Source: Hoeflea prorocentri | Lineage (GTDB): Bacteria > Pseudomonadota > Alphaproteobacteria > Rhizobiales > Rhizobiaceae | Assembly (NCBI RefSeq): GCF_027944115.1 | Contig: NZ_JAPJZI010000001.1 | Location: forward strand, 3,100,001-3,164,000 | Direction: 5' to 3' | DNA: 64,000 nucleotides | Shown: positions 1 to 64,000 of the stretch, in pieces | Layout: each line of letters opens with the position of its first letter | Position numbering within the stretch: position 1 is the stretch's first letter | The notes under the pieces: generated by a model | What the model saw: the letters and a program-made list of their open reading frames with translations, nothing else | What the model was told of the DNA's origin: nothing | Database searches by the model: none | Translations under genes and position numbers: made by a program

Positions 1-870
1 GCCGAAGCGTTCGGCGTTCCATTTACTCTTTCCACCATGAGCATCTGTTCCATCGAGGATGTGGCCGAGAACACGAAAAAACCGTTCTGGTTCCAGCTCT
101 ATGTCATGCGGGACCGGGACTTTGTCGGCAATCTCATCGACCGCGCCAAGGCTGCCGGATGCGCGGCACTGGTTCTGACGCTCGATCTGCAGATTCTGGG
201 TCAGCGCCACAAGGACCTGCGCAATGGCCTGTCGGCGCCGCCCAAATTCACACCGCATCATCTTTGGCAGATCGGCACCTGTCCGTCGTGGTGCCTGGCC
301 ATGGCGAAGACCAAACGGCGTACGTTCCGTAACATTGTCGGCCACGCCAAGGGCGTCGGTGACCTCTCATCGCTCAGTTCGTGGACGGCTGAGCAGTTTG
401 ACCCGACCCTGTCATGGGCAGATGTCGAATGGATCAAGGAGCGCTGGGGCGGTCCTGTTATCCTGAAGGGCATTCTTGACGCCGAGGACGCGCAAATGGC
501 CGCAAAGACCGGAGCCGACGCCATTATCGTGTCGAACCATGGCGGCCGGCAGCTTGATGGTGCACCTTCTTCCATCCGGTCGCTGCCGGCAATCATTGAT
601 GCGGTTGGCGACAAGATCGAGATCCACATTGATGGAGGCATCCGCTCCGGTCAGGATATTCTCAAGGCACTCTGCCTCGGCGCCACCAGCACCTATGTCG
701 GGCGGCCGTATCTCTACGGTCTCGGAACCGCGGGCAAGGCCGGTGTCGCCAGGATGTTTGAAATCCTGAAGACGGAACTGGACATAACCATGGCGCTGTG
801 CGGCGAGCGGGACGTGAAGAACCTTGGCCGCCAGAACCTGCATGCGGCCTTCGGCGAGAAGATCAACTGA
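1..870 (+). CDS. lldD: FMN-dependent L-lactate / alpha-hydroxyacid dehydrogenase (5'-partial)
   Basis: The reading frame is open from base 1, so the start lies outside the window and 289 residues remain. The protein belongs to the FMN-dependent alpha-hydroxyacid dehydrogenase family (lactate, glycolate and mandelate enzymes), which oxidise 2-hydroxyacids to 2-oxoacids and pass electrons to the respiratory chain. Visible signatures are the catalytic and FMN stretch SNHGGRQLDGAPS, the phosphate-binding HIDGGIRSGQDILKALCLGA and a YVGRPYLYGL segment. The N-terminal FMN-contact region is cut off. The stop is 3 bases from the convergent fumC stop. L-lactate is the commonest substrate, but a mandelate- or glycolate-type role cannot be excluded from this fragment. 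Confidence 0.85.
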   Translation, partial: AEAFGVPFTLSTMSICSIEDVAENTKKPFWFQLYVMRDRDFVGNLIDRAKAAGCAALVLTLDLQILGQRHKDLRNGLSAPPKFTPHHLWQIGTCPSWCLAMAKTKRRTFRNIVGHAKGVGDLSSLSSWTAEQFDPTLSWADVEWIKERWGGPVILKGILDAEDAQMAAKTGADAIIVSNHGGRQLDGAPSSIRSLPAIIDAVGDKIEIHIDGGIRSGQDILKALCLGATSTYVGRPYLYGLGTAGKAGVARMFEILKTELDITMALCGERDVKNLGRQNLHAAFGEKIN

Positions 871-873
871 CCG

Positions 874-2277
874 CTATGTCGGACCGATCATGTCTTCGGG
901 CCGCACGGTCGCGTCGAACTCTTCTTCGCTGACATAGCCGAGACGCAACGCTTCCTCGCGCAGCGTTGTGCCGTTTTTGTGCGCTTCCTTGGCGATCTTC
1001 GTGGCTTTGTCGTAGCCGATCTTCGGCGCAAGCGCGGTCACCAGCATCAAGGACCGCTCCATCAGGTGCCTGATATGATCCTCATTCGCCTTGATGCCGA
1101 CAACGCACCGGTCTGCAAAGCTGCGGGCGGCGTCCGACAGCAATTGAACGGACTGCAGCAGATTGTGGGCAAGCAGCGGCTTATAGGCGTTGAGCTCAAA
1201 CTGGCCCTGGCTTCCGGCGATCGTCACGGCCGTCTGATTTCCCATGACCTGCACGCACACCATGGTCAAAGCCTCGCACTGGGTCGGGTTGACCTTGCCG
1301 GGCATGATCGACGAGCCGGGCTCGTTCTCCGGCAGCGAAAGCTCTCCCAGCCCTGAGCGTGGGCCGGAACCGAGATAACGGATGTCATTGGCGATCTTGA
1401 AGAGCGAGGCGGCGATTGTGTTGAGTGCTCCGTGTGCATAGACGAACGCGTCATGCGTCGCCAGCGCCTCAAATTTGTTGGCAGCGGTCTGGAAAGGAAG
1501 CCCGGTCAAGTCGGCAACGGCATCCGCGAATTTTACGTCGAAACCCTTTACGGTATTCAGGCCTGTTCCCACAGCCGTCCCACCCTGTGCCAGATGGTAA
1601 AGCCCGTCCAGCGCCGGCGAAAGGCGTTCGATCGAATTGGAGACCTGCGCCGCATATCCGGAGAACTCCTGTCCCAATGTCAGCGGCGTTGCATCCTGGG
1701 TATGGGTTCTGCCGATCTTGACGATATGTTCGAATGCCTTTGATTTGTCGCGCAGCGCCGTCCGCAGATGGCTGAGCGCCGGGATCAGTGACCCATTGAT
1801 TTCGCGCGCGGCGGCAATGTGCATGGCAGTGGGAAAGGTATCATTGGAGGACTGCCCCATATTCACGTGATCGTTGGGATGAACCGGGTCCTTGCTGCCA
1901 ATGACGCCGCCCATCAATTCGATGGAACGGTTTGAAATGACCTCGTTGGCGTTCATATTGGACTGGGTCCCCGAACCGGTCTGCCAGACGGCCAACGGAA
2001 AATGGTCATCGAACGTGCCGTCCGCCACCTCCTTCGCGGCCTTGGTGATCGCGACGGCACGGTCTTTGTCCAGCCTGCCGAGTTCCAGATTGACGCGCGC
2101 GGCAGCTTGTTTAACGATCCCCAGCGCAGAGACGAGCGGTTTGGGCATGGTTTCATGCCCAATCGGGAAATTGATCAGCGAACGCGCGGTCTGCGCGCCG
2201 TAATATTTTTGTGCCGGCACTTCCAACTCGCCAAAGGAATCCTTTTCCAGGCGGGTTGCGTGTTTTGCGTTTTTCAT
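874..2277 (-). CDS. fumC: Class II fumarate hydratase
   Basis: This 467-residue enzyme interconverts fumarate and L-malate in the TCA cycle and needs no iron-sulfur cluster. The family signature [16 protein letters not shown] is intact, as are the substrate-site segments [26 protein letters not shown] and [10 protein letters not shown]. The length matches the usual 460-467. The start is the ATG at 2277 ([10 protein letters not shown]), preceded by an AAAGGTG ribosome site. A longer frame exists upstream but has no family similarity there. The gene is divergent from the secreted hydrolase at 2463, and the shared gap carries an AT-rich motif also found at 10535. Confidence 0.96.
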
Positions 2278-2406
2278 CGATGCACCTTTGCCGCAGAATT
2301 GCGCTGCGCGATTGTCCGACAGGCCGACACCGCAATCAAGTTCCGGTCGCACGCCAACCCTGATGCGACGCAAAAACCGATGCTGTCGATCACAAAGAGC
2401 ACCTCC

Positions 2407-2449
2407 AAAAATATCGATTATTCTCATCTCTTCTGGTATTATCAATATT
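2407..2449. promoter_or_regulatory. Putative operator, AAAAATATCGAT plus ATCAATATT
   Basis: The 12-mer AAAAATATCGAT (2407-2418) and the half-site ATCAATATT (2441-2449) flank a likely promoter 14-56 bases upstream of the hydrolase start at 2463. The same two words recur in the divergent gap at 10506-10546. Reuse at two promoters bordering one catabolic cluster suggests a common regulator. The GntR protein encoded at 3582-4295 is the obvious candidate, but this is inference. Confidence 0.4.
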
Positions 2450-2462
2450 GGGAGGATCTAAG

Positions 2463-3527
2463 ATGAAATTATCGATGTTTACTTCTTTTGCTGCTGCGAG
2501 TTTCTGGCTTGCTCTTTCCGCAACGGACGTATCGGCCGAGCCATGTTTGAAGGTCACGCTAACCGGAACACAGGGCGGACCGCCGTTGTTCAACGGACAG
2601 GCAGGGGCCGGCACGCTTGTACAATATGGGGACGAGACAAATGGCTGCGGCGCCGTGAGGCTGCAGTTCGACACCGGCCGCGGCACCAATATGCGGCTGT
2701 CCCAGATGAAGGTCCCGGTCGGAAAACTGGATGCCGTCTTCTTTTCGCATATGCACTCCGACCATACGGAAGGGCTTGGCGATATCCTGCAGTTGCGATG
2801 GCACTTCAATTCCGGCGGACCGAAGGTTGATATCGTCTGCAGCGACGACGCCAAATCGCCCCTCGGACATACGCTCAGCTGCAGCCGCTTTGTGGCTCAC
2901 ATCGGGGATTCGCTGATCCGATCCGGGGAGATCGCCCAGCGCCTTGCGGAGAACAAGAAACGTCTGGCCGGCGGGCCGGCGGATCTGGCGAATGTTATGA
3001 CATTTTCACCGGGCGGCGAAGCAGCCACCGTTTGGGAAAAGGGCGACGTGAAGGTTTCGGCCATCGGTTCGCATCACATTCCCGGCCATGCATCCTATCG
3101 CGTCGACACCCCGGCCGGCAGCGTCGTGATTGGCGGCGACGCTGGCAATGACAGCCCCAAGCCACCCAGGCCATCCTCAACTTCGGAACAGGTGGAGAAA
3201 CTGTCCGAGGGCGCTGACGTGCTCGTTCACTCGACCATTCATCCGGTCATGGGACCGGACAAGGACAGCGGCTTTCCGCCGCCGATCTACTTCCGTCAAA
3301 GCAACGCCGCCGATCTTGGCGCCCTGTCCAAACGTGCCGGCGTAAAAAACCTGATGCTTACGCACCTCATCCCGCCGATGGGCGCCGCCAAACAAGGCCC
3401 CTACCCCATACCCGGTGGCGCGCTGGATGAGGCTTCGTACAAGGCGGCAGTCACGGAAAGCGGTTATGAGGGCAATACGATTGTCGGCACCGACCTGGTG
3501 ACCATTACCCTGCCGTCCAACCAATAA
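2463..3527 (+). CDS. Secreted metallo-beta-lactamase-fold hydrolase
   Basis: This 354-residue protein starts with a cleavable signal peptide (residues 1-24, ending DVSA before EPC), so it should act in the periplasm. It has the MBL zinc motif in SHMHSDHTEGLGD (HxHxDH), a later HHIPGHASYRV segment and GGDAGND as the bridging Asp region. The C-terminal half carries a LTHLIPP histidine. The architecture resembles RNase Z-like or arylsulfatase-like hydrolases of the MBL superfamily rather than true beta-lactamases. The start is the ATG at 2463 with GGGAGG ten bases upstream. It may hydrolyse an ester, lactone or sulfate before TRAP-mediated uptake. That role is inferred only from the shared promoter motif and the neighbourhood. 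Confidence 0.75.
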   Translation: MKLSMFTSFAAASFWLALSATDVSAEPCLKVTLTGTQGGPPLFNGQAGAGTLVQYGDETNGCGAVRLQFDTGRGTNMRLSQMKVPVGKLDAVFFSHMHSDHTEGLGDILQLRWHFNSGGPKVDIVCSDDAKSPLGHTLSCSRFVAHIGDSLIRSGEIAQRLAENKKRLAGGPADLANVMTFSPGGEAATVWEKGDVKVSAIGSHHIPGHASYRVDTPAGSVVIGGDAGNDSPKPPRPSSTSEQVEKLSEGADVLVHSTIHPVMGPDKDSGFPPPIYFRQSNAADLGALSKRAGVKNLMLTHLIPPMGAAKQGPYPIPGGALDEASYKAAVTESGYEGNTIVGTDLVTITLPSNQ

Positions 3528-3581
3528 GAATCAGGCGTTCAGCGTCCCGCCGGGAGCCGGCCTTTGGCGGGGCGCGAGTCT

Positions 3582-4295
3582 TTAATCCGACAGGGTATTC
3601 AACCGCATTTTCAGGAATTCACCGGTCGATGTGTAGTGGTCGACAAGCAGCTTTACGGCTTCGTCAGCTTCATGGGCAATCGCTGCCTCGCAGATAGCCT
3701 GGTGTTCCGCCGCGACATTTCGCGATGGGTAGGCGATCGCCCCGGCAATGTTTCGATAACGAATATTGAGATCATAAAGCTGCTCACAAAATCCGATCAG
3801 AAAGCCGGATCCGCATGAGGACAGGAGCGACATGTGGAACAGCTTATGAGCCTTTTCCCATTGCGGGCTTGCCTTGTCCGAACCAGATTGGGAGCGTGGC
3901 GTCCGCGTCAGGCGGTGATGCGCAAGCAGGACGCCCTCATCCCATGCCGCAGACCTTGACGCGATCGACTCGCGAAGCGCCCGCTCTTCGAGCCAACAAC
4001 GGGTTCTCAGCAACTCCTCAAAGGCGCTGACTGATATCTCGGAAACGCGGAAGCCGCGTTGATCAAGGCGTTGAACAAGACCCTCGGCGGTCAGCATGCT
4101 TAGTGCCTCGCGTACGGGGCTTGCGCCCACCTCATAGCTTTCGCGCAGCGTCTCGATCTTCAGCTTCAGCCCGGGCTGAAGCACTCCGTTCAGGATATCG
4201 TCGCGAATGCGGTCAAACAGTTGGGCGGTGATGGATGCACCGCCTGCCGAGACGGTGACCGGCCCGGGCTCTGTGTTTGCTGCCATTAGATGCAC
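3582..4295 (-). CDS. GntR-family transcriptional regulator, FCD type
   Basis: This 237-residue protein has an N-terminal winged helix-turn-helix (about residues 20-90, with LKIETLRESYEVGASPVREALSML typical of GntR) and a C-terminal helical FCD ligand domain. The FCD histidines are visible in KLFHMSLLSSCGS and AAEHQAICEA. FCD regulators usually sense organic acids and repress catabolic genes. The chosen start is GTG at 4295, which has AGGAG 11 bases upstream; the ATG at 4286 is an alternative. It is the last gene of the reverse-strand ring-cleavage and TRAP cluster and is therefore its likely local regulator. Confidence 0.85.
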   Translation of the reverse strand: MHLMAANTEPGPVTVSAGGASITAQLFDRIRDDILNGVLQPGLKLKIETLRESYEVGASPVREALSMLTAEGLVQRLDQRGFRVSEISVSAFEELLRTRCWLEERALRESIASRSAAWDEGVLLAHHRLTRTPRSQSGSDKASPQWEKAHKLFHMSLLSSCGSGFLIGFCEQLYDLNIRYRNIAGAIAYPSRNVAAEHQAICEAAIAHEADEAVKLLVDHYTSTGEFLKMRLNTLSD

Positions 4296-4413
4296 CCCAT
4301 ATGATTCTCCTAGCGCCGGGTCAGTTCGGCCAAAAACCGCTGCAATATAACGCTCAAACCCGCCGAATTACAGCTTTGCCGGCTTATATGTGCCTCAAAC
4401 GCCACCCGCGCGA

Positions 4414-5289
4414 CTACGCGCTTTCCCTTGCCAGCTTGAAATCGAAATCCACCTTGTAGAAGGGAACGGTCAGCCGGTCTTTCGCCTCGAACAGATCGGG
4501 CACGAGGCTGGTATCGGTCTCTTCCACATAGTCCATGATCAGGTCGGATCGGACTCCGAAGACAGCATCCTCATCAAGATAGGGGTCATCGCTTGGGAAA
4601 ACCTCCGTCACGAGCGTCTGAAAGCCAGGCGCCGAAACGATGAAATGCAAGTGCGACGGACGCCAGGGATGCCGCCCGGTTGCGTGCAGCAGCTCACCGA
4701 CGGGACCGTCGTCAGGAACCGTATAGGGTGCCGGCCTGACGGTCGTGAGGGCATATTGACCATCATTTTTTGTCGTCAGATGCGCCCGAAGATTGTACTC
4801 GCCTTGCGCAGGATCCTGATTCGAGTAGAGACCGTTGTCAGCCGTCTGCCAAAGCTCGATGCCGGCGCCGGCAATCGGCTTCCCGTTTGCGTCGCTGACC
4901 GTGCCCTGCACAATAACCGTCGCCCCCTCATTATCGCCTTTCAAATCGCCGCCAAAGGCGAGTTCCGGCGCACCGAGGATATGAAACGGTCCAAGCACGC
5001 TCGACGATGTTGCCTCGGGTTTCGAGTTGATCATATCGACCAATGACGACAGTCCCAGCACATCAGACATCAGCACGAACTCATTGCGTTCGCTGTCGGT
5101 CATCTCGCCCGCGCTGGTCAACAGCTCGATGCCCTTTCGCCATTCGTCATGGGTCAGCCCTGTTTCCTTCACGAAGTCATGCAGATGCCGAACCAGATGT
5201 TCGAGAATAAACCGCAGTCGCGGTGACGTGTCCGGACCGCAATAATCCAAAAACGCCTGTGTGAGGTTATCTGAGGTGACATTGCGCAT
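4414..5289 (-). CDS. Intradiol ring-cleavage dioxygenase (catechol / hydroxyquinol type)
   Basis: This 291-residue non-heme Fe(III) dioxygenase cleaves a catecholic ring between the two hydroxyls. It has the N-terminal helical dimerisation domain (about residues 10-100, with VLGPFHILGAPE at its end) and the catalytic beta-sandwich. The four iron ligands are visible: Tyr in NGLYSNQD, Tyr in PYTVPDDGPVG, and the His pair in RPSHLHF. The length fits catechol or hydroxyquinol 1,2-dioxygenases rather than protocatechuate subunits. A hydroxyquinol-type substrate is my preferred guess, but no maleylacetate reductase or muconate cycloisomerase is nearby. The start is the ATG at 5289, preceded by TTGGAGACAG. 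It follows the TRAP permease by 12 bases, so transport and cleavage are coupled. Confidence 0.85.
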   Translation of the reverse strand: MRNVTSDNLTQAFLDYCGPDTSPRLRFILEHLVRHLHDFVKETGLTHDEWRKGIELLTSAGEMTDSERNEFVLMSDVLGLSSLVDMINSKPEATSSSVLGPFHILGAPELAFGGDLKGDNEGATVIVQGTVSDANGKPIAGAGIELWQTADNGLYSNQDPAQGEYNLRAHLTTKNDGQYALTTVRPAPYTVPDDGPVGELLHATGRHPWRPSHLHFIVSAPGFQTLVTEVFPSDDPYLDEDAVFGVRSDLIMDYVEETDTSLVPDLFEAKDRLTVPFYKVDFDFKLARESA

Positions 5290-5301
5290 GACTGTCTCCA
5301 A

Positions 5302-6615
5302 TCAGTTAAGCAGATAGGTCGTCAGGACCGGGAAGCGGATAATGACGATGAGAACAACGAGCATGACGGCTGCAAATGGCAACGCGCCGAGGAAGACATC
5401 CTTGAGTGATATCCGGTCATCGTTGAGCGTTGCCTTGATGACAAAACAGGATATGCCGAGCGGCGGCGTCAGCAATCCTATCTCCGCGCCGATGACCGTC
5501 ACCAGGCCGAACCATATCAGGCTGAGGCCCATGGGTTCGATCACATCAATGAACAGCGGAACCACGATGAGGATGATCGATGCGGTGTCGAGCAGAGTGC
5601 CCAGGAACAGCATGAGCACGACATAGGCGACCATGATCCAGAAGAAGCTGAGGTTCTGGCTGTCCAGAAAGGCCTGAAGCTGGTTCGGCAGATCGACAAA
5701 TCCGAGCATGCGGCTGTAAAAGGAGGCAGCGGTGATGAGGAACAGAATGCTTGCCGTAATGTGACCGGTTTCCAGCAACGCTTCCCAGAAGGATCCGGCA
5801 GTCATGCGGCGGCGAAGCAGCGCAATCACCAGCCCTGCCAGAGATCCGGCGGCGCCCGCTTCGACGGGCGTGAGCCAGCCGGTGTAAATGCCGCCGAGCA
5901 CGATGGTGATCAGGATGACGATCGGAGCCGTCTTACCGACAAGCTCACTCCAACTGAGCAGTTCTTCGTCCGGCATTTCCTCTATGCGTCCACCGATGGC
6001 TTTCGGCGCTATCCGGCCGGCGAACGCAATAGCCACGATATAGGCAAGAGCCAGGATGATGCCCGGAATGATGCCCGCAATGAACATCTCCCCTACGGAG
6101 ACTTCGGCAACGAAGGAATAGATGATGAGCATCGCGCTCGGCGGAATGATCATCCCAAGGACCGAGGACCCGGCGACAACGCCGACGGCAAAGCGTTTGT
6201 TGTAGTCAAGACGCAGCATCTCGGGCACGGAGACCTTGGTGAAAACCGATGCGGACGCTATCGAGGAGCCGGTCACCGCGGCAAAGACCGCATTTGCACC
6301 GACCGTTGCCATGCCGATGCCGCCACGAATGCGGCGAAACACCTGGTTCATGACGTCGTAGACATCCTTGCCCAATCCGGCCTTTGCCACCACAAGCCCC
6401 ATGAAGGTGAACAAGGGGATTGTCGCAAACTCATATTCCGTGACGCTGTCACCGATTGTCTGGCGAAGGAAATTGATTGCAAGGATCGGCTTCTCGCTCA
6501 CGATCCAAAGGGTGACGAAGGACACGCTTGCCAAGGCGACCGGGATATAGACACCGAGATAGATCAAGACAACAATGGCGACCACGGACAGGGCGCCGAT
6601 TTCCACCGGACTCAT
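5302..6615 (-). CDS. dctM: TRAP transporter large permease subunit (DctM family)
   Basis: This 437-residue hydrophobic protein has about a dozen membrane segments and DctM landmarks: an N-terminal ALSVVAIVVLIYLGVYIPVA helix, MATVGANAVFAAVTGSSIAS, GSSVLGMIIPPSAMLIIYSF and LTPPLGISCFVIK. It forms the sodium-coupled translocation channel of a tripartite ATP-independent periplasmic importer for an organic acid. Its ATG overlaps the stop of the small permease by one base (TGATG), showing translational coupling. The substrate is probably the aromatic acid processed by the adjacent dioxygenase. Confidence 0.93.
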   Translation of the reverse strand: MSPVEIGALSVVAIVVLIYLGVYIPVALASVSFVTLWIVSEKPILAINFLRQTIGDSVTEYEFATIPLFTFMGLVVAKAGLGKDVYDVMNQVFRRIRGGIGMATVGANAVFAAVTGSSIASASVFTKVSVPEMLRLDYNKRFAVGVVAGSSVLGMIIPPSAMLIIYSFVAEVSVGEMFIAGIIPGIILALAYIVAIAFAGRIAPKAIGGRIEEMPDEELLSWSELVGKTAPIVILITIVLGGIYTGWLTPVEAGAAGSLAGLVIALLRRRMTAGSFWEALLETGHITASILFLITAASFYSRMLGFVDLPNQLQAFLDSQNLSFFWIMVAYVVLMLFLGTLLDTASIILIVVPLFIDVIEPMGLSLIWFGLVTVIGAEIGLLTPPLGISCFVIKATLNDDRISLKDVFLGALPFAAVMLVVLIVIIRFPVLTTYLLN

Positions 6616-7286
6616 CAGCTTGTCTCCCCGGCGCTGTCGCGCAGTTCGCGTGCCTGCGTATCCGAGGCGTCGGCGCCTTCACCAAGGTCGTGACCGACAA
6701 TGACCTTGAGGAAGAATATGACCGCACACAGGCCGGCGCTCGCAGTGATCGCGGCATTGGCCGGCCACCAGGGAATTGTGAAAACACCGAGCGTTCCGAA
6801 ATAGTGGCAACGGCGTGTGGCCGCGACCAGATCGGTCCAGAGATCGCCCGTCGGCGCAGGGCCGAATTCCGGCTGAGTGAAGTAGTGGCAGGTCTCGAAC
6901 GCCTCGACCAGCGCCGGATAGGTTGCATAGGCGATCAGCGCCATCAACACACAGGCAATTGCGTCAATCACCCGGTAGAAGAATTCGGCAAGGCGCGGAT
7001 GACTGCTGCGGATAAGGATAAGGAAACCGTCCGAGCGGGTCAGGCGGTTCACCCGTACCACGTCCGGCAATTGCAGAAACACGATCAGGATCATGGAGAA
7101 GATGACAATCTCGACGACGCCGAGAAAGGGCGCGTGAAAAACGCCCCGCGCCACGACATCGATATTCATGACAATTACCAGGACCAGAACCGTTAGCGTC
7201 CCGATGGCGTTGGCGCCGATTGCCAGGGCCCTGGCAAGGCCGGTCAGGCTACGGGCGGCCCGCAATGTTCCATTGTTGCTTTGCAT
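6615..7286 (-). CDS. dctQ: TRAP transporter small permease subunit (DctQ family)
   Basis: This 223-residue membrane protein has the four-helix DctQ plan. Helix 1 is near residues 20-45 (IGTLTVLVLVIVMNIDVVAR), followed by EIVIFSMILIVFLQLPDVVRV, then a third and a fourth helix toward the C terminus. The acidic tail (DLGEGADASDTQ) is cytoplasmic. It is somewhat longer than typical small permeases (about 160-190) because of a loop near residues 125-165 (PEFGPAPTGDLWTDL). DctQ joins the binding protein to the DctM channel. It lies 18 bases after dctP and overlaps dctM. Confidence 0.88.
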   Translation of the reverse strand: MQSNNGTLRAARSLTGLARALAIGANAIGTLTVLVLVIVMNIDVVARGVFHAPFLGVVEIVIFSMILIVFLQLPDVVRVNRLTRSDGFLILIRSSHPRLAEFFYRVIDAIACVLMALIAYATYPALVEAFETCHYFTQPEFGPAPTGDLWTDLVAATRRCHYFGTLGVFTIPWWPANAAITASAGLCAVIFFLKVIVGHDLGEGADASDTQARELRDSAGETS

Positions 7287-7304
7287 CGCGGGTCGCCCGG
7301 CGTT

Positions 7305-8393
7305 CTAGTTGGTCGCTGCCCAGTCGCGTACCGGCACGGAACCGGCATCCTTGAGTTTCTGGACATAAGAACCCAACATCGCAGTTCCCGGAGCACCCTT
7401 CTTGTCGAGCGCACCGGCCCATTCCTCGGCGATATTCGGCATGGCGTCCGCCCAGGCCGAGCGCTGGCCTTCCGTCAGCACGACAACGGTTCCGCCGGCC
7501 TCCTCAAACGCATCGAGTGACGTTGCGGCCCGTTCCATTGCGACCTTGGCCACACGATCCCGGTATTCCACCGCAACCGATTGCAAAACGTCCTTAACCT
7601 CATCGGGAAGCTTGTCCCAGACATCTTTGTTGACAGTCACGGTCTTGGAATTGACCGCGCCCAGATCGACCTTGAGCATATGCGGCGCGACCTCGTTGAT
7701 CTTGAAGGTCATTGCCGCTTCCGGCCACAGCATCGCCGCGTCGACAACACCGGTCTGCAGCATGTTGTAGAAGTTCGGCAGACCGCCGCGAACACCGGCA
7801 ACGTCCTTCAGCCCCTCAAGGTAACGCAGATTGTATCCGGCGCCGGCAAGCTTGAGCCCGCTCAGATCGTCAAGCGATTTGACCGGTGTCTTGGAGAAGA
7901 TCTGGTAGCTGTCAAGCACAACGCCCGTCGCCAGGTAGACCTGGTTTTCCGAGGCAAATTCCGCCTGCATCTGCGGGTATTCCTTGGCAATTTCGTCAAC
8001 GGCCTTGGCAACGATACGAGCATCGGAAGAGACCATCGGCGTAGCCGCGGAGATTGCCTGGCTCGGCAGCGCCGAGTTGTGGAAGATCGTGGTGACGATG
8101 CCGATATCGCCGAGGCCCAGCTTGATGCCTTCAAGCACGCCGCGCGGCTTGACGATCTGCCCGCCATAGGCCTGCTGCCAGTCGATCTTGTAGGTGCCCG
8201 TTCGGGCCAATTCTTCATCAACCCGTGGGATAAAGAAGCCCGAGAATTCCTTTACCCACATCGACCGTTCCGGATAGCCATCGATGGCGATCATCTTGAT
8301 CGTCTCGGTGGCTGTGGCCGGAACAGCAGCACTGGCTGCCAAACCGGCGGCCGCAACGGCAGCCATGAACGACCTGCGTAGCAATTTGCTCAT
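7305..8393 (-). CDS. dctP: TRAP transporter substrate-binding protein (DctP family)
   Basis: This 362-residue periplasmic protein has a signal peptide (SKLLRRSFMAAVAAAGLAAS, cleavage near ATA|TET). It shows the DctP fold with the conserved central stretch LDDLSGLKLAGAGYNLRYLEGL and a substrate-contact region in DAAMLWPEAAMTFKINEVAPHM. The family binds carboxylates through a conserved arginine, and RYLEGL supplies a candidate. It is the first of the three TRAP genes and the determinant of specificity. The context argues for an aromatic or unsaturated carboxylate, which is an inference. Confidence 0.92.
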   Translation of the reverse strand: MSKLLRRSFMAAVAAAGLAASAAVPATATETIKMIAIDGYPERSMWVKEFSGFFIPRVDEELARTGTYKIDWQQAYGGQIVKPRGVLEGIKLGLGDIGIVTTIFHNSALPSQAISAATPMVSSDARIVAKAVDEIAKEYPQMQAEFASENQVYLATGVVLDSYQIFSKTPVKSLDDLSGLKLAGAGYNLRYLEGLKDVAGVRGGLPNFYNMLQTGVVDAAMLWPEAAMTFKINEVAPHMLKVDLGAVNSKTVTVNKDVWDKLPDEVKDVLQSVAVEYRDRVAKVAMERAATSLDAFEEAGGTVVVLTEGQRSAWADAMPNIAEEWAGALDKKGAPGTAMLGSYVQKLKDAGSVPVRDWAATN

Positions 8394-8447
8394 TTTCTTC
8401 CTCCTTTTCGACAGCCAGCCTCCCGCTGGCCGTTTTCGGCAGCAGCG

Positions 8448-8906
8448 CTAGCCGGCCGGCTGCCAATCCTCCACGATCTCCGTTCCCGCCGCGGTAAACA
8501 GTTTCGACAACGGGCAGAATTTTCGCACTTCGGCGGCAACGAGTTGAAGGGCTTCGGCCTGTGCCGACCCATGACTGATCACATTCAGCTCAATGTGCCT
8601 GAACGGCACCCCGATCTCCTCCTCCAGCGTCACGCCACGCCGGTCAAAGGTGCATTTTGCCGAGATCTCCAAATGCCCGATGTCGACGCCAAGTCTTTCA
8701 GCGCATTTGTGGCCGATCACATTGGTGCAGCCGATCAACGCCGCCAGAGCGGTATCCGTCGGCGTCGGCCCGGCATTTGTGCCACCACGCTCAGTCGGCT
8801 CGTCAATCGCGAAACTCAGATCACGCACGACAATGTCGGCACGCGAATGGCTGGGGCATTCGGCTGTCGCCCTGAGCGTGACTTCAGTTTTCATTCTCAG
8901 CGCCAT
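8448..8906 (-). CDS. OsmC/Ohr-family protein
   Basis: This 152-residue protein has the OsmC fold with the two conserved cysteines, Cys60 in LIGCTNVIG and Cys131 in KFCPLSKLF. In the family these reduce organic or fatty-acid hydroperoxides. The upstream frame is open much further but overlaps the nitroreductase, so I place the start at the ATG at 8906 (MALRMKTEV), 10 bases after the nitroreductase stop and behind GAGGAAAA. Its place in a dioxygenase operon suggests protection from peroxides or quinones made from (hydroxy)catechols. Confidence 0.85.
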   Translation of the reverse strand: MALRMKTEVTLRATAECPSHSRADIVVRDLSFAIDEPTERGGTNAGPTPTDTALAALIGCTNVIGHKCAERLGVDIGHLEISAKCTFDRRGVTLEEEIGVPFRHIELNVISHGSAQAEALQLVAAEVRKFCPLSKLFTAAGTEIVEDWQPAG

Positions 8907-8916
8907 CTGCTTTTCC

Positions 8917-9597
8917 TCAGGCGAAACTGCACACATCCTCAAACTCAAAACGCGGCAGTTTATGAAACAGGGCTCCCTCGTCAGCATATCCGAGGTTGCA
9001 CAGAAAATTTGAACGCAGGGTGGTCCCGGTGAAGAACTCGCGATCGACAATCTCGTTGGAGAAGCCGGACATGGCGCCGACATCAAGGCCGAGCGCCCGC
9101 GCCGCGATCATCAGATAGGCCCCCTGAAGCGTTGCATTGCGGAAGGCCGTTTCCTCCGCATGTTCCGGCTTGCCCTCAAAATGCGGGCGGCGATCCTCGT
9201 GGGGAAAGAGGAAGGGCAGCTCCCGCCAGAACTCGAGGTCATGGGCTATGATCACCGTCACGGGCGCCGTGGCCATTTTTGGTACATTTGCCGGTTTGAG
9301 CGATTTTGCCAGTTTTTCCCGCCCCTTGTCACTGCACACGAATATGAACCGCGCAGGCGAGCTGTTCATACTGGTCGCGCCCATCTTCACGATGTCATAG
9401 ATCCGGTGCAACGTTTCCTCGCTCACCGGTTTATCCGTCCAGGCGTAGTGCGAGCGTGCACCGGACAGGATCAAGCGGATTTCGTCCTCGCCAAGCTGGG
9501 TGAGGCGCTGGCGCAGCTGCCTGACATGCTGCTGAGCCTCGGTTCGCAGACTTTCCAGTTGAGCGCCGGTTGGCGCTTCCTGCGGATCCCTGATCAT
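8917..9597 (-). CDS. Nitroreductase-family FMN oxidoreductase (RutE/HadB-like)
   Basis: This 226-residue flavoprotein belongs to the nitroreductase superfamily. It resembles the RutE/HadB branch, which includes malonic semialdehyde reductase. Features are GARSHYAWTDKPVSEETLHRI at the N-terminal FMN site, ATSMNSSPARFIFV, and a C-terminal dimer and FMN segment (LGLDVGAMSGFSNEIVDREF). The substrate may be an enal, semialdehyde or quinone produced by the ring-cleavage pathway rather than a nitro compound. Its start overlaps the end of the upstream hydrolase by four bases (ATGA). Confidence 0.82.
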   Translation of the reverse strand: MIRDPQEAPTGAQLESLRTEAQQHVRQLRQRLTQLGEDEIRLILSGARSHYAWTDKPVSEETLHRIYDIVKMGATSMNSSPARFIFVCSDKGREKLAKSLKPANVPKMATAPVTVIIAHDLEFWRELPFLFPHEDRRPHFEGKPEHAEETAFRNATLQGAYLMIAARALGLDVGAMSGFSNEIVDREFFTGTTLRSNFLCNLGYADEGALFHKLPRFEFEDVCSFA

Positions 9598-10478
9598 GCA
9601 GCAGCCTCTTTTCCGGCAGCATCGCCCTCACTGACGATGGGATTGACGCAGGTGCAAATGTTTTCAATCTCCACTTCGACCGTGTCGCCGGGGACCAGGA
9701 AGACAGGCGGCGTGCGCGCATGACCGACACCGGGCGGCGTCCCCGTCGCGATGAGATCGCCAGGTTCAAGGGTCGTGAATTCAGAAACCGTGGCGATCGT
9801 CTTTGCAACCGACCACATCATGTCTGCGGTGTTCGCGCTCTGCATGACATTGCCGTTAAGCCGCGACACAATGTTGAGGCCGGCAGCGCCTGGCGGAAGC
9901 TTGTCGGCAGTGACAACAACCGGACCGACGGCGCCGGTGGCGTCAAAATTCTTTCCGGGTGTCCACTGATGCGTCTTACGCTGGTAGTCCCGCACGGACC
10001 CGTCATTGAAAACCGTGTAGCCAAAGACGTGCGAGAGTGCGTCCTCCTCGCTGATATGCCGGCCGCCTTTCCCGATGACGATCATCAGCTCGACCTCGTA
10101 GTCGAGGCGATCGGAGCAGTCCGGCTTGATCATCGGCGCGCCCGCGGGGATCATGGAAGCGGGAAAGCGTATGAACATGGCCGGGTAAGTCGGGATTTCG
10201 TAGCCGCCTTCCTTGACGTGGTCGACATAGTTCAGCCCGAGACACAGTATTTTGCCGAATTGATTGAACGGAAGAGCCGGAATGAGCGATTCGACCGGCT
10301 GGGGCGCGGCCTGTTTCGCGGCCGTCACGATTTGATTAATTTTCTCAACCGGTGCGCAGATGGCGCCTGAAAGATCCGTCGCATTGAAGCCGGCCTGACC
10401 GGTCAGGCGGTAGGCTTCTTCACCCTCGACAAAATAAAGGGCTGTTCCCTGCCCGTCCCGGGCCACCATCAAACGCAT
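9594..10478 (-). CDS. Fumarylacetoacetate hydrolase family protein
   Basis: This 294-residue protein has the C-terminal FAH catalytic fold. Visible elements are LGLNYVDHVKEGG, the metal-binding acidic motif YEVELMIVIGKGG, an Asp in FNDGSVRDYQ, and GDLIATGTPPGVG. Members hydrolyse or decarboxylate acylpyruvates and related 2-oxo acids (HpaG, fumarylpyruvate hydrolase and others), often releasing fumarate and pyruvate. The start is the ATG at 10478 behind a strong AAGGAGGAG. It is the first gene of the reverse operon and is divergent from the YciI-like gene. The exact substrate cannot be read from the sequence. Confidence 0.86.
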   Translation of the reverse strand: MRLMVARDGQGTALYFVEGEEAYRLTGQAGFNATDLSGAICAPVEKINQIVTAAKQAAPQPVESLIPALPFNQFGKILCLGLNYVDHVKEGGYEIPTYPAMFIRFPASMIPAGAPMIKPDCSDRLDYEVELMIVIGKGGRHISEEDALSHVFGYTVFNDGSVRDYQRKTHQWTPGKNFDATGAVGPVVVTADKLPPGAAGLNIVSRLNGNVMQSANTADMMWSVAKTIATVSEFTTLEPGDLIATGTPPGVGHARTPPVFLVPGDTVEVEIENICTCVNPIVSEGDAAGKEAAA

Positions 10479-10505
10479 AGCGCTCCTCCTTGCTCTCTCC
10501 AAATA

Positions 10506-10546
10506 ATCAATATTTTCTTGTATTGTCAATTTATATCGATATTTTT
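10506..10546. promoter_or_regulatory. Putative divergent operator, ATCAATATT and ATCGATATTTTT
   Basis: The gap between the FAH-family and YciI-like genes contains ATCAATATT (10506-10514) and ATCGATATTTTT (10535-10546), the reverse complement of AAAAATATCGAT at 2407. The core ATATCGATAT (10533-10542) is a perfect 10-bp palindrome. Between them, TTGTATTGTCAA resembles a degenerate dyad. Placement 30-45 bases from both start codons fits a regulator of divergent promoters. Confidence 0.45.
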
Positions 10547-10576
10547 ATCCCAAAGGAAACAACAGGGGATAATCCA

Positions 10577-10951
10577 ATGCCGAAATGGGCTGATTACGTG
10601 AAAGAATCCCGGGAGCGCGGATCGCTGGCGGCGGAGTATTTCATTGTGCGCAGCCGACCTTCGGCACCGCCTGAAAAGCTCAAGGAGGTCCTGCCGCGCC
10701 ATCTGGATTACCAGTTGAAACTTCAGGACGCGCACAAACTGGTCTTTGCCGGCCCGCTATCGGATGAGAGCCTGGAAGAGATGCTCGGCGAAGGCATGAT
10801 GGTCTATCGCGCCACGTCGGAAAAGGAGGCCCGCGCCCTTGCCGACGCCGACCCAATGCATGCTGAAGGCGCGCGCAGCTACACGATGCGCCGCTGGCTA
10901 ATCAATGAAGGCCACATCCCGAACGCACTTCGGCCGTTGCTTGACCGGTAG
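10577..10951 (+). CDS. YciI-like / muconolactone-isomerase-like small protein
   Basis: This 124-residue protein has the ferredoxin-like YciI fold: the EYFIVRSRPSAPPEKLKEVL strand-helix start, the His-Leu-Asp segment PRHLDYQLKL, LVFAGPLSD, and a terminal ADADPMHAEGARSYTMRRW. YciI and muconolactone isomerase proteins share this fold and often act on lactones or chlorinated catechol products. The ATG at 10577 is chosen because upstream codons lie in the AT-rich promoter; GGGGAT precedes it. Divergent placement with a shared operator suggests it is the isomerase-like partner of the dioxygenase route. Confidence 0.8.
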   Translation: MPKWADYVKESRERGSLAAEYFIVRSRPSAPPEKLKEVLPRHLDYQLKLQDAHKLVFAGPLSDESLEEMLGEGMMVYRATSEKEARALADADPMHAEGARSYTMRRWLINEGHIPNALRPLLDR

Positions 10952-11463
10952 CCACATTCACCACCGCGAATGATTGTTCAGAACGCCGGACGGGACAGAC
11001 ACCAAGCAACCCGGGCCTGACACTTCGGTGCCACCGGCCGCTCGTCAATCACAGATTCTTTGTTTGACGAGTCGGCCAAGGTGCCGCCAACGCGCGAAAC
11101 CCACCTTCCCCGGCAGGTCTTGATACAGTTTTTTGCTGCAATAATTTGCATTCAGCCATTTCATCGGAATTCTATACACGTCATCCGAATACCTCTTGAT
11201 AAATACAACCGTGTATAATTCCGTATTAAATCCAAATATTTTGTTCTTTTATCGATTTCGATTCATCCTTTCGAATCAAATAGATTCTCGTGAATCTTTT
11301 TCATTTTTTTCGTCTTCTTTCTGAAAATTATTCACTTTTTACAAGCCATTTTTGCAAGATCTATTTTTTAAATTTGTTGCGCGATTACAACAAAACCACC
11401 TTCTACATAAGTAACAATTGGGATAACATCTTGGTACTAATTCTTTTGTTGGGGTAGCAAAAA
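10952..11463. other. Gene-free AT-rich region before the outer membrane protein
   Basis: No convincing gene is seen in these 512 bases. The first third contains a long RNA-type hairpin (11027-11085). The last 300 bases are strongly AT-rich, with a 7-bp dyad TTTGTTG...CAACAAA (11373-11394) within 100 bases of the omp start. They are a likely regulated promoter and a long leader for the downstream porin-like gene. Confidence 0.6.
11027..11085. other. Long imperfect inverted repeat (candidate structured RNA)
   Basis: The arms GGCCG-CTCGTCAA (11036-11048) and TTGACGAG-T-CGGCC (11064-11077) pair over 13 bases with one bulged T around a 15-base loop. Outside them GGTGCC occurs at both ends and can pair with itself through two G-U wobbles. 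No T tract follows, so it is not a standard terminator. It may be a small RNA, a REP-type element or an mRNA stabiliser. Confidence 0.5.
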
Positions 11464-12717
11464 ATGAGATATGTAATCTCTGGCGTCGCAGGCGCACTTT
11501 TGATGAGCACGCCGGCCATGACGGCCGACGTGGTGGTCGCAGACGCTCCATCCATCGTCTCAGGCGAATCCGTTTACGACTGGAGCGGGTTTTACGTTGG
11601 AGCTGGTGGTGGTTACGGTGCGGTCGTGCACGAACTGAGCTCACCAATTTTTGGTGGCGTCACGTTCAACGGCATCGGCGGCGAAGGTTTCTTCGGCGAA
11701 ATCACTGCCGGTTACGACTTCCAGTTCAGCAACGGCGTTGTCGCCGGGGTGGCGGCTTCCGGCCGGTACGGCAATATCGGCACCTCGCTCGACGTGTTCG
11801 GTCTCAATGCCGATCTGAATGCGGAGTACGGTTTCGACATTGTCGGTCGGCTCGGATACACCGTCGCGCCCAACACGCTGGCCTATGTGCTGGGCGGATA
11901 CACGTGGCAACATTTCGACCTGAGCACAAATTTTGGTTTTGGAACCGACTGGAACTCGGGCGGCTATGTCCTGGGACTGGGCATGGAACACGTGCTCAGA
12001 GGCAAATGGACGCTGAAATCGGAATACCGCTACGCAAAATACAACAGCCAGGACTTCTTTGGCGGCGGACTCTCTGTCGATCCGTCGACCCATACATTCC
12101 ACACGACCCTCAACTACCGCTTCAATGGCGGACCTTCGGGAACGACGGCTTCTCCGGTCAACTATGACTGGACGGGCATCAAGGTGGGTCTCGCAGCCGG
12201 CGGTGGTGCGATTGTTCACGACACCGACCTCTTCGGTAGCATTATCGACTTTGACGGTTTCGGCTCCGAAGGCTTCCTTGGTGATATCAATGTCGGCTAC
12301 GATCGCGAAATCGGCAATGGCTACCTGATTGGTGGCGTGCTGGCCGCTCGCATATCCAATATGGAGCTTGAAACAACGGCTCCCGGTTTCTCCAACAGCC
12401 TGCAGGCGGAATATGGCTTCGATGCTCTGCTGCGCTTCGGTAAACTGTTCAACTCCCGTACGCTCGCTTACGTGATCGGCGGTTATACATATGAGCACTT
12501 CGACTACAGCACGTCCGGTGGAGGTTCGGCTGACTGGAATCTCGGCGGCTATACGCTGGGTACCGGTATGGAAGTCGCGTTTACCGATCGTATCACCGGC
12601 TATACGGAGTACCGTTTCTCGCACTTCGGTTCGGAAGACTTCGGAACCGGTGGGCTTATCGAAATTGGACCGTCCAGCCATACGGTGCGCGTGGGCGCCA
12701 AGTTCAAGCTTTACTGA
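11464..12717 (+). CDS. Two-barrel outer membrane protein, Omp25/RopB family
   Basis: This 417-residue exported protein consists of two complete Omp25-like beta-barrel domains in series. A signal peptide occupies about residues 1-21 (ending PAMTA). Domain 1 spans 38-220, from YDWSGFYVG to the aromatic-terminated TLNYRF. Domain 2 spans 234-417, from YDWTGIKVGL to KFKLY. Matching landmarks occur in both halves: GGEGFFGEITAGYD against GSEGFLGDINVGYD, LNAEYGFD against LQAEYGFD, TLAYVLGGYTWQHFD against TLAYVIGGYTYEHFD. Family members normally have one barrel of about 200-230 residues. Ribosome site GGGG precedes the ATG, and a terminator follows. The role is probably envelope integrity or host or surface interaction. 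Confidence 0.88.
   Translation: MRYVISGVAGALLMSTPAMTADVVVADAPSIVSGESVYDWSGFYVGAGGGYGAVVHELSSPIFGGVTFNGIGGEGFFGEITAGYDFQFSNGVVAGVAASGRYGNIGTSLDVFGLNADLNAEYGFDIVGRLGYTVAPNTLAYVLGGYTWQHFDLSTNFGFGTDWNSGGYVLGLGMEHVLRGKWTLKSEYRYAKYNSQDFFGGGLSVDPSTHTFHTTLNYRFNGGPSGTTASPVNYDWTGIKVGLAAGGGAIVHDTDLFGSIIDFDGFGSEGFLGDINVGYDREIGNGYLIGGVLAARISNMELETTAPGFSNSLQAEYGFDALLRFGKLFNSRTLAYVIGGYTYEHFDYSTSGGGSADWNLGGYTLGTGMEVAFTDRITGYTEYRFSHFGSEDFGTGGLIEIGPSSHTVRVGAKFKLY
11575..12123 (+). repeat. Internal repeat 1, first Omp25-like barrel
   Basis: This stretch encodes residues 38-220 of the outer membrane protein and ends in a beta-signal-like aromatic strand (TLNYRF). It aligns end to end with the second copy at 12163-12714, so the gene arose by intragenic duplication or fusion of two barrel genes. 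Confidence 0.8.
12163..12714 (+). repeat. Internal repeat 2, second Omp25-like barrel
   Basis: This stretch encodes residues 234-417 and ends in the terminal aromatic KFKLY. The linker from repeat 1 is only about 13 residues (NGGPSGTTASPVN), too short for another folded domain. Confidence 0.8.
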
Positions 12718-12746
12718 CGGGGTGACCAATCGTCACCCACTCCAGG

Positions 12747-12773
12747 GGCCGGCGGCACAACCGCCGGCCTTTT
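12747..12773 (+). terminator. Rho-independent terminator after the outer membrane protein gene
   Basis: A 9-bp perfect stem GGCCGGCGG/CCGCCGGCC with a 5-base loop is followed by TTTT. A second hairpin, GGGTGAC...GTCACCC (12720-12738), lies just upstream. The pair ends the omp transcript and separates it from the convergent bfr gene. Confidence 0.85.
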
Positions 12774-12809
12774 CATTTTAGTGTATGAAAACAGATCGGG
12801 GTTGGCGCA

Positions 12810-13295
12810 CTAATCGGCTTCGTCCGCAGAACCCGCGTTGAGCAGACCATATTTTTCTTCGCCGATCGTATTGAGCAATTCGAGCTGTGTCTCAAGAAAA
12901 TCAATATGGCCTTCTTCGTCGGCCGTTAATTCCTCGAAGATGGCCATGGTGACATAATCGCCCTCTTCGCGGCATATCTCGCGTGATTTTATATAGGATG
13001 TGCGGGCGTCATACTCACCGGCAAGATCGGCTTCGAGCACTTCCTTGACATTCTGCCCGATGCGCAGCGGCGCGATCGTTTGAAGATTGGGATGACCTTC
13101 CAGGAAGATGATACGCTCGACCAGCCGGTCGGCATGGTTCATCTCCTCGATGGACTCCTCCCTTTCCTTCTTTGCAAGCTTTGTGTAGCCCCAGTCTTCC
13201 AAAAGGCGGTAATGCAGCCAGTATTGATTAACGGCGCCCAGTTCAAGGAACAGCGCTTCGTTAAGCCGCTCGATTACCTTTTTGTTGCCTTTCAT
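12810..13295 (-). CDS. bfr: Bacterioferritin
   Basis: This 161-residue ferritin-like protein stores iron in a 24-subunit cage. Ferroxidase ligands are visible in [20 protein letters not shown] (Glu18), EEMNHADRL (Glu and His), and [14 protein letters not shown]. Helix B carries the heme-ligand-type Met region in [18 protein letters not shown]. The start is the ATG at 13295 ([15 protein letters not shown]) preceded by GGGAG. It overlaps the bfd coding end by 35 bases, so the two are co-transcribed and probably co-translated. Confidence 0.96.
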
Positions 13296-13572
13296 GAAGA
13301 TCTCCCGCGTAGTGGTTGCGCAACTCAATCAATTTTGCGCGGTAGGAGACCATATCAACGGCAGAAGAGTCAAAGCGGAGATGGAAGGCTTCGCTGGTGC
13401 GAATGATGATATCCACCACATTCGGAAAACAGCGGCAGCATTTGCCCCGTTTTTCCATCGCATGATAGACCTTGGCCGGCACGATAAGCTGCCACCGCTC
13501 CTCATTGAGCATCTCAACGATGACCTGCTCGATCTCGCTTTCGGTGATGATATTGCAATGACAAGCGATCAT
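13261..13572 (-). CDS. bfd: Bacterioferritin-associated [2Fe-2S] ferredoxin, long form
   Basis: This 103-residue protein has the four-cysteine Bfd pattern, CHC at residues 4-6 and CCRC near 45-48, which binds a [2Fe-2S] cluster that reduces ferric iron in the Bfr core for release. Classical Bfd has about 64 residues. Here about 40 residues follow the cluster domain ([20 protein letters not shown]), and the last 11 codons run into bfr. The extension is unexplained. The gene leads the bfd-bfr pair and lies downstream of an Irr-like box. Confidence 0.85.
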
Positions 13573-13698
13573 TTTTCTTTAACCATACTGTGCCGATGAC
13601 GGGCAGGATTGCTGAATCCGCAGCCACTTGCCGGAATTTGCTTTTTGCAATGCAAAATGTCAACCCGTTTACCCGTATTTTATCAACAAAAACAAATA

Positions 13699-13714
13699 TT
13701 TAGAATTATTCTAA
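13699..13714. promoter_or_regulatory. Irr/ICE-like iron control element
   Basis: TTAGAATTATTCTAA (13700-13714) is a perfect 15-base dyad that matches the TTAGAA-N-TTCTAA-type iron control element bound by Irr in rhizobia and relatives. It lies about 127 bases upstream of bfd and 137 upstream of the glycosyltransferase gene. Iron control of bfd-bfr is the expected reading. Confidence 0.6.
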
Positions 13715-13850
13715 TTTCAAAGTGCTCTCTTTGTCAGTATAAGTTATTGAATCAAGTGCATGACTGTTTCTACCGACCGCTTGACGCAAACGGGAGCAAC
13801 TTTTAAGCCGAACCAGAAACCCATTATTGCTTAAGATCTTGGGGGACATC

Positions 13851-14684
13851 GTGAAGACCTATCTCATCAATCTCGACCGGTCCCCGGACCGGCTGGAATG
13901 GTTCATGCGCTCCACGAAGGACCTTAATCTCGATGTTGTGCGGATTGCCGGCGTTGACGGTTCAGCTCTTGCCGATCGGGAGTTGGAAGACAATAGGCGC
14001 AAACGTCGCCGTCCAGGTGTGACACTAGGCCGGGCCGACATTGGCTGCTTCCTCAGCCACCGGGAGGCATGGCGCCGGGTTGCCGAGGGACAAGACCGTT
14101 GGGCATTTATTGCCGAAGATGACATCCATTTTGCACCCGGGGCGGAGCGCTTTTTTTCATCGGACAATTGGATCCCTGTCGATGCCGACATAATCAAGGC
14201 GGAGACTGTCTTCAATCCGACGCGTATTACCATACGGAATAATCCACGGGCCTTCGGCCACTTACTGAGAAGCCTGCTCTCTTCACATTGGGGTGCCGGC
14301 GGCTACTTTATCAATGCACAATGTGCCGCAAACCTGGTGCGATGGACGGAAGATGTCTGTGACCTGCCGGATAATGTACTGTTTGACGACTCGCTGGAGT
14401 TCTTTTCACGACTGCGAATCTACCAGATCGATCCGGCTATCTGCATTCAGGATAATCTGATCAACAGTACCGGCAAGGTCGGGCTCGGCAGCGTGCGCAT
14501 TGACGCCAACATTGAGGAAGGTGTCACGAAACAACCCGTCAATACGCATAAGAAGCGAACCGTATTCGCAAGCCTGCTGCGGGTGGTCGCACGTCCTTTT
14601 GAGCACGTTTGGCGTCAGAAAAAGCTCCTGATTGCAGGGCAGTGGATCAAGATCATATCCTTCGACAATCAGCGAGCCGGCTGA
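13851..14684 (+). CDS. Family 25 glycosyltransferase, copy 1
   Basis: This 277-residue cytoplasmic protein is of the LPS/LOS glycosyltransferase family 25 type. It opens with VKTYLINLDRSPDRLEWF, carries the acidic catalytic signature AFIAEDDIHFAPGAERFF (EDD) near residue 90, and has SSHWGAGGYFIN and LPDNVLFDDSLEFF further on. Such enzymes add galactose or a similar sugar to lipooligosaccharide or surface glycans. The start is GTG at 13851 behind GGGGGA, matching the paralogue. It is a near copy of the gene at 15110, with divergence concentrated in the C-terminal 40 residues. No other LPS gene is nearby. Confidence 0.85.
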   Translation: MKTYLINLDRSPDRLEWFMRSTKDLNLDVVRIAGVDGSALADRELEDNRRKRRRPGVTLGRADIGCFLSHREAWRRVAEGQDRWAFIAEDDIHFAPGAERFFSSDNWIPVDADIIKAETVFNPTRITIRNNPRAFGHLLRSLLSSHWGAGGYFINAQCAANLVRWTEDVCDLPDNVLFDDSLEFFSRLRIYQIDPAICIQDNLINSTGKVGLGSVRIDANIEEGVTKQPVNTHKKRTVFASLLRVVARPFEHVWRQKKLLIAGQWIKIISFDNQRAG

Positions 14685-14699
14685 GCCGCTTTCGGGCTT

Positions 14700-15040
14700 A
14701 ATTGATTTCAACATAGGCAATCGAGACTTTACCGCTCGACTTTCGCAGAGCATCTTGCCACTAAAACCTCTTGATATGCTTTGGCGAGCGGGAAACAGAA
14801 AACTCCGCTTCGATCTGAAAAAACATATTCAGACGCGTGAAATGGAGCAAAGCGCGGATCCCAACGAAACTCGGCTCATCTGGGATTCGGTATCTCAACC
14901 ATGGGGCTCCGGGATGTATTTCGCGGCGTTGCGTGTGACGGTCACCTCCATTGAAAGCAATCATCGAACGAGCGTTTCCCCGCTTTCATACGTAGCGGCG
15001 GCCCGATGCGCCGGGTCAGGCCCTGCCGCGCAACCGGGAG
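14700..15040 (+). pseudogene. Decayed GntR-family regulator fragment
   Basis: The sequence aligns with codons of the intact GntR gene at 15973: NRKLRFDLKKHIQTREMEQSADPNE matches KQKLYRDLKQRILTLELEPGADLDE, then GLRDVFRGVA matches PLRDVFRDLA in another frame, then SIESNHRTSVSPLSY matches LESNRGASVSPLSH in the first frame. At least two frameshifts, a TGA after GHLH and a deletion of about 13 codons are seen. Nothing of the FCD domain remains. It is the relic of the duplicated neighbour. Confidence 0.85.
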
Positions 15041-15043
15041 CCA

Positions 15044-16330
15044 CTTGACGCTAAGCGGGGTAACTTTTAGGCCAAAGCAACAAGATAGTCGGTATCCATC
15101 GGGGGATTCGTGAAGACATACCTGATAAACCTCGACCGGTCCCCGGACCGGCTTGAATGGTTCATGCGTACAACCCGGAATCTCGGTTTTGATGTTGTCC
15201 GCATTGCCGCTGTCGATGGGATGACCCTCCCGGTCGGGGAAATAGAACACAACAGACGCAAGCGTCGCAGGCCCGAGTTGCCAATCAGCCGGGCGGACAT
15301 TGGATGTTTCCTCAGCCACCGCGAAACGTGGCGCAGGATTGCTGAGGGACAAGATCGCTGGGCTTTCATTGCGGAAGATGACATCCATTTTGCCCACGGA
15401 GCGGAGCGCTTTTTTTCCTCGGATGAGTGGATTCCAGACGATGCCGATGTCGTCAAAGCGGAGACTTTCTTCCGTCCGGTGCGTTGTACCATATGGAACA
15501 ATCCGCGTGCCTTTCGCCACTCCCTGAAGGTCCTTCTGTCCACACATTGGGGTGCGGGCGGTTACTTCATCAATCGAGAATGTGCCAAAAACCTGCTGAA
15601 ATGGACCGAGGACGTCTACGATCTGCCGGATAACATCCTCTTTGACGAAAGGCTGGAGTTTTTCTCCCGTTTGCATGTCTACCAGATCGATCCGGCCATC
15701 TGCGCTCAGGACAATATGATTATCAGCACCAACCAAGTTGGTCTTGGCAGTGTACGGATTGAAGCTAATATTGAGGAAGGTGTCGAGGAACGCCGCACGG
15801 GCACTCAAAGGCAACGCTCACATCTGGGGGAGCTGACGCGCGTAATTGCCCGGCCCTTCGAACACTTTTGGCGTCACAAAAAACTCTTACTGGCGGGACA
15901 ATGGGTCAAGACCATTTCCTTCGGCAACCAGCGAGCCAACTGACCCGATTTCCGGTTTACTTTACTTGAAAGTTGAATCAGTCGGACCTTTACGGCTCGG
16001 CTTTTACGGAGCACATTGCAACGGAAACCTCTGGAAATGCCTTGACGAACGGAAAACAAAAACTCTATCGCGATCTGAAGCAGCGAATTCTGACGCTGGA
16101 ACTGGAGCCGGGTGCGGATCTCGACGAAACTCAGCTCAGCAAGGAATACGGCATCTCGCGCACGCCACTTCGAGATGTTTTTCGCGACCTTGCAGGCGAG
16201 GGTTATCTATCTCTTGAGAGCAATCGTGGAGCGAGTGTTTCGCCGCTTTCTCACACAACGCTACGCGACTTTTTCCTCGCCGCACCGATGATCTATGCGG
16301 CAACGGCCCGACTTGCCGCGCGCAATGCAA
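15044..16330 (+). repeat. Tandem duplication, unit 2
   Basis: This is the second copy of the 1.26-kb unit, from CTTGACGCTAAGCGG through the second glycosyltransferase to about codon 120 of the intact GntR gene. The right edge is approximate because similarity to unit 1 fades there. Confidence 0.75.
15110..15943 (+). CDS. Family 25 glycosyltransferase, copy 2
   Basis: This 277-residue paralogue is collinear with the product at 13851. It keeps VKTYLINLDRSPDRLEWFMR, AFIAEDDIHFAHGAERFF and STHWGAGGYFIN, so both copies look catalytically intact. Differences cluster at residues 50-65 (TLPVGEIEHNRRK) and in the tail (RTGTQRQRSHLGEL). GTG is the start, behind GGGGGATT. Two retained copies may differ in acceptor or simply raise dosage. 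The end is 29 bases before the GntR gene. Confidence 0.85.
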   Translation: MKTYLINLDRSPDRLEWFMRTTRNLGFDVVRIAAVDGMTLPVGEIEHNRRKRRRPELPISRADIGCFLSHRETWRRIAEGQDRWAFIAEDDIHFAHGAERFFSSDEWIPDDADVVKAETFFRPVRCTIWNNPRAFRHSLKVLLSTHWGAGGYFINRECAKNLLKWTEDVYDLPDNILFDERLEFFSRLHVYQIDPAICAQDNMIISTNQVGLGSVRIEANIEEGVEERRTGTQRQRSHLGELTRVIARPFEHFWRHKKLLLAGQWVKTISFGNQRAN

Positions 16331-16713
16331 CGGCAGACCAGATCGTCGAGCTCACCGACAGCGCCAGTCGTTTTGATGAGGCAATCGAAGCCGCCTCGAC
16401 AACGCAACTCGCGATCCATAACAACCGTTTCCACCAGCTGATCGGTCTGATGGCCGATAACGCGTTCCTGCTGCCAAGCCACAACCGTCTGCTCATCGAT
16501 CACGCGCGCATATCGCAGACTTTCTACAGGGCCGAAGACCCGACGCTGAAGAAACCATTGGCGGACGCCGGTCGCCAACATGCCGACATGATCGAAGCCA
16601 TCCGGCAACGTGACGAAGACCGGTCGGAACAACTCGTATACGAGCACTGGGCACTTTCTCGGGAGTTCATTCAGCGCTCATTGACACCGGCAAGCCTCAA
16701 CATCGGGCTCTAG
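15973..16713 (+). CDS. GntR-family regulator, FCD type
   Basis: This 246-residue protein has a GntR winged helix-turn-helix at residues 28-95 (LYRDLKQRILTLELEPGADL, EYGISRTPLRDVFRDLAGEG) and an FCD domain with the histidine pattern HNNRFHQLIGLM and RQHADMIEAIRQRD. FCD regulators respond to small metabolites. No ATG is available near the N terminus. TTG at 15973 is used, though TTG at 16042 (LTNGKQKLYRDL) is equally plausible. It may control the glycosyltransferases upstream or the hut genes downstream, which are convergent. Neither is shown by sequence. Confidence 0.82.
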   Translation: MNQSDLYGSAFTEHIATETSGNALTNGKQKLYRDLKQRILTLELEPGADLDETQLSKEYGISRTPLRDVFRDLAGEGYLSLESNRGASVSPLSHTTLRDFFLAAPMIYAATARLAARNATADQIVELTDSASRFDEAIEAASTTQLAIHNNRFHQLIGLMADNAFLLPSHNRLLIDHARISQTFYRAEDPTLKKPLADAGRQHADMIEAIRQRDEDRSEQLVYEHWALSREFIQRSLTPASLNIGL

Positions 16714-16726
16714 ACCGGCAAACGAC

Positions 16727-17434
16727 CTACACACCATCGCCAAACCGGTCTCGTGTCACCAGCCTGAAACTGTCGGCCGGATGCACGAGACGGACATGGG
16801 TAACCGCCTCGCCGGCGAGCCACGTGGTGCGTTCGATGACAAAGACCGGCTTGCCCTCGGTCAGGTTAAGCAAGTCCCCCTCGCCTTTCGAAGGCAATGC
16901 GGCGCGGAAGACATGTTCAGCGCTGGTATAGGGGACTTGCCTGAGCAACCATTCATTCGGGCTGACGCTCTCGAAAGTTTCATTTCGGGCCTGCGGCACG
17001 ACGTTGAGGTCGATCCACCGGTCTTCGATCTGGTGGGGCGCGCCATCTGCAAAGTGCAGGCTGACAACATGCAAAACCCTATGCTTTCCCGTCAGTCCCA
17101 TTTCAGCACGCACCTTTTGCGGAGGCTTTTCCAGCGTACGGCTGACCAGCAGATATTTGTAGGTTCCACCGCGCTGCTCGATCTCATCGCGTACGAGGGG
17201 AATTTCGAACATGGCATTGCGCGACTGACGCTGGACGACCCGTGTTCCGGCCTTGCGTTTTCGTTCAACCAGGCCCGACTCGGCCAGAGCCCGCATTGCC
17301 CTGTTGACCGTTACGCGTGTGCATCCGAACTCGTGCGCCAGATCCGCCTCGGCCGGCAACAGGGTGCCGGGTGGCCAATCGCCGCCCTTTATGCGTTCAA
17401 GAAGAATATTTTGGATGTCCTTGTAGGACCGCAT
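16727..17434 (-). CDS. hutC: Histidine utilisation repressor (GntR, HutC/UTRA)
   Basis: This 235-residue protein combines a GntR DNA-binding domain (residues 1-70, LAHEFGCTRVTVNRAMRALA) with a C-terminal UTRA effector domain (HRVLHVVSLHFADGAPHQIEDRWI, VFVIERTTWLAGEAVTHVRL). HutC proteins bind urocanate and then release hut promoters. It follows hutF by five bases on the same strand, so it is probably autoregulated from the hutF-hutI divergent region. Confidence 0.92.
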   Translation of the reverse strand: MRSYKDIQNILLERIKGGDWPPGTLLPAEADLAHEFGCTRVTVNRAMRALAESGLVERKRKAGTRVVQRQSRNAMFEIPLVRDEIEQRGGTYKYLLVSRTLEKPPQKVRAEMGLTGKHRVLHVVSLHFADGAPHQIEDRWIDLNVVPQARNETFESVSPNEWLLRQVPYTSAEHVFRAALPSKGEGDLLNLTEGKPVFVIERTTWLAGEAVTHVRLVHPADSFRLVTRDRFGDGV

Positions 17435-17439
17435 GACAA

Positions 17440-18813
17440 TCAGATCCGGTTCTTCAATTCGGCCATTACGCCGCGGAAACGCCGTTCGACATCTTCGCGC
17501 CTAACATGACGGCCACCTTCAACACAGTGCCGGCCCGCCGACCAGACATCTGTAACAAGCCTGTCGTCCCCGGCGAAGACCCAGCCATCCAGAAGCTGCC
17601 GCCGGTCAAGACCACAAAGGGCCGGATGGGTAGCGTCGATTGCGATCATGTCCGCCAGCCGGCCCTTTTCCAACGCGCCTGAATTGCGAGCGAGCGCTCC
17701 TGCGCCTCCTCTGGCCACACGCCGGTAAAGTGTTTCGCCGGTCGATGCACCGGGGTCGGCAAGCACGTTCCGCGCCTGACAAGCAAGACGTTGACTGTAC
17801 TCAAGCTGACGCAGTTCTTCTGACAAGGAAATGCGGATATTGGAGTCGGACCCGATGCCAAATCGCCCGCCTTGCGCCATATAAGATCGCGCATTGAATG
17901 TGCCGTCCCCGAGATTGGCTTCAGTGATCGGGCAAAGGCCGGCAACAGCGCCGGAACGCGCAAGACCTGTCGTCTCTTCGTCGCTCATATGCGTCGCGTG
18001 GATCAGGCACCAATGGCTGTCGACATCAACATTGTCGAGCAGCCATGCCACCGGCCGCGCACCCAGCCAGGCTTCGATATCGGCAACCTCCCTTTCCTGC
18101 TCGGCTATGTGGATATGAACAGGACCGGACCGGTACCGCATTGCGATCTCTCCCAGCGCCTCCGGATCACAAGCGCGCAACGAATGCGGCGCGACACCCA
18201 GGCTGCAGTCTTTGGAAAGTCCTGATAGTGCGCGTGCAGCCTTGTCGACAAGGGCGTCAAACCGATCCGGATCGCACCCGAAACGCAGCTGCCCGCCTTC
18301 CAGCGGCTTCTTACCAGCTCCGCCATGGCTGTAGAGGACGGGCAGATGTGCAAGGCCAATCCCGGTTACCTCAACGGCCGCAAAAATGCGCTCCGACGTC
18401 TCTGACGGATTGTCATAGGCCTTGCCGCCGGGCCGGTGATGCAGATAGTGGAACTCACCGACCGATGCATAGCCCGCTTCCAGCATGTCGATATAAACGA
18501 ACGCCGCGATCGCCTCGACATGGTCCGGCGTCAGCACGTCAAGAAACCGGTACATCAACGCCCGCCAGCTCCAGAAATCATCGCCATGCGGCGATCTGTG
18601 TTCGCACATGCCGGCCATGGCTCGCTGGAAGGCATGGCTATGCAGATTGGCGATGGCCGGCAGCAACACCCGGTCGCCAAGATCCGTATCACCGGCACGC
18701 GCCTTTGCATCCTGTTCAATCTCGGCAATGTGTCCGCTGGCATCGATCCCGATGCGGACATTGTCGACCCAGCCCTCCGGGAGCAAGGCGCCTGCCGCAA
18801 ACAGCGTCTTCAT
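17440..18813 (-). CDS. hutF: Formimidoylglutamate deiminase
   Basis: This 457-residue amidohydrolase converts N-formimidoylglutamate to N-formylglutamate and ammonia. It has the metal motif NLHSHAFQRAMAG, then the His of HIHIAEQEREV, HATHMSDEE and the late Asp in GIGSDSNIRISL. Together with hutG it defines the five-step histidine pathway. It is transcribed with hutC and divergently from hutI. Confidence 0.95.
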   Translation of the reverse strand: MKTLFAAGALLPEGWVDNVRIGIDASGHIAEIEQDAKARAGDTDLGDRVLLPAIANLHSHAFQRAMAGMCEHRSPHGDDFWSWRALMYRFLDVLTPDHVEAIAAFVYIDMLEAGYASVGEFHYLHHRPGGKAYDNPSETSERIFAAVEVTGIGLAHLPVLYSHGGAGKKPLEGGQLRFGCDPDRFDALVDKAARALSGLSKDCSLGVAPHSLRACDPEALGEIAMRYRSGPVHIHIAEQEREVADIEAWLGARPVAWLLDNVDVDSHWCLIHATHMSDEETTGLARSGAVAGLCPITEANLGDGTFNARSYMAQGGRFGIGSDSNIRISLSEELRQLEYSQRLACQARNVLADPGASTGETLYRRVARGGAGALARNSGALEKGRLADMIAIDATHPALCGLDRRQLLDGWVFAGDDRLVTDVWSAGRHCVEGGRHVRREDVERRFRGVMAELKNRI

Positions 18814-18843
18814 GGACTGCCTATAATCGTTGACATAAAATTA

Positions 18844-18859
18844 TTATGAATATACATAA
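18844..18859. promoter_or_regulatory. Putative HutC operator in the hutF-hutI gap
   Basis: TTATGAATATACATAA is a 16-base near-palindrome (TTATG-N6-CATAA) 34-49 bases before hutI and 31-46 before hutF. GntR-type HutC proteins bind ATA-rich dyads of this kind, so one site could govern both divergent hut transcripts. Confidence 0.55.
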
Positions 18860-18892
18860 CAGGAATTGCAAGCGAAAGCGGAATTGCCCGCA

Positions 18893-20098
18893 ATGACCAG
18901 CTTTGTTCTGACAAATGCGAAAATCTCAACAATGATTGAAGGCCCGACCGCCTTCGGTCTTATCGACAACGGCGCCGTCGCCGTTGAGGACGGGCTGATC
19001 TCCTGGATCGGCACGGCAAGCGACCTGCCGGCCTCTTATCGCAGTCTGCGGACGGACGATCTGGAAGGGCGGGTTGTGACGCCAGCGCTGATTGACTGCC
19101 ATACACACATCGTTTTCGGCGGCGACCGCGCAAGAGAGTTCGAAATGCGACTTGAAGGCGCATCCTATGAAGAGATCGCGCGCGCCGGGGGCGGCATCAA
19201 TTCCACCGTGGCAGCAACCCGAACTGCCAGCGAAGCGGCTTTGCTGGGTGACGCGCTCAAACGTGCGGACAGCCTCATTGCCGAAGGCGTCGGCACCGTC
19301 GAAATCAAATCAGGCTACGGGCTGGACGTCGAAACGGAACTGCGGATGCTCAAAGTCGCACGTGCCATCGCCGCGCAACGCGACATCCGGGTGAAAACCA
19401 GCTTCCTGGGTGCGCACGCCATACCTTCCGAATATGCAGGAAGGCCCGATGCCTATATCGACGAGGTCTGCATTGCGGCCCTGTCAGCAGCCCATGAAAT
19501 GGGGTTGGCAGATGCCGTGGATGGATTTTGCGAGACCATCGCCTTTATGCCCGATCAGATCGAGCGGGTTTTCCAGCATGCGCGCGCACTCGGCCTTCCG
19601 GTCAAACTCCACGCTGAACAGCTTTCCAACCTCGGGGGCGCGGAGCTTGCAGCAAGATACCAGGCCCTTTCGGCGGACCATCTCGAATATCTCGAGGAAC
19701 CCGGCCTCCTCGCCATGAAAAAGGCCGGCTGCGTCGCCGTGATGCTGCCGGGTGCCTTTTACACCTTGCGGGAAAAACAATTGCCGCCGATCGCGTTGTT
19801 GCGTGAACACGAAGTACCGATGGCCGTGGCAACCGACTGCAATCCGGGCTCCTCGCCGCTGACCTCCCTGCTTCTGGCCATGAACATGGCCTGCACGCTG
19901 TTTCGCATGACGCCGCAGGAGGCCCTTGCTGGCACAACGCGGCACGCGGCCCGGGCGCAGGGTCTCAACGATACCGGCACGATCGAGCCAGGAAAGAAGG
20001 CGGAACTGGCGGTTTGGGATGTCGCCCATCCCGCCGAACTCTCATACCGGATAGGCTTCAACCCGCTTGCGATGCGCATCATGGGGAGATTGCCATGA
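18893..20098 (+). CDS. hutI: Imidazolonepropionase
   Basis: This 401-residue amidohydrolase opens the imidazolone ring to give N-formimidoylglutamate. Signatures are [20 protein letters not shown] (HxH metal motif), [10 protein letters not shown]-type [48 protein letters not shown] and [10 protein letters not shown]. The ATG at 18893 gives the canonical N terminus; a longer frame upstream overlaps the promoter. Its stop overlaps the hutH start (ATGA), so the two are coupled. Confidence 0.97.
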
Positions 20099-21648
20099 GC
20101 GTCACCGTGTTGAAGCCGGGGGAGATGTCCCTTGGCCAACTGGAAACCATCTACTGGAGCAACGGCGAAGTCGCGGTCGATCATTCATGCCGGGCCGAGG
20201 TTGAGGCCTCGGCAGCTGTCATTGCTGAGGCCGCGCGGGGTGAGACGCCGGTCTACGGGGTCAATACCGGCTTCGGCAAGCTGGCAAGCGTCAAGATTGC
20301 ACCGCGTCATACGGCGGCGCTGCAGCGCAACCTCATCCTTTCGCATTGCTGCGGTGTCGGCGATACGGCTCCCAAACGGATCGTCCGCCTCATGATGATC
20401 CTGAAGCTCCTGTCGCTTTGCCGGGGCGCATCGGGTGTGCGCTGGGAGTTGATTGCGTTTCTGGAACAGATGCTTGCGCGGAAGATTACACCGGTCATAC
20501 CGGCACAGGGTTCAGTCGGCGCTTCCGGTGACCTTGCGCCGCTCGCCCATATGACGGCCGTCATGATCGGCGAAGGCAAAGCGCTGTTCGACGGCGAGGT
20601 CATGCCGGGCGCCGTAGCGTTAAAGGCGGCGGAACTTGAACCGGTCGCCCTTGGCCCGAAGGAAGGTCTCGCCTTTATCAACGGGACGCAGTTTTCGACT
20701 GCCTTCGCGCTGGCGGAGCTTTTCGAGGCATGGCGCTGCGCGCAAAACGCGCTGCTGGTGAGCGCGCTCTCGACCGACGCCATCATGGGTTCAACCGCCC
20801 CTACCCGGCCCGAGATCCACACTTTGCGCGGTCACCGCGGCCAGATCGAAGCCGCGGCGGCAATCCGCAACCTGATGGAAGGCTCACAGATCCGCGAAAG
20901 CCACCGCGAAGGCGACACCCGTGTGCAGGACCCCTACTGCATCCGCTGCCAGCCGCAAGTGACAGGGGCGTGCCTTGACCTTTTGCGCCAGGCTGGCGCA
21001 ACACTCGAGACCGAAGCCAATGCGGTGACCGACAATCCGCTGGTCGTGACGGCGTGCGGCGATGTTATCTCCGGCGGTAATTTCCACGCCGAGCCGACGG
21101 CCTTCGCGGCCGACCAGATTGCTCTGGCGATCGCCGAAATGGGCGCCATTTCCCAGCGCCGCATCGCCCTTATGGTCGACCCCACGCTGAGTTTCGACCT
21201 GCCGTCTTTTCTGACACCCGAACCGGGCCTGAATTCCGGATTGATGATAGCAGAGGTGACCAGCGCGGCGCTGATGAGCGAGAACAAACAACGGGCCAAT
21301 CCGTGCTCCACGGACAGCACGCCGACAAGTGCCAATCAGGAGGACCACGTCTCCATGGCGGCCCATGGCGCGCGGCGTCTTGCCGATATGAACGACAATC
21401 TCGGCCGCATTCTCGGTATCGAATTCCTCTGTGCGGCGCAGGGTGTCGAGTTCCGCGCGCCGCTCAAAACCAGTGCTCCGCTTCGTGCCGCCATCGGTTC
21501 CGTGCGTGAGCAGATCGATACGCTCGGCGAAGACCGTTATCTGGCGGGCGATATCGAACGGGCGGCGATGCTCGTCCGGGACGGAACGATTGTCGTCAGA
21601 TGCGGCATCCCGCTTATCAGTCCGCTCGGCACGGAGGCATCGCTGTGA
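20095..21648 (+). CDS. hutH: Histidine ammonia-lyase
   Basis: This 517-residue enzyme deaminates L-histidine to trans-urocanate. The self-forming MIO cofactor triad is present in [14 protein letters not shown] (Ala-Ser-Gly). Other landmarks are [24 protein letters not shown], and [15 protein letters not shown]. The length fits the family. The start is the ATG at 20095 overlapping the hutI stop. It ends by overlapping the GTG start of hutG. Confidence 0.97.
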
Positions 21649-22457
21649 CACCGGTCGAAACCGTTCAGGGAGACAGCCCGGTCATCCTCGGCCTGCCGCA
21701 TACGGGGCTTGATGTCCCCAAAGACGTTTGGGAGAGCTTCAACGAGACGGGCCGCGCCCTGGCGGATGCCGACTGGAATATCCACAAGCTTTATGACGGG
21801 GTCCTGCCGGGCGCCACGACGGTGCGCGCGACCTTCCACCGCTATGTCATCGACGCCAATCGCGATCCGTCGGACAAAAGCCTTTACCCGGGGCAGAACA
21901 CAACAACGCTTTGTCCGCTGATCGACTTCAACGATACTCCCATATACCGAGAGGGACGCGAGCCCGATGAAGCAGAGATCAAACGCCGGAAACGGCTCTT
22001 TCACGCGCCCTATCACACAGCCCTTGCGGCGGAAATCAAGCGTGTGCATTCACTGCACGGCCTTGCCCTTCTCTATGACTGCCATTCGATCCGCTCCGTC
22101 GTTCCGTTCCTTTTCGAGGGAACCCTGCCCGACTTCAACATCGGCACCGATGGCGGCGCGACGTGCAATGCCGAAGTGGAGCGGATCGCAAGAGAGGTCT
22201 GCGAGGCGGCATCCGGCTATTCCACTACTGTGAACGGACGCTTTCGCGGCGGCTGGACGACACGGCACTATGGGCGTCCGGATGACGGTGTCCATGCGAT
22301 CCAGATGGAACTGGCGCAAAAGTCACATCTTGCTGCCGAGGCGCCACCGTTCGACCTCGACCCCGTCAAATCCGAGCGGTTGCGAATGCTTCTGGCCGAT
22401 ATCCTGACGTCGCTGGAACAATGGGCGTTAAACCATGCGGGAGCAAACAATGAATGA
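21645..22457 (+). CDS. hutG: N-formylglutamate deformylase
   Basis: This 270-residue zinc hydrolase releases formate from N-formylglutamate, giving glutamate. Family signs are [46 protein letters not shown] and [14 protein letters not shown]. The best start is GTG at 21645, which overlaps the hutH TGA (GTGA). Upstream codons lie inside hutH. It overlaps the next gene, hutU, by eight bases. Confidence 0.94.
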
Positions 22458-24123
22458 TCCACGGCACAATATTCGCGATGTTTTCCCGCTTACCGGATCT
22501 GATATCACCGCCAAATCCTGGCTGACCGAAGCGCCGATGCGCATGCTGATGAACAATCTGCATCCGGACGTTGCCGAGAACCCGCATGAACTGACCGTCT
22601 ATGGCGGCATCGGGCGCGCGGCACGCAACTGGGATGCGTTCGATCGGATCGTTGCAAGTCTGAAGACACTAGAAGACGATGAGACACTGCTGGTCCAGTC
22701 CGGCAAACCGGTCGGCATTTTCCGCACCCATGCGGATGCCCCGCGTGTCCTCATCGCCAATTCCAACCTTGTGCCCCATTGGGCCAATTGGGACCATTTC
22801 AATGAGCTCGACCGCAAGGGCCTGATGATGTACGGCCAGATGACGGCTGGGTCATGGATCTATATCGGCAGCCAGGGGATCGTCCAGGGAACCTACGAGA
22901 CCTTTGTCGAGGCGGGCCGGCAGCACTATGGCGGCGATCTATCCGGCAAGTGGATCCTGACCGGCGGGCTGGGCGGCATGGGCGGTGCTCAGCCGCTCGC
23001 CGCGACGATGGCCGGCGCCTGCCTTCTTGCCGTCGAGTGCGATCCGGAACGCATAGATTTTCGCCTGCGCACGAAATATCTGGATGAGAAGGCCGAAACG
23101 CTGGACGAGGCGCTTGCCATGATCGAACGCTGGACCGCTGCCGGCGAAGCAAAATCCGTCGGCCTTCCGGGCAATGCCGCGGATGTGTTTCCCGAACTCG
23201 CCCGGCGCGGCGCCCGACCTGATATCGTGACCGACCAGACATCGGCGCATGACCCGGTCAACGGCTATCTGCCGCTTGGCTGGTCACTCGCCGAATGGAA
23301 GGAAAAGCGCGAGAGCGATCCGAAAGGCGTTGCCCGGGCCGCTTGCGCTTCCATGAAGGTTCACGTCGCAGCCATGGTGGAGTTCTGGAACAAAGGCGTT
23401 CCGACACTCGACTATGGCAACAATATCCGCCAGGTCGCCTTCGACGAGGGACTGGAGGACGCCTTCGCCTTTCCGGGTTTTGTCCCGGCCTATATCCGAC
23501 CGCTTTTTTGCCGCGGCATCGGCCCGTTCCGCTGGGCGGCCCTGTCGGGTGACCCCGACGACATCCATCGCACGGATGAAAAGGTCAAGGAGCTCATTCC
23601 CGATGACAAGCATTTGCACAACTGGCTCGATATGGCGCGCGAACGCATCGCGTTTCAGGGGCTGCCGGCGCGTATCTGCTGGGTCGGCCTTGGCCAACGA
23701 CACCGTCTTGGCCTTGCATTCAACGAGATGGTCAAATCGGGAGAGTTGAAGGCGCCGATCGTTATCGGCCGGGATCATCTCGATTCAGGTTCGGTCGCCT
23801 CCCCCAACCGGGAAACCGAAGCGATGAAGGACGGATCCGATGCCGTCTCCGACTGGCCACTGCTCAACGCTCTTCTGAACTGCGCCTCGGGTGCCACCTG
23901 GGTCAGCCTGCATCACGGCGGCGGCGTCGGCATGGGGTTTTCGCAACATGCCGGCATGGTCATCTGTTGCGACGGCACACAAGCCGCATCCGAGCGGATC
24001 GCACGGGTGTTGTGGAACGATCCGGCAAGCGGCGTGATGCGCCATGCCGATGCCGGCTATGACATCGCTCTCGAATGCGCCCGCCAAAACCAGTTGCGAC
24101 TTCCCGGCATATTGGGGAATTGA
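22450..24123 (+). CDS. hutU: Urocanate hydratase
   Basis: This 557-residue NAD-dependent enzyme hydrates urocanate to imidazolonepropionate. It has [31 protein letters not shown], the NAD-binding stretch [18 protein letters not shown], and [16 protein letters not shown] near the active site. The start is the ATG at 22450 inside the end of hutG, behind GGAG. It is the last gene of the hutIHGU run. Confidence 0.97.
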
Positions 24124-24148
24124 TCCGGCTGCACCGTCTTTGCCTGGC

Positions 24149-25126
24149 TCACGTGCCGATCAGCAGAACAATCGCCCCGCAGCGCTCCTCCGTTTCAACA
24201 AGACGGTGCGCCTTAGACGCCTGATCCATGGGCAGTTCACGATCGACAATCGAGATAATTTTACCATCCTCGATCATCTTTCTGAGGGCTTCCAGTTCTT
24301 CCCGTGTTTCCTTTGCAAAGGCAAAACTTGCGCTTTTATCGGTGAAGCGGTTGGTCAAGAGGGCCCGCAGCATGACGGAAAGCCTGGGATTGCCGCACAG
24401 ATAACGCCCGCCCGGTGAAAGAACCGAGATGCAGGCGCGGTAGGAACTTGTGGGCACCATGTCGAAGACGACATCATATTGCGGTCCGGCTTGCGCAAAG
24501 TCTTCACGCTGGTAGTCGACGAAATTATCCACCCCGAGACGGCGCAACATCGGTTCCTTTGCAGCCTTGTCGACCGCAGTGACCTCTGCGCCCATGCTTC
24601 TGGCGATCTGCACCGCATGCGCGCCGATGCTGCCGCCGGCGCCGTTGATCAGTATCTTCTCCCCGGCTGTCAGCCTTGCCAGTCGCATGAAATGCAGCGC
24701 GTTCAGGCCACCGAGCGGCACGGCAGCGGCCTGAGCAAAGGTCATGTTGCGCGGTTTTTCAGCCATGGCAAGCGTCGCAGGTAAGACGACATATTCGCCA
24801 TAGGCGCCCATGTGAAGACCGGCCGTTCCAAACAACTTATCCCCGACGGAAAACTGCGCCACATTCGTCCCGACCGCAGCGACTTCGCCGGCGAAATACC
24901 CGCCGAGGATTGCCCGCCTCGGCTTTGTTATTCCCAACGCGATCCGCAGCGGCAACCAGAACCACTTGACTGAAAACCTGAAACCACGCAGTTCACAATC
25001 GGCCTTGGTTGCCTCCGCAGCGCGCACTCTTATCAGCACGTCGTCATCTGCGGGCTTCGGAGCCTCAACGTTCCGGAGCTGAAGCACCTCCGGGGGGCCG
25101 TATTCTTCGTAGATGATGGCTTTCAA
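24149..25126 (-). CDS. MDR-family NAD(P)-dependent oxidoreductase (quinone oxidoreductase-like)
   Basis: This 325-residue protein is a zinc-independent medium-chain dehydrogenase/reductase. It begins MKAIIYEEYGPPEVLQL, as quinone oxidoreductases do. It has a GroES-like N-terminal domain and a Rossmann domain with INGAGGSIGAHAVQIARSMG near residue 160. No structural-zinc cysteine cluster is visible. The physiological substrate is unknown. It is convergent with hutU and 25 bases from it, and is not an obvious part of the hut pathway. Confidence 0.85.
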   Translation of the reverse strand: MKAIIYEEYGPPEVLQLRNVEAPKPADDDVLIRVRAAEATKADCELRGFRFSVKWFWLPLRIALGITKPRRAILGGYFAGEVAAVGTNVAQFSVGDKLFGTAGLHMGAYGEYVVLPATLAMAEKPRNMTFAQAAAVPLGGLNALHFMRLARLTAGEKILINGAGGSIGAHAVQIARSMGAEVTAVDKAAKEPMLRRLGVDNFVDYQREDFAQAGPQYDVVFDMVPTSSYRACISVLSPGGRYLCGNPRLSVMLRALLTNRFTDKSASFAFAKETREELEALRKMIEDGKIISIVDRELPMDQASKAHRLVETEERCGAIVLLIGT

Positions 25127-25335
25127 CGCGCCCTCTCCGCAATCCGTTTGTGGTATCGCCGTCCGCGATTACCTGATTTGACAGTAATCCCGTCGTGCAT
25201 GAGGGCCAAGCGTCATTCCAGCATAGCCGCATAATTGCCGGTCACGGCAGTTGCGCCAAGTCAAAGAATAGCCCTTGCGGATGTGAGACAAAGAGACTGA
25301 CATATAGCTGTAATTTGTTAGAGGGAGACCGAGCT

Positions 25336-25743
25336 ATGTATAAAAACATTCTTGTACCTGTGCTTCTGGACGGCGCACATGATACGCAATCATCTTATCT
25401 CGCCGCCAAAACGCTGGCCGATGAGGACGCCAAATTCACCGTCCTCCATGTCATGGAAACAATACCAAGCTTTGTTATTGCCCAAATTCCGAAGGATACG
25501 CTGGCGCGGTCACACAAGGAGGCTGAAGAGGCGTTGGAAAAATCGGCCACGGCACTGCCCGATGCAACGACCCACCTTGCGTCAGGGAATCCGGGACGTG
25601 TTATCGTCGATTATGCTCAGGAACACGACATCGATTGCATAATCGTTGCGTCCCACCGGCCGGGCATTGAGGACTATTTCCTTGGTTCAACCGCTGCTCG
25701 GGTCGTGCGCCATGCGCAATGCCCGGTCCACGTGATCCGATAA
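25336..25743 (+). CDS. Universal stress protein, UspA family
   Basis: This 135-residue protein has the Usp alpha/beta fold, starting MYKNILVPVLLDGAHDTQ and ending with DCIIVASHRPGIEDYFLGSTAARVVRHAQCPVHVIR. The nucleotide-binding pattern G-x2-G-x9-G-S/T is only partly kept (RPGIEDYFLGSTA). I chose the ATG at 25336 behind GAGGGAG. The longer frame has no similarity upstream. It is a soluble stress-response protein and is paired with another Usp gene 334 bases downstream. Confidence 0.9.
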   Translation: MYKNILVPVLLDGAHDTQSSYLAAKTLADEDAKFTVLHVMETIPSFVIAQIPKDTLARSHKEAEEALEKSATALPDATTHLASGNPGRVIVDYAQEHDIDCIIVASHRPGIEDYFLGSTAARVVRHAQCPVHVIR

Positions 25744-26077
25744 GCGAGCGATAAGCCGGCAATGGAGCACGCCTGCGCCCACCGGCACGCGGCCTGATCG
25801 GACCCTCATGAAAACCTCAAGGTCGGCGACCCAAGCGGTTGCCGGCCTTCGGGCTGATAGATGCCGACTTTCCGCCGACCTTCGTGGCGCCGATGACGAT
25901 CACCTTTGTCCCGACCACACACCGTGCTTTGGCTATGGTTGATCGGCTGGCTATGCCGCGCCGGCCTTGGTCAACAAACAGGCTCCGGCAAGGAGAGAGG
26001 GACAACGTTGATTTCAGTCAACACATGATTGCATCAAATGTGGCATGATGACTCATTCAAAAAGGGAGAAGGATGCT
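25744..26077. other. Gap between two usp genes
   Basis: No recognisable gene is found in these 334 bases. Short frames on both strands lack family similarity and good ribosome sites. The 3' end carries an FNR/FixK-type box (26008-26021) and an AAAGGGAGAAGGA ribosome site for the next gene. The composition is like the neighbours, so this may be the remains of a lost gene. Confidence 0.5.
26008..26021. promoter_or_regulatory. FNR/FixK-type anaerobox upstream of usp
   Basis: TTGATTTCAGTCAA matches the FNR/FixK consensus TTGAT-N4-ATCAA at nine of ten fixed positions. It sits 57-70 bases before the ATG at 26078, about right for a class II site with a short leader. It suggests that the stress protein is induced at low oxygen. 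Confidence 0.55.
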
Positions 26078-26512
26078 ATGTTTGAGAAGATAGTTGTTGC
26101 GATCGACGGGTCGGAGAGCGCCGATAGCGCACTGGAAATCGCGTGCGATCTGGCAAAGAAATATCAGTCAGAGATACATCTCGTGCACTCCCCTCAACTC
26201 GAAACCACTGCGATTGCAGTCGGTTACGGGGCGGTTGAGATCAACCCCAATCCGAAGGCCGTCGAAGAAGCGGGCAAGCAGGTCATGGACCGCGCGGTCG
26301 AAAAGGCGACCGCACTTGGTTGCGTGCCGGGTGAATGCATCATCAGCAATGGCGATCCGGCCGATGAAATCCTCAAGGCAGCCGAAGCGGCAAAAGCCGA
26401 TCTCATTATCATGGGCCGCCGTGGACTGGGGCGCCTGTCCAGCCTTATCCTCGGCAGTGTGTCGCAGAAGGTAAGCCACGACGCGCAATGCGCCTGCCTG
26501 ACCGTGTGCTAA
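26078..26512 (+). CDS. Universal stress protein, ATP-binding type
   Basis: This 144-residue Usp protein starts MFEKIVVAIDGSESADSALE and has the complete ATP-binding signature near the C terminus (GRRGLGRLSSLILGSVSQKV). The ATG at 26078 is preferred over in-frame codons upstream because AAGGGAGAAGGA lies just in front of it. The upstream FNR/FixK-type box points to oxygen-limited expression. It differs from the usp at 25336 in keeping the ATP motif. Confidence 0.93.
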   Translation: MFEKIVVAIDGSESADSALEIACDLAKKYQSEIHLVHSPQLETTAIAVGYGAVEINPNPKAVEEAGKQVMDRAVEKATALGCVPGECIISNGDPADEILKAAEAAKADLIIMGRRGLGRLSSLILGSVSQKVSHDAQCACLTVC

Positions 26513-26565
26513 GCACCAAGACTGAAAAGTTGTACGCAACGGCGAACCCGGCGGCTGCGCCGGGT

Positions 26566-27255
26566 TCAATGCACGTCCAGATTTGATTGCACCTGGGCAA
26601 GCGGGCTCAGATTGAGCCAATCGACAAATGTCTTCCGAGCCCAGCCATCACCAATAACTTCAAGCCGCTGATCGGAGATGGCCAGCGCCGGCGTCAAATC
26701 GCCCCTGACGAGGTAGATGATGTCCGGCAATGTGCATGACAGGTATAGGTTCACCCCACCGCCGGGATCATCCACGCACAACTCGCAGCGCCCTTTCTGG
26801 TTAAGGAACCACCAGAGCCGTTTGGAAGCGACCTGATCGGTCAATTCAAGCCTGATCAAGCAGCGGCGGTCTCCGAAAGCCTGCGGATTTGTGCTGCTCT
26901 CAAGGCTCCAGACCAAGAGGCCCAGATCGATCTCGTGCTCTTTAAGCTGACGCCTCGTCCATCGCTGGCCCCAGATGCCCAGCGCCTCGACCAGGGGAAC
27001 GAATTCGCGCCCCGCTTCGGTGAGTGCATAGGCGGATTGCCGCCCATGACCTCCCCGGCGTTCAACCACACCCTCGTCGATCAACCATTTGAGCCGCGAG
27101 GACAAAAGTGATGGCGACATTAGCGGAACGCCCCGCTGAAGTTCGCTGAAACGGCGCGGACCGGCTGCGAGATCGCGGACGATCAGCGCGTTCCAGCGTT
27201 CACAAAACAGCTCGGCCGCTTTGGCCACCGGGCAGAATTGACCGTAGGACTTCAT
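26566..27255 (-). CDS. HxlR-family transcriptional regulator with C-terminal domain
   Basis: This 229-residue protein has an N-terminal HxlR winged helix (residues 1-100). It shows the family Cys in QFCPVAKAAELF, the recognition region GPRRFSELQRGVPLMSPSLL, and the wing GGHGRQSAYALTEAG. Plain HxlR proteins have about 110-130 residues. The extra 110 residues resemble an SCP2-like ligand domain often fused to HxlR. It is divergent from the methyltransferase at 27352, and an inverted repeat lies between them, so it probably controls that gene. Confidence 0.85.
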   Translation of the reverse strand: MKSYGQFCPVAKAAELFCERWNALIVRDLAAGPRRFSELQRGVPLMSPSLLSSRLKWLIDEGVVERRGGHGRQSAYALTEAGREFVPLVEALGIWGQRWTRRQLKEHEIDLGLLVWSLESSTNPQAFGDRRCLIRLELTDQVASKRLWWFLNQKGRCELCVDDPGGGVNLYLSCTLPDIIYLVRGDLTPALAISDQRLEVIGDGWARKTFVDWLNLSPLAQVQSNLDVH

Positions 27256-27273
27256 CGCCCACCTCCATCATTG

Positions 27274-27288
27274 CTACAGATTTAGTAG
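27274..27288. promoter_or_regulatory. Putative HxlR operator
   Basis: CTACAGATTTAGTAG has CTAC-N7-GTAG arms centred in the 96-base gap between the HxlR gene and the methyltransferase gene. The position suits a regulator of the divergent pair. The arms are short, so the call is tentative. Confidence 0.35.
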
Positions 27289-27351
27289 TATATTGGATCG
27301 TCATTCAGGCGCCATGATCCAACTCTGGTCTTTTCAGGAAAAGAGGAGAGC

Positions 27352-28161
27352 ATGATGACCACCGACGCAGCAAAAGCCGGCCAGGTTTCAGGAAGCGCCG
27401 CCGAAATCTACGATGAATTCTTTGTTCCGGCACTGTTCGGGGCCTGGGCTGAACCCTTGTGTACATCCGCTGGCCTGAAATCAGGCCAGTCGGTGCTGGA
27501 TGTGGCATGCGGAACGGGCGCTACGACGCGGGTGGCCGAAACCTTTGTGCAGCCAGGTGGCGCGGCAACGGGACTGGACCGAAATGACGACATGCTTTCC
27601 GTCGCCCGCTCCAAACACACGTCGATCGACTGGCGCTCCGGCATGGCCGAAGCGCTCCCTTTCGATGATGCGACATTCGACGTGGTCCTTTGCCAGTTCG
27701 GATTAATGTTTTTTGAAGACAGGCAAGTAGCTCTGAAAGAGATGCGGCGCGTGGTCCGCCCCGGCGGCACGATTGCGGCTTCCGTCTGGGACAAGGCCGA
27801 GCATTCACCGGGCTATGATGCGATGATCAGGCTCATCGACGACCTGTTCGGCAAAGACCCGGCCGATGCGCTGCGCGCACCCTTCGTGCTCGGCGAGATC
27901 GAAGCACTGGAAAAGGCGCTTTCGGACGGCGGCATGTCCGGTGCGTCAATTGTGACGCAGCACGGCACAGCGCGCTTTCCGTCGATCGAGGAGTGGGCGC
28001 GCCTTGATGTGCGTGGCTGGACGCTTTCGGAGTTTTTCGACGATGCCAGCTTCGAAAAGCTACTCACACACGCCCGGGAAAAACTTGCGAAATTTGCCGG
28101 CCCCGATGGAACGGTGACGTTTGCGGCACCGGTCCACATTGCTGTCTGGTCATCCGAGTAA
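27352..28161 (+). CDS. Class I SAM-dependent methyltransferase
   Basis: This 269-residue protein has a UbiE/Methyltransf_11-type domain: motif I VLDVACGTGATTRVAETF near residue 50, an acidic ribose contact GLDRNDDM, motif II FDVVLCQFGLMFFED and a motif III region RVVRPGGTIAASVW. The acceptor is unknown. Start choice between the adjacent ATGs at 27352 and 27355 is open; GGAGAG precedes both. It is probably the target of the divergent HxlR regulator. Confidence 0.82.
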   Translation: MMTTDAAKAGQVSGSAAEIYDEFFVPALFGAWAEPLCTSAGLKSGQSVLDVACGTGATTRVAETFVQPGGAATGLDRNDDMLSVARSKHTSIDWRSGMAEALPFDDATFDVVLCQFGLMFFEDRQVALKEMRRVVRPGGTIAASVWDKAEHSPGYDAMIRLIDDLFGKDPADALRAPFVLGEIEALEKALSDGGMSGASIVTQHGTARFPSIEEWARLDVRGWTLSEFFDDASFEKLLTHAREKLAKFAGPDGTVTFAAPVHIAVWSSE

Positions 28162-28215
28162 CCGGGAATTACGACCGTGAGGCTGGAACAACTGTCTCCG
28201 GCCTCACGGCTGCTA

Positions 28216-28980
28216 TCAGGTTTCGGTACGCTCCGCCCAGCCGGCAAAGATCTTCTCCAGATAAACGACGACGTAGTAGAGCAGGATGCCGAGCACTGCG
28301 AGTGCGATCAGAACCGCGAACATGAGCGGATAGTCGGCACTGATCTTGCCGCTGTCGAAGAGGTGACCAAGCCCCTTTCCATGCGGTTCGACGATCTCCA
28401 TCAGGTTGGTGCCGATGAAGGCGAGCGTTACCGCCACTTTCAGCGCGCCGAAGAATTCCGGCAGGGTCTTCGGCAGCGCGATTTTCCTGAAAATCGTGAA
28501 CTGGCTGGCGCCGAGGGATTTCAGGATATCGCGATATTCGGGCTCAAGGGTCGACAGACCAATGGAGATCGAAACGGCAATCGGAAAGAATGAAATCAGG
28601 AACGCGATAAGGATCGTGTTCATGTCGTGTGCACCGACAAACATCAGCGCAATCACCGGAACGACGGTTGCCTTCGGTATGGCGTTAAAGCCCACGAGCA
28701 GCGGGTAGAGCCCCTCGCGCGCGGTGCGGGAGAATCCCATGATCATGCCGATGAGCGTTCCGGCCACAACCGCGAGCAACAAGCCGGCGACCGTGCGCCA
28801 AAGCGTTTGCCAGCCATATTCGAGGAAAAGCCAGCGGAACTTCCAGAAAGCCGGGCCAAGGTCCGACGGCGATGCCATCTTGTAGTCCGGCCAGCCATTG
28901 ACCCAGACCAACCATTCCCAGAACAGAAGAAACAGGAGGATGGCAACCACGGGAATCGCGATTTTGCGCATGGTATTCAT
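28216..28980 (-). CDS. ABC transporter permease (SsuC/TauC/ThiX-like)
   Basis: This 254-residue protein has six predicted membrane helices. The BPD-transport motif region is DILKSLGASQFTIFRKIALPKTLPEFFGAL near residue 150. It resembles permeases of nitrate/sulfonate/pyrimidine importers. It overlaps the ATPase stop by one base (TAATG). Location beside xdhABC suggests import of a purine-related or other heterocyclic nitrogen source, which is an inference from context only. Confidence 0.88.
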   Translation of the reverse strand: MNTMRKIAIPVVAILLFLLFWEWLVWVNGWPDYKMASPSDLGPAFWKFRWLFLEYGWQTLWRTVAGLLLAVVAGTLIGMIMGFSRTAREGLYPLLVGFNAIPKATVVPVIALMFVGAHDMNTILIAFLISFFPIAVSISIGLSTLEPEYRDILKSLGASQFTIFRKIALPKTLPEFFGALKVAVTLAFIGTNLMEIVEPHGKGLGHLFDSGKISADYPLMFAVLIALAVLGILLYYVVVYLEKIFAGWAERTET

Positions 28981-29774
28981 TATGCCGCCTCCACGTCCCG
29001 CCCCTGCGCAATCTGGATCTGATGGCGTAATTCAGCCAACATTTCCGTCGCGGCGGGCGTATAGAGATCGTCGAGCGTGCGGTCCGGACCGAAGGGAACG
29101 TCCAGGAGAAACTGCGTGGTTGCGGGTCGGCCGGAAAGCACGACAACCTCATTTGCCAGGAAGACCGATTCGCGCAGATCATGGGTGATCAGAAGGCAGG
29201 TGAACTCCTCCTGATGGCGCAAATCATGCATGATCTGCCAAAGATCCTCGCGGGTGAAAGCATCCAGCGCGCCGAAGGGTTCGTCCAGGATCAGCACTTC
29301 CGGCCGGTGCACCAGCGCCCGGCACAGGGACGCCCTTTGACGCATGCCGCCGGAAAGTTCGGAGGGTTTCTTGTCTTCAAAACCCTCAAGCCCGACAAGC
29401 GCCAGAAGTTCCTCGGCCCGGTCTTCGCGCTGTTTTTGCGAAAGGCTGTTGGGAACGATCTCAAGAGGAAGCAGGACATTTTGCAAAATGTTGCGCCACT
29501 CGAGCAGCACCGGGTTCTGAAACGCCATGCCGACGGTGGAACGCGGTGACTTGACCAGTTCCCCACCGAGCCAGACTTCTCCCTCATCGGGAAACATCAG
29601 CCCGGCAATCAAGCGCGTCAGCGTTGACTTGCCGCATCCCGAAGGCCCGACGACAGCGGTAAAGGTACCCTTTTGAACCGAGATGTTGAGGTTATTGAGG
29701 ACCGGCAGCGGGCCGTCATCCGTCATATAGGCATGGGTCACGCCCCGCAGCGCGATTTGAGGTTCGTCTGTCAT
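28980..29774 (-). CDS. ABC transporter ATP-binding protein (SsuB/TauB-like)
   Basis: This 264-residue ATPase has Walker A GPSGCGKSTL, Q-loop VGMAFQNPVLL, signature LSGGMRQRASLCRAL, Walker B VLILDEPFGALD and the switch His in LLITHDLRES. It energises the importer with the permease downstream and the binding protein upstream. A stem-loop lies in the 60-base gap between it and the binding-protein gene. Confidence 0.92.
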   Translation of the reverse strand: MTDEPQIALRGVTHAYMTDDGPLPVLNNLNISVQKGTFTAVVGPSGCGKSTLTRLIAGLMFPDEGEVWLGGELVKSPRSTVGMAFQNPVLLEWRNILQNVLLPLEIVPNSLSQKQREDRAEELLALVGLEGFEDKKPSELSGGMRQRASLCRALVHRPEVLILDEPFGALDAFTREDLWQIMHDLRHQEEFTCLLITHDLRESVFLANEVVVLSGRPATTQFLLDVPFGPDRTLDDLYTPAATEMLAELRHQIQIAQGRDVEAA

Positions 29775-29795
29775 GGAATTCCATCAACCCGAATG

Positions 29796-29820
29796 AAAAG
29801 GCGGGATAAACCCGCCTTTT
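29796..29820 (-). terminator. Hairpin between binding-protein and ATPase genes
   Basis: AAAAGGCGGG/CCCGCCTTTT forms a perfect 10-bp stem with a 5-base loop, and has a T tract on both strands. It follows the binding-protein gene on the reverse strand, so part of the transcript may stop here. That gives more binding protein than ATPase and permease, a common pattern in ABC importers. Confidence 0.75.
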
Positions 29821-29834
29821 GTTGATTTATACGG

Positions 29835-30842
29835 CTACTTCAGCGCAAGACTGCCGTCCGTCGGCAGGTACTCGCTGGAGAAGATCACCGCCATATCGGG
29901 CTCATTCTGGAACTCGTAGTTTTCCGCCAGCTGCTTCATGGCCTTTTCCATGCGCGCCTGATCGACGCTGCCGATACCGTTGGCCTTGGTGTAATCGGTG
30001 ACGACATTGGCATCGATTGCCAATTGCAGGCGACGCTCTTCAAGCGCCGCGTCAGCAGCCGGGTTGCGCTTCTTGACCATTTCCGCGCCAGCGGCCGGAT
30101 CGGCGATCACGTCGTTCCAGCCCTTGGCGACAGCGCGCAGGAAACCGGTGACAGCCTCCGGGTTTTCCTTGGCGAAATCGGTATTGACGACGATGGCGTT
30201 GCCATAGAGCTCAAGGCCATGGTCGGCCATCAGGATCACCTTGATGTCTTCTTCGGGAATACCGAGCCGGACAAGGTTGAGATAGCTGGAGAACGAAAAG
30301 CCGGTGATTGCATCTACATTGCCGTCGGCAAGCATGGGTTCGCGTGTGGGAAAGCCCACCGGCTCGACCGTTATCTTGCTGACATCAAGGTCGTTGACGG
30401 TCGCAAAGGCCGGGAACTGCGCCCAGGCGCCATCCGGCGGAGGCGCTCCAAGGCGCTTGCCTTCCAGATCCTTTGGAGCGCTGACACCCAGGGACTCGCG
30501 TCCGATCACCGCAAAAGGCGGCTTGTCATAGATCATCATCACGGCCTGAACCGGAGCACCGGGGTTCTGGTCCAGAAACTTGATCAGGCTGTTGATGTCG
30601 GCAAAACCGATGGGAAAAGCGCCCGTTGCGATCTTCGGTATCGCGTCCAGCGAGCCCTTGCCGGCGCTGATCTCGACCTCAAGGCCTTCTTCGGCGAAGT
30701 GGCCGTTGTCAATCGCGGCAAAATAGGCAGCGCTCGGCCCCTCGAATTTCCAATCGAGCGCGAAAGGCATTTTTGTCTGTGCTGCCGCCTGGGTCAGCAG
30801 CCCTGCCGCGAACAGGAGCGACAATGCGATTCTGTTAAACAT
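29835..30842 (-). CDS. ABC transporter substrate-binding protein (NMT1/SsuA-like)
   Basis: This 335-residue periplasmic protein has a signal peptide (FNRIALSLLFAAGLLTQAAA, cleaved before QTK) and an NMT1/THI5-like domain (ALDWKFEGPSAAYFAAIDNGHFAEEGLEV). That family binds pyrimidine precursors, sulfonates, nitrate and related small molecules. The ATG at 30842 is used because the longer frame adds no signal-peptide logic. It is divergent from xdhA across a 324-base gap and probably serves the same purine or heterocycle catabolism. Confidence 0.88.
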   Translation of the reverse strand: MFNRIALSLLFAAGLLTQAAAQTKMPFALDWKFEGPSAAYFAAIDNGHFAEEGLEVEISAGKGSLDAIPKIATGAFPIGFADINSLIKFLDQNPGAPVQAVMMIYDKPPFAVIGRESLGVSAPKDLEGKRLGAPPPDGAWAQFPAFATVNDLDVSKITVEPVGFPTREPMLADGNVDAITGFSFSSYLNLVRLGIPEEDIKVILMADHGLELYGNAIVVNTDFAKENPEAVTGFLRAVAKGWNDVIADPAAGAEMVKKRNPAADAALEERRLQLAIDANVVTDYTKANGIGSVDQARMEKAMKQLAENYEFQNEPDMAVIFSSEYLPTDGSLALK

Positions 30843-31166
30843 TGATGAGTTCCCTTTATTTTCTTTGGTTGACGGAAAATTATCACACACATTTTCATGC
30901 GATTTTCAAATATTGACTGAAACACTTTGCCGCATCTGCGACAAGCAGGTTCACCCGCCCAGAGGCCGAGGCGATGGATAAGACCTACCTGACCTTTGCG
31001 GTTCGGATAAATACGACCTCCGTATAGGGCAGATTATTTTCAATGGATCCTTGATCGGCGAGCTCGACTTTCCAGCTTTTGTTGAAAGTCTTTTTGCCGC
31101 CGCGCTGGTTTTTTTTGCGCCGGGGGCGGTAGGATGGCCGGCACAAGAATAAGAGGGAGTAATGGC
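30843..31166. other. Divergent regulatory gap, ABC importer and xdhA
   Basis: No gene is seen in these 324 bases. Close to the binding-protein start are the arms GAAAAT (30875-30880) and ATTTTC (30891-30896), with ATTTTC repeated at 30902-30907. They may be an operator for the importer. The xdhA end has GAGGGAG as ribosome site. Confidence 0.4.
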
Positions 31167-32648
31167 ATGGCGAACGCCGTTCGCGACGAACTTCGCTTTA
31201 TACTCAATGCTGAAGTTGTGCATATGCGCGATGTATCGCCGACCCTTACGCTGCTCGACTATCTGCGCCTGCAGCGGCGGCTGACCGGCACCAAGGAGGG
31301 CTGCGCCGAGGGCGATTGCGGCGCCTGCACCGTGCTTGTCGGACGCCTCGGCCATAGCGGGCTTGTTTATGAAACCGTCAACGCCTGTATCCGTTTCATG
31401 GGCTCGCTCGATGCGTGCCACATCGTGACGATCGAGCACCTGGCCGGCGTGAACGGGCAACTGCATCCCGTTCAGCAGGCCATGGTTGATTTCCACGGCT
31501 CGCAATGCGGATTTTGCACGCCCGGCATCGTCATGTCGCTTTATGGGCTGTGGCTGCAGACGCCAAACGCCGATGCGGCGCACATAGAAAAAACCCTTCA
31601 GGGCAATCTGTGCCGCTGCACGGGTTATGAAGCGATCATGGACGCGGCGAAAGCCATGGCCGATGCCGACAATTCCGGCGACAAGCTGATCGTCACGCAC
31701 GACACGATCGCCGCAAAGCTGAAAGAACTGAGTGACGGCATCCGCGTCGATATCGAAACGTCATCAGGGCGCCTCATCGTACCCGGATCAGTCGACGACC
31801 TGGGTGAAATTCTCCAGACCAATCCCGAGGCCACGATCGTCGCCGGGTCGACCGATGTCGGGCTATGGGTGACCAAACATATGCGCGATATCTCGCCGAC
31901 CGTATTCATCAACCACCTGGCTGAATTGCAGGAAATTGCAGAAGACGACGACGGCATTACGCTGGGTGCGGGCGTCACCTACAGCGATGCTTTTGACGCG
32001 ATCTGCGGTACTGCACCCACCATGGGTGATTTGTGGGACCGGATCGGCGGCGAACAGGTACGCAATATGGGCACCGTTGGCGGCAATATCGCCAATGGCT
32101 CGCCCATCGGCGACACCCCGCCGCCGCTGATTGCGCTGGGTGCGCGCGTCACACTTCAAAGCGGCACAGACATACGCACAATCGATCTGGAGGACTTCTT
32201 CATCGACTACGGCAAGCAGGACCGCGCGCCGGGTGAATTCGTCCGCTCGGTTCACATACCGCGCCTTCCTGAGGGAGAGCATTTCGCCGTCTACAAGATT
32301 TCCAAGCGACGGGACGAGGATATCTCCGCGGTCTGCAGCGCATTCCGCGTCGCACTTGATGAAAGCGGTGCGGTCGCTTCGGCCCGCCTCGCCTTCGGAG
32401 GCATGGCCGCAACGCCAAAAAGGGCAAAGGCGGCAGAAAAGGCCTTGACCGGACAGCCTTGGAATGAAGCCACAGTCGATGCTGCCATGGCGGCGCTTCA
32501 GTCGGACTTCACCCCGCTGACCGATTGGCGTGCCTCGGCTGAATACCGCATGCTGGCGACAAAGAACCTGTTGAAACGGTTTTACCTGGAAACCCAGGGG
32601 CAAACGGTGCAAGTGACGCGACACAAACCTGATATGGCGGAGGCTTAA
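31167..32648 (+). CDS. xdhA: Xanthine dehydrogenase small subunit (FeS and FAD domains)
   Basis: This 493-residue subunit oxidises hypoxanthine and xanthine to urate with XdhB. Two [2Fe-2S] sites are visible: the plant-type one in EGCAEGDCGACTVLVG and the helical one in CGFCTPGIVMSLYGLW and GNLCRCTGYEAI. The FAD domain has ATIVAGSTDVGLWVTK and QVRNMGTVGGNIANGSPIGD. The start is the ATG at 31167, seven bases after GAGGGAG. xdhB follows after three bases. Confidence 0.96.
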   Translation: MANAVRDELRFILNAEVVHMRDVSPTLTLLDYLRLQRRLTGTKEGCAEGDCGACTVLVGRLGHSGLVYETVNACIRFMGSLDACHIVTIEHLAGVNGQLHPVQQAMVDFHGSQCGFCTPGIVMSLYGLWLQTPNADAAHIEKTLQGNLCRCTGYEAIMDAAKAMADADNSGDKLIVTHDTIAAKLKELSDGIRVDIETSSGRLIVPGSVDDLGEILQTNPEATIVAGSTDVGLWVTKHMRDISPTVFINHLAELQEIAEDDDGITLGAGVTYSDAFDAICGTAPTMGDLWDRIGGEQVRNMGTVGGNIANGSPIGDTPPPLIALGARVTLQSGTDIRTIDLEDFFIDYGKQDRAPGEFVRSVHIPRLPEGEHFAVYKISKRRDEDISAVCSAFRVALDESGAVASARLAFGGMAATPKRAKAAEKALTGQPWNEATVDAAMAALQSDFTPLTDWRASAEYRMLATKNLLKRFYLETQGQTVQVTRHKPDMAEA

Positions 32649-32651
32649 CGG

Positions 32652-34985
32652 ATGAACGACGCCTCCAACGCGCGCAGCAGTACGGCCATATCCGGCGGCG
32701 TTCATACGCCGCGCCGGCACGATTCAGCCCACAAACACGTCACCGGCACTGCCGAATATATCGATGACATGGCGGAGCCATCCGGCACATTGCACGCCTA
32801 TCTCGGTCTGTCCGAACGGGCAAACGCGGTCATTACATCCATGGATCTCGACGCGGTCCGGGCCGCGCCCGGCGTTGTCGGCGTCCTGACTGCAGCGGAC
32901 ATTCCCGGTGAAAACGACATCAGCCCGACCCACCGTCACGACGAGCCGGTGCTCTCGGACGGCACAAGCGCCTTTTACGGCCAGCCAATCTTCGCGGTGA
33001 TCGCCGAGAGCCGCGATGCGGCCCGCCGGGCGGCGCTCCTTGCCAAGGTCGACTATGAGGACCGTCCGCACCACATCGATGTGGTCAGTGCCGTCGAGGC
33101 CGGATATCCGCACGTCACCGATCCCTTGCAATTGCGCAATGGCGATGCCGAAGGGGCGCTGGCAACGGCGACCAACCGCCTCTCCGGCGAGATGCGCATC
33201 GGCGGGCAGGATCATTTTTATCTCGAGGGCCAGATCGCCTTGGCCGTTCCGGGAGAAGACGACGAGGTGACGGTCTATTCCTCGACGCAGCATCCGAGCG
33301 AGATCCAGCACATGGTGTCTCAGGCTCTCGGAACCGCCTCCAACGCCGTTACGGTGCAGACGCGGCGCATGGGCGGCGGGTTCGGCGGCAAGGAAACGCA
33401 AGGAAACCAGTTCGCGGCAATCGCCGCCATTGCGGCCAAGCGCTACAACCGCGCCGTCAAGATACGCCCCGACCGCGATGACGATATGACGGCCACCGGC
33501 AAACGGCACGATTTCCACGTTACCTATGACGTTGCCTATGATGACAACGGGCGCATCGAGGCGCTTGATGCGGTCTATGCGGCGCGCTGCGGTTTTTCAT
33601 CGGACCTTTCAGGCCCGGTCACGGACCGCGCACTGTTTCACAGCGACAATTGCTATTTCCTGCCGAATGTCAGGCTGCGGTCGCGGCCTATGAAGACCGA
33701 CACCGTCTCCAATACCGCGTTTCGCGGCTTCGGCGGCCCGCAGGGCAAGCTCGGCGGCGAACGTGTTATCGAGGAAATCGCCTACGCGCTCGGCAAGGAC
33801 CCGCTGGAGATACGCAAGGCCAATTTCTACGGCATCGACGAGCGCAATGTGACGCCTTATCATCAGGTCGTCGAGGACAATATCATCCATCGTATCGTCG
33901 ATGAGCTTGAAGCCTCTTCCGACTATCAGGTCCGCCGCAAAGCGGTGCTTGCGCATAACGCGAAAGGCGGCGTCCTGCGCAAGGGCATCTCTCTGACGCC
34001 CGTCAAATTCGGCATCTCGTTTACCGCAACCTGGTTCAACCAGGCCGGCGCCCTCGTCCATATTTATCAGGACGGTTCCATCCACCTGAACCATGGCGGA
34101 ACGGAGATGGGTCAGGGGCTCAACACCAAGGTGGCGCAGGTCGTCGCCGACGAGTTCCAGGTCGATCTCGAAACCATTCGCATCACTGCAACATCGACCG
34201 GCAAGGTCCCGAACACATCGGCGACCGCGGCATCATCCGGCTCCGACCTGAACGGCATGGCGGCAGCCAATGCCTGCGGGCAGATCAAGGCGCGGCTCGT
34301 CGCCTATGCATCCGAGCATTTTGGTGTTCCGGCCGAACAGGTGGTGTTCGTGCCCAACCATGTTCGCGTCGGCAACCAGTTGATCCCCTTCCCCGAACTA
34401 GTCCGGCAAGCCTATACGCACCGTGTGCAGCTTTCCGCAGCGGGCTTTTACAAGACACCGAAAATCCACTGGGACCGCCAGAAGGGCCAGGGCAGGCCAT
34501 TCTTCTACTTTGCCTATGGCGCATCGGTTTCTGAGGTGACAATCGACACGCTGACCGGCGAATACCATGTCGACCGGGTCGACATTCTTCAGGATGTCGG
34601 CAAATCGCTCAACCCGGCCATCGATATGGGACAGGTCCAGGGCGCTTTTGTGCAGGGCATGGGCTGGCTGACGACCGAGGAGCTGTGGTGGGACGACAAT
34701 GGACGGCTGCGCACCCATGCACCCTCCACCTATAAAATCCCCCTCGCCTCCGACAAGCCCAAGGAATTCAATGTCGAGCTCGCCAACTGGTCGACCAACA
34801 AGGAACGGACCATCCGGCGCTCCAAGGCCGTCGGCGAACCGCCCTTCATGCTCGCCAATTCCGTACTTGAGGCATTGTCCATGGCGGTGGCGAGTGTCGC
34901 CGATTATCGCGAATGTCCGCGTCTTGACGCGCCGGCTACACCCGAGCGTATTCTACTCGCCGTCGAGCGGCTGAAGAAGGTTTAG
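32652..34985 (+). CDS. xdhB: Xanthine dehydrogenase large subunit (molybdopterin)
   Basis: This 777-residue subunit carries the molybdenum cofactor and the active site. It shows HVTGTAEYIDDM, GQPIFAVIAES, RRMGGGFGGKETQ, AFRGFGGPQGKL and the late VGEPPFMLANSVLEAL containing the catalytic Glu. The length is that of bacterial XdhB. It lies between xdhA and xdhC with almost no spacing, so the three form one operon. Confidence 0.96.
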   Translation: MNDASNARSSTAISGGVHTPRRHDSAHKHVTGTAEYIDDMAEPSGTLHAYLGLSERANAVITSMDLDAVRAAPGVVGVLTAADIPGENDISPTHRHDEPVLSDGTSAFYGQPIFAVIAESRDAARRAALLAKVDYEDRPHHIDVVSAVEAGYPHVTDPLQLRNGDAEGALATATNRLSGEMRIGGQDHFYLEGQIALAVPGEDDEVTVYSSTQHPSEIQHMVSQALGTASNAVTVQTRRMGGGFGGKETQGNQFAAIAAIAAKRYNRAVKIRPDRDDDMTATGKRHDFHVTYDVAYDDNGRIEALDAVYAARCGFSSDLSGPVTDRALFHSDNCYFLPNVRLRSRPMKTDTVSNTAFRGFGGPQGKLGGERVIEEIAYALGKDPLEIRKANFYGIDERNVTPYHQVVEDNIIHRIVDELEASSDYQVRRKAVLAHNAKGGVLRKGISLTPVKFGISFTATWFNQAGALVHIYQDGSIHLNHGGTEMGQGLNTKVAQVVADEFQVDLETIRITATSTGKVPNTSATAASSGSDLNGMAAANACGQIKARLVAYASEHFGVPAEQVVFVPNHVRVGNQLIPFPELVRQAYTHRVQLSAAGFYKTPKIHWDRQKGQGRPFFYFAYGASVSEVTIDTLTGEYHVDRVDILQDVGKSLNPAIDMGQVQGAFVQGMGWLTTEELWWDDNGRLRTHAPSTYKIPLASDKPKEFNVELANWSTNKERTIRRSKAVGEPPFMLANSVLEALSMAVASVADYRECPRLDAPATPERILLAVERLKKV

Positions 34986-34986
34986 G

Positions 34987-35808
34987 ATGGCGCGCCAGCC
35001 GGCACGACTGAAGCTATTTCTTGAAGACAGCGGAATGGTCGCGCGTGTCAATATTGTCGAGGCAAAGGGTTCCACGCCGCGCGAGGCCGGGACCTGGATG
35101 CTGGTATCGCAAACCGGTCTCTTCGGAACCATCGGCGGCGGGCAACTCGAACTCATGGCGATCAACGAGGCCCGTTCCCTGCTTGCCGGCACTTCCGACA
35201 AGGCGGACATGGACATCCCGCTCGGACCCGAGATCGGCCAGTGTTGCGGCGGGCGTGTGCGCGTTGAGATCGACCGGTTGGACAAGGACAGCATCGCTCA
35301 AATATCCGCGCTGGTGGAAACGGATGATGCCGCCCTGCCGCATGTCTACGTGTTCGGCGCCGGCCATGTCGGGAAGGCGCTGGGAGACGCTCTGAGCCTG
35401 CTTCCTGTCCGCGCACATCTGGTGGAAACGCGGCAAGAAGAACTCGACGGTGCCACGGCAGATGTCGAAAAGCGGCTTGCCGCCATGCCGGAGGAGCTTG
35501 TAAGGCAAGCGCCGCCCCATTCTGCTTTCATCGTGATGACCCATGAGCACGCACTCGATTTCATCATTGTGCGCGAAGCCCTTGCGCGCACCGACACCGC
35601 CTATGTCGGCATGATCGGGTCGAAGACCAAACGCGCGACCTATGTCAGCTGGCACAACAAGGAGGGTGGTGATCCTGATGATTGCGACCGCCTCATCTGC
35701 CCGATTGGCGCCAGCGCTCTTGGCGACAAGCGGCCCGCGGTGATTGCGGCGCTGGTTGCCTGCGAGGTGATGACCGCGCTGAACGTGGCACAGGACAACG
35801 CCTCCTGA
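34987..35808 (+). CDS. xdhC: Xanthine dehydrogenase maturation factor
   Basis: This 273-residue protein inserts sulfurated molybdenum cofactor into XdhB. The N-terminal XdhC/CoxI domain has AKGSTPREAGTWMLV and GTIGGGQLELMAI, and QCCGGRVRVEIDRL follows. The Rossmann-like half has VYVFGAGHVGKALGDAL and YVGMIGSKTKRATYV. It starts two bases after the xdhB stop. Confidence 0.94.
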   Translation: MARQPARLKLFLEDSGMVARVNIVEAKGSTPREAGTWMLVSQTGLFGTIGGGQLELMAINEARSLLAGTSDKADMDIPLGPEIGQCCGGRVRVEIDRLDKDSIAQISALVETDDAALPHVYVFGAGHVGKALGDALSLLPVRAHLVETRQEELDGATADVEKRLAAMPEELVRQAPPHSAFIVMTHEHALDFIIVREALARTDTAYVGMIGSKTKRATYVSWHNKEGGDPDDCDRLICPIGASALGDKRPAVIAALVACEVMTALNVAQDNAS

Positions 35809-35901
35809 TACCGGCCAAGATATTGCCGCAATCCGCCTGCAGACAATCTCCGCAAATCTCACTATACCTACTGATTTCAGAGAGTTATCCGCTTCTAGAA
35901 C

Positions 35902-35917
35902 ATTAACTCGAGTTAAT
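35902..35917. promoter_or_regulatory. Perfect 16-bp palindrome, putative operator
   Basis: ATTAACTCGAGTTAAT reads identically on both strands. It lies 51-66 bases before the small gene at 35968, in its only promoter region. The spacing of TTAA boxes (six bases) is reminiscent of CtrA sites, but the full symmetry fits a dimeric repressor better. Confidence 0.5.
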
Positions 35918-35967
35918 TTGAAGCCGGGCTGGACACCACCACATCGACGTTAAGGACGGATTTGCAA

Positions 35968-36216
35968 ATGGCAAATCCGCTGCAACGAAGAAAGGATGAT
36001 GTCATGCTTAATATTCTTGCACAGCGCCGGATGAAAGCCATTGAAACCGAAATCCGTGGCCTCGTCAGCACCGACCGGTTGAGCGACCGCGAAATCAGCC
36101 GGCTTGAGCGCCTCGACAGCGCGCACAAGTTCTGGAAAGGGCTTTCCAGCCGGGACCGGAAAAAATACGGTGTCAAACCGGTTCCCGCAAAGGTCATAAC
36201 CGCCGCCGCCAGCTAG
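35968..36216 (+). CDS. Small basic hypothetical protein
   Basis: This 82-residue, strongly basic protein is not recognised. The middle (RRMKAIETEIRGLVSTDRLSDREISRLERLDSAHKFWKGL) looks like two amphipathic helices. It has no signal peptide and no membrane segment. The ATG at 35968 follows AAGGACGGA, and the ATG at 36004 follows AAAGGATG; both are possible, giving 82 or 70 residues. It stands alone behind a perfect 16-bp palindrome between xdhC and the usg gene. Confidence 0.55.
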   Translation: MANPLQRRKDDVMLNILAQRRMKAIETEIRGLVSTDRLSDREISRLERLDSAHKFWKGLSSRDRKKYGVKPVPAKVITAAAS

Positions 36217-36237
36217 ATTGCGGCCGGAACTTATGGC

Positions 36238-36507
36238 CTAGTGCAACTTGAGCTCACAGTCGACGTGCCTCCACTCCCCGGGACCGATCAGTCTTTGATG
36301 GGTGAACCGGACGGAGTGGATCGGCCCGTCGAGGTTTTCTTCCCAGAAATCCAGAAATCCGTGCAGTTTCGGAAATTCCGGCGCAAGATCATATTCCTGC
36401 CAGAGATAGGACTGGATCATGGTCCGGAAATCGGGCATGCGGTAGTAGATCTGCGCCGTGGTCAGCCCATGCCCGGTCAGCATCAATTCCAACTCGCTTG
36501 CGCTCAT
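36238..36507 (-). CDS. usg: Usg family protein
   Basis: This 89-residue protein has the alphaproteobacterial Usg pattern: ELMLTGHGLTTAQIYYRMPD, QSYLWQEYDLAPEFPKL and LDFWEENLDGPIHSVRFTHQ. The family is named for its place upstream of trp genes in some species. Its biochemical role is unknown. The ATG at 36507 is preferred to an earlier one because of AGGAGCG in front. It is divergent from the DUF2007-like gene, and a CIRCE element lies in the gap. Confidence 0.85.
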   Translation of the reverse strand: MSASELELMLTGHGLTTAQIYYRMPDFRTMIQSYLWQEYDLAPEFPKLHGFLDFWEENLDGPIHSVRFTHQRLIGPGEWRHVDCELKLH

Positions 36508-36604
36508 TCGCTCCTCCGAACGGGTGTGCAACGAATCACAATTGTCCCTCGATTTTCCGTTCGAGGCAACTTTTGGAAAGAATTTATCTTTTTAAATCAA
36601 ATTG

Positions 36605-36631
36605 TTAGCACTCAAAATGTGCGAGTGCTGA
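36605..36631. promoter_or_regulatory. CIRCE element (HrcA operator)
   Basis: TTAGCACTC-N9-GAGTGCTGA matches the CIRCE consensus TTAGCACTC-N9-GAGTGCTAA at 17 of 18 positions with the exact 9-base spacer. CIRCE normally controls groESL. Here the genes on either side encode a DUF2007-like protein (start 36734) and Usg (start 36507). Confidence 0.8.
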
Positions 36632-36733
36632 CATGCATGACGGGCCGGCATCACGGTCCAAGGAACCAAATGCGGACGACAATCACTCAACTCAGGGCAC
36701 AAAGCACTGTAGACTTGGAGAAAGGGGGGCGGC

Positions 36734-37132
36734 ATGCCGAACCTTGAAACGATTGCAGTCGTCTATGACCTTCCGGCAGCCCTGTGCCTGAAGTCCGCCC
36801 TGGAAAGCCAGGGTATTTTGGTCTTTGTCGATGGCCTCCATCACGCCAGCGTCGACTGGTGGGTGACCGTTGCCCTGGGCGGCATGCAGGTGCGGGTGAT
36901 CGACCGGGACGCCACAGCAGCAAGGGACTATCTGCAACACGTCGAAGGCGAAAGGGTCCCACAATCTCCGATATCGTCTGACATCTGGAGACGACCGGTG
37001 ACAAATGGTCTCTTGCTTTTCTTCGGGATGATGCTGGCCTCAACGCCGATCTGGTTGCGTACACGGCCCCGCGGCCTCAACCAGCCGCCACAGGTTTCAA
37101 CTGATGGGCCGCCGGCAACGACGAGCGGCTGA
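36734..37132 (+). CDS. DUF2007-like putative signal-transducing membrane protein
   Basis: This 132-residue protein starts with a DUF2007-type alpha/beta domain (about 1-75; IAVVYDLPAALCLKSALESQGI and GGMQVRVIDRDATAARDYL). One membrane helix follows near residues 92-108 (GLLLFFGMMLASTPIWL), then a short polar tail. DUF2007 proteins are annotated as possible signal transducers or PII-like folds with no proven function. A strong AAAGGGGGG ribosome site precedes the ATG. A CIRCE element 103-129 bases upstream suggests heat control. Confidence 0.65.
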   Translation: MPNLETIAVVYDLPAALCLKSALESQGILVFVDGLHHASVDWWVTVALGGMQVRVIDRDATAARDYLQHVEGERVPQSPISSDIWRRPVTNGLLLFFGMMLASTPIWLRTRPRGLNQPPQVSTDGPPATTSG

Positions 37133-37144
37133 TTGCCAGAGCCA

Positions 37145-37807
37145 TCACAAGCGGGCGCGAACCTGCTGATGATCCGAAAACACCGCATGCGCACCGGCTT
37201 CCTCAAGCCTTTGCGCATGATCGTCGCCCACATGACCGCCGCCGGCAAAACCCCAGACGGTCATCCCGGCGGCAAGGCCCGCCTTCACGCCGTTTACGCT
37301 GTCTTCAATAACGAGACATCCGGCCGGGTCGGCATCGAGTTTGCCGGCCGCCATCAAAAAGAGATCAGGGGCCGGTTTGCCGTTATCAACCTGGCCGGCA
37401 TGATAGATGTGAGGATCGAAATGCCGCCGCAGCCGGGTGAGTTCGAGTTTTAGAACCAGGCTGTCCGGAGCGCTGGAGGAGGCTACCGCCATCGGCCCGT
37501 CAAAGCGGTGGATCACCGCATCGATCCCGTCAATCATGCGCAAATCGGTTTTCATGCGGGCAATGCAGGCCTTTCGAAGCGAAGTGCCGAAATCCTCCGG
37601 CAGCGCCCTGCCCTTTTCACTGCGGTGGTCCCGGTCGAGTTCCGCCAGATAATCCGCCGAGCTCAGGCCCATGAAGCGGCGCTGATATTCACTGGCATCG
37701 TAGGACAGCCCGATGCGTTCCAGATGTTGACGTTCGACCGCTGTGTAAATCACCTCGGAATCGACTAGCACACCGTCGCAATCAAAGATGATTGCCGCAA
37801 ATTTCAT
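37145..37807 (-). CDS. HAD-superfamily hydrolase (phosphatase / beta-phosphoglucomutase-like)
   Basis: This 220-residue protein has all four HAD motifs: I FDCDGVLVDSE with the nucleophile Asp, II the Ser in AVASSSAPDS, III the Lys in GKPAPDLFL, IV CLVIEDSVNGVKAG. The helical cap lies at about 15-80. Relatives dephosphorylate small sugar phosphates, phosphoglycolate or nucleotides. It follows the LysR gene on the same strand by 40 bases. No pathway is suggested by the neighbours. Confidence 0.85.
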   Translation of the reverse strand: MKFAAIIFDCDGVLVDSEVIYTAVERQHLERIGLSYDASEYQRRFMGLSSADYLAELDRDHRSEKGRALPEDFGTSLRKACIARMKTDLRMIDGIDAVIHRFDGPMAVASSSAPDSLVLKLELTRLRRHFDPHIYHAGQVDNGKPAPDLFLMAAGKLDADPAGCLVIEDSVNGVKAGLAAGMTVWGFAGGGHVGDDHAQRLEEAGAHAVFSDHQQVRARL

Positions 37808-37847
37808 GATCAGAATATCCTCTCGTGCAAGCCCGCAGCCTGGGCCT

Positions 37848-38762
37848 TCATTGCAACGCCGCGCGGATCATCTTCTGGCAACGGGCCGCCATGAAGTCAA
37901 TGAACAGGCGCAGCTTCGGATCCTGGAAATCCTTGTGCGGGAAGATAACGGCCAGTTTCGCTGCCGTTGGCGGATTATCCGGAAGGACCGTCACAAGCTG
38001 GCCCGAATTTATGAAAGGCTGAACTTCGAAACGAGGTTTGTTGACGATGCCGTGACCGGCCAGCGCCCATTCCATAAGAACGTCGCCATCATCGGAATCG
38101 AAGACGCCGGCAACCTCCACCTTGCGGACACCCTCAGGTGTCTGCAGCGTCCATACAAATTCGCTGGAGCCCGGAAACCGCAAGAGCAGGCAGTTGTGAC
38201 TGTCTTTGACAAGACGGTCGATCGTCTCAGGCATGCCCGCCTTGGCGATATAATCCGGCGAGGCGCACAGCACACGTTCGCAATCCATAATGCCGCGCAT
38301 GCGCAGCGAGGAATCCTCGATGACGCCGAGCCGGAAGGCCAGATCGATGCTCTCCTTCAAGATATCGACATTGTGGTCGGACAGCCGCAGCCGGACTTCG
38401 ATCTCGGGATATTGTTCGTGAAATGCCGGAATGCCGGATGCGATAAAACGACGGCCAAAGCCAAGCGGAGCGGTGACGCGGATAACGCCCTTGGGTTTGC
38501 CGGAAACGGAGGCAATGGAGGCTTCGGCATCCTCGACCGCCCGGATAATACGCCCGGCGCCGCCGTAAAATATCTTGCCGTGCTCCGTCGGCGTCAATTG
38601 CCGCGTGGTCCGGTTGAAAAGCCGCACGCCGAGATACTTCTCCAGTTCCTTGACGCGATTGCTGGCAACGGCCGGCGATATGCGCAAGTCACGCCCCGCC
38701 GCAGAAAGATTTCCCAACTCGACAACCCTCAGGAACACCTTAATATTTTCAAAATATGACAT
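37848..38762 (-). CDS. LysR-family transcriptional regulator
   Basis: This 304-residue protein has the LysR helix-turn-helix at residues 1-60 (FLRVVELGNLSAAGRDLRISPAVASNRVKELEKYLG) and a periplasmic-binding-like effector domain with SIDLAFRLG and FPHKDFQDPKLRLFIDFM. It belongs to the CrgA/DsdC-like branch. It is divergent from puuD with a 108-base gap, so it is a candidate activator of the urate and guanine genes puuD-guaD. Confidence 0.9.
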   Translation of the reverse strand: MSYFENIKVFLRVVELGNLSAAGRDLRISPAVASNRVKELEKYLGVRLFNRTTRQLTPTEHGKIFYGGAGRIIRAVEDAEASIASVSGKPKGVIRVTAPLGFGRRFIASGIPAFHEQYPEIEVRLRLSDHNVDILKESIDLAFRLGVIEDSSLRMRGIMDCERVLCASPDYIAKAGMPETIDRLVKDSHNCLLLRFPGSSEFVWTLQTPEGVRKVEVAGVFDSDDGDVLMEWALAGHGIVNKPRFEVQPFINSGQLVTVLPDNPPTAAKLAVIFPHKDFQDPKLRLFIDFMAARCQKMIRAALQ

Positions 38763-38870
38763 AGGCAGACCATAGGATTATTTAGAATTTTTTGAAAGTC
38801 ATCCGGCAAGTCTGCGCTTTCTTTAAAGCGGCGCGGTCGTCACAATACGGCAAAGCACAAGGGGACCCAT

Positions 38871-40124
38871 ATGTACGAATTCGCCATTGCCTGGGATTGG
38901 CTGTCCTTTGCCGCGCGCTGGCTTCACGTCATTACCGCCATCGCCTGGATCGGCTCGTCATTTTATTTCATTGCCCTGGATCTCGGGCTGCGGCAGCGGG
39001 TCGGTCTGCCGGAAGGAGCCTATGGCGAGGAATGGCAGGTCCATGGCGGCGGGTTTTATCATATTCAGAAATATCTGGTTGCCCCCGCCGAGATGCCCGA
39101 ACACCTGACCTGGTTCAAATGGGAATCCTACATGACGTGGATTTCCGGCTTCGCCCTGATGTGCATCGTCTATTATGCAGGCGCCGATCTTTACCTGATC
39201 GATCCTGCAGTGCTCGACGTTTCCGCCCCGGTCGCGATCCTGATTTCGATCGCTTCGCTGGCACTTGGCTGGGTTATCTACGATTTCGCCTGTAAAGCAT
39301 TCCTGGGCAAGAGCGATACGCTGCTGATGGTGTTTCTTTATGCCGTGCTTGTGTTGATGGCCTGGGGCTATACCCACCTCTTCACCGGCCGGGCGGCCTT
39401 CCTTCATCTGGGCGCCTTCACGGCAACGGTCATGTCGGCCAATGTCTTCATGATCATCATCCCCAATCAGAAAGTGGTCGTTGCCGATCTGATCGCCGGG
39501 CGCAAACCTGACCCGAAATACGGGCAGATCGCCAAGCAGCGCTCGACGCATAACAACTACCTGACGCTGCCGGTGATCTTTTTGATGTTGTCGAACCACT
39601 ACCCGCTGGCCTTTGCCACGGAATTCAACTGGGTGATCGCGTCGCTGGTTTTCCTCATGGGCGTCACCATCCGTCACTGGTTCAATACGCGCCATGCCCG
39701 CAAGGGCAATCCGACCTGGACTTGGCTGGCAACCGCCATCATCTTTATCATCATCATCTGGCTCTCAACCGTGCCGAAGGTCCTGACAGGCGAGAGCGAC
39801 GGGGAGATGGCGGTTGTTGCGCCGGCCTTCGAGCGTTTTGCCGCCAATGCGCATTTTGAAGAAGCAAGGGATGTCGTTTTGTCGCGCTGCTCCATGTGCC
39901 ATGCGCAGGAGCCGGTCTGGGAAGGCATCATTGTGCCGCCGAAGGGCGTGCTGCTTGAAACGGATGCGGAAATCGCCGCGCAGGCCCGCGATGTCTATCT
40001 GCAGGCAGGCCGCAGCCATGCGATGCCGCCTGCAAACATCACGCGGATGGAACCATCGGAGCGGCAAATGCTCGTGGCCTGGTTCGAAAGCGCCGTTGCC
40101 TCGAAAACGGAGCAAAGCAAGTGA
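38871..40124 (+). CDS. puuD: Membrane urate oxidase/hydroxylase with cytochrome c domain
   Basis: This 417-residue protein converts urate to 5-hydroxyisourate at the inner membrane. The first 310 residues carry about eight membrane helices (WLHVITAIAWIGSSFYFIAL; IIFIIIIWLSTVPKVL) with DUF989-type histidines. The C-terminal cytochrome c domain has the heme site CSMCH near residue 340 and the axial Met in SHAMPPANIT. PuuD replaces soluble uricase in rhizobia and relatives. guaD overlaps its stop (GTGA). AGGGGA precedes the start. Confidence 0.95.
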   Translation: MYEFAIAWDWLSFAARWLHVITAIAWIGSSFYFIALDLGLRQRVGLPEGAYGEEWQVHGGGFYHIQKYLVAPAEMPEHLTWFKWESYMTWISGFALMCIVYYAGADLYLIDPAVLDVSAPVAILISIASLALGWVIYDFACKAFLGKSDTLLMVFLYAVLVLMAWGYTHLFTGRAAFLHLGAFTATVMSANVFMIIIPNQKVVVADLIAGRKPDPKYGQIAKQRSTHNNYLTLPVIFLMLSNHYPLAFATEFNWVIASLVFLMGVTIRHWFNTRHARKGNPTWTWLATAIIFIIIIWLSTVPKVLTGESDGEMAVVAPAFERFAANAHFEEARDVVLSRCSMCHAQEPVWEGIIVPPKGVLLETDAEIAAQARDVYLQAGRSHAMPPANITRMEPSERQMLVAWFESAVASKTEQSK

Positions 40125-41443
40125 GCGCGAGACTGATCAGGGGACGGCTCCTGTCGTTCAAGCAAGCGCCGCAGGGCTTGGATGATTCATCCAGCTACAG
40201 CTACGAGGAAGACGGCGCCGTCCTGATGCGTGACGGAATGATCGCGGCCTCAGGCGATTATGCAGCCGTAAAGACGAATGCGCCGGAGGATTGCATCGAA
40301 AGCGATCACCGACCGCATCTCATCATGCCCGGCTTCATCGACACGCATATCCACTTTCCGCAGATGCAGATTGTCGGCTCCTATGCCTCTGCCCTCCTGG
40401 AATGGCTGACCACATACACCTTTGTCGAGGAACAGCGCTTTTCCGACGCCGATCACGCAGCGCGCATTGCAAGTGCCTTTTTCGACGAGCTGCTGCGCCA
40501 CGGCACAACCACCGCTGCGGCCTATTGCTCGGTTCACAAACAGTCAGCCGATGCGTTTTTTACCGAAAGCCACCGGCGCAATCTGCGGATGATCGCCGGC
40601 AAGGTGATGATGGACCGAAACGCACCGCCCGGCCTTCTGGACACGCCGCAAAGCGGCTATGACGACACCAAGGCGGTGATCGAGGAATGGCACGGCAAGG
40701 GCCGCCAGATGGTGGCGATCACACCGCGCTTTGCCATCACCTCAACGCCCGGGCAACTGGAGATGGCGGCAACGCTCATGCGTGAGCATCCGGATCTGCA
40801 CATGCAGACGCATCTGTCGGAGAACCACGCTGAAATCGCCTTTGCGAAGGAGCTGTTTCCCTGGAGCCAGGACTACACCCATGTTTACGAACATTACGGC
40901 CTTCTGGGTCCAAAGAGCCTTTTCGGCCATTGCATCCATCTTGAGGAGCGCGAAGCCGATATCATGTCGGAAACCGGATCGGTTGCCGTCTTTTGCCCGA
41001 CCTCCAATCTTTTCCTTGGCTCGGGCCTTTTTGACCTGAAAACCCTGGACGAACGGGACAAGCCGGTCCGCATCGCGGTTGCGACGGACATTGGCGGAGG
41101 AACCAACTACTCCATGCTGCGGACCATCGACGAAGGCTACAAGGTTCTGCAGTTGCAGGGCCAGCGTATGAACCCGCTGGAGAGCTTTTACCGCATCACG
41201 CTCGGCAATGCCCAGGCCTTGTCCCTGGACGACAGGATCGGCTCGCTGGAACCCGGCAGGGAAGCCGATCTGGTTGTGCTCAACGCCCGGGCGACACCGG
41301 CGATGGCCCTTAAAATGGACGTGGTCAGCAAACTGACCGAGGAACTGTTCCTTTTGCAGACACTCGGGGACGACCGGGCCATTGCCGAGACCTATGTCGC
41401 CGGCGAGCCGGCAAAAAGTGTGCTCGCCAACCACCCAGTCTGA
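40121..41443 (+). CDS. guaD: Guanine deaminase
   Basis: This 440-residue amidohydrolase deaminates guanine to xanthine, the substrate of XdhABC. It has the zinc motif PGFIDTHIHFPQMQIVGSYA, then EEQRFSDADHAARIASAFFD, MQTHLSENHAEIAFA, GHCIHLEERE and the Asp in ATDIGGGTNYSML. GTG at 40121 overlaps the puuD stop, so urate oxidation and guanine entry are produced together. Confidence 0.95.
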   Translation: MSARLIRGRLLSFKQAPQGLDDSSSYSYEEDGAVLMRDGMIAASGDYAAVKTNAPEDCIESDHRPHLIMPGFIDTHIHFPQMQIVGSYASALLEWLTTYTFVEEQRFSDADHAARIASAFFDELLRHGTTTAAAYCSVHKQSADAFFTESHRRNLRMIAGKVMMDRNAPPGLLDTPQSGYDDTKAVIEEWHGKGRQMVAITPRFAITSTPGQLEMAATLMREHPDLHMQTHLSENHAEIAFAKELFPWSQDYTHVYEHYGLLGPKSLFGHCIHLEEREADIMSETGSVAVFCPTSNLFLGSGLFDLKTLDERDKPVRIAVATDIGGGTNYSMLRTIDEGYKVLQLQGQRMNPLESFYRITLGNAQALSLDDRIGSLEPGREADLVVLNARATPAMALKMDVVSKLTEELFLLQTLGDDRAIAETYVAGEPAKSVLANHPV

Positions 41444-41517
41444 CAATTCAGGGAATTGCGGCCTGTCAGCACAACATCAGTGACACCATGGCTATAATCC
41501 GGGTTCCTCCGGGCAAG

Positions 41518-42396
41518 TTATGGGCTAACCGGGTTGCCTCCAATGCTTCTGACAAGAGAGCCGGCCACCGCGGCGTCCAGAGCTTTCATGGTCTGATTGT
41601 CCACGACCTGCCGTCGCTGATCAGCAGGAATACCGAGCGGAGCGCATGCGAGAATATCTGCTGTGCTCACCGTTTCACCGGTTATTTCCCGCGCCTTGGA
41701 GGCGGCTCTGGTCAGGACACTATTGACTTGTTTGGCATCGGCGGGCGAGGGAACCCGTCCCACCGGCACCGCGGAAAGGGTGAGCTCGTGATCCTTGGTT
41801 TTTTGACCGACAAGATCAAAATCCCCCTCAATGGTTCCCGAGCCGACAACACTTGTGATCGTGGGGTTTCCCTCACCATTGAGCCCAATGGCGAATTCCA
41901 GTCCGTAGTCGATTTTGTCGGGACAGATGTTTCGTACGGATGCATCCCTGGCGATGCGCGTAAGCCAGTCACCTGCTGCCGTTCGCCCGGTCAAATGCGA
42001 CTGGGTCTTGCCGAATTCACCTGGCCCACAGGGCCGTTCAGCAATATCGATCAAGTAAAAACTGTAGGCAAATGTTCCGACACTGTTGTACTCAATTGTA
42101 GGGCCTGACACCAATGTCAGCCCAAGCGTCTGAGACGCTACGGGGAAAGAAAGCACCAGTTCCCCGGACCCATCATTGGTGTGGTAGGTTTCCAAATTGA
42201 GCGTAATAGTCGCAGCCCAACCCATAAGCCAGTAATGCTCACCAGAAGCCGCGTACAGGGAATCCTGGATTTCGCATTCGATGTTATCGATGATCTCCTG
42301 AATGTTGATCGCCACCCTGTTCGGCAGCTCCGGAAAAGATATACAACCGCTCATGGCAAGAGCGGCGCTCAACATGGAAACTCCGACCAGTTTCAT
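41518..42396 (-). CDS. Hypothetical lipoprotein
   Basis: This 292-residue protein has a lipoprotein signal ending LAMSGC (Cys18), so it should be lipid-anchored in the envelope. The mature part has beta-rich stretches (LMGWAATITLNLETYHT, SGELVLSFPVASQTLGLTLV) and a C-terminal helix near 230-280. I do not recognise a family. It lies between guaD and uraH but faces away from guaD and is 192 bases from uraH, so a role in purine use is not indicated. Codon choice is less GC-biased than its neighbours, suggesting later arrival. Confidence 0.6.
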   Translation of the reverse strand: MKLVGVSMLSAALAMSGCISFPELPNRVAINIQEIIDNIECEIQDSLYAASGEHYWLMGWAATITLNLETYHTNDGSGELVLSFPVASQTLGLTLVSGPTIEYNSVGTFAYSFYLIDIAERPCGPGEFGKTQSHLTGRTAAGDWLTRIARDASVRNICPDKIDYGLEFAIGLNGEGNPTITSVVGSGTIEGDFDLVGQKTKDHELTLSAVPVGRVPSPADAKQVNSVLTRAASKAREITGETVSTADILACAPLGIPADQRRQVVDNQTMKALDAAVAGSLVRSIGGNPVSP

Positions 42397-42588
42397 GTGA
42401 CCCCCTATCGCAAGATATATCGCCCCTCACGCATTCCGGCGGCGAATCGGAACGCCACCAGGAACATCTGTCCAGGATAGAAGTTTTGAGTGCGAACGCA
42501 GAGAAGTTGCGGTTGTACCGGATGTACAATCCACTGTTTTATCGGGGATTACTGCGATGGATACTGACGAGCACCCATCGCGGCAAGA

Positions 42589-42954
42589 TCAACTGCCGCG
42601 ATAGGTCGAGTATCCATAGGGCGATATCAGGAGCGGCACGTGGTAATGCGCGTCCGCATCCGCGATGCCGAAACGGATGGGAATAATGTCCAGGAACGCA
42701 GGTTCCGGAAGGTTCACGCCGCTTTGCCGGAGATAGTCGCCGGCGTGAAACACGATCTCGTATTGGCCTGCCGCCATGCCCTTACCTTCGAGCAACGGTG
42801 CATCGCAGCGACCGTCACCATTGGTGGACACAGACTTGATGAGGCTTCGGGCCTCATCCTGCAGTGCGTAAAGCTCGATTGAAAGACCGGCTGCCGGCTT
42901 GCCGCCAGCGGTATCGAGCACATGAGTTGTCAGTCGTCCTGTGTGTGAGGCCAT
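42589..42954 (-). CDS. uraH: 5-hydroxyisourate hydrolase
   Basis: This 121-residue transthyretin-like enzyme hydrolyses 5-hydroxyisourate to OHCU. The family marks are all present: [16 protein letters not shown] at the start (His), FFHAGDYL-like [12 protein letters not shown], the Arg in [20 protein letters not shown], and the C-terminal tetrapeptide YRGS. The ATG at 42954 is used; an in-frame ATG four codons earlier lacks benefit. It is last in the puuE-uraD-alc-allA-uraH run. Confidence 0.96.
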
Positions 42955-42973
42955 GGGTTCCTCCAATTAGGGT

Positions 42974-43471
42974 TTACCAGTTGTCGCGCTCGATGCGGAA
43001 GACAGATGGGTAGTCGGCTTCTTCGAGATTGTCACCCTCGCCTTCACGGTCGACCACCAGAAAGTCTGATACCTCGTCAATCGCAATCAGCGGATGATGC
43101 CAGACATTTGCATGGAAATTCACGCCTTGCCGTCCGCCGGCCAGAAAGGCCTGCGGCAAACCTGGCCGCCCGTCTTCATCCTTTGCCACGACCACGAGCC
43201 AGGGGCGATTATCAATCGGGAAAAACGCCTGGCTGCCGAGCGGATGGCGCTCCATCATCGCGATCTCATAGGGAAACGGCCGAGGCTGTCCGCGGAAAAG
43301 GTTGATGATGACCTTGCCGCCCCTTTCCGCCTCGGCGCACGCCAGCGCATGGAAACGTTCCGTCGTCCCTTCATTGATTATCCGGCGTTCCGCGCCATCC
43401 GTCTCCAGAACCTCGCCAAACGGAGCGAAGGCCGCGCGCGTCAATGGCCCGATTGGCAACACATCCGCCAT
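42974..43471 (-). CDS. allA: Ureidoglycolate lyase
   Basis: This 165-residue enzyme splits ureidoglycolate to glyoxylate and urea. Family signs are PIGPLTRAAFAPFGEVLE, MMERHPLGSQAFFPI, PGLPQAFLAGGRQGVNFHAN and VWHHPLIAI. It begins one base after alc stops, on the same strand, giving the last step of the pathway. Confidence 0.94.
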   Translation of the reverse strand: MADVLPIGPLTRAAFAPFGEVLETDGAERRIINEGTTERFHALACAEAERGGKVIINLFRGQPRPFPYEIAMMERHPLGSQAFFPIDNRPWLVVVAKDEDGRPGLPQAFLAGGRQGVNFHANVWHHPLIAIDEVSDFLVVDREGEGDNLEEADYPSVFRIERDNW

Positions 43472-43472
43472 G

Positions 43473-44519
43473 TCAGGCCTTGTTTCCGAAGAGGCGAAGA
43501 CGGCTTACGCCGCCATCGGGATGGATGTTGAAGCGGACATGGGTGAACGGGCCCTTCGCTTCGATCTGCCCCTTTTCAAATTCGTGGATATGGTCCATCT
43601 GCAGTTTCTGCGCGGAAAGGATCGGCGTCCACTCTGCGGACGCGGCGACATCCGCATCATCGAAACCGCCTGAATGGTCCGGCAGATAGGCACCCAGAAG
43701 ATCGCAACTGTCGGGATAATTTCCCTTGAAGTGTGCGGTATCGACCACCACACGGCCAAGGGTTCCGGCATGACCGAGTTTGAGCACGGCCCAGTCATGT
43801 CCCGGGCCACGCCTTCGGGCGGTTTCCCAGCCATCACCCATATTGACCCCGCGTCCGGGTCCGAGCAGCCGTTCAGGCGCGCCGAAATGGGCATCCGACC
43901 ATGCAAGTGCGCGGCCGCCATGGAAGACATAGGCAAGATCGACCTCCTCTTCGGGCGTGACCTTGTCCCAGTCGAAATGCGCAGCACCATAGACCCGCAG
44001 GCGGGCAACGCCCCCGTCAGGGTAGATGTGCAATCGCAAATGCGTCCATACGCGGCTTCGCATTGCGTGATCGTCAATCGTCCGGAAATGATGTTGACTG
44101 GGGCCGAGGTCCGTCCTGCCGAGAATCTCCACCCAGTCGGCATTGTCGTCCGGCTCGCCGTCTTCCATGCAGATAGCCTCGACGCTGGCCTGCGGCGGAT
44201 AGTTACCGGTGAAATGGCTGGTGTCTATGTCGAAGCCGAAGATGCGGCCGGGCATGGCCAGCTTGATGACTCCCCAATCATGGCCGGACACGCGTTTGCG
44301 GCGTGATTCCCAGCCGTCCATCCACTTTCCGTTGTCGTCATATTTGTCGGGAATGAAGACGGCCGGGTCATCGGCCAACATACGCTCAAGCGGCGCGAAG
44401 AACTCGTCCGTCGAGTAGAGCGCCTTCGCTCCAAGCCGCGCTGATGCAAGATTGATGGTCCCGTTGGTGAAATCCGGCAGATCAGCGCCGAGATCGGAGG
44501 ATTTGATTATTTCGTTCAT
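43473..44519 (-). CDS. alc: Allantoicase
   Basis: This 348-residue enzyme hydrolyses allantoate to ureidoglycolate and urea. It has two similar beta-sandwich halves. The motif MDGWESRRKRVSGHDWGVIKL in the first recurs as MGDGWETARRRGPGHDWAVLKL in the second, and FDIDTSHFTGNYPP recurs as VVDTAHFKGNYPD. It is three bases after uraD. Confidence 0.96.
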   Translation of the reverse strand: MNEIIKSSDLGADLPDFTNGTINLASARLGAKALYSTDEFFAPLERMLADDPAVFIPDKYDDNGKWMDGWESRRKRVSGHDWGVIKLAMPGRIFGFDIDTSHFTGNYPPQASVEAICMEDGEPDDNADWVEILGRTDLGPSQHHFRTIDDHAMRSRVWTHLRLHIYPDGGVARLRVYGAAHFDWDKVTPEEEVDLAYVFHGGRALAWSDAHFGAPERLLGPGRGVNMGDGWETARRRGPGHDWAVLKLGHAGTLGRVVVDTAHFKGNYPDSCDLLGAYLPDHSGGFDDADVAASAEWTPILSAQKLQMDHIHEFEKGQIEAKGPFTHVRFNIHPDGGVSRLRLFGNKA

Positions 44520-44522
44520 TAT

Positions 44523-45017
44523 CTACTCCGGCAAAATGGCTTCGAGTCTTAGCCTGGCAATCTTTTCAACCTGTTCGCAGGCCGTTTGGAACTCTTCGTC
44601 CTGGGTGTTGGAAATGCGCTGTTTGAAGGCGGCGAGGATGTCGTCCTTGCCAAGGCCCTTGACCGCGATGATGAAGGGAAAGCCGAAGCGGGTCTTGTAG
44701 TCCTCGTTCAAACGCGTGAATTCGGCATGCTCATCGGCACTGAGACGGTCGAGGCCGGCGCCGGCCTGTTCGGCCTTGGAATCATCCGTCAGTTTCCCGG
44801 CAATCGCCAGTTTCCCGGCAAGATCGGGGTGGGCCAGCAGCACATCGCGGCGCTCGTCCCGGCTTGCCTGACGGAAAATGGCACAAAGGGCCGCGTGAAC
44901 CGCACCACAGCGCAGCGGATCGTAGACCGCGCCGCTGTCATAGGCGCGTTCGGCGACCCACGGCGAATGCTCAAAAACACCGCCGCACTGGTCAATGAAC
45001 GAACTGCGCGCCGTCAT
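44523..45017 (-). CDS. uraD: OHCU decarboxylase
   Basis: This 164-residue helical enzyme decarboxylates 2-oxo-4-hydroxy-4-carboxy-5-ureidoimidazoline to S-allantoin. It shows CGGVFEHSPWVAERAY with the catalytic His, LLAHPDLAGKLA, and LNEDYKTRFGFPFIIAVKG. Its ATG overlaps the puuE stop by four bases. Confidence 0.95.
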   Translation of the reverse strand: MTARSSFIDQCGGVFEHSPWVAERAYDSGAVYDPLRCGAVHAALCAIFRQASRDERRDVLLAHPDLAGKLAIAGKLTDDSKAEQAGAGLDRLSADEHAEFTRLNEDYKTRFGFPFIIAVKGLGKDDILAAFKQRISNTQDEEFQTACEQVEKIARLRLEAILPE

Positions 45018-45934
45018 TTGCCGCCTCCCGCCGGTTTGTGGTGTTCATGCCAGTGCCGTGCAATATCGATACGCCGGGCGACCCAAGCGTCATCATGGGA
45101 GGCCACATAGTCGAGGAACCGGGCAAGTGCGGCAGCACGGCCCGGCCGTCCGATGAGACGGCAATGCAGGCCCACCGACATCATCTTCGGCGCACCGGCC
45201 ACGCCCTCGGCATGAAGCACGTCAAAACTGTCCTTAAGATAGCTGAAAAACTGTTCGCCGCTGTTGAAGCCCTGAGGCGTTGCAAAGCGCATGTCGTTGG
45301 CATCGAGCGTATAGGGAATGATGAGATGCGGCCGGTTCGGCCCGTCGACCCAGTAGGGCAGATCGTCGGCATAGGCATCGGAGCTGTAAAGAAACCCGCC
45401 CTCTTCTACGGCCAGATCAACAGAGTGGATCGAGCTGCGGCCGGTATACCAGCCAAGCGGGCGTTCACCGGTGACCTGCGTGTGAATGCGGATCGCCTCG
45501 CGCATATGCTCGGCTTCTTCTTCGCGGGTAAAGTCGCGGTAGTCGATCCATTTGAGCCCGTGGGAGGCGATCTCCCAGCCGGCTTCCTTCATGCCGGCGA
45601 CAGCGTCGGGGTTTTTTTCCATGGCGGTCGCGACACCGTAAACAGTGACCGGCATGTCACGGCTGGTGAACATGCGCCACAGCCGCCAGAAGCCGGCACG
45701 CGAGCCATACTCATATATCGACTCCATGTTCATGTGCCGTTGACCCGGCCATGAAACGGCACCGACGATTTCGGACAGAAAAGCTTCTGAACCGGCATCG
45801 CCGTGGAGGATATTGTTTTCGCCGCCCTCCTCGTAGTTGATGACGAACTGAACGGCGACCTTCGCACCGCCGGGCCATTTCGGATCCGGAGTGTGCCGTC
45901 CGTAGCCGATCATATCGCGCGGGTATTCTGACAC
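45014..45934 (-). CDS. puuE: Allantoinase of the polysaccharide-deacetylase type
   Basis: This 306-residue enzyme hydrolyses allantoin to allantoate. Unlike the metal-dependent amidohydrolase AllB, PuuE has a NodB-like fold: RDMIGYGRHTPDPKWPGGAKV, VQFVINYEEGGENNILHGD, EIASHGLKWIDYRD and GWYTGRSSIHSVDL are its marks. It leads the reverse-strand operon. A 13-base TGAAAC-T-GTTTCA dyad lies 81-93 bases upstream. Confidence 0.95.
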   Translation of the reverse strand: MSEYPRDMIGYGRHTPDPKWPGGAKVAVQFVINYEEGGENNILHGDAGSEAFLSEIVGAVSWPGQRHMNMESIYEYGSRAGFWRLWRMFTSRDMPVTVYGVATAMEKNPDAVAGMKEAGWEIASHGLKWIDYRDFTREEEAEHMREAIRIHTQVTGERPLGWYTGRSSIHSVDLAVEEGGFLYSSDAYADDLPYWVDGPNRPHLIIPYTLDANDMRFATPQGFNSGEQFFSYLKDSFDVLHAEGVAGAPKMMSVGLHCRLIGRPGRAAALARFLDYVASHDDAWVARRIDIARHWHEHHKPAGGGK

Positions 45935-46014
45935 GTTTTTACCGCTCCCTGTTTGCCATGCGACGGTAGCATCACAGATATCAAAACTCGACGCTCCAAA
46001 CCCCCGGCATTTGT

Positions 46015-46027
46015 TGAAACTGTTTCA
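46015..46027. promoter_or_regulatory. Dyad TGAAAC-T-GTTTCA upstream of puuE
   Basis: This perfect 13-base odd palindrome lies 81-93 bases in front of puuE. It resembles LacI- or GntR-type operators. It is the only clear dyad in the gap and may control the ureide operon. Confidence 0.4.
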
Positions 46028-46155
46028 CAACACCTGACGACCACCAGCCGTGCAAGGTGTATCGAGGCTGTTGATACAACGATTCAAAAGGCTCAGAACA
46101 GGATTCCGCTGAAGCCTTCAAGGCTTTGATGTTGTTGCTGTTTCACATGCCCGCG

Positions 46156-47076
46156 TCACTGCGCTTCTTGCGGTCGAGCCGGCTGGCTTGCCGGCAAGCG
46201 CGACAACAGGACACCGCCGGCAACGACAAGCAGGCCCCCTAAAGCCTGCACCGGCCCCAGTGATTGACCGAACGCCAGGAAGCCGAGAACGGCGGCAATC
46301 GGAACGGACGCGTAACCGACCGGGACGACCACCACGGCATCGGCATTCTGGAATGCCCTTATCCAGCAAAGCTGACCGAGAAGCGCCAGCGGACCGATGC
46401 ATATGAGCCACAGAAGGCTCGCGCCGCCGAGCGGCTGCCAGAGCCAGATGGTCGGGGCGGCAAGCATGAAGACGGCAATGATATTGACGTGAAGCATGAT
46501 GACGATCGGCCGTTCCCGGTCCGTCAGCAGCTTGATGAAAAACAACTCCGCGCCGGAAAGCATGGCGCCGAACAGGGCGATACCAACACCAAGGGTTGCC
46601 GATCCATCCCCCGCCGAGCCCGCCTCGCTCCGGGCAATCAGCATCGCGCCCGCGAGACAGATCATGGCCGCGCACCAGTGTTTCGGACCGGCGCGCTCCT
46701 TGAGCAGAAAAACAGCCAGGATCATTGCGATGACACCATTTGTCAGCGTGATCGCGGTGGCGTCCTCATAGTCGATGAAAAGCGGCGCGGCGATAATGCA
46801 GAGCTCCCCGGTCACGCCGCTGACGGCGCGGGCCACATGCAGGACCGGCATGGTGCTGCGCACTTTCGAGAACCCACCATGGAACATCAAAACCACAAGG
46901 CTGATGACCACGGCAGCGCCGGCATAGCGCATAAAGACCACCTGCATGGGATTTGCCTGCGCACTGACGAACTTACCGGAGGCAAAAACCAGCGTGAAGA
47001 TCAGCGCCGCTCCAAGCGCCCAGCACACGGCAACAACAGTCGACGGATTTGATTTCACGGTTCCTCGCAGAATCAT
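46156..47076 (-). CDS. EamA/DMT-family transporter
   Basis: This 306-residue protein has ten predicted membrane helices in two EamA repeats (for example VAVCWALGAALIFTLVFASG and AALGFLAFGQSLGPVQALGG). The family exports or exchanges metabolites. The frame is open further upstream, but the extra 49 residues are polar and unlike the family, so I use ATG 47076. It sits between the ureide and phosphonate regions with 79-220 base gaps on either side, so its substrate cannot be inferred. Confidence 0.85.
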   Translation of the reverse strand: MILRGTVKSNPSTVVAVCWALGAALIFTLVFASGKFVSAQANPMQVVFMRYAGAAVVISLVVLMFHGGFSKVRSTMPVLHVARAVSGVTGELCIIAAPLFIDYEDATAITLTNGVIAMILAVFLLKERAGPKHWCAAMICLAGAMLIARSEAGSAGDGSATLGVGIALFGAMLSGAELFFIKLLTDRERPIVIMLHVNIIAVFMLAAPTIWLWQPLGGASLLWLICIGPLALLGQLCWIRAFQNADAVVVVPVGYASVPIAAVLGFLAFGQSLGPVQALGGLLVVAGGVLLSRLPASQPARPQEAQ

Positions 47077-47155
47077 GGCCTTGTCATCCAGAGGGAATGG
47101 CAAAATCCTCAAAAGGTCAATCTGGAAGAAAAAAGCCGAGGGAGGCCGAACGATC

Positions 47156-47752
47156 CTAACCGTGTGACAGGATAGCCTCCACGAGTGCGCGTGAGGCCGT
47201 GTCGATGTCGCCGCTGTTATCAATCACCATGGCGCCGGGCCATCTGGCGTTCAGAACCGCGCTTCTTTCAAGCCGGGCGCGGATATCCTCCGGGTTTTCT
47301 CTGCCCCGGGCAGCAAGGCGGTTCGCCAGAACCTCCGCCGAGGCCGTGATCTCGATGACGCGAAAATTGGCATAGTGCCGGCTGAGGCCATCCAGCGCCG
47401 CACGCGAACCGTTGCATACGGCGCGATGACCGGCTGCGATGCGCTCGTCAATCTCTATTGGCAGGCCATATCTGAGGCCGTGCGCATCCCAATGGAAAGC
47501 AAAACCGTCATTGCCTAGCTTTTGTTCAAATGCCTCAGGGGTGCAGGGAATATGGTTCTCGGTCGCGCCATCGGCAGGCCTGGTGATGACGCGGCGGACG
47601 AAAAACAGGTCGGAACGGTCAGTGAGTTCACGACGGGCGCGATTCATCAGCGTGTCCTTGCCGGCCCCGCTTGGCCCGACCACGGCAATGAAAGTACCGC
47701 GCGTAACGGCATGATCGCCCGGCAGGGTGGATCGTTCAGGGGCTGACGACAT
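47156..47752 (-). CDS. phnN: Ribose 1,5-bisphosphate phosphokinase
   Basis: This 198-residue P-loop kinase turns ribose 1,5-bisphosphate into PRPP, the last step of the C-P lyase route. It has Walker A VGPSGAGKDTLMNRA, RRVITRPADGATENH and GHRAVCNGSRAAL. The ATG at 47752 overlaps the phnM stop by one base. An earlier in-frame codon at 47779 lies within phnM. Confidence 0.93.
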   Translation of the reverse strand: MSSAPERSTLPGDHAVTRGTFIAVVGPSGAGKDTLMNRARRELTDRSDLFFVRRVITRPADGATENHIPCTPEAFEQKLGNDGFAFHWDAHGLRYGLPIEIDERIAAGHRAVCNGSRAALDGLSRHYANFRVIEITASAEVLANRLAARGRENPEDIRARLERSAVLNARWPGAMVIDNSGDIDTASRALVEAILSHG

Positions 47753-48891
47753 TACGCGACCCTTTGCCCCTCCCGCCACACGGTGCGGACAATCGGAATA
47801 TGATGATCGACACTGACGCGCACCAGATCGCCGCGTTTGCCGATCGCGATCTCGCCTCGGTCGTGAAGACCGCAGGATTCCGCCGGGTTCTTGGACACCA
47901 TACGGATCGCCTCGGGCAGGTTGATCGCATCCACACGCTCGCCGATGTCGAAGGCCGACTGGATCAGGCTGAATGGAATATAGTCGGAGGACAGGATATC
48001 GAGCAGTCCGTGTTCCGCCAGTTCCTGGGCCGCGATGTTGCCGGAGTGCGATCCTCCGCGCACCACGTTGGGGGCACCCATGAGAACCGCCATGCCTGCT
48101 TCCTTCGAGGCCTTGGCCGCTTCAAAGGTGGTGGGGAACTCAGCCACCTGGATACCCTGTTCAATCGCCTCATCGACATGTTCAAGCGTTGCATCGTCGT
48201 GGCTGGCCAAAACAATCGTGCGTTCCCGGCACGCATCCGATATCGCCTTCCGGTTCCGGTCGGAATTGGCATCTGAATCGGCAATGCGCTTCTTGCAAAA
48301 CGCCGCGAAGACCTCGTCGGACATTTTCAATTTTCCCTGATAGTAAATGCTGTAGGCTTCAAGATTGCGGAACTGGCGCTGGCCTGGCGAATGGTCCATC
48401 AAGGACACGAGCCGGACGCGGTCATCCTCATCGAAGGCTGTGAATCCATTGAGGCAATCGGCTGCCGAGACTTCACAGCGCAGATGCAGAAAGTGATCGG
48501 CGCGCAGGCGATCGTTGCGGCAGCCATCGTCTATCGCATCGGCCAAATGGCGCATGTCTTCGGCGGACAGATCGGCGTCTTCGTCCATACCGATGCGCAA
48601 CGCATCGAACACCGTCGTGATGCCGGAGGAACAGATCTGCGCGTCATGGGCGAGCACCGCCGCAAAGGGGTTCCAGCGCACTTTGGGCCGCGGTGCGTAG
48701 TGTCCTTCAAGGTGATCCGTATGCAGTTCCACAAGGCCCGGGATGACAAAGTCGCCTTCCATGTCCTGCGCGGACGGAACGGCCGTGGCCCCGCCGATAT
48801 CCTCGACGAGGCCGTCGCGGACAAGGACGGTTCCCCGGACAATTTCATCTGCAAGGACAAGACGGGCGTTTTTCAATACCAGATCTGACAT
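47752..48891 (-). CDS. phnM: Ribose 1-methylphosphonate 5-triphosphate diphosphatase
   Basis: This 379-residue amidohydrolase-fold enzyme releases pyrophosphate from the ribosyl-alkylphosphonate triphosphate. Metal residues appear in PGLVELHTDHLEGHYAPRP, LRCEVSA, VLASHDDATLEH and the late LSSDYIPFSL. It follows the DUF1045 gene by 20 bases and is coupled to phnN. Confidence 0.95.
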   Translation of the reverse strand: MSDLVLKNARLVLADEIVRGTVLVRDGLVEDIGGATAVPSAQDMEGDFVIPGLVELHTDHLEGHYAPRPKVRWNPFAAVLAHDAQICSSGITTVFDALRIGMDEDADLSAEDMRHLADAIDDGCRNDRLRADHFLHLRCEVSAADCLNGFTAFDEDDRVRLVSLMDHSPGQRQFRNLEAYSIYYQGKLKMSDEVFAAFCKKRIADSDANSDRNRKAISDACRERTIVLASHDDATLEHVDEAIEQGIQVAEFPTTFEAAKASKEAGMAVLMGAPNVVRGGSHSGNIAAQELAEHGLLDILSSDYIPFSLIQSAFDIGERVDAINLPEAIRMVSKNPAESCGLHDRGEIAIGKRGDLVRVSVDHHIPIVRTVWREGQRVA

Positions 48892-48911
48892 GGGCTTCCT
48901 GCGGGTTCATG

Positions 48912-49619
48912 CTATGCGTAGCGCCGCTGCTCATCGGCAAGCAGCGGAAAGAGGGTATGGACCTTGAACGGCGCGCCGGTTTCAGCTTCGGTAAACAGCG
49001 CAATGTTGCGAACCTCAACCGGCTCGCTCAGCACCGGGTCGAAGAATGCGTGCAAGGCCTGCTCGATCCGGGGTGCATCGGCTGATCCGACAGGCCCGGT
49101 CAGGGTCATATGGAATCGGAACTCCTCAAAGACATAAGGATAGCCCCATCGCTGCAGATTGGCCAGTTGCGGCGGAGTCAGATGTTGAGGCGAGCGGCGT
49201 TCGATCTCGGCATCGTCCAGCGGCGCTCGATAGGCCTCAAAGTCACGCACGCATCTGGCTGCAAGGTCTTCGAGCTCGGCGACCGGATTGTCCGGCACGA
49301 GCGCAAAGAAGGCGCCGATACGGGTAATGGAGAGCTTTGGTATCTCAAATGATTGAACCGATCCGGAAAACGATGCCAGTTCTGTCACAAGCTCGTTTTC
49401 ACTCATGCCGGAGGCTAAGCTGAATGGTGCCTTGAGTGTCCCGTGAAAACCGTAGCGACGCGGCGACGCAGTGTGAAAAGCAATTTCCGCATCGTTGAGA
49501 CCGGAAATGGCCGGGGCTTCAACCGTCTCATCGGTAAAGGCGTCGCGCCCCAGCCAATTGGTCGCAACGCGGGTCAAAGGATCACTCGAGGGCGGCGCGA
49601 AATAAATTGCATACCGCAT
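48912..49619 (-). CDS. DUF1045 phosphonate-metabolism protein, 2H phosphoesterase-like
   Basis: This 235-residue protein is the DUF1045 family found in rhizobial phn operons. Two H-x-T motifs are visible, HGT at residues 59-61 (RYGFHGTLKAPF) and HMT at 170-172 (FRFHMTLTGP), spaced as in 2H phosphoesterases, which open cyclic phosphates. phnP, the usual enzyme for 5-phosphoribosyl 1,2-cyclic phosphate, is not in this window. This protein is therefore a good candidate for that step. The gene lies between phnE and phnM. Confidence 0.75.
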   Translation of the reverse strand: MRYAIYFAPPSSDPLTRVATNWLGRDAFTDETVEAPAISGLNDAEIAFHTASPRRYGFHGTLKAPFSLASGMSENELVTELASFSGSVQSFEIPKLSITRIGAFFALVPDNPVAELEDLAARCVRDFEAYRAPLDDAEIERRSPQHLTPPQLANLQRWGYPYVFEEFRFHMTLTGPVGSADAPRIEQALHAFFDPVLSEPVEVRNIALFTEAETGAPFKVHTLFPLLADEQRRYA

Positions 49620-49718
49620 GGCGTTATCTCCCGACTATCGGATTTTCGGAGCGCGGGCGGCGGTGGCCCGCTGAATCAGACATAAAGCAACTGTACGACA
49701 ATATCATGAGCATGGCAC

Positions 49719-51299
49719 CTAGGCGGCTTTCGGCTCGCGCCCGATCAGGCGGCTGCGAATGGCGTTAGAGATAGAGTCGAAGATGAAGACGGTCGCCAGG
49801 ACTAGCAGAACCATATAGGCGACATTTTCCCAGTCTGCATTCGTGCGCATCGCTTCCCAGAGTTTCAGACCGATCCCGCCGGCGCCGACGGCACCGATGA
49901 TGGTGGCCGAGCGGGTGTTCGATTCCCAGAAATAAAGCGACTGGCTGGCAAAGACAGGCAGGACCTGCGGAACCACGCCGTAGCGCTGAACCAGAACCGG
50001 CGACGCGCCAACCGACCGGATGCCTTCGCGCTGTTTGTCGTCAACATTCTCCAACGCCTCCGCATAGAGCTTTCCGAGCGTTCCGGTATCTGTGAAGAAG
50101 ATCGCCGATATGCCGGCAAGCGGCCCCGGCCCGAAGGCGCGGGTAAAGAACAGCGCCCAGATCAGCATATCGACACAGCGCAGGAAGTCGAACAGGCGCT
50201 TGATGAACTGGTTGGCGATCCAGCTTCGCGTGATGTTCCGGGCGGCTGCAAATGACAGGGGGAAAGCGAGCAGCGTCGCAAAGAGCGTCCCGACAAATGC
50301 CATGACAATCGTCTGGAGCAGCTTGATCCAGACATCGGCATGCTGCCATTCGGCATTGTAAAGAAAGTTGTCCCAAGCAAGGGCAAGATTTGACATCTCC
50401 GGCTTGATCCGATCGCCGCTCGAAATTGTTCTCATCACCTCGGCAAACCCCATGCCCCAGAACGGCGAAGCCGTGTCGAACCAGAAATTTTCCCACCCGA
50501 GGAAGCGGTGACGAACCTTGACCTCGTCATTTTCGACTTCAAGCGTGCCGGCAAAGCCGAACTTCATCAGGATATCGCCGCCGGCCTGCATTTGCTGCGC
50601 CCATTGAGGCAGCGGTCCGTTAGCGGTCACAGAGGTATCGGGAACAACATCTACGACAAAGGTCTCGCCATGGTAATCAACGCTTACCTGGCCCGGCTCG
50701 ATGTTGATCCTGGCGGGTCCGAGTTCAAGATCAACACGTGTGACAACCGTCTGCGTCACCATCTGCGTCCTGCCGGACGTATTGATCTCTTCGGCCGGTC
50801 GGGCGGTCTGCGCCTGCGGAGCCATGAAGCTGTTGCCCAACGAGGTGTCGCCGGTACCGCCCTCCTGTGTACCCGGCGCACCCGGCATCATGAAGGAGTT
50901 CACCCTTGAACGTGTGCTGGTCTCCGTACCGATGCCTCCACCGGTATCGACAATGACCTCACGCTCGACATTATCGGTCGTCTTTCGCAACCAGACCGGA
51001 TCCGGATCGCTGCCAAGCGGCGAAAAACGCGGAAACTCGACCTGCAGATAATCGCCATCATATTCGATATCGGGGCGCACCTCGTAGCTGATCCAGTCGG
51101 CAAGATAATTGCCGGCAATATCCCAATTGCCGTTCTTGAAGGCGGTTCCGATACCGAAAAGCGACCATGCAAATATGAGATAGGCGCCGACCACCGTCAG
51201 GATAATGGGTGCCCGCCAGCGTTCCAGAACCGGCCTGTGAAACACAGCCTCGTGACGGGAGGCAAGGCTATCGATGGTGTCAGCGGACGGCGTCTTCAT
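49719..51299 (-). CDS. phnE: Phosphonate ABC permease PhnE, long form with periplasmic insertion
   Basis: This 526-residue permease ends in a normal PhnE channel domain (about 320-520; LLQTIVMAFVGTLFATLLAF, EGIRSVGASPVLVQRYGVVP). It has one N-terminal helix (about 30-52) and then about 250 periplasmic residues. The insertion has a Gly/Thr/Ser-rich stretch with the near repeat NSFMMPGA and NSFMAPQA. Typical PhnE proteins have about 260-330 residues. It pairs with the second phnE gene, three bases upstream on the same strand. Confidence 0.88.
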   Translation of the reverse strand: MKTPSADTIDSLASRHEAVFHRPVLERWRAPIILTVVGAYLIFAWSLFGIGTAFKNGNWDIAGNYLADWISYEVRPDIEYDGDYLQVEFPRFSPLGSDPDPVWLRKTTDNVEREVIVDTGGGIGTETSTRSRVNSFMMPGAPGTQEGGTGDTSLGNSFMAPQAQTARPAEEINTSGRTQMVTQTVVTRVDLELGPARINIEPGQVSVDYHGETFVVDVVPDTSVTANGPLPQWAQQMQAGGDILMKFGFAGTLEVENDEVKVRHRFLGWENFWFDTASPFWGMGFAEVMRTISSGDRIKPEMSNLALAWDNFLYNAEWQHADVWIKLLQTIVMAFVGTLFATLLAFPLSFAAARNITRSWIANQFIKRLFDFLRCVDMLIWALFFTRAFGPGPLAGISAIFFTDTGTLGKLYAEALENVDDKQREGIRSVGASPVLVQRYGVVPQVLPVFASQSLYFWESNTRSATIIGAVGAGGIGLKLWEAMRTNADWENVAYMVLLVLATVFIFDSISNAIRSRLIGREPKAA

Positions 51300-51302
51300 C
51301 CC

Positions 51303-52280
51303 TTAGCCTCCCCTTCCGAATTCAAAAGCCTGGTTGCCGACGATGCGCTTGCGCAAACTGGCGGAAAGCTGGTCGACGGCGACGATCGTGACGAAGAGCA
51401 GCAGAATGATCGCCAGCGTCTTGGCCTCGTGTCCGCGGCTGATCGACAGGCGCAATGTCTCGCCGATGCCGCCGCCGCCGACCGCGCCGATAATGGTCGA
51501 GGCACGCACATTGATCTCGAAACGCAGCAGGCTGTAGGACAGAAAATTCGGCATGACCTGCGGAACGATGCCGAACCAGACACGTTCGACCCAATTGCCG
51601 CCGGATGCCCGCAGGCCCTCCTCAGGTCGCATATCGGCATTCTCAACCACTTCGAAGAACATCTTGCCGAGCGCGCCGATCGTGTGGATCGCCACCGCGA
51701 TGATCGCCGGTATCGGGCCAAGCGACAAAATGGCGAGGAAGAAGCCGGCGATGACAATTTCGGGGAACGCCCGGAGGAGTTCCATGAAGCGGCGGACGAA
51801 AAAACGCAGCCAGCGGCGCGTTACAAGGTTCGAGGCGGCAAGGAAGCAAAGTATGAACCCGAAGGCGAAGCCGATCAGTGTCGCCATCAGCGCAATGTTG
51901 ATGGTCACCACCATCTTGTAGACATATTCCGGAATGTAGAAACTCTCGGTCAAATAATAACGGCCGTCGGGGTAGTCATATTTCAGGCTTCCATCCGCAT
52001 AGGGCGACGGCAGATCGAACATGGCGCGCCAGACTTCCCATCCGTCGCGAGGCATGAGATCGCCGATAAAATCGAAGAAGTGCGGCAACCGGTCAAAGAA
52101 CTTGCCGGCATTGGTTTCGTTTGCGAACCACAACGAAGCACCGAGCGCCACCGCGAGACCGATCACGCCCGCCCAGGTATAAAGGCGGCGCTTGAAGAGC
52201 ATTTCCTGCCAGTGTCGTTCGACAATACGGCCCTCAGCGGAAAGCTGAACGGGAGGAACGGCGGTGCTCATGGTTGGCAA
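51303..52280 (-). CDS. phnE: Phosphonate ABC permease PhnE
   Basis: This 325-residue inner-membrane permease has the PhnE EAA region (PEEGLRASGGNWVERVWFGIVPQ) and six helices. Its N-terminal helix (TWAGVIGLAVALGASLWFAN) is followed by a 70-residue periplasmic loop. It forms the channel with the long PhnE and uses PhnC and PhnD. Confidence 0.92.
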   Translation of the reverse strand: MPTMSTAVPPVQLSAEGRIVERHWQEMLFKRRLYTWAGVIGLAVALGASLWFANETNAGKFFDRLPHFFDFIGDLMPRDGWEVWRAMFDLPSPYADGSLKYDYPDGRYYLTESFYIPEYVYKMVVTINIALMATLIGFAFGFILCFLAASNLVTRRWLRFFVRRFMELLRAFPEIVIAGFFLAILSLGPIPAIIAVAIHTIGALGKMFFEVVENADMRPEEGLRASGGNWVERVWFGIVPQVMPNFLSYSLLRFEINVRASTIIGAVGGGGIGETLRLSISRGHEAKTLAIILLLFVTIVAVDQLSASLRKRIVGNQAFEFGRGG

Positions 52281-52340
52281 ATCCGATATCCGAGTAAAGG
52301 GGCGCTACGGTCTGAAGCAACCGTAGCGCCGCTTGCTTAT

Positions 52341-53249
52341 CTAGCTGCCGATCTTCGCCTTACGCGCGGCGATGATGGTTTTGTAGAAGTTCTCGTCGAC
52401 CTCGGTGAAACCCTTGTAGTCACCGCCCTGAATGGCGCTGAAGCAGGCCGGGTCCTTCTGCGGAAGAGCCATCATGAATTCCTTGAACTTGGCTTTCATG
52501 TCCGGGTCCATAGACGAACGAACAACAATTGGACCGTTCGGAATCTGCGGCGACTGCCAGACCTGAACAAGTTCACCCATGTCGAGGATGCCCTTGTCGA
52601 CCATCTTGCGCAGATTGCCGGACGTATAGCCGTCGTCGAATTTGCCGACGCCCGATGACCAGGTGGTGCCGGCATCGAAATTGCCTTTGACCACTTCAAG
52701 AACCAGGTTCTCATGGCCGCCGCCAAAGCCGGTCTCGCCGAAATATTCTTCGATCGTCGTGCCGACATCGCCTGGAAGCGAGACGCTCGGCACCAGATAA
52801 CCCGAGGTGGAATCCGGATCGGCAAATCCGAGCTTCTTGCCCTTCATGTCGGCAAGCGATTTGATGCCGGAGTCCTTGCGGGCGACCATGACAGCATAGT
52901 AGCCGGTGGAGCCGTCCGTCTGGATGGTCGTCAGGATCGGCTCAACAGCCTTGGGATCCGACAGATAGACCTTGGCGTAGCCGGATGCGCCCAGCTCCGC
53001 ATAGTCGAGCGTGCCGCCGAGCAGGCCTTGAACGACGCCGTCATAGTCGGCAGCGGGAAAGAGCGAGACCTTTTCGACGCCGATCGCAGCCGGAAGCTGA
53101 TCGACCAGGCACTGGAAGTTGCGAAGACGGTCGGCTTCGTTTTCACCGCCGAGAATACCGATACGGAATACCTTCAGGTCTTCGGCCTGCACCATTCCGG
53201 CCGTCATGATTGTGAGTGCAACGGCACCAAGTAGCGTTTTCTTGAACAT
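52341..53249 (-). CDS. phnD: Phosphonate-binding periplasmic protein
   Basis: This 302-residue protein has a signal peptide (FKKTLLGAVALTIMTAGMVQA) and a PhnD fold with FRIGILGGENEADRLRNFQC, the phosphonate-contact region LGASGYAKVY, and FADPDSTSGYLVPS. The ATG at 53249 sits behind AGGAGA. It brings alkylphosphonates to PhnE. Confidence 0.95.
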   Translation of the reverse strand: MFKKTLLGAVALTIMTAGMVQAEDLKVFRIGILGGENEADRLRNFQCLVDQLPAAIGVEKVSLFPAADYDGVVQGLLGGTLDYAELGASGYAKVYLSDPKAVEPILTTIQTDGSTGYYAVMVARKDSGIKSLADMKGKKLGFADPDSTSGYLVPSVSLPGDVGTTIEEYFGETGFGGGHENLVLEVVKGNFDAGTTWSSGVGKFDDGYTSGNLRKMVDKGILDMGELVQVWQSPQIPNGPIVVRSSMDPDMKAKFKEFMMALPQKDPACFSAIQGGDYKGFTEVDENFYKTIIAARKAKIGS

Positions 53250-53341
53250 GGGTTTCTCCTGTCTAGTCCCTGTCAAACTCTGAACAATTGCTGCGATTGG
53301 CCCTTCACGCGGGCAAAACGATCACGGTTCCCGCCCGGCTC

Positions 53342-54175
53342 TCAGGCAGCCGGTTCGAGGGAGCCGATCGATTCCGTGCCGCCAGACGAGCCAAGGCTCG
53401 TCGAGGTGATTCCTTCCGACAAATCCTCACCTTCCGCGCCGTAGATCATGCGGACGGCGTCGGCAGTCAGTTGATCGGCGGGTCCGTCAAAGACCACCTT
53501 GCCGCCGGCCATGCCGATGACGCGCTCGCAATAGGTCCTGGCCGTATCAAGCGTATGGAGGTTGGTGATGACAGTGATCCCCTCCTCCTGATTGATGCTC
53601 TTGAGCGAATCCATGACAATCTGCGCGTTGAGGGGATCGAGCGAGGCGATCGGTTCATCCGCCAGTAGCATCTTCGGGCTCTGCATCAGCGCCCGTGCGA
53701 TGGCCACGCGCTGCTGCTGACCGCCCGATAGCGTGCCGGCGCGCTGCAGGGCCGTCTGCGCTATGCCAAGCCTTTCGAGAGCCATGATGGCCATCGCCCG
53801 CTCGCTGCGCGACCAGGAACCGGCAAGGTTCAGCAGCGTGGAGCGATGATTGAGCCGGCCCAGCATGACATTCGTCAGCACGTTGAGCCGTGGAACAAGG
53901 TTGAACTGCTGGAAGATCATCGCGCAGTCGCGCTGCCAGTTTCTAAGCGCCGCGCCCTTCAGGGAGGATACCTGCACCTCATTGAAGCGAACCACACCGT
54001 CGCTGGGGTCGATCAGCCTGTTGAGCATGCGAAGGAGCGTGGATTTGCCGGCCCCGGACCGGCCTATGACACCGACCATCTGCCCCTGCGGGATCTGAAC
54101 CGATACATTTTCGACAGCGGCAAAACTGCCAAACCTGCGTGTCACATTTTCCAGTATTAGCATCGGCGGCTCCAT
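53342..54175 (-). CDS. phnC: Phosphonate ABC transporter ATPase
   Basis: This 277-residue ATPase has Walker [19 protein letters not shown], signature [15 protein letters not shown], and Walker [13 protein letters not shown], followed by a roughly 40-residue tail rich in Ser and Gly. It is the first gene of phnCDEE-DUF1045-phnMN. A Pho-box-like site lies 67-84 bases upstream. ATG at 54163 is an alternative start. Confidence 0.94.
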
Positions 54176-54241
54176 GCGATCCCGAAATCTGAAGTCCGGG
54201 CTATCGGTAGGGCCTGCGCATGACCGACAAATTACAAAATC

Positions 54242-54259
54242 ATGTCACTAATGTTACAA
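54242..54259 (-). promoter_or_regulatory. Pho-box-like site upstream of phnC
   Basis: On the reverse strand the sequence is TTGTAAC-ATTA-GTGACAT, two 7-base half-sites with an AT-only 4-base spacer, as in the PhoB consensus CTGTCAT-N4-CTGT(C/A)A(C/T). Six and five of seven positions agree. The distance to phnC (67-84) nearly equals that of the phnG site. Confidence 0.45.
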
Positions 54260-54369
54260 TCCACATTATGACCTGTTGATTGAGGAAGCGCTACTAACAC
54301 ATTGCAAAAAAATGACTTTCTCGCCGTCATAGCCGGCAAGCTGCTTCGAACTCGATCCGCCAGGACAAT

Positions 54370-54987
54370 TCAACCGGCGTATGTTTCCAAGAACTGTTCA
54401 GCGGTCAGCGCGCGGAAATCCGCAAGCGCCCGATGCAGTCTGTCGTGCTCCCAATCCCACCAGGACAGGGCATCCATGCGGGCAGCGGTTTCCTCAGCAA
54501 ACCGCCTCCTGATCGGCTTGGCCGGAACGCCGGCGACAATCGTATAGGGCTCGACGTCTTTCGTTACGACCGCCCCGGCGCCAACCACCGCGCCATTGCC
54601 GACGGAGACGCCGGGCAGGATGATCGCGCCATGGCCGATCCACACATCATGACCGATGGTGATCGCATTGCCCCTGCGCCAGTCGAAGAAGGACTCTTCG
54701 TGGCTTTCGCCCTCAAAATAATCACCAGCGCGATAGGTGAAATGATGTTGCGTCGCGCGCCATATCGGATGATTGGTCGCGTTGATACGGACGTGGCTTG
54801 CGATGTTGACGAATTTGCCGATCTTCGCCGCCCAGGCTTCGCTATCGCGGATCATATAGGAATAGTCGCCAAAATCGCACTCGACCAGTTGGCAACGCTC
54901 ATCGATTTCTGTGTAGCGCCCGACCATGCAATCGCGCACCACCGCCGTGTCATGGATCAGCGGCTTTTCGGAAAGCCCCTTGCTCAT
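54370..54987 (-). CDS. Phosphonate-metabolism hexapeptide-repeat acyltransferase
   Basis: This 205-residue left-handed beta-helix protein belongs to the phn-linked transferase hexapeptide family (TIGR03308). Hexapeptide turns are visible at [20 protein letters not shown] and [15 protein letters not shown]. Relatives are chloramphenicol-type acetyltransferases. It probably acetylates aminoalkylphosphonates in place of PhnO. Its ATG overlaps phnL by four bases (ATGA). Confidence 0.88.
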
Positions 54988-55691
54988 GCGGCATCCTTTC
55001 CGGCTGCAAAATGCGACACGTCCAGAACGCGGTCGGCGACTTTCTCGCGCACGTCCTGATCGTGGAAGATGCCGAGAAGCGCCGTGCCCCTCTCTTTTTT
55101 CTCAAGGATCAGTTCGACCACCACGGCCCGGTTGAGCGCATCAAGCGACGCCGTCGGCTCATCCAGCAACAACAGCGGATGATCGGTGATGAAGCCCCGC
55201 GCTATGTTGACGCGTTGCTGTTCCCCGCCGGAGAAGGTCGCAGGCGGCAGTGTCCAAAGGCGCTCGGGCAGATTGAGCTTCTCAAGCAGAACCGACGCAC
55301 GTTCGCGTGCCTCTGCGCCTTCGACGCCACGGGCAAGCAGCGGTTCGGCCACCACATCGATGGCGGAGACGCGCGGCACGGTGCGCAGGAACTGGCTGAC
55401 ATAACCGACGAAATCGCGGCGCATGGAAAGCACAGAGCGCGGATCGGCGCTGGCGATATCGATCGTCACCTCATCATGCGTCATCAGGATCTGTCCCTGA
55501 TCGACTGCGTAGTTGCCGTAGAGCATCTTGAGGATCGAGCTCTTGCCGATTCCGGATGGACCACCGAGCACGACGCATTCGCCCGCCGCCACGGCGAAAC
55601 TCACATCTTCGACAACCGGCAGGCAAATGCCGTCGCGAAGATGCATGGTGAAACTCTTGGAGACTTCCGAAACAACAAGTGGCGTTGGCAT
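54984..55691 (-). CDS. phnL: C-P lyase subunit PhnL (ABC-type ATPase)
   Basis: This 235-residue soluble ATPase-like subunit has Walker [16 protein letters not shown], signature [14 protein letters not shown] and Walker [12 protein letters not shown]. It starts [17 protein letters not shown] as PhnL does. It binds the C-P lyase core with PhnK rather than a membrane transporter. It follows phnK by nine bases. Confidence 0.93.
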
Positions 55692-55700
55692 GGCGCGCTC

Positions 55701-56477
55701 CTAAACCTGCAGGATCGATGAGACGAGCAATTGCGTATAAGGCTCGCGCGGATCGTCGAGCACGCGGTCCGTCAGCCCGTGTTCGACAACGACCCCTCCC
55801 TTCATCACCATCATGCGGTGCGACAGGAGGCGAGCGACGGCCAGATCATGCGTGACGACAATGGCCGAAAGGCCGAGATCGTTGACGAGGCCACGCACCA
55901 GATCAAGCAGACGCGCCTGGACGGAAACGTCCAGCCCGCCGGTCGGCTCGTCCATGAAAACGAGGCGCGGGCCGGTAACGAGGTTGCGGGCGATCTGCAG
56001 ACGCTGACGCATGCCGCCGGAAAAATCTCGCGGCTGATCGTCAATGCGGTCGGTTTCGATCTCCACGCGGCCAAGCCATTCACTCGCCGTGTCGCGGATG
56101 TTTCCGTAATGGCGTTCACCGATGGCCATCAGGCGCTCGCCGACATTCGCACCGGCTGAAACGGTCATGCGCAGCCCGTCCGCCGGGTTCTGATGAACGA
56201 AGCCCCAGTCGGTGCGCATGAGGAACCGGCGCTCCGCCTCACCCATACGGTAGAGGTCGCGCAACTGGCCGTCACGCATGCGGTATTCGACCGTTCCCGA
56301 TGTCGGCGGCAATCGCGTGGAGATGGCGTTCAGGAGTGTTGTCTTGCCGGAGCCGGATTCACCAACCACCGCCAGCACTTCACCCGGCCAAAGTTCAAAG
56401 GACACGTCCTTGCAGCCGACGCGGCTGCCATAGAACTTGGTCATCGCGCTGACGCGCAACAGGGGCAAGTCACTCAT
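55701..56477 (-). CDS. phnK: C-P lyase subunit PhnK (ABC-type ATPase)
   Basis: This 258-residue protein has Walker A GESGSGKTTLLNAI, signature FSGGMRQRLQIARNL and Walker B LVFMDEPTGGLD. The start is the ATG at 56477 (MSDLPLLRVSAMTKFYG) overlapping phnJ by eight bases. The frame extends far upstream into phnJ without similarity. PhnK docks on the PhnGHIJ core. Confidence 0.94.
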   Translation of the reverse strand: MSDLPLLRVSAMTKFYGSRVGCKDVSFELWPGEVLAVVGESGSGKTTLLNAISTRLPPTSGTVEYRMRDGQLRDLYRMGEAERRFLMRTDWGFVHQNPADGLRMTVSAGANVGERLMAIGERHYGNIRDTASEWLGRVEIETDRIDDQPRDFSGGMRQRLQIARNLVTGPRLVFMDEPTGGLDVSVQARLLDLVRGLVNDLGLSAIVVTHDLAVARLLSHRMMVMKGGVVVEHGLTDRVLDDPREPYTQLLVSSILQV

Positions 56478-57363
56478 ATTCCGACTCCGCCTTGTCCTGC
56501 GCCATGGCGCCCTTGTGACCGTCTTCGCGCCGTATCTCGCAATAGTCCGTGTCGGAGCAGACGAACATGCGCCCGCCTTTGTCATCGAGGACAACCTCAT
56601 CGAGATAGACGCCGGTTGCAGCGCAAAGAGCACAGGGCTCCTCGAACTGCTGCACCTCGAAGGGATGATCCTCAAAGTCGAGGCTGACAACATCGGTATA
56701 GGGCGGGATCGCGTAGATGCGTTTTTCGCGTCCGGCGCCGAAGAGCTGAAGCGCCTGCGAACGGTGCATCTTCGGATTGTCGAATTTGGGCGTTGGAGAC
56801 GGGTCCATCACGTAGCGCCCCTCAACCTTGACCGGATAGGCATAGGTCGTGGCGATATGGCCGTTCTTGGCGATGTCCTCATAGAGTTTGACATGCATGA
56901 GCCCGTATTCTTCAAGCGCATGCATCTTGCGCGTTTCCGTCTCGCGTGGCTCGAGGAACCGCAACGGTTCGGGAATAGGCACCTGATAGACAAGGACCTG
57001 CCCCTCCTTCAGCGTCTCTTCGGGAATGCGGTGCCGCGTCTGGATAATTGTCGCGTCCGAGGTCTGGGTGGTGACAGCGACATCCGCGACCTTTTGAAAA
57101 AAGGCTCGGATCGATACGGCATTGGTGGTGTCGTCGGCGCCCTGGTCGATCACCTTCAACGTATCGTCCGGGCCGAGTATCGACGCCGTGACCTGCACAC
57201 CACCTGTGCCCCAGCCATAGGGCATCGGCATTTCGCGGCTGGCGAAGGGGACCTGATAACCGGGAATGGCAATCGCCTTCAAAATGGCGCGCCGGATCAT
57301 GCGTTTCGTCTGCTCGTCGAGATAGGCGAAATTGTAGGTGGCCAACTGCATATGCGTGTTCAT
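56470..57363 (-). CDS. phnJ: C-P lyase catalytic subunit, radical SAM enzyme
   Basis: This 297-residue protein breaks the carbon-phosphorus bond of ribosyl alkylphosphonates, releasing the alkane. The cluster cysteines are C244, C247 and C269 (CX2CX21C; CALC and FVCSDTDYC), followed by C275, the radical-bearing thiolate position. The N terminus NFAYLDEQTKRMIRRAILKA is typical. It overlaps phnI and phnK. Confidence 0.97.
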   Translation of the reverse strand: MNTHMQLATYNFAYLDEQTKRMIRRAILKAIAIPGYQVPFASREMPMPYGWGTGGVQVTASILGPDDTLKVIDQGADDTTNAVSIRAFFQKVADVAVTTQTSDATIIQTRHRIPEETLKEGQVLVYQVPIPEPLRFLEPRETETRKMHALEEYGLMHVKLYEDIAKNGHIATTYAYPVKVEGRYVMDPSPTPKFDNPKMHRSQALQLFGAGREKRIYAIPPYTDVVSLDFEDHPFEVQQFEEPCALCAATGVYLDEVVLDDKGGRMFVCSDTDYCEIRREDGHKGAMAQDKAESEYE

Positions 57364-58466
57364 TCGGCGGCCTCCAGTTTTTCGTCGGACTTGTCGCGCC
57401 CGGCCTCGTATTCGCCGCGCATGCGGCGCACCAGATCAAGTTCGGCCTGGAAATCGACATAGTGGGGCAGCTTCAGATGCTCGACAAAGCCGGTCGCCTG
57501 TACATTGTCCGAGTGGGAAATGACAAATTCCTCATCCTGTGCCGGCGCGGTCAAATCCTCGCCAAGCTCTTCGGCCCGCAAGGCCCGGTCGACAAGCGCC
57601 ATGGCCATGGCCTTGCGCTCGCTCTGACCGAAAACCAGGCCGTAACCACGGGTGAATTGCGGCGGCTGTTTGGCTGAGCCCTGAAACTGGTTGACCATCT
57701 GGCATTCGGTCACCCGCACGGTGCCGAGGCTGACGGCAAAGCCCAGTTCCGGAACATCAATCTCGACCTCCACCTCGCCGATGCGGATTTCTCCGGCAAA
57801 AGGGTGACTGCGGGCATAACCACGCTGCGTCGAGTATCCGAGCGCCAGTAGAAAGCCCTCGTCACCGCGCGACAGCGCCTGCAGGCGCACATCGCGTGTC
57901 ATGGGAAACTCCATGGGCTCGCGTGTCAGATCGCCGGTGGCGTGATCGTGCGGAAGATCGCCATCGTCCTCGATCAGCCCTTCGCCGGCGAGGATTTCGG
58001 AAACGCGCGGTGTGCGCCCCGTCTGGTTTTCGCGGGTCTCAGGCATGTCGACATCTGTCTCGTGCATCAGGTCGGGATCGAGCAGCCGGTGCGTGTAGTC
58101 GAAGGTCGGGCCGAGCAGTTGCCCGCCCGGCAGGTCCTTGTAGGTGGCCGAGATACGCCGCTCGATCAGCATTGTGCCGGTGTCGACAGGCTCGCTATAG
58201 CCGAAGCGGGGCAAGGTCGTGCGGTAGGCGCGCAGCAGGAAGATGGCTTCGATCACATCGCCGCGCGCCTGTTTGAAGGCGAGTGCTGCAAGCTCACGGT
58301 CGTAGAGCGAGCCTTCGGACATGATCCGGTCGACGGCCAGCCCCAATTGCTCAACGATCTGCGTGATATGCATCGCGGGGACCGCGCGATCGCCACGGCG
58401 GCGGTCTGCGAGGAGCCGGTGGGCGTTTTCGATGGCGGCCTCACCGCCTTTAACGGCTACATACAT
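57360..58466 (-). CDS. phnI: C-P lyase subunit PhnI
   Basis: This 368-residue nucleosidase subunit couples the alkylphosphonate to the ribose of ATP. It starts MYVAVKGGEAAIENAHRLL, and has AFKQARGDVIEAIFLLRAYR and HVEHLKLPHYVDF-type FVEHLKLPHYVDFQAELDLV. It overlaps phnJ by four bases. Confidence 0.96.
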   Translation of the reverse strand: MYVAVKGGEAAIENAHRLLADRRRGDRAVPAMHITQIVEQLGLAVDRIMSEGSLYDRELAALAFKQARGDVIEAIFLLRAYRTTLPRFGYSEPVDTGTMLIERRISATYKDLPGGQLLGPTFDYTHRLLDPDLMHETDVDMPETRENQTGRTPRVSEILAGEGLIEDDGDLPHDHATGDLTREPMEFPMTRDVRLQALSRGDEGFLLALGYSTQRGYARSHPFAGEIRIGEVEVEIDVPELGFAVSLGTVRVTECQMVNQFQGSAKQPPQFTRGYGLVFGQSERKAMAMALVDRALRAEELGEDLTAPAQDEEFVISHSDNVQATGFVEHLKLPHYVDFQAELDLVRRMRGEYEAGRDKSDEKLEAAE

Positions 58467-58473
58467 GGCGCGC

Positions 58474-59094
58474 TCACCTCCCCCTCTTGATCTTTACGGT
58501 TCGCGGCAGGGCAATGACGCCTTCCGGCGCTGCCAACAGCACATCGACGCCGCGCGGGAACCGCATCCCGTTGGCACTCCATTGATCCATGAACCTGTCA
58601 GGCAGGCCTTGCGGCACAATGTGCGCGATTTCCTGAATGCCCGGCCCTGTCAGTGTCAGGCCGGGACCGCCTGACAGAGCAGCGATCTGCACAATGAGCG
58701 TTGTGGAGCGATCGGGGTATTCCTGCGTTCCCTGCGAAAAGCTTTCGAGAGACGGCAAAGCCTCAGAATCGGAGATAACGGCAAAGTCCGCATCCAGCAT
58801 TTCCCGGACGATCGGTGCAGCTGTATTGAAGGCAAGCCATCCTGCAACGTCGCTGCTGCGCGCAAGGACCGGATCGAGCCAGATTTGGGTGTCGTGATCG
58901 AAAAGCGTTGCGGCGATTGCTCCGGTGACGGGCGTCAGTGGCGCTGGCGGTTCCGTCAGGTTTTCAATGGCGGCAATCTTGCCCGGGCGGGCGATTGCTT
59001 CCATCACCTGCCTGAAAACCGCCTGTGCATCGAAGACCGGGTTGGCGAAGCCGCCCTGGATCGCGGACGGATCGTTTGCCTGCAGAACAGTCAT
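58474..59094 (-). CDS. phnH: C-P lyase subunit PhnH
   Basis: This 206-residue subunit completes the PhnGHIJ core. It shows GFANPVFDAQAVFRQVMEAI, LLDADTQ-like LFDHDTQIWLDP and the C-terminal FPRGVDVLLAAPEGVIALPR. The ATG at 59094 overlaps the phnG stop; a TTG one codon earlier is in frame but not needed. Confidence 0.94.
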   Translation of the reverse strand: MTVLQANDPSAIQGGFANPVFDAQAVFRQVMEAIARPGKIAAIENLTEPPAPLTPVTGAIAATLFDHDTQIWLDPVLARSSDVAGWLAFNTAAPIVREMLDADFAVISDSEALPSLESFSQGTQEYPDRSTTLIVQIAALSGGPGLTLTGPGIQEIAHIVPQGLPDRFMDQWSANGMRFPRGVDVLLAAPEGVIALPRTVKIKRGR

Positions 59095-59585
59095 CAATCC
59101 TCTCCCCTGACCATGGTGAAGAAATCGACCCGTGTTGCGGCGGTTTCCTCCTGATTGCGCTTGTCTTCAGCGTCGAGGCGATCGCGAACCGGATGGATGA
59201 CATCGCTTTCAACCCTTTGCCGGAATGTTTCGTCCTGCCACAGCGCATCAAACAAGGCGGCGTGCCGGACTTTTTCCTTATCGGTTCCAAATGCGTAGGC
59301 ATGGCCAATACGGCCGGTTGAAAGCCGCATGGTCGCGCGTGTGACGGTCGCCTCACCGAAATTGAATGGCGCGCCACCGCCGCCGATGCGCCCGCGCAGC
59401 ATGACCAGACCCGTCTCGGGTCCGCGCACGGCATCGAAGTCCGGCCTTTGCGGCCACTTATTCCAGGCATCCACCAATTCTTCCCGCGTCGCACGGGCCA
59501 GAACAGCCATGGCTTGCTTGCGCGCCGATTGCTGCGCTTCTGAAGCCCCTGCATTTACCGATGAAGGATCTGTCGCTTTTGTCAC
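59094..59585 (-). CDS. phnG: C-P lyase subunit PhnG
   Basis: This 163-residue subunit is the first of the phnGHIJKL operon. It shows RKQAMAVLARATREELVDAW, GRIGGGGAPFNFGEATVTRA and STGRIGHAYAFGTDKEKVRH. GTG at 59585 is the start, with GGGAG nine bases upstream. PhnF-type palindromes and a Pho-box-like site lie in front. Confidence 0.95.
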   Translation of the reverse strand: MTKATDPSSVNAGASEAQQSARKQAMAVLARATREELVDAWNKWPQRPDFDAVRGPETGLVMLRGRIGGGGAPFNFGEATVTRATMRLSTGRIGHAYAFGTDKEKVRHAALFDALWQDETFRQRVESDVIHPVRDRLDAEDKRNQEETAATRVDFFTMVRGED

Positions 59586-59600
59586 GATTTTCTCCCGATT

Positions 59601-59632
59601 TGTCTATTTATCTAGACAATTAGACATCTAAT
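59601..59632. promoter_or_regulatory. PhnF-type operators in the phnF-phnG gap
   Basis: Two dyads abut: TGTCTA-N6-TAGACA (59601-59618) and ATTAGA-CA-TCTAAT (59619-59632). TAGACA also repeats directly with two bases between copies. They lie just in front of the phnG ribosome site, where a GntR repressor such as PhnF would block transcription. Confidence 0.65.
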
Positions 59633-59653
59633 CATTATCTCTATAGCGCAATA

Positions 59654-59671
59654 ATGACTGCTGTGTGACAG
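59654..59671 (-). promoter_or_regulatory. Pho box upstream of phnG
   Basis: The reverse strand reads CTGTCACACAGCAGTCAT, that is CTGTCAC-N4-CAGTCAT. Against the PhoB consensus CTGTCAT-N4-CTGTCAT, 12 of 14 positions match (13 if C or T is allowed at the seventh). It faces phnG and lies 69-86 bases upstream. Confidence 0.65.
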
Positions 59672-59686
59672 GGAATCTGAAAACCG

Positions 59687-60436
59687 ATGGAATTCGTGGA
59701 ACGGCGCAGCGGGATTTCGCTGTGGCGGCAGATCGCCGACCAGATCCGTATTGCCATAAGCAATGGCGAGTTTGATGAGAGCGGCGCACTGCCGGGCGAA
59801 CTGGCACTGGCGAGACGTTTCGAGGTCAACCGCCACACGGTGCGCAGCGCTATTGCCTCTCTTGCGCGTGAGGGCGTGCTGAGGGTCGAACAGGGCCGCG
59901 GAACCTTCATTGCCCGCCACACAAAGCTGCAATATCCGATTGGCCGGCGCACACGCTTTTCCGCCGGTCTTGCCGGCCAGATCAAATCACGCGGCGGATT
60001 TCTCAAATCACATGTCACCGAGGCGGCAACGGGCCATGTTTCACGAGCCCTCGAACTTGAACCGGGCGCGCCGGTGCTGAGGCTTGAACGCGTTTCGTCG
60101 GCGGACGGCGTACCGGTTTCGCGCGGCATCAGCTGGTTCGATGCGGAAAGGTTCCCGGACTTCGCCAATCGCTACGAAAGCCGAAAATCAATCACTGCCG
60201 TCCTGAACTCATACGACATTGAGGATTATGTGCGCATATCAACTCGCATATCCGCTCACCATGCGGATCCTGCGACGCTTGACGATCTGAAACTGTCACC
60301 TGGTGCCATCACCCTGCGGACCGAAGCCGTGAACGCCGAAGTGGCCGGACGGCGGCTTGAGTATTCCCACACTTTTTTTGCTGCGGACCGGATCGAACTG
60401 GATATCGATCATCAGGCCGGAACCGCCCTGCCCTGA
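59687..60436 (+). CDS. phnF: Phosphonate operon regulator (GntR, UTRA)
   Basis: This 249-residue protein has a GntR helix-turn-helix (residues 1-75; IRIAISNGEFDESGALPGEL, RRFEVNRHTVRSAIASLARE) and a UTRA ligand domain (APVLRLERVSSADGVPVSRG). PhnF proteins repress phn genes. It is divergent from phnG, and its own start lies 16 bases beyond the Pho box. Its stop abuts the convergent oxidase gene with no gap. Confidence 0.92.
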   Translation: MEFVERRSGISLWRQIADQIRIAISNGEFDESGALPGELALARRFEVNRHTVRSAIASLAREGVLRVEQGRGTFIARHTKLQYPIGRRTRFSAGLAGQIKSRGGFLKSHVTEAATGHVSRALELEPGAPVLRLERVSSADGVPVSRGISWFDAERFPDFANRYESRKSITAVLNSYDIEDYVRISTRISAHHADPATLDDLKLSPGAITLRTEAVNAEVAGRRLEYSHTFFAADRIELDIDHQAGTALP

Positions 60437-61603
60437 TCAGCGCAGATGCGCATCAATGGTGAAGCTTTCCGGCAAAGAAGGACATTGATCGTCGAGCGCG
60501 AAATCCAGTGCACAAGCCGCCATTTTGTGGGCAATGCCGAATGTGATCTTGAAGCCGCCGGTCGCAACCGTGGTACGTTTACATCCGGGCACAACGCCGA
60601 TCATCGGGTCGCGGCGCACAGCCTTGGGACGGAGCCCTGCCCAACGTTCAAGGACCCTTGCCCCTTCAAGCGCCGGACAAAGACGGCTCGCCTTGGCGAT
60701 CACGTCGTCGAGCTTTTCATCAGTGCCATGACCGTCCTCGAAATCGGTCTCGCTGGTGCTCCCGACGGCGACCGTTCCGGCTGCATGCGGCACGACATAA
60801 GTCCCGTCGGAAAAGACCAACGGCAGATCGGCATCAATATCGGCGTCAAGCAGTGCGGTCTGGCCCTTGACCGGTTTGCCGTAGTCCGCTGGCGGCCGGC
60901 CCGTCAGTCGGCCGAGAAGTTCGAATGTCTCATGTCCCGCAGCCAGAACGATGTGGCCCGCATCGATGGGCGTGCCGGACGCCGTCGTCACACGGGCGGA
61001 ACGATCCTCGAAGGACAGGAGGCCGTCGCTCTCCACTATTCGTGCCTTGCTATCAAGGCTGGCTTTCAAAGCCGCCATATAGTTGCGCGGGCTGACGCGC
61101 GCCGAAAGCGTCTCGTGGACGAAGCCGTTCGGCCCGCTGGCTGCATCCGGCCAGCCCGCCTCCTCAGGACTGTCGCTGACCGCCCATGCATAGCCTGTTT
61201 GCGCGCTGTCCCAGACATTTTCCGCCGCCTCGATCCGTTCCACCGCCAGGTCCCGGTGATGCGGTTTGATCAGAGGAATGATGCGGCCGCAGCGGCGATA
61301 GCCGCAGCCGAGACCGGTTTCGGCCTCGAGCTTTCTGACTTCATTTTCAAGGCTTGCAAGAGCCTCGAACTGAAACTGCTTTTTCGGGTTCCAGCGCTCC
61401 GGCATATGCGGCATCAACGCGCCGAGCAGCCCGCCGCTGGCTCCCGATCCGGCAGCGCGGGCGTCAAGCACGATCACATTCAACCCTCGCGCCGCCGCCA
61501 GACGCGCCGTCCAAAGGCCGACCACACCAGCGCCTGCAACAAGAAGATCGCAAGACAGACGGTCCCGGTTGGTTGTATAGGGCTGCGTATTCTTTAGGGT
61601 CAT
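60437..61603 (-). CDS. FAD-dependent oxidoreductase, MnmC/DAO-like
   Basis: This 388-residue flavoprotein has an N-terminal FAD motif (DLLVAGAGVVGLWTARLAAARG, then VIVLDARAAGSGASGG) and a DAO-type C-terminal region (GTYVVPHAAGTVAVGSTSET, WAGLRPKAVRRDPMIG). The SGASGGLLGALMPHMPERWN stretch resembles the oxidase half of MnmC, which removes carboxymethyl from cmnm5U34 in tRNA. Its divergent neighbour is mnmD, the methylase half of MnmC in enterobacteria. A general glycine or D-amino acid oxidase remains possible. Confidence 0.75.
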   Translation of the reverse strand: MTLKNTQPYTTNRDRLSCDLLVAGAGVVGLWTARLAAARGLNVIVLDARAAGSGASGGLLGALMPHMPERWNPKKQFQFEALASLENEVRKLEAETGLGCGYRRCGRIIPLIKPHHRDLAVERIEAAENVWDSAQTGYAWAVSDSPEEAGWPDAASGPNGFVHETLSARVSPRNYMAALKASLDSKARIVESDGLLSFEDRSARVTTASGTPIDAGHIVLAAGHETFELLGRLTGRPPADYGKPVKGQTALLDADIDADLPLVFSDGTYVVPHAAGTVAVGSTSETDFEDGHGTDEKLDDVIAKASRLCPALEGARVLERWAGLRPKAVRRDPMIGVVPGCKRTTVATGGFKITFGIAHKMAACALDFALDDQCPSLPESFTIDAHLR

Positions 61604-61614
61604 GGAAACGGACT

Positions 61615-62325
61615 ATGGGCGATAAAGACAAAGAATATGACGCCGGAGCGGTCGAGTGGCATGAGGGTGATATGCCCTATTCACCGGAATTTGGCGATCA
61701 CTTTTATTCTCGCGCCGATGGCCGCAAGGAATGCGGACATGTCTTCATCGGCGGCAACGGTCTGCCCGAACGCTGGCGAAACAAGAGCGATTTTACCGTT
61801 GCCGAACTCGGCTTCGGAACCGGTCTGAATTTTGCCGAGACCTTGCGCCAGTGGCTGGCGGACGAGCAGCGGAGCGACCGCCTGACCTTCGTCAGTTTCG
61901 AACTGCATCCGCTTTCGGCGGGCGAGATCGACCGCGCACTCGCAGTCTGGCCCGAACTGGATTTGCAACGCAAAGATCTCGTCCAGGTATGGCCGCCGAA
62001 ACCGGACGGCATTGTTCGTATCGATCTTGCCGAAGCGGTCTCGCTCAAGGTTCACATAGGCAAGGCATTTCATTGCCTGCCGCTATGGCGGGAAACAGCC
62101 GATGCCTGGTATCTCGACGGTTTTGCGCCGGCCCGGAACCCCGAAATGTGGTCACAGGAACTCATGCAGGCCGTCTTCGACCATACGGGGGCCGGTGGAA
62201 CATGCGCCACCTATTCGGCGGCCGGCTGGGTGCGGCGTAACTTGCAGGCAGCAGGTTTCGAGGTTGAAAAGCGCCCGGGATATGCCGGAAAACGGGACAT
62301 GATGGCCGGCCGGCGCGGAGCTTAG
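61615..62325 (+). CDS. mnmD: tRNA 5-methylaminomethyl-2-thiouridine methyltransferase (stand-alone MnmD)
   Basis: This 236-residue SAM enzyme methylates nm5(s2)U34 of tRNA. It has the MnmD signature YSPEFGDHFYSRADGRKECG, motif I VAELGFGTGLNFAETL, TFVSFELHPLSAGEI and the catalytic ADAWYLDGFAPARNPEMWS. A longer frame upstream overlaps the divergent gene. The ATG at 61615 gives the family N terminus. It is 11 bases from the divergent oxidase start. Confidence 0.92.
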   Translation: MGDKDKEYDAGAVEWHEGDMPYSPEFGDHFYSRADGRKECGHVFIGGNGLPERWRNKSDFTVAELGFGTGLNFAETLRQWLADEQRSDRLTFVSFELHPLSAGEIDRALAVWPELDLQRKDLVQVWPPKPDGIVRIDLAEAVSLKVHIGKAFHCLPLWRETADAWYLDGFAPARNPEMWSQELMQAVFDHTGAGGTCATYSAAGWVRRNLQAAGFEVEKRPGYAGKRDMMAGRRGA

Positions 62326-62334
62326 ACTGACATC

Positions 62335-62368
62335 AAAAAACCCCGCGAGCGTTGCCGCCCGCGGGGTT
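62335..62368 (-). terminator. Terminator after livJ (reverse strand)
   Basis: AACCCCGCG/CGCGGGGTT forms a 9-bp stem with a 12-base loop and, on the reverse strand, is followed by six T. It ends the branched-chain amino acid operon after the binding protein. It lies just past the mnmD stop and may help there too. Confidence 0.8.
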
Positions 62369-62390
62369 CTGACACACTCCGACTGCGCGA

Positions 62391-63491
62391 TTAGCGGTAG
62401 TCGTAGTTACCGTTGCTCCACTCGTACCAGACATAGCCCGGCAGCGAGACGTCGCCCTTGTCGTTGAAGCTGAGGTCACCCAGAACGGTATTGAAATTGC
62501 CGTCGTTGAGAGCCGGGATCACCTTGTCCGGCTCTGCGGTTCCGGCAGCCTCGGCGGCCTGCGCCCATGCCTGGATGGCGGCATAGGTGTAGAGCACATA
62601 GCCTTCCGGCTCGATGCCCTTGTCACGGAACTTCTTGACGACATCGGCAGCCGCATCGCTCTTGCGCGGATCCGGCGAGAAGGTCATCAGCGTGCCCTGG
62701 CCGGCATCACCGGTGATGGACCAATATTCATCGGTTACGAGCGCATCGCCCGACACAAGCTGCGTGCTCATGCCCTGATCGCGCATCTGGCGCACGATGA
62801 GGCCGGCTTCGGTGTGATAACCGCCGACATAAGCGACATCGATGGCTTCCTGCTTCATCTTGGAGACGAGCGCCGTGTAGTCCTTTTCACCGGCCGTATA
62901 GGCTTCGTACATCTTGGCAGAGCCGCCAAGCTCCTCAAGAACGTTCTTGGTCGCATCCGCAAGACCTTTGCCGTAGGCGGTCTTGTCATGAAGGATCGCA
63001 ATGTTCTTGCCCTTGTATTCTTCGGCCAGAAGACCGCCGGCAACCAGGCCCTGCTGGTCATCGCGGCCGCACACGCGGTAGACGTTCGGACCGCCTTCAT
63101 CGGTCAGCTTCGGATTGGTCGAAGCCGGCGAGATCTGAATGATGCCTTCTTCCTCATAGACCTTGGAAGCCGGGATCGACGAACCGGAGCAGAAATGTCC
63201 GGCCATGAAAACCACGCCCTTCGACACCATCTGGTTGGCCACAGCAACAGCCTGTTTCGGATCGCAGGCATCGTCACCGACGCTCAGCACAAGCATTTCA
63301 CCGTTAACACCGCCAGCTGCGTTGATGTCTTCAACAGCCTGTTCGGCGCCGGCTTTCATTTGTGCACCAAAACTCGCGTACTGACCGGTCATCGGACCGG
63401 CGGTCGCGATTTCAATGTCAGCCCAGGCCGTTCCCGTGGCCATGCCGACACTGAAGGCAAGTGCGGTTGTCGCTAGTAGATACTTCTTCAT
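62391..63491 (-). CDS. livJ: Branched-chain amino acid ABC transporter binding protein
   Basis: This 366-residue periplasmic protein has a signal peptide (KKYLLATTALAFSVGMATGTAWA) and the Leu/Ile/Val-binding fold: IEIATAGPMTGQYASFGAQM, FMAGHFCSGSSIPASKVYEE, and DVAYVGGYHTEAGLIVRQM. The ATG at 63491 follows GGGAGAAAAG. It follows the DUF6867-like gene in a liv operon whose livF end is seen at the window edge. Confidence 0.93.
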   Translation of the reverse strand: MKKYLLATTALAFSVGMATGTAWADIEIATAGPMTGQYASFGAQMKAGAEQAVEDINAAGGVNGEMLVLSVGDDACDPKQAVAVANQMVSKGVVFMAGHFCSGSSIPASKVYEEEGIIQISPASTNPKLTDEGGPNVYRVCGRDDQQGLVAGGLLAEEYKGKNIAILHDKTAYGKGLADATKNVLEELGGSAKMYEAYTAGEKDYTALVSKMKQEAIDVAYVGGYHTEAGLIVRQMRDQGMSTQLVSGDALVTDEYWSITGDAGQGTLMTFSPDPRKSDAAADVVKKFRDKGIEPEGYVLYTYAAIQAWAQAAEAAGTAEPDKVIPALNDGNFNTVLGDLSFNDKGDVSLPGYVWYEWSNGNYDYR

Positions 63492-63519
63492 TCTCTTTTC
63501 TCCCGTAGTCGTCCTTTCA

Positions 63520-63535
63520 GGGTGGATTTCCACCC
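63520..63535 (-). other. Small hairpin in the leader of livJ
   Basis: GGGTGGA and TCCACCC pair as a 6-7 bp stem with a tiny loop, 29-44 bases before livJ. GGGG and CCCC arms flank it at 63536-63554. No T tract follows. Such structures often protect binding-protein mRNA after processing. Confidence 0.4.
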
Positions 63536-63591
63536 ATGGGGGGACTCAACCCCAAACTGAATACGATTGCAATTCCAATTGTCTAGACTGG

Positions 63592-63948
63592 TTACTCCAT
63601 CAGTTGCGTTTTCTTTTCCCGCCAGGAAAGCGGACCTGAACGCTCGTAAAGCCAACTGTACTGCGTCACCATCTGGCGCACGCGTGTCACGCGGTAGCCC
63701 AGAAGCGCGGCAGCAATGAGGACTGCGGCGTCGACGGCATAAAAGTGCAGTGACAGCAGCCCGCCGTCAAAGAGCGCAAAATGGAAGAAGCGCACGACGG
63801 CCGCCATCAACAGCATGTACAAGATGGGCTGAATGATCGGCCGCCAATGGGTGGCGAGCGCGCGGCCGGCCATGTAGCCGGCGCCGCCGCCGATGATGAC
63901 GGTCAGGAACAGGAAGGTGGTGAAACTGGTGTCCCATAATATGCCCAT
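63592..63948 (-). CDS. DUF6867-like small membrane protein of the liv operon
   Basis: This 118-residue protein has three to four predicted helices (TTFLFLTVIIGGGAGYMAGR, ILYMLLMAAVVRFFHFALF, AVLIAAALLGYRVTRVR) and a polar C-terminal tail. Proteins of this kind sit beside liv genes in alphaproteobacteria, with no known function. Its ATG overlaps the livF stop by one base (TGATG), so it is translationally coupled. Confidence 0.75.
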   Translation of the reverse strand: MGILWDTSFTTFLFLTVIIGGGAGYMAGRALATHWRPIIQPILYMLLMAAVVRFFHFALFDGGLLSLHFYAVDAAVLIAAALLGYRVTRVRQMVTQYSWLYERSGPLSWREKKTQLME

Positions 63949-64000
63949 CAGTGCGCTCCCCCTTCCAGATAGGCCGCACGCACCTCTTCACGGGCGAGCA
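63948..64000 (-). CDS. livF: Branched-chain amino acid ABC ATPase, C-terminal end (partial)
   Basis: Only the last 16 codons and the stop are present. They translate as LAREEVRAAYLEGGAH, which matches the usual C terminus of LivF ATPases (VRAAYLEGG). The rest lies beyond the window. Confidence 0.75.
   Translation of the reverse strand, partial: LAREEVRAAYLEGGAH

Follow-up and report, generated by a model that had tools for sequence, protein, structure and literature searches.

Organization of the gene and its protein

The DNA analyzed here (the window) is a stretch of 64,000 nucleotides that covers positions 3,100,001 to 3,164,000 of contig 1 in the 5.04 Mb genome of Hoeflea prorocentri. It carries an open reading frame whose product is predicted to consist of a signal peptide and two β-barrels joined by a short linker, together with a palindrome upstream and a terminator-like hairpin downstream (Table 1). 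The region holds four terminator-like sites, compared with 3.5 in shuffled sequences, and the stem of the hairpin behind this gene is by far the longest of the four.

Table 1. Features of the two-barrel gene and its surroundings, with positions given in the window and residues numbered in the encoded protein
Feature	Position	Strand	Description
Promoter-like site	11338-11367		
Palindrome	11375..11392	+	TGTTGC-N6-GCAACA with one mismatch, some 90 nt ahead of the ATG
Open reading frame	11464-12717	+	417 amino acids from an ATG, no internal stop
Predicted signal peptide	11464..11526	+	Residues 1-21 (MRYVISGVAGALLMSTPAMTA); read by eye from a charged start, a hydrophobic core and small residues before the mature end
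Barrel 1	11575..12123	+	Residues 38-220, eight predicted strands; PF13505 stretch 37-220, AlphaFold strands, PagP superposition
Linker	12124..12162	+	Residues 221-233 (NGGPSGTTASPVN), between the aligned halves
Barrel 2	12163..12714	+	Residues 234-417, eight predicted strands, β-signal-like end VRVGAKFKLY; alignment of the halves, AlphaFold, OmpA superposition
Terminator-like hairpin	12744..12772	+	12 pairs, shortly 3' of the gene
Ferritin-family (bacterioferritin-like) gene and small bfd-like gene	12810-13572	-	Convergent with the two-barrel gene
Irr/ICE-like palindrome	13699-13715		TTTAGAATTATTCTAAT, upstream of the bfd-like gene
Glycosyltransferase family 25 gene	13827-14684	+	
Glycosyltransferase family 25 gene	15110-15943	+	

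The Pfam model PF13505 (OMP_b-brl) matches the whole protein in two stretches with 69.2 bits (curated cut-off 28.7). When the stretches are scored singly, the N-terminal one exceeds the cut-off with 52.6 bits and the C-terminal one falls just below it with 27.8 bits. We take PF13505 to be the superfamily that holds the Omp25/RopB-like proteins. The label "Omp25-type" given in a preliminary description of the sequence can be kept as far as this match goes; NCBIfam models give it no support, since none matches the protein at E values up to 1.

In a single comparison, the two halves of the protein share 79 of 185 aligned columns (43%) with 4 gaps and an E value of 4e-46, as expected from the earlier statement that they align throughout. 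The aromatic-terminated strands that had been noticed at the end of each half are indeed present: barrel 1 ends in ...LNYRF (F220) and barrel 2 in ...KFKLY (Y417). The gap between F220 and Y234 is 13 residues, the length that had been given for the linker. At the DNA level, only a single 42-nt direct repeat (71%) is left between the halves. This indicates that the duplication is old and diverged, and that it is not an assembly repeat.

The linker is rich in Gly, Ser, Thr and Pro, and nothing else of the mature chain lies between the two barrels. A short segment of this kind would suit a precursor from which cleavage in the linker releases two single-barrel proteins. We consider such processing improbable, because the linker has no signal-peptide-like stretch, its length is conserved, and no common cleavage motif was noticed among the linkers of the listed chains.

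Predicted structure

The chain was modeled twice with AlphaFold, structure prediction having been proposed as a check on the architecture, and both models contain 8 + 8 strands. The first model was built from seven alignment rows, all of them two-barrel proteins, and has eight long strands per half (pLDDT 75.9, pTM 0.64). The second was built from 30 rows, 23 single-barrel rows having been added, and has the same strands (pLDDT 86.8, pTM 0.72). According to a trial alignment, the single-barrel rows fall on the N half and could favor its closure; the seven-row model is free of this bias, yet less confident. Short predicted strands are also found outside the barrels, at model residues 14-17 (before barrel 1) and 203-208 (the first part of the linker).

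Each half was then compared with known structures by using VIA-align. The C half (model 212-396, corresponding to protein residues 233-417) superimposes on OmpA over 170 residues, with Z 14.1 and rmsd 2.5 Å in the first model and Z 19.4 and rmsd 2.4 Å in the second. Matches of the N half are weaker, with best rows at Z 7.8-10.3. In the first model these are the NMR structures of OmpA (Z 7.9) and OmpX (Z 7.8), whereas in the second model the N half (model 22-197) superimposes on PagP over 133 residues with Z 10.1-10.3 (rmsd 3.6 Å at Z 10.3). Full-length matches found by Foldseek, which include FadL and porins, reach a TM of about 0.2-0.33 with rmsd values mostly of 12-20 Å. A viral structure library gave general barrel matches only, and a sequence search of solved structures for relatives yielded one chance-level hit.

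The preliminary description had offered two arrangements: two barrels formed side by side by one chain, or a single barrel of 16 strands. The half-by-half matches to 8-strand barrels, taken together with the poor full-length matches, favor the first arrangement; the second would not be expected to give them. Neither half appears unable to form a barrel, as each modeled half resembles a closed 8-strand barrel. The predicted strands do total 16, and joint closure of the halves has been proposed as an evolutionary route on the model of an artificial duplication of OmpX, whose product is called a pore with function in the title of its report (Arnold et al. 2007). However, full-length TM values to larger barrels are about 0.3, 13 residues are many for a periplasmic turn, and each half retains a complete single-barrel start (YDW) and end (NYRF or KFKL). 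A single 16-strand barrel finds no support in the two predicted models or in the structure searches and appears improbable. The engineered protein is likewise a tandem copy of an 8-strand barrel; judged by its title it forms a pore, whereas the natural protein is predicted to form two separate barrels.

The homologous halves, the strand counts and the matches of each half predict that the chain contains two complete barrel domains, as in multi-barrel outer-membrane proteins. With two predicted barrels per chain, the protein differs from the Omp25/RopB family proper, whose members have a single 8-strand barrel. The pTM values of 0.64-0.72 leave the relative placement of the two barrels uncertain.

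Our preferred explanation, which we hold to be probable, is that the gene encodes an outer-membrane protein derived from an 8-strand PF13505 barrel that was duplicated within the chain, and that the product forms two closed barrels side by side. Proteins of this kind are made with a signal peptide, exported by Sec, transferred with the help of chaperones and inserted into the outer membrane by BAM. The chain described here would take the same path, with BAM inserting it as two adjacent closed barrels. Because the strand numbers are even, all four barrel ends should lie on the periplasmic side, where a 13-residue linker could join them and where it would stay. One consequence would be the supply of two barrels in a fixed 1:1 ratio. 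By analogy, the protein would most likely act like its single-barrel relatives, in envelope stability and with surface loops, and would form no wide pore.

Conservation and distribution

Relatives of the protein were sought at four taxonomic levels. All eight genomes of the genus match at E values up to 1e-30, as do 38 of the 394 family genomes, which represent 15 of 109 genera; the other 356 family genomes have no match at this threshold. As listed, 36 of the 38 keep a frame open for 410 amino acids or more, the exceptions being G566 (370 amino acids) and G594 (288 amino acids), both of which have a stop. Over a wider range and with looser thresholds, the order has matches in 16 of 297 genomes (E up to 1e-20) and the class in three of 385 drawn genomes (E up to 1e-15); several of these have a single barrel only. 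The nearest named relatives, at 64% identity, are from Hoeflea poritis and Nitratireductor sp. XY-223. The genome of H. prorocentri itself contains nine PF13505 stretches in all, including further single-barrel genes. It also has a second full-length two-barrel gene (C1:958989) with 47% identity to the first. Among the loci retrieved, 39 of 43 chains have a linker of 11-12 residues as measured between HMM envelopes; a frame-broken copy is counted among the 43.

The gene is real and conserved. An assembly duplication or gene-prediction artifact, which had been raised as a reason to doubt the architecture, is practically excluded by the second copy in the same genome and by the recurrence of this architecture in all eight genomes of the genus and in many further genomes, some of them single-contig assemblies (G136, G328 and G413). 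The 43% identity of the halves argues against it as well.

Two-barrel genes are sometimes clustered. Four lie in a row in G642 (C102:1787750-1793392; L115, L134, L138 and L139), so that eight barrels are encoded by the array, and two are adjacent in each of G378 and G670. In G566 (C3, L125/L137), a stop or a shift of frame interrupts one copy of the two-barrel gene.

History of the duplication

Two trees of barrel sequences were constructed. A quick tree of 130 halves included 45 of 130 available single barrels, which were taken by score and hence are mostly from Bradyrhizobium. In this tree, all N halves of the Hoeflea family form one clade and all C halves form another. The 63 rows of a more careful tree were picked by hand so as to bring in nearer single barrels; they comprise 24 single barrels, 17 two-barrel chains, a single half from each of two partial chains, and a three-barrel protein (L070). 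Here the family's N halves (support 100/98), C halves (98/91) and the two groups together (94/92) were recovered as clades. The halves group within their own lineage in f20 (L095-L097), in L140 (a genome of the same class, from outside the listing of its order) and in the triple protein L070.

The presence of separate N and C clades indicates that the duplication predates the sampled genera of the family and was then inherited. As judged from these sequences, the family has one old duplication that was passed down vertically. The groups submitted to the AU test were chosen with the tree already in view. The test gave p 4e-8 for a single clade of all N halves, p 0.01 for the family plus f20, and p 0.125 for a single clade uniting the two-barrel halves of every lineage. 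The first two values reject the idea that all two-barrel lineages go back to one duplication whose N and C halves descended without a break. The simplest reading is that the other two-barrel lineages and the three-barrel lineage arose by separate duplications. Given the p value of 0.125, a single origin followed by homogenization of the halves within lineages is also possible.

The three-barrel protein is encoded in a Xanthobacteraceae bin (L070:4851-7076, forward strand) by a frame of 742 amino acids, and its PF13505-like barrels are mutually 43-55% identical. Several Bradyrhizobium loci (e.g. L009, L017 and L018) have three to five single-barrel genes in tandem, and such arrays are possible raw material for fused barrels.

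The constant linker length, the long vertical inheritance of both halves and the copying of whole two-barrel units in gene arrays (four adjacent in G642) could mean that the barrels pack into a fixed superstructure, namely a covalent dimer whose barrels share a surface or a binding site, that performs a task beyond either barrel alone. This idea is compatible with our preferred explanation and refines it. We hold it only tentatively, as the pTM values leave the placement unsettled and most family genomes (356 of 394) have no match at the threshold used.

Different ends of the two barrels

The C-terminal ends of the barrels were scored for the pattern G-x-x-[hydrophobic]-x-[hydrophobic], which we take to be the β-signal consensus. 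The sample comprised 37 two-barrel chains of the family, that is, 38 scripted chains less the broken copy L137. The end of barrel 2 carries the glycine pattern in all 37, of which 31 were scored by script and six (L002, L008, the second gene of L110, L126, L128 and L129) by eye where the script window slipped or failed. In contrast, the end of barrel 1 has kept the glycine in only 12 of the 37. The glycine is present in every barrel of L070, L095-L097 and L140. For single-barrel relatives, a rough script counted it in 44 of 135, although it often set the position wrongly.

Since the rows share ancestry and single barrels are not uniform either, the difference between barrels 1 and 2 is suggestive and no proof. 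Judged from these barrel ends, a canonical β-signal may have become dispensable for the inner barrel. It is also conceivable, if rather doubtful, that the barrels divide the labor of assembly: only the C-terminal barrel would keep the β-signal glycine, and with it the one signal by which the chain enters BAM, whereas the signal of the inner barrel would be decaying and this barrel would fold as a passenger of the outer one. If so, the family would be a natural system for studying how BAM folds two barrels of one chain.

Relation to known multi-barrel proteins

Combinations with 8-strand barrels reportedly prevail among multi-barrel outer-membrane proteins and are said to have arisen by independent, lineage-specific events, which would cover the protein described here. 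A published analysis (Solan et al. 2021, PNAS, doi 10.1073/pnas.2104059118), as recounted in PMC8592465, suggests that many outer-membrane families hold several barrels, and its multi-barrel class likewise has more than one complete barrel in one chain. Such chains are a published kind, cited in PMC8592465, PMC9603273 and PMC11494523. These papers discuss GfcD and YjbH of Escherichia coli, each of which, like the Hoeflea protein, has two predicted barrels in a single chain. Limited proteolysis of GfcD is reported to give two stable 30-kDa fragments. For GfcD, 12 + 13 strands are predicted, the halves differ from each other and a domain lies in the middle, whereas the protein studied here has homologous 8-strand halves joined by 13 residues.

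RopB of Rhizobium is discussed in PMC9650718 and PMC9927233 as an OmpA-like barrel with a probable function in outer-membrane stability. RopB and Omp25 of Rhizobiales have one barrel per chain rather than two. No title on this family was found in the open-licence literature among papers on tandem or fused barrels or on RopB, Omp25 or Omp31.

The novelty implied by the preliminary description is therefore weaker than it seemed, since multi-barrel chains have been published and this architecture recurs in the family. The protein is a new or unlisted member of the multi-barrel class and has a particularly simple form. It adds a clean, conserved and symmetric 8 + 8 case, one that combines old vertical inheritance in one family with apparently separate duplications elsewhere, including a three-barreled one. 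Its short, homologous and equal-sized halves offer a tractable test of the barrel-assembly machine acting on two barrels per chain, and of what results when a barrel of eight strands is doubled, a pore or a pair of closed barrels.

Upstream palindrome and neighboring genes

The palindrome upstream of the two-barrel gene sits just after a promoter-like site. With at most two mismatches, it precedes 16 of the 37 multi-barrel genes, compared with a mean of 0.52 in shuffled sequences, and it also stands before some single-barrel genes (L091, L093 and L094). A regulon-motif test found nine sites genome-wide, which is no more than control level (eight for the reversed pattern), and one in the window, which is below the 3.0 expected by chance. 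When its variants are read by eye as an RNA hairpin, both a compensatory change and broken pairs occur. The palindrome may be an operator or a hairpin at the 5' end of the mRNA.

Downstream lie a ferritin-family gene and a bfd-like gene, the latter named by eye and having no Pfam match. Both are kept as neighbors in nine of 37 loci, where flanks were mostly about 1.5 kb and misses are not firm. The Irr/ICE-like palindrome near them has one mismatch to what we take to be the consensus; two such matches occur in the window (0.59 expected). An iron-related role of the two-barrel gene was considered but is not favored, because these neighbors are found in only nine of 37 loci, the genes are convergent and form no operon with it, and the Irr-like box is upstream of the bfd-like gene. 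Farther downstream, the two neighboring glycosyltransferase family 25 genes look alike by eye and are probably a tandem duplication.

Follow-up and report, generated by a model that had tools for sequence, protein, structure and literature searches.

Upstream of usg, in the window of Hoeflea prorocentri DNA analyzed here (the whole stretch of 64,000 nucleotides), lies an inverted repeat that very probably represents a genuine CIRCE serving this gene, through which HrcA would repress usg and heat would derepress it together with groESL, the site being descended from the operator that stood on the usg side of an ancient divergent groESL|usg pair. The HrcA/CIRCE system is among the best known heat-shock switches of bacteria and is usually tied to groESL in the Alphaproteobacteria. 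The features of the region are as follows.

36605..36631, no strand assigned: CIRCE, proposed HrcA operator, which in the orientation of usg reads TCAGCACTC-N9-GAGTGCTAA
36598..36604, minus strand: extension of the CIRCE toward usg, N5 then TG (CAATTTG), the TG at +6/+7 being nearly invariant in relatives
36541..36569, minus strand: predicted usg promoter of the sigma-70 type, TTGCCT (36569-36564), a 17-nt spacer and GACAAT (36546-36541)
36238..36507, minus strand: usg, encoding 89 aa and assigned to the Usg-like family PF06233 (Pfam score 128.9 bits, cut-off 27, E 8e-38)
36734..37132, plus strand: DUF2007-like ORF, 132 aa (PF09413 score 14.8 bits, cut-off 25.7, E 0.033)

The repeat at 36605-36631, TTAGCACTC-AAAATGTGC-GAGTGCTGA, matches CIRCE (taken as TTAGCACTC-N9-GAGTGCTAA with few mismatches) at 17 of 18 arm positions and has a spacing of exactly 9 nt. 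Shuffled windows give an expectation of 0.02 chance matches with up to three mismatches per 64 kb, and at this threshold the 5.04 Mb genome contains only two sites, the present one and that of groESL, found at 3403238, 54 bp before groES. The same genome encodes hrcA at 4230679-4231353 (PF01628, E 9.5e-60). Judged by its sequence, the element is a real CIRCE. About 97 bp separate it from the usg start codon downstream (an ATG at 36507 on the minus strand, with GGAGGA a few nucleotides ahead of it), and on its other side the DUF2007-like ORF begins at a distance of 102 bp. The Usg match covers all 80 profile positions of PF06233. The predicted usg promoter starts some 35 bp past the CIRCE, and its hexamers and their spacing are identical in two congeners (loci L083 and L084); a strict promoter scan did not return it because only 8 of the 12 consensus bases match.

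Within the genus, usg was found in six of eight genomes, namely that of the window and five of its seven congeners, and in all six a CIRCE with no more than two mismatches is placed 119-135 bp before usg, as measured from the far end of the element. The search for CIRCE upstream of orthologues, proposed from the sequence alone, was thus positive, with 5/5 usg-bearing congeners keeping the element at the same place; named relatives that carry it include Hoeflea poritis and Nitratireductor sp. XY-223. Across the six genomes the left and right arms are 94% and 100% identical, as against 30% for the spacer and 30% for the 40-bp left flank, and the genes upstream of the element differ among congeners. 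Such conserved arms around a random spacer are read as a sign that selection has acted on the arms of the operator. Since the element is kept with usg in the genus and the DUF2007-like gene is missing from the other seven genomes, usg is taken to be the partner of the CIRCE.

At the level of the family, AGCA-N15-TGCYAA, which corresponds to the CIRCE geometry, precedes usg in 29 of the 35 loci from the family and the genus, and other spacings of AGCA and TGCYAA from 4 to 30 occur 0-2 times each in these loci (0.02 per spacing in shuffles). A weight matrix trained solely on 44 groESL CIRCEs and applied to the regions upstream of stand-alone usg genes detected a match at p ≤ 0.05 in 26 of 33, 113-169 bp before the usg match. 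The family elements are mostly weaker than CIRCE, with a left arm that retains AGCACTC and a right arm whose inner triplet is often TGC or GGC, not GAG; many of the usg-side elements outside the genus differ from CIRCE at 4 or more of the 18 positions. HrcA was found in 59 of 61 family genomes, so that its presence is uninformative at this level and a sample of the class was used instead.

The TG at +6/+7 is present in 28-29 of 29 family and genus elements and in about 25 of 33 class elements, and the extended pattern (CIRCE followed by N5-TG) has a single occurrence in the window, the genome containing a single mismatch-free copy. Just past the usg-side element, N5-TG followed by an A/T-rich stretch is conserved, also at paralogue loci; this is not part of CIRCE and is no obvious −35 box. 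As for a TTGA-like stretch at about +5 past the element, its reading as a −35 box was dropped for most loci inspected because no −10 box accompanies it. The neighbors of the family usg genes vary, with a divergent acetyl-CoA synthetase gene (acs; identified by our own reading of the sequence) in 16 loci, an ABC-transporter permease in nine and groES in three. The acs-usg intergenic region (L036, L037, L040, L042-L045, L048, L057, and others) contains a second conserved string, ACAACATTAGAC..TGG-like, which possibly belongs to the control of acs.

Among 144 Alphaproteobacteria genomes sampled across the class, 72 contain usg and 112 contain HrcA, and 70 usg upstream regions were read. In 35 of the 70 corresponding genomes groES is directly divergent from usg. 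HrcA is encoded by 33 of these 35, all 33 of which exhibit CIRCE-like elements, with two elements in 26; in nearly all of the latter the groES side has a good CIRCE, and the other element, on the usg side, is usually weaker. The paired operators of groES-linked genomes are separated by about 33-240 bp and could cooperate. A usg element was detected in 44 of 62 genomes with HrcA vs. one of eight without it, where absence was judged from assemblies (Fisher p 0.0024, the kinship of the genomes being ignored). One genome (G165) retains the groES|usg pair, and neither hrcA nor either of the two elements was detected in it. Among the usg genes of the class with HrcA but without the groES link, roughly half show no clear element, which counts against the preferred reading. 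In another genome, G148, and in the family member G060, hrcA was not detected, yet groESL CIRCEs and usg-side elements are present, which possibly reflects assembly gaps or a divergent HrcA. Three tandem CIRCE-like elements are located upstream of usg in an Acetobacteraceae MAG (L100:2185-2368).

Several family genomes carry a second usg, divergent from groESL, with an unclassified ORF of 113-150 aa in between. Six such groESL-linked paralogue loci have a single CIRCE with 1-3 mismatches at the usg-side position, followed by the same +6/+7 TG; because a real CIRCE occupies that position there, the usg-side element and real CIRCE are interchangeable in position. The intervening ORF, which contains the motif EKRAILSSWASDACAVESMPALR and lies between the CIRCE and the usg paralogue in L063, L064 (about 1317-1664), L065, L079, L081, and L060, gave no significant Pfam match and may represent a further heat-shock protein. 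Loss of hsp20 from between CIRCE and usg was rejected as an explanation, as the intervening ORF of the ∼540-bp loci is one of these 113-150 aa proteins, for which Pfam gave nothing significant, and groES is found on the opposite side.

Transcript data bearing on such a locus are available for Mesorhizobium loti, where msl2390, annotated as ‘Usg family protein’, figures in the top ten by heat induction (M = 5.54, compared with 5.79 for groEL), although the paper names usg in a table only (PMC3989490). This gene is close to groES/groEL (mlr2393/mlr2394) and divergent from them by the direction letters of the tags. The induction is that of a groESL-linked paralogue, however, and could reflect RpoH. 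In the literature searched on usg together with HrcA, groESL or heat shock, only this array was relevant, and no description was found of how usg and groESL are linked in regulation and genome position across the class; usg may already figure among the HrcA targets of some compilation. The link between CIRCE and usg put forward by the sequence-only reading holds at the level of sequence; it is no one-off novelty, given the class-wide occurrence with groES|usg synteny and the induced usg already listed by the M. loti array.

The element might alternatively be the operator of another regulator, a palindrome TTGGCAGCACTC..GAGTGCTGCCAA present in many family members that overlaps CIRCE by ancestry or convergence, the version of the genus having drifted to a look-alike. 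Because usg-side elements outside the genus differ from CIRCE to the extent described above, another regulator could read them; this 30-bp palindrome fits many family elements as well as CIRCE does, the inner triplet on the right mostly reads TGC or GGC, and the additional conserved TG at +6/+7 lies outside CIRCE. We nevertheless regard this explanation as unlikely, since the 27-bp CIRCE spacing is kept exactly, the element is found by a matrix trained on groESL sites, and it is nearly missing where HrcA was not found. Furthermore, a real CIRCE takes the same position at the groESL-linked paralogues, and the genus retains near-perfect CIRCE arms against a random spacer.

Control of the DUF2007-like membrane protein by the CIRCE, alone or jointly with usg, is suggested by the short distance between the element and that ORF, and since CIRCE is palindromic its orientation does not exclude such a target. 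This is very unlikely, however: the ORF fails the curated Pfam cut-off of PF09413, the gene is missing from all seven congeners while the CIRCE stays with usg, no copy was found beside usg in any other locus fetched, and the promoter scan gave no recognizable promoter for it. The DUF2007-like gene was rejected as a target on account of its Pfam score, its absence from the congeners and the lack of copies beside usg. That the palindrome is a product of chance, or a relic devoid of present function, is scarcely credible in view of the expectation per window and of conservation that is selective for the arms only, although expression data for Hoeflea prorocentri, which would bear on this, were not found in the material searched. 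Hence the sequence-only reading was correct in its match and spacing and in placing CIRCE before a non-chaperone gene, which proves to be usg; of the two genes it offered, usg is upheld by the retention of the element with it, and the DUF2007-like gene, not found in congeners, is not.

The best reading is therefore that usg is a member of an ancestral alphaproteobacterial HrcA regulon, and that 36605-36631 was the operator for usg in an old divergent arrangement with groESL. The DNA directly shows the element, the fact that it is conserved with usg, the groES|usg synteny, and how rarely the element occurs in genomes where HrcA was not found; we infer HrcA binding, the direction of regulation, and repression by a single operator at a distance or via an overlapping promoter. 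In established HrcA systems GroEL keeps HrcA active, so that titration of GroEL by unfolded proteins leads to derepression. Under normal conditions HrcA bound to the CIRCE would accordingly keep usg transcription low, and when unfolded proteins occupy GroEL the activity of HrcA would be lost and usg derepressed together with groESL. In the Hoeflea prorocentri lineage usg would have come to lie away from groESL with its operator retained. The operator, centered about 84 bp upstream of the predicted usg start, would repress at a distance or through an overlapping promoter that has escaped recognition.

Across the Alphaproteobacteria usg is found together with this switch and frequently with the GroEL genes as well, which makes it look like a neglected component of the response to folding stress. 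The proposed tie between a protein of unknown function and such stress is thereby supported for Usg through its putative operator. More tentatively, Usg may be an ancestral HrcA-controlled partner of GroESL, encoded divergently with paired operators and possibly acting with GroEL as a cofactor, adaptor or substrate. An alignment of 14 Usg sequences contains 18 invariant columns. The predicted model, of middling confidence (mean pLDDT 74.6, pTM 0.58), has the order helix, strand, strand, helix, strand; a fold comparison with the PDB gave no significant match, no solved sequence relative was found, and neither was a description tying PF06233 to heat shock.

A conserved second CIRCE target, in half of the class genomes sampled, provides a directly testable clue to the role of Usg, and the link between usg and CIRCE suggests that the chaperonin stress response has a component that has been missed. 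The HrcA operator itself is of a known kind but points to a class-wide link of groESL with an uncharacterized protein family, not found described in the papers searched.

In comparison with CIRCE/HrcA at alphaproteobacterial groESL, the usg site shares the same 9-N9-9 inverted repeat and an HrcA encoded in the same genome but differs in having a non-chaperone target and in lying some 35 bp before the predicted −35 box. In type-1 groESL operons CIRCE lies just after the −10 box, whereas the usg operator is upstream of the predicted promoter, a difference that counts against the preferred reading. In this respect it resembles the second groESL operons of rhizobia, which have a TTGAAA promoter with CIRCE upstream of it (compare M. 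loti mlr2393/mlr2394) and to which usg is the divergent neighbor in several genomes, although the usg of the window stands alone. In M. loti, groEL and the adjacent usg are both strongly heat-induced (PMC3989490).
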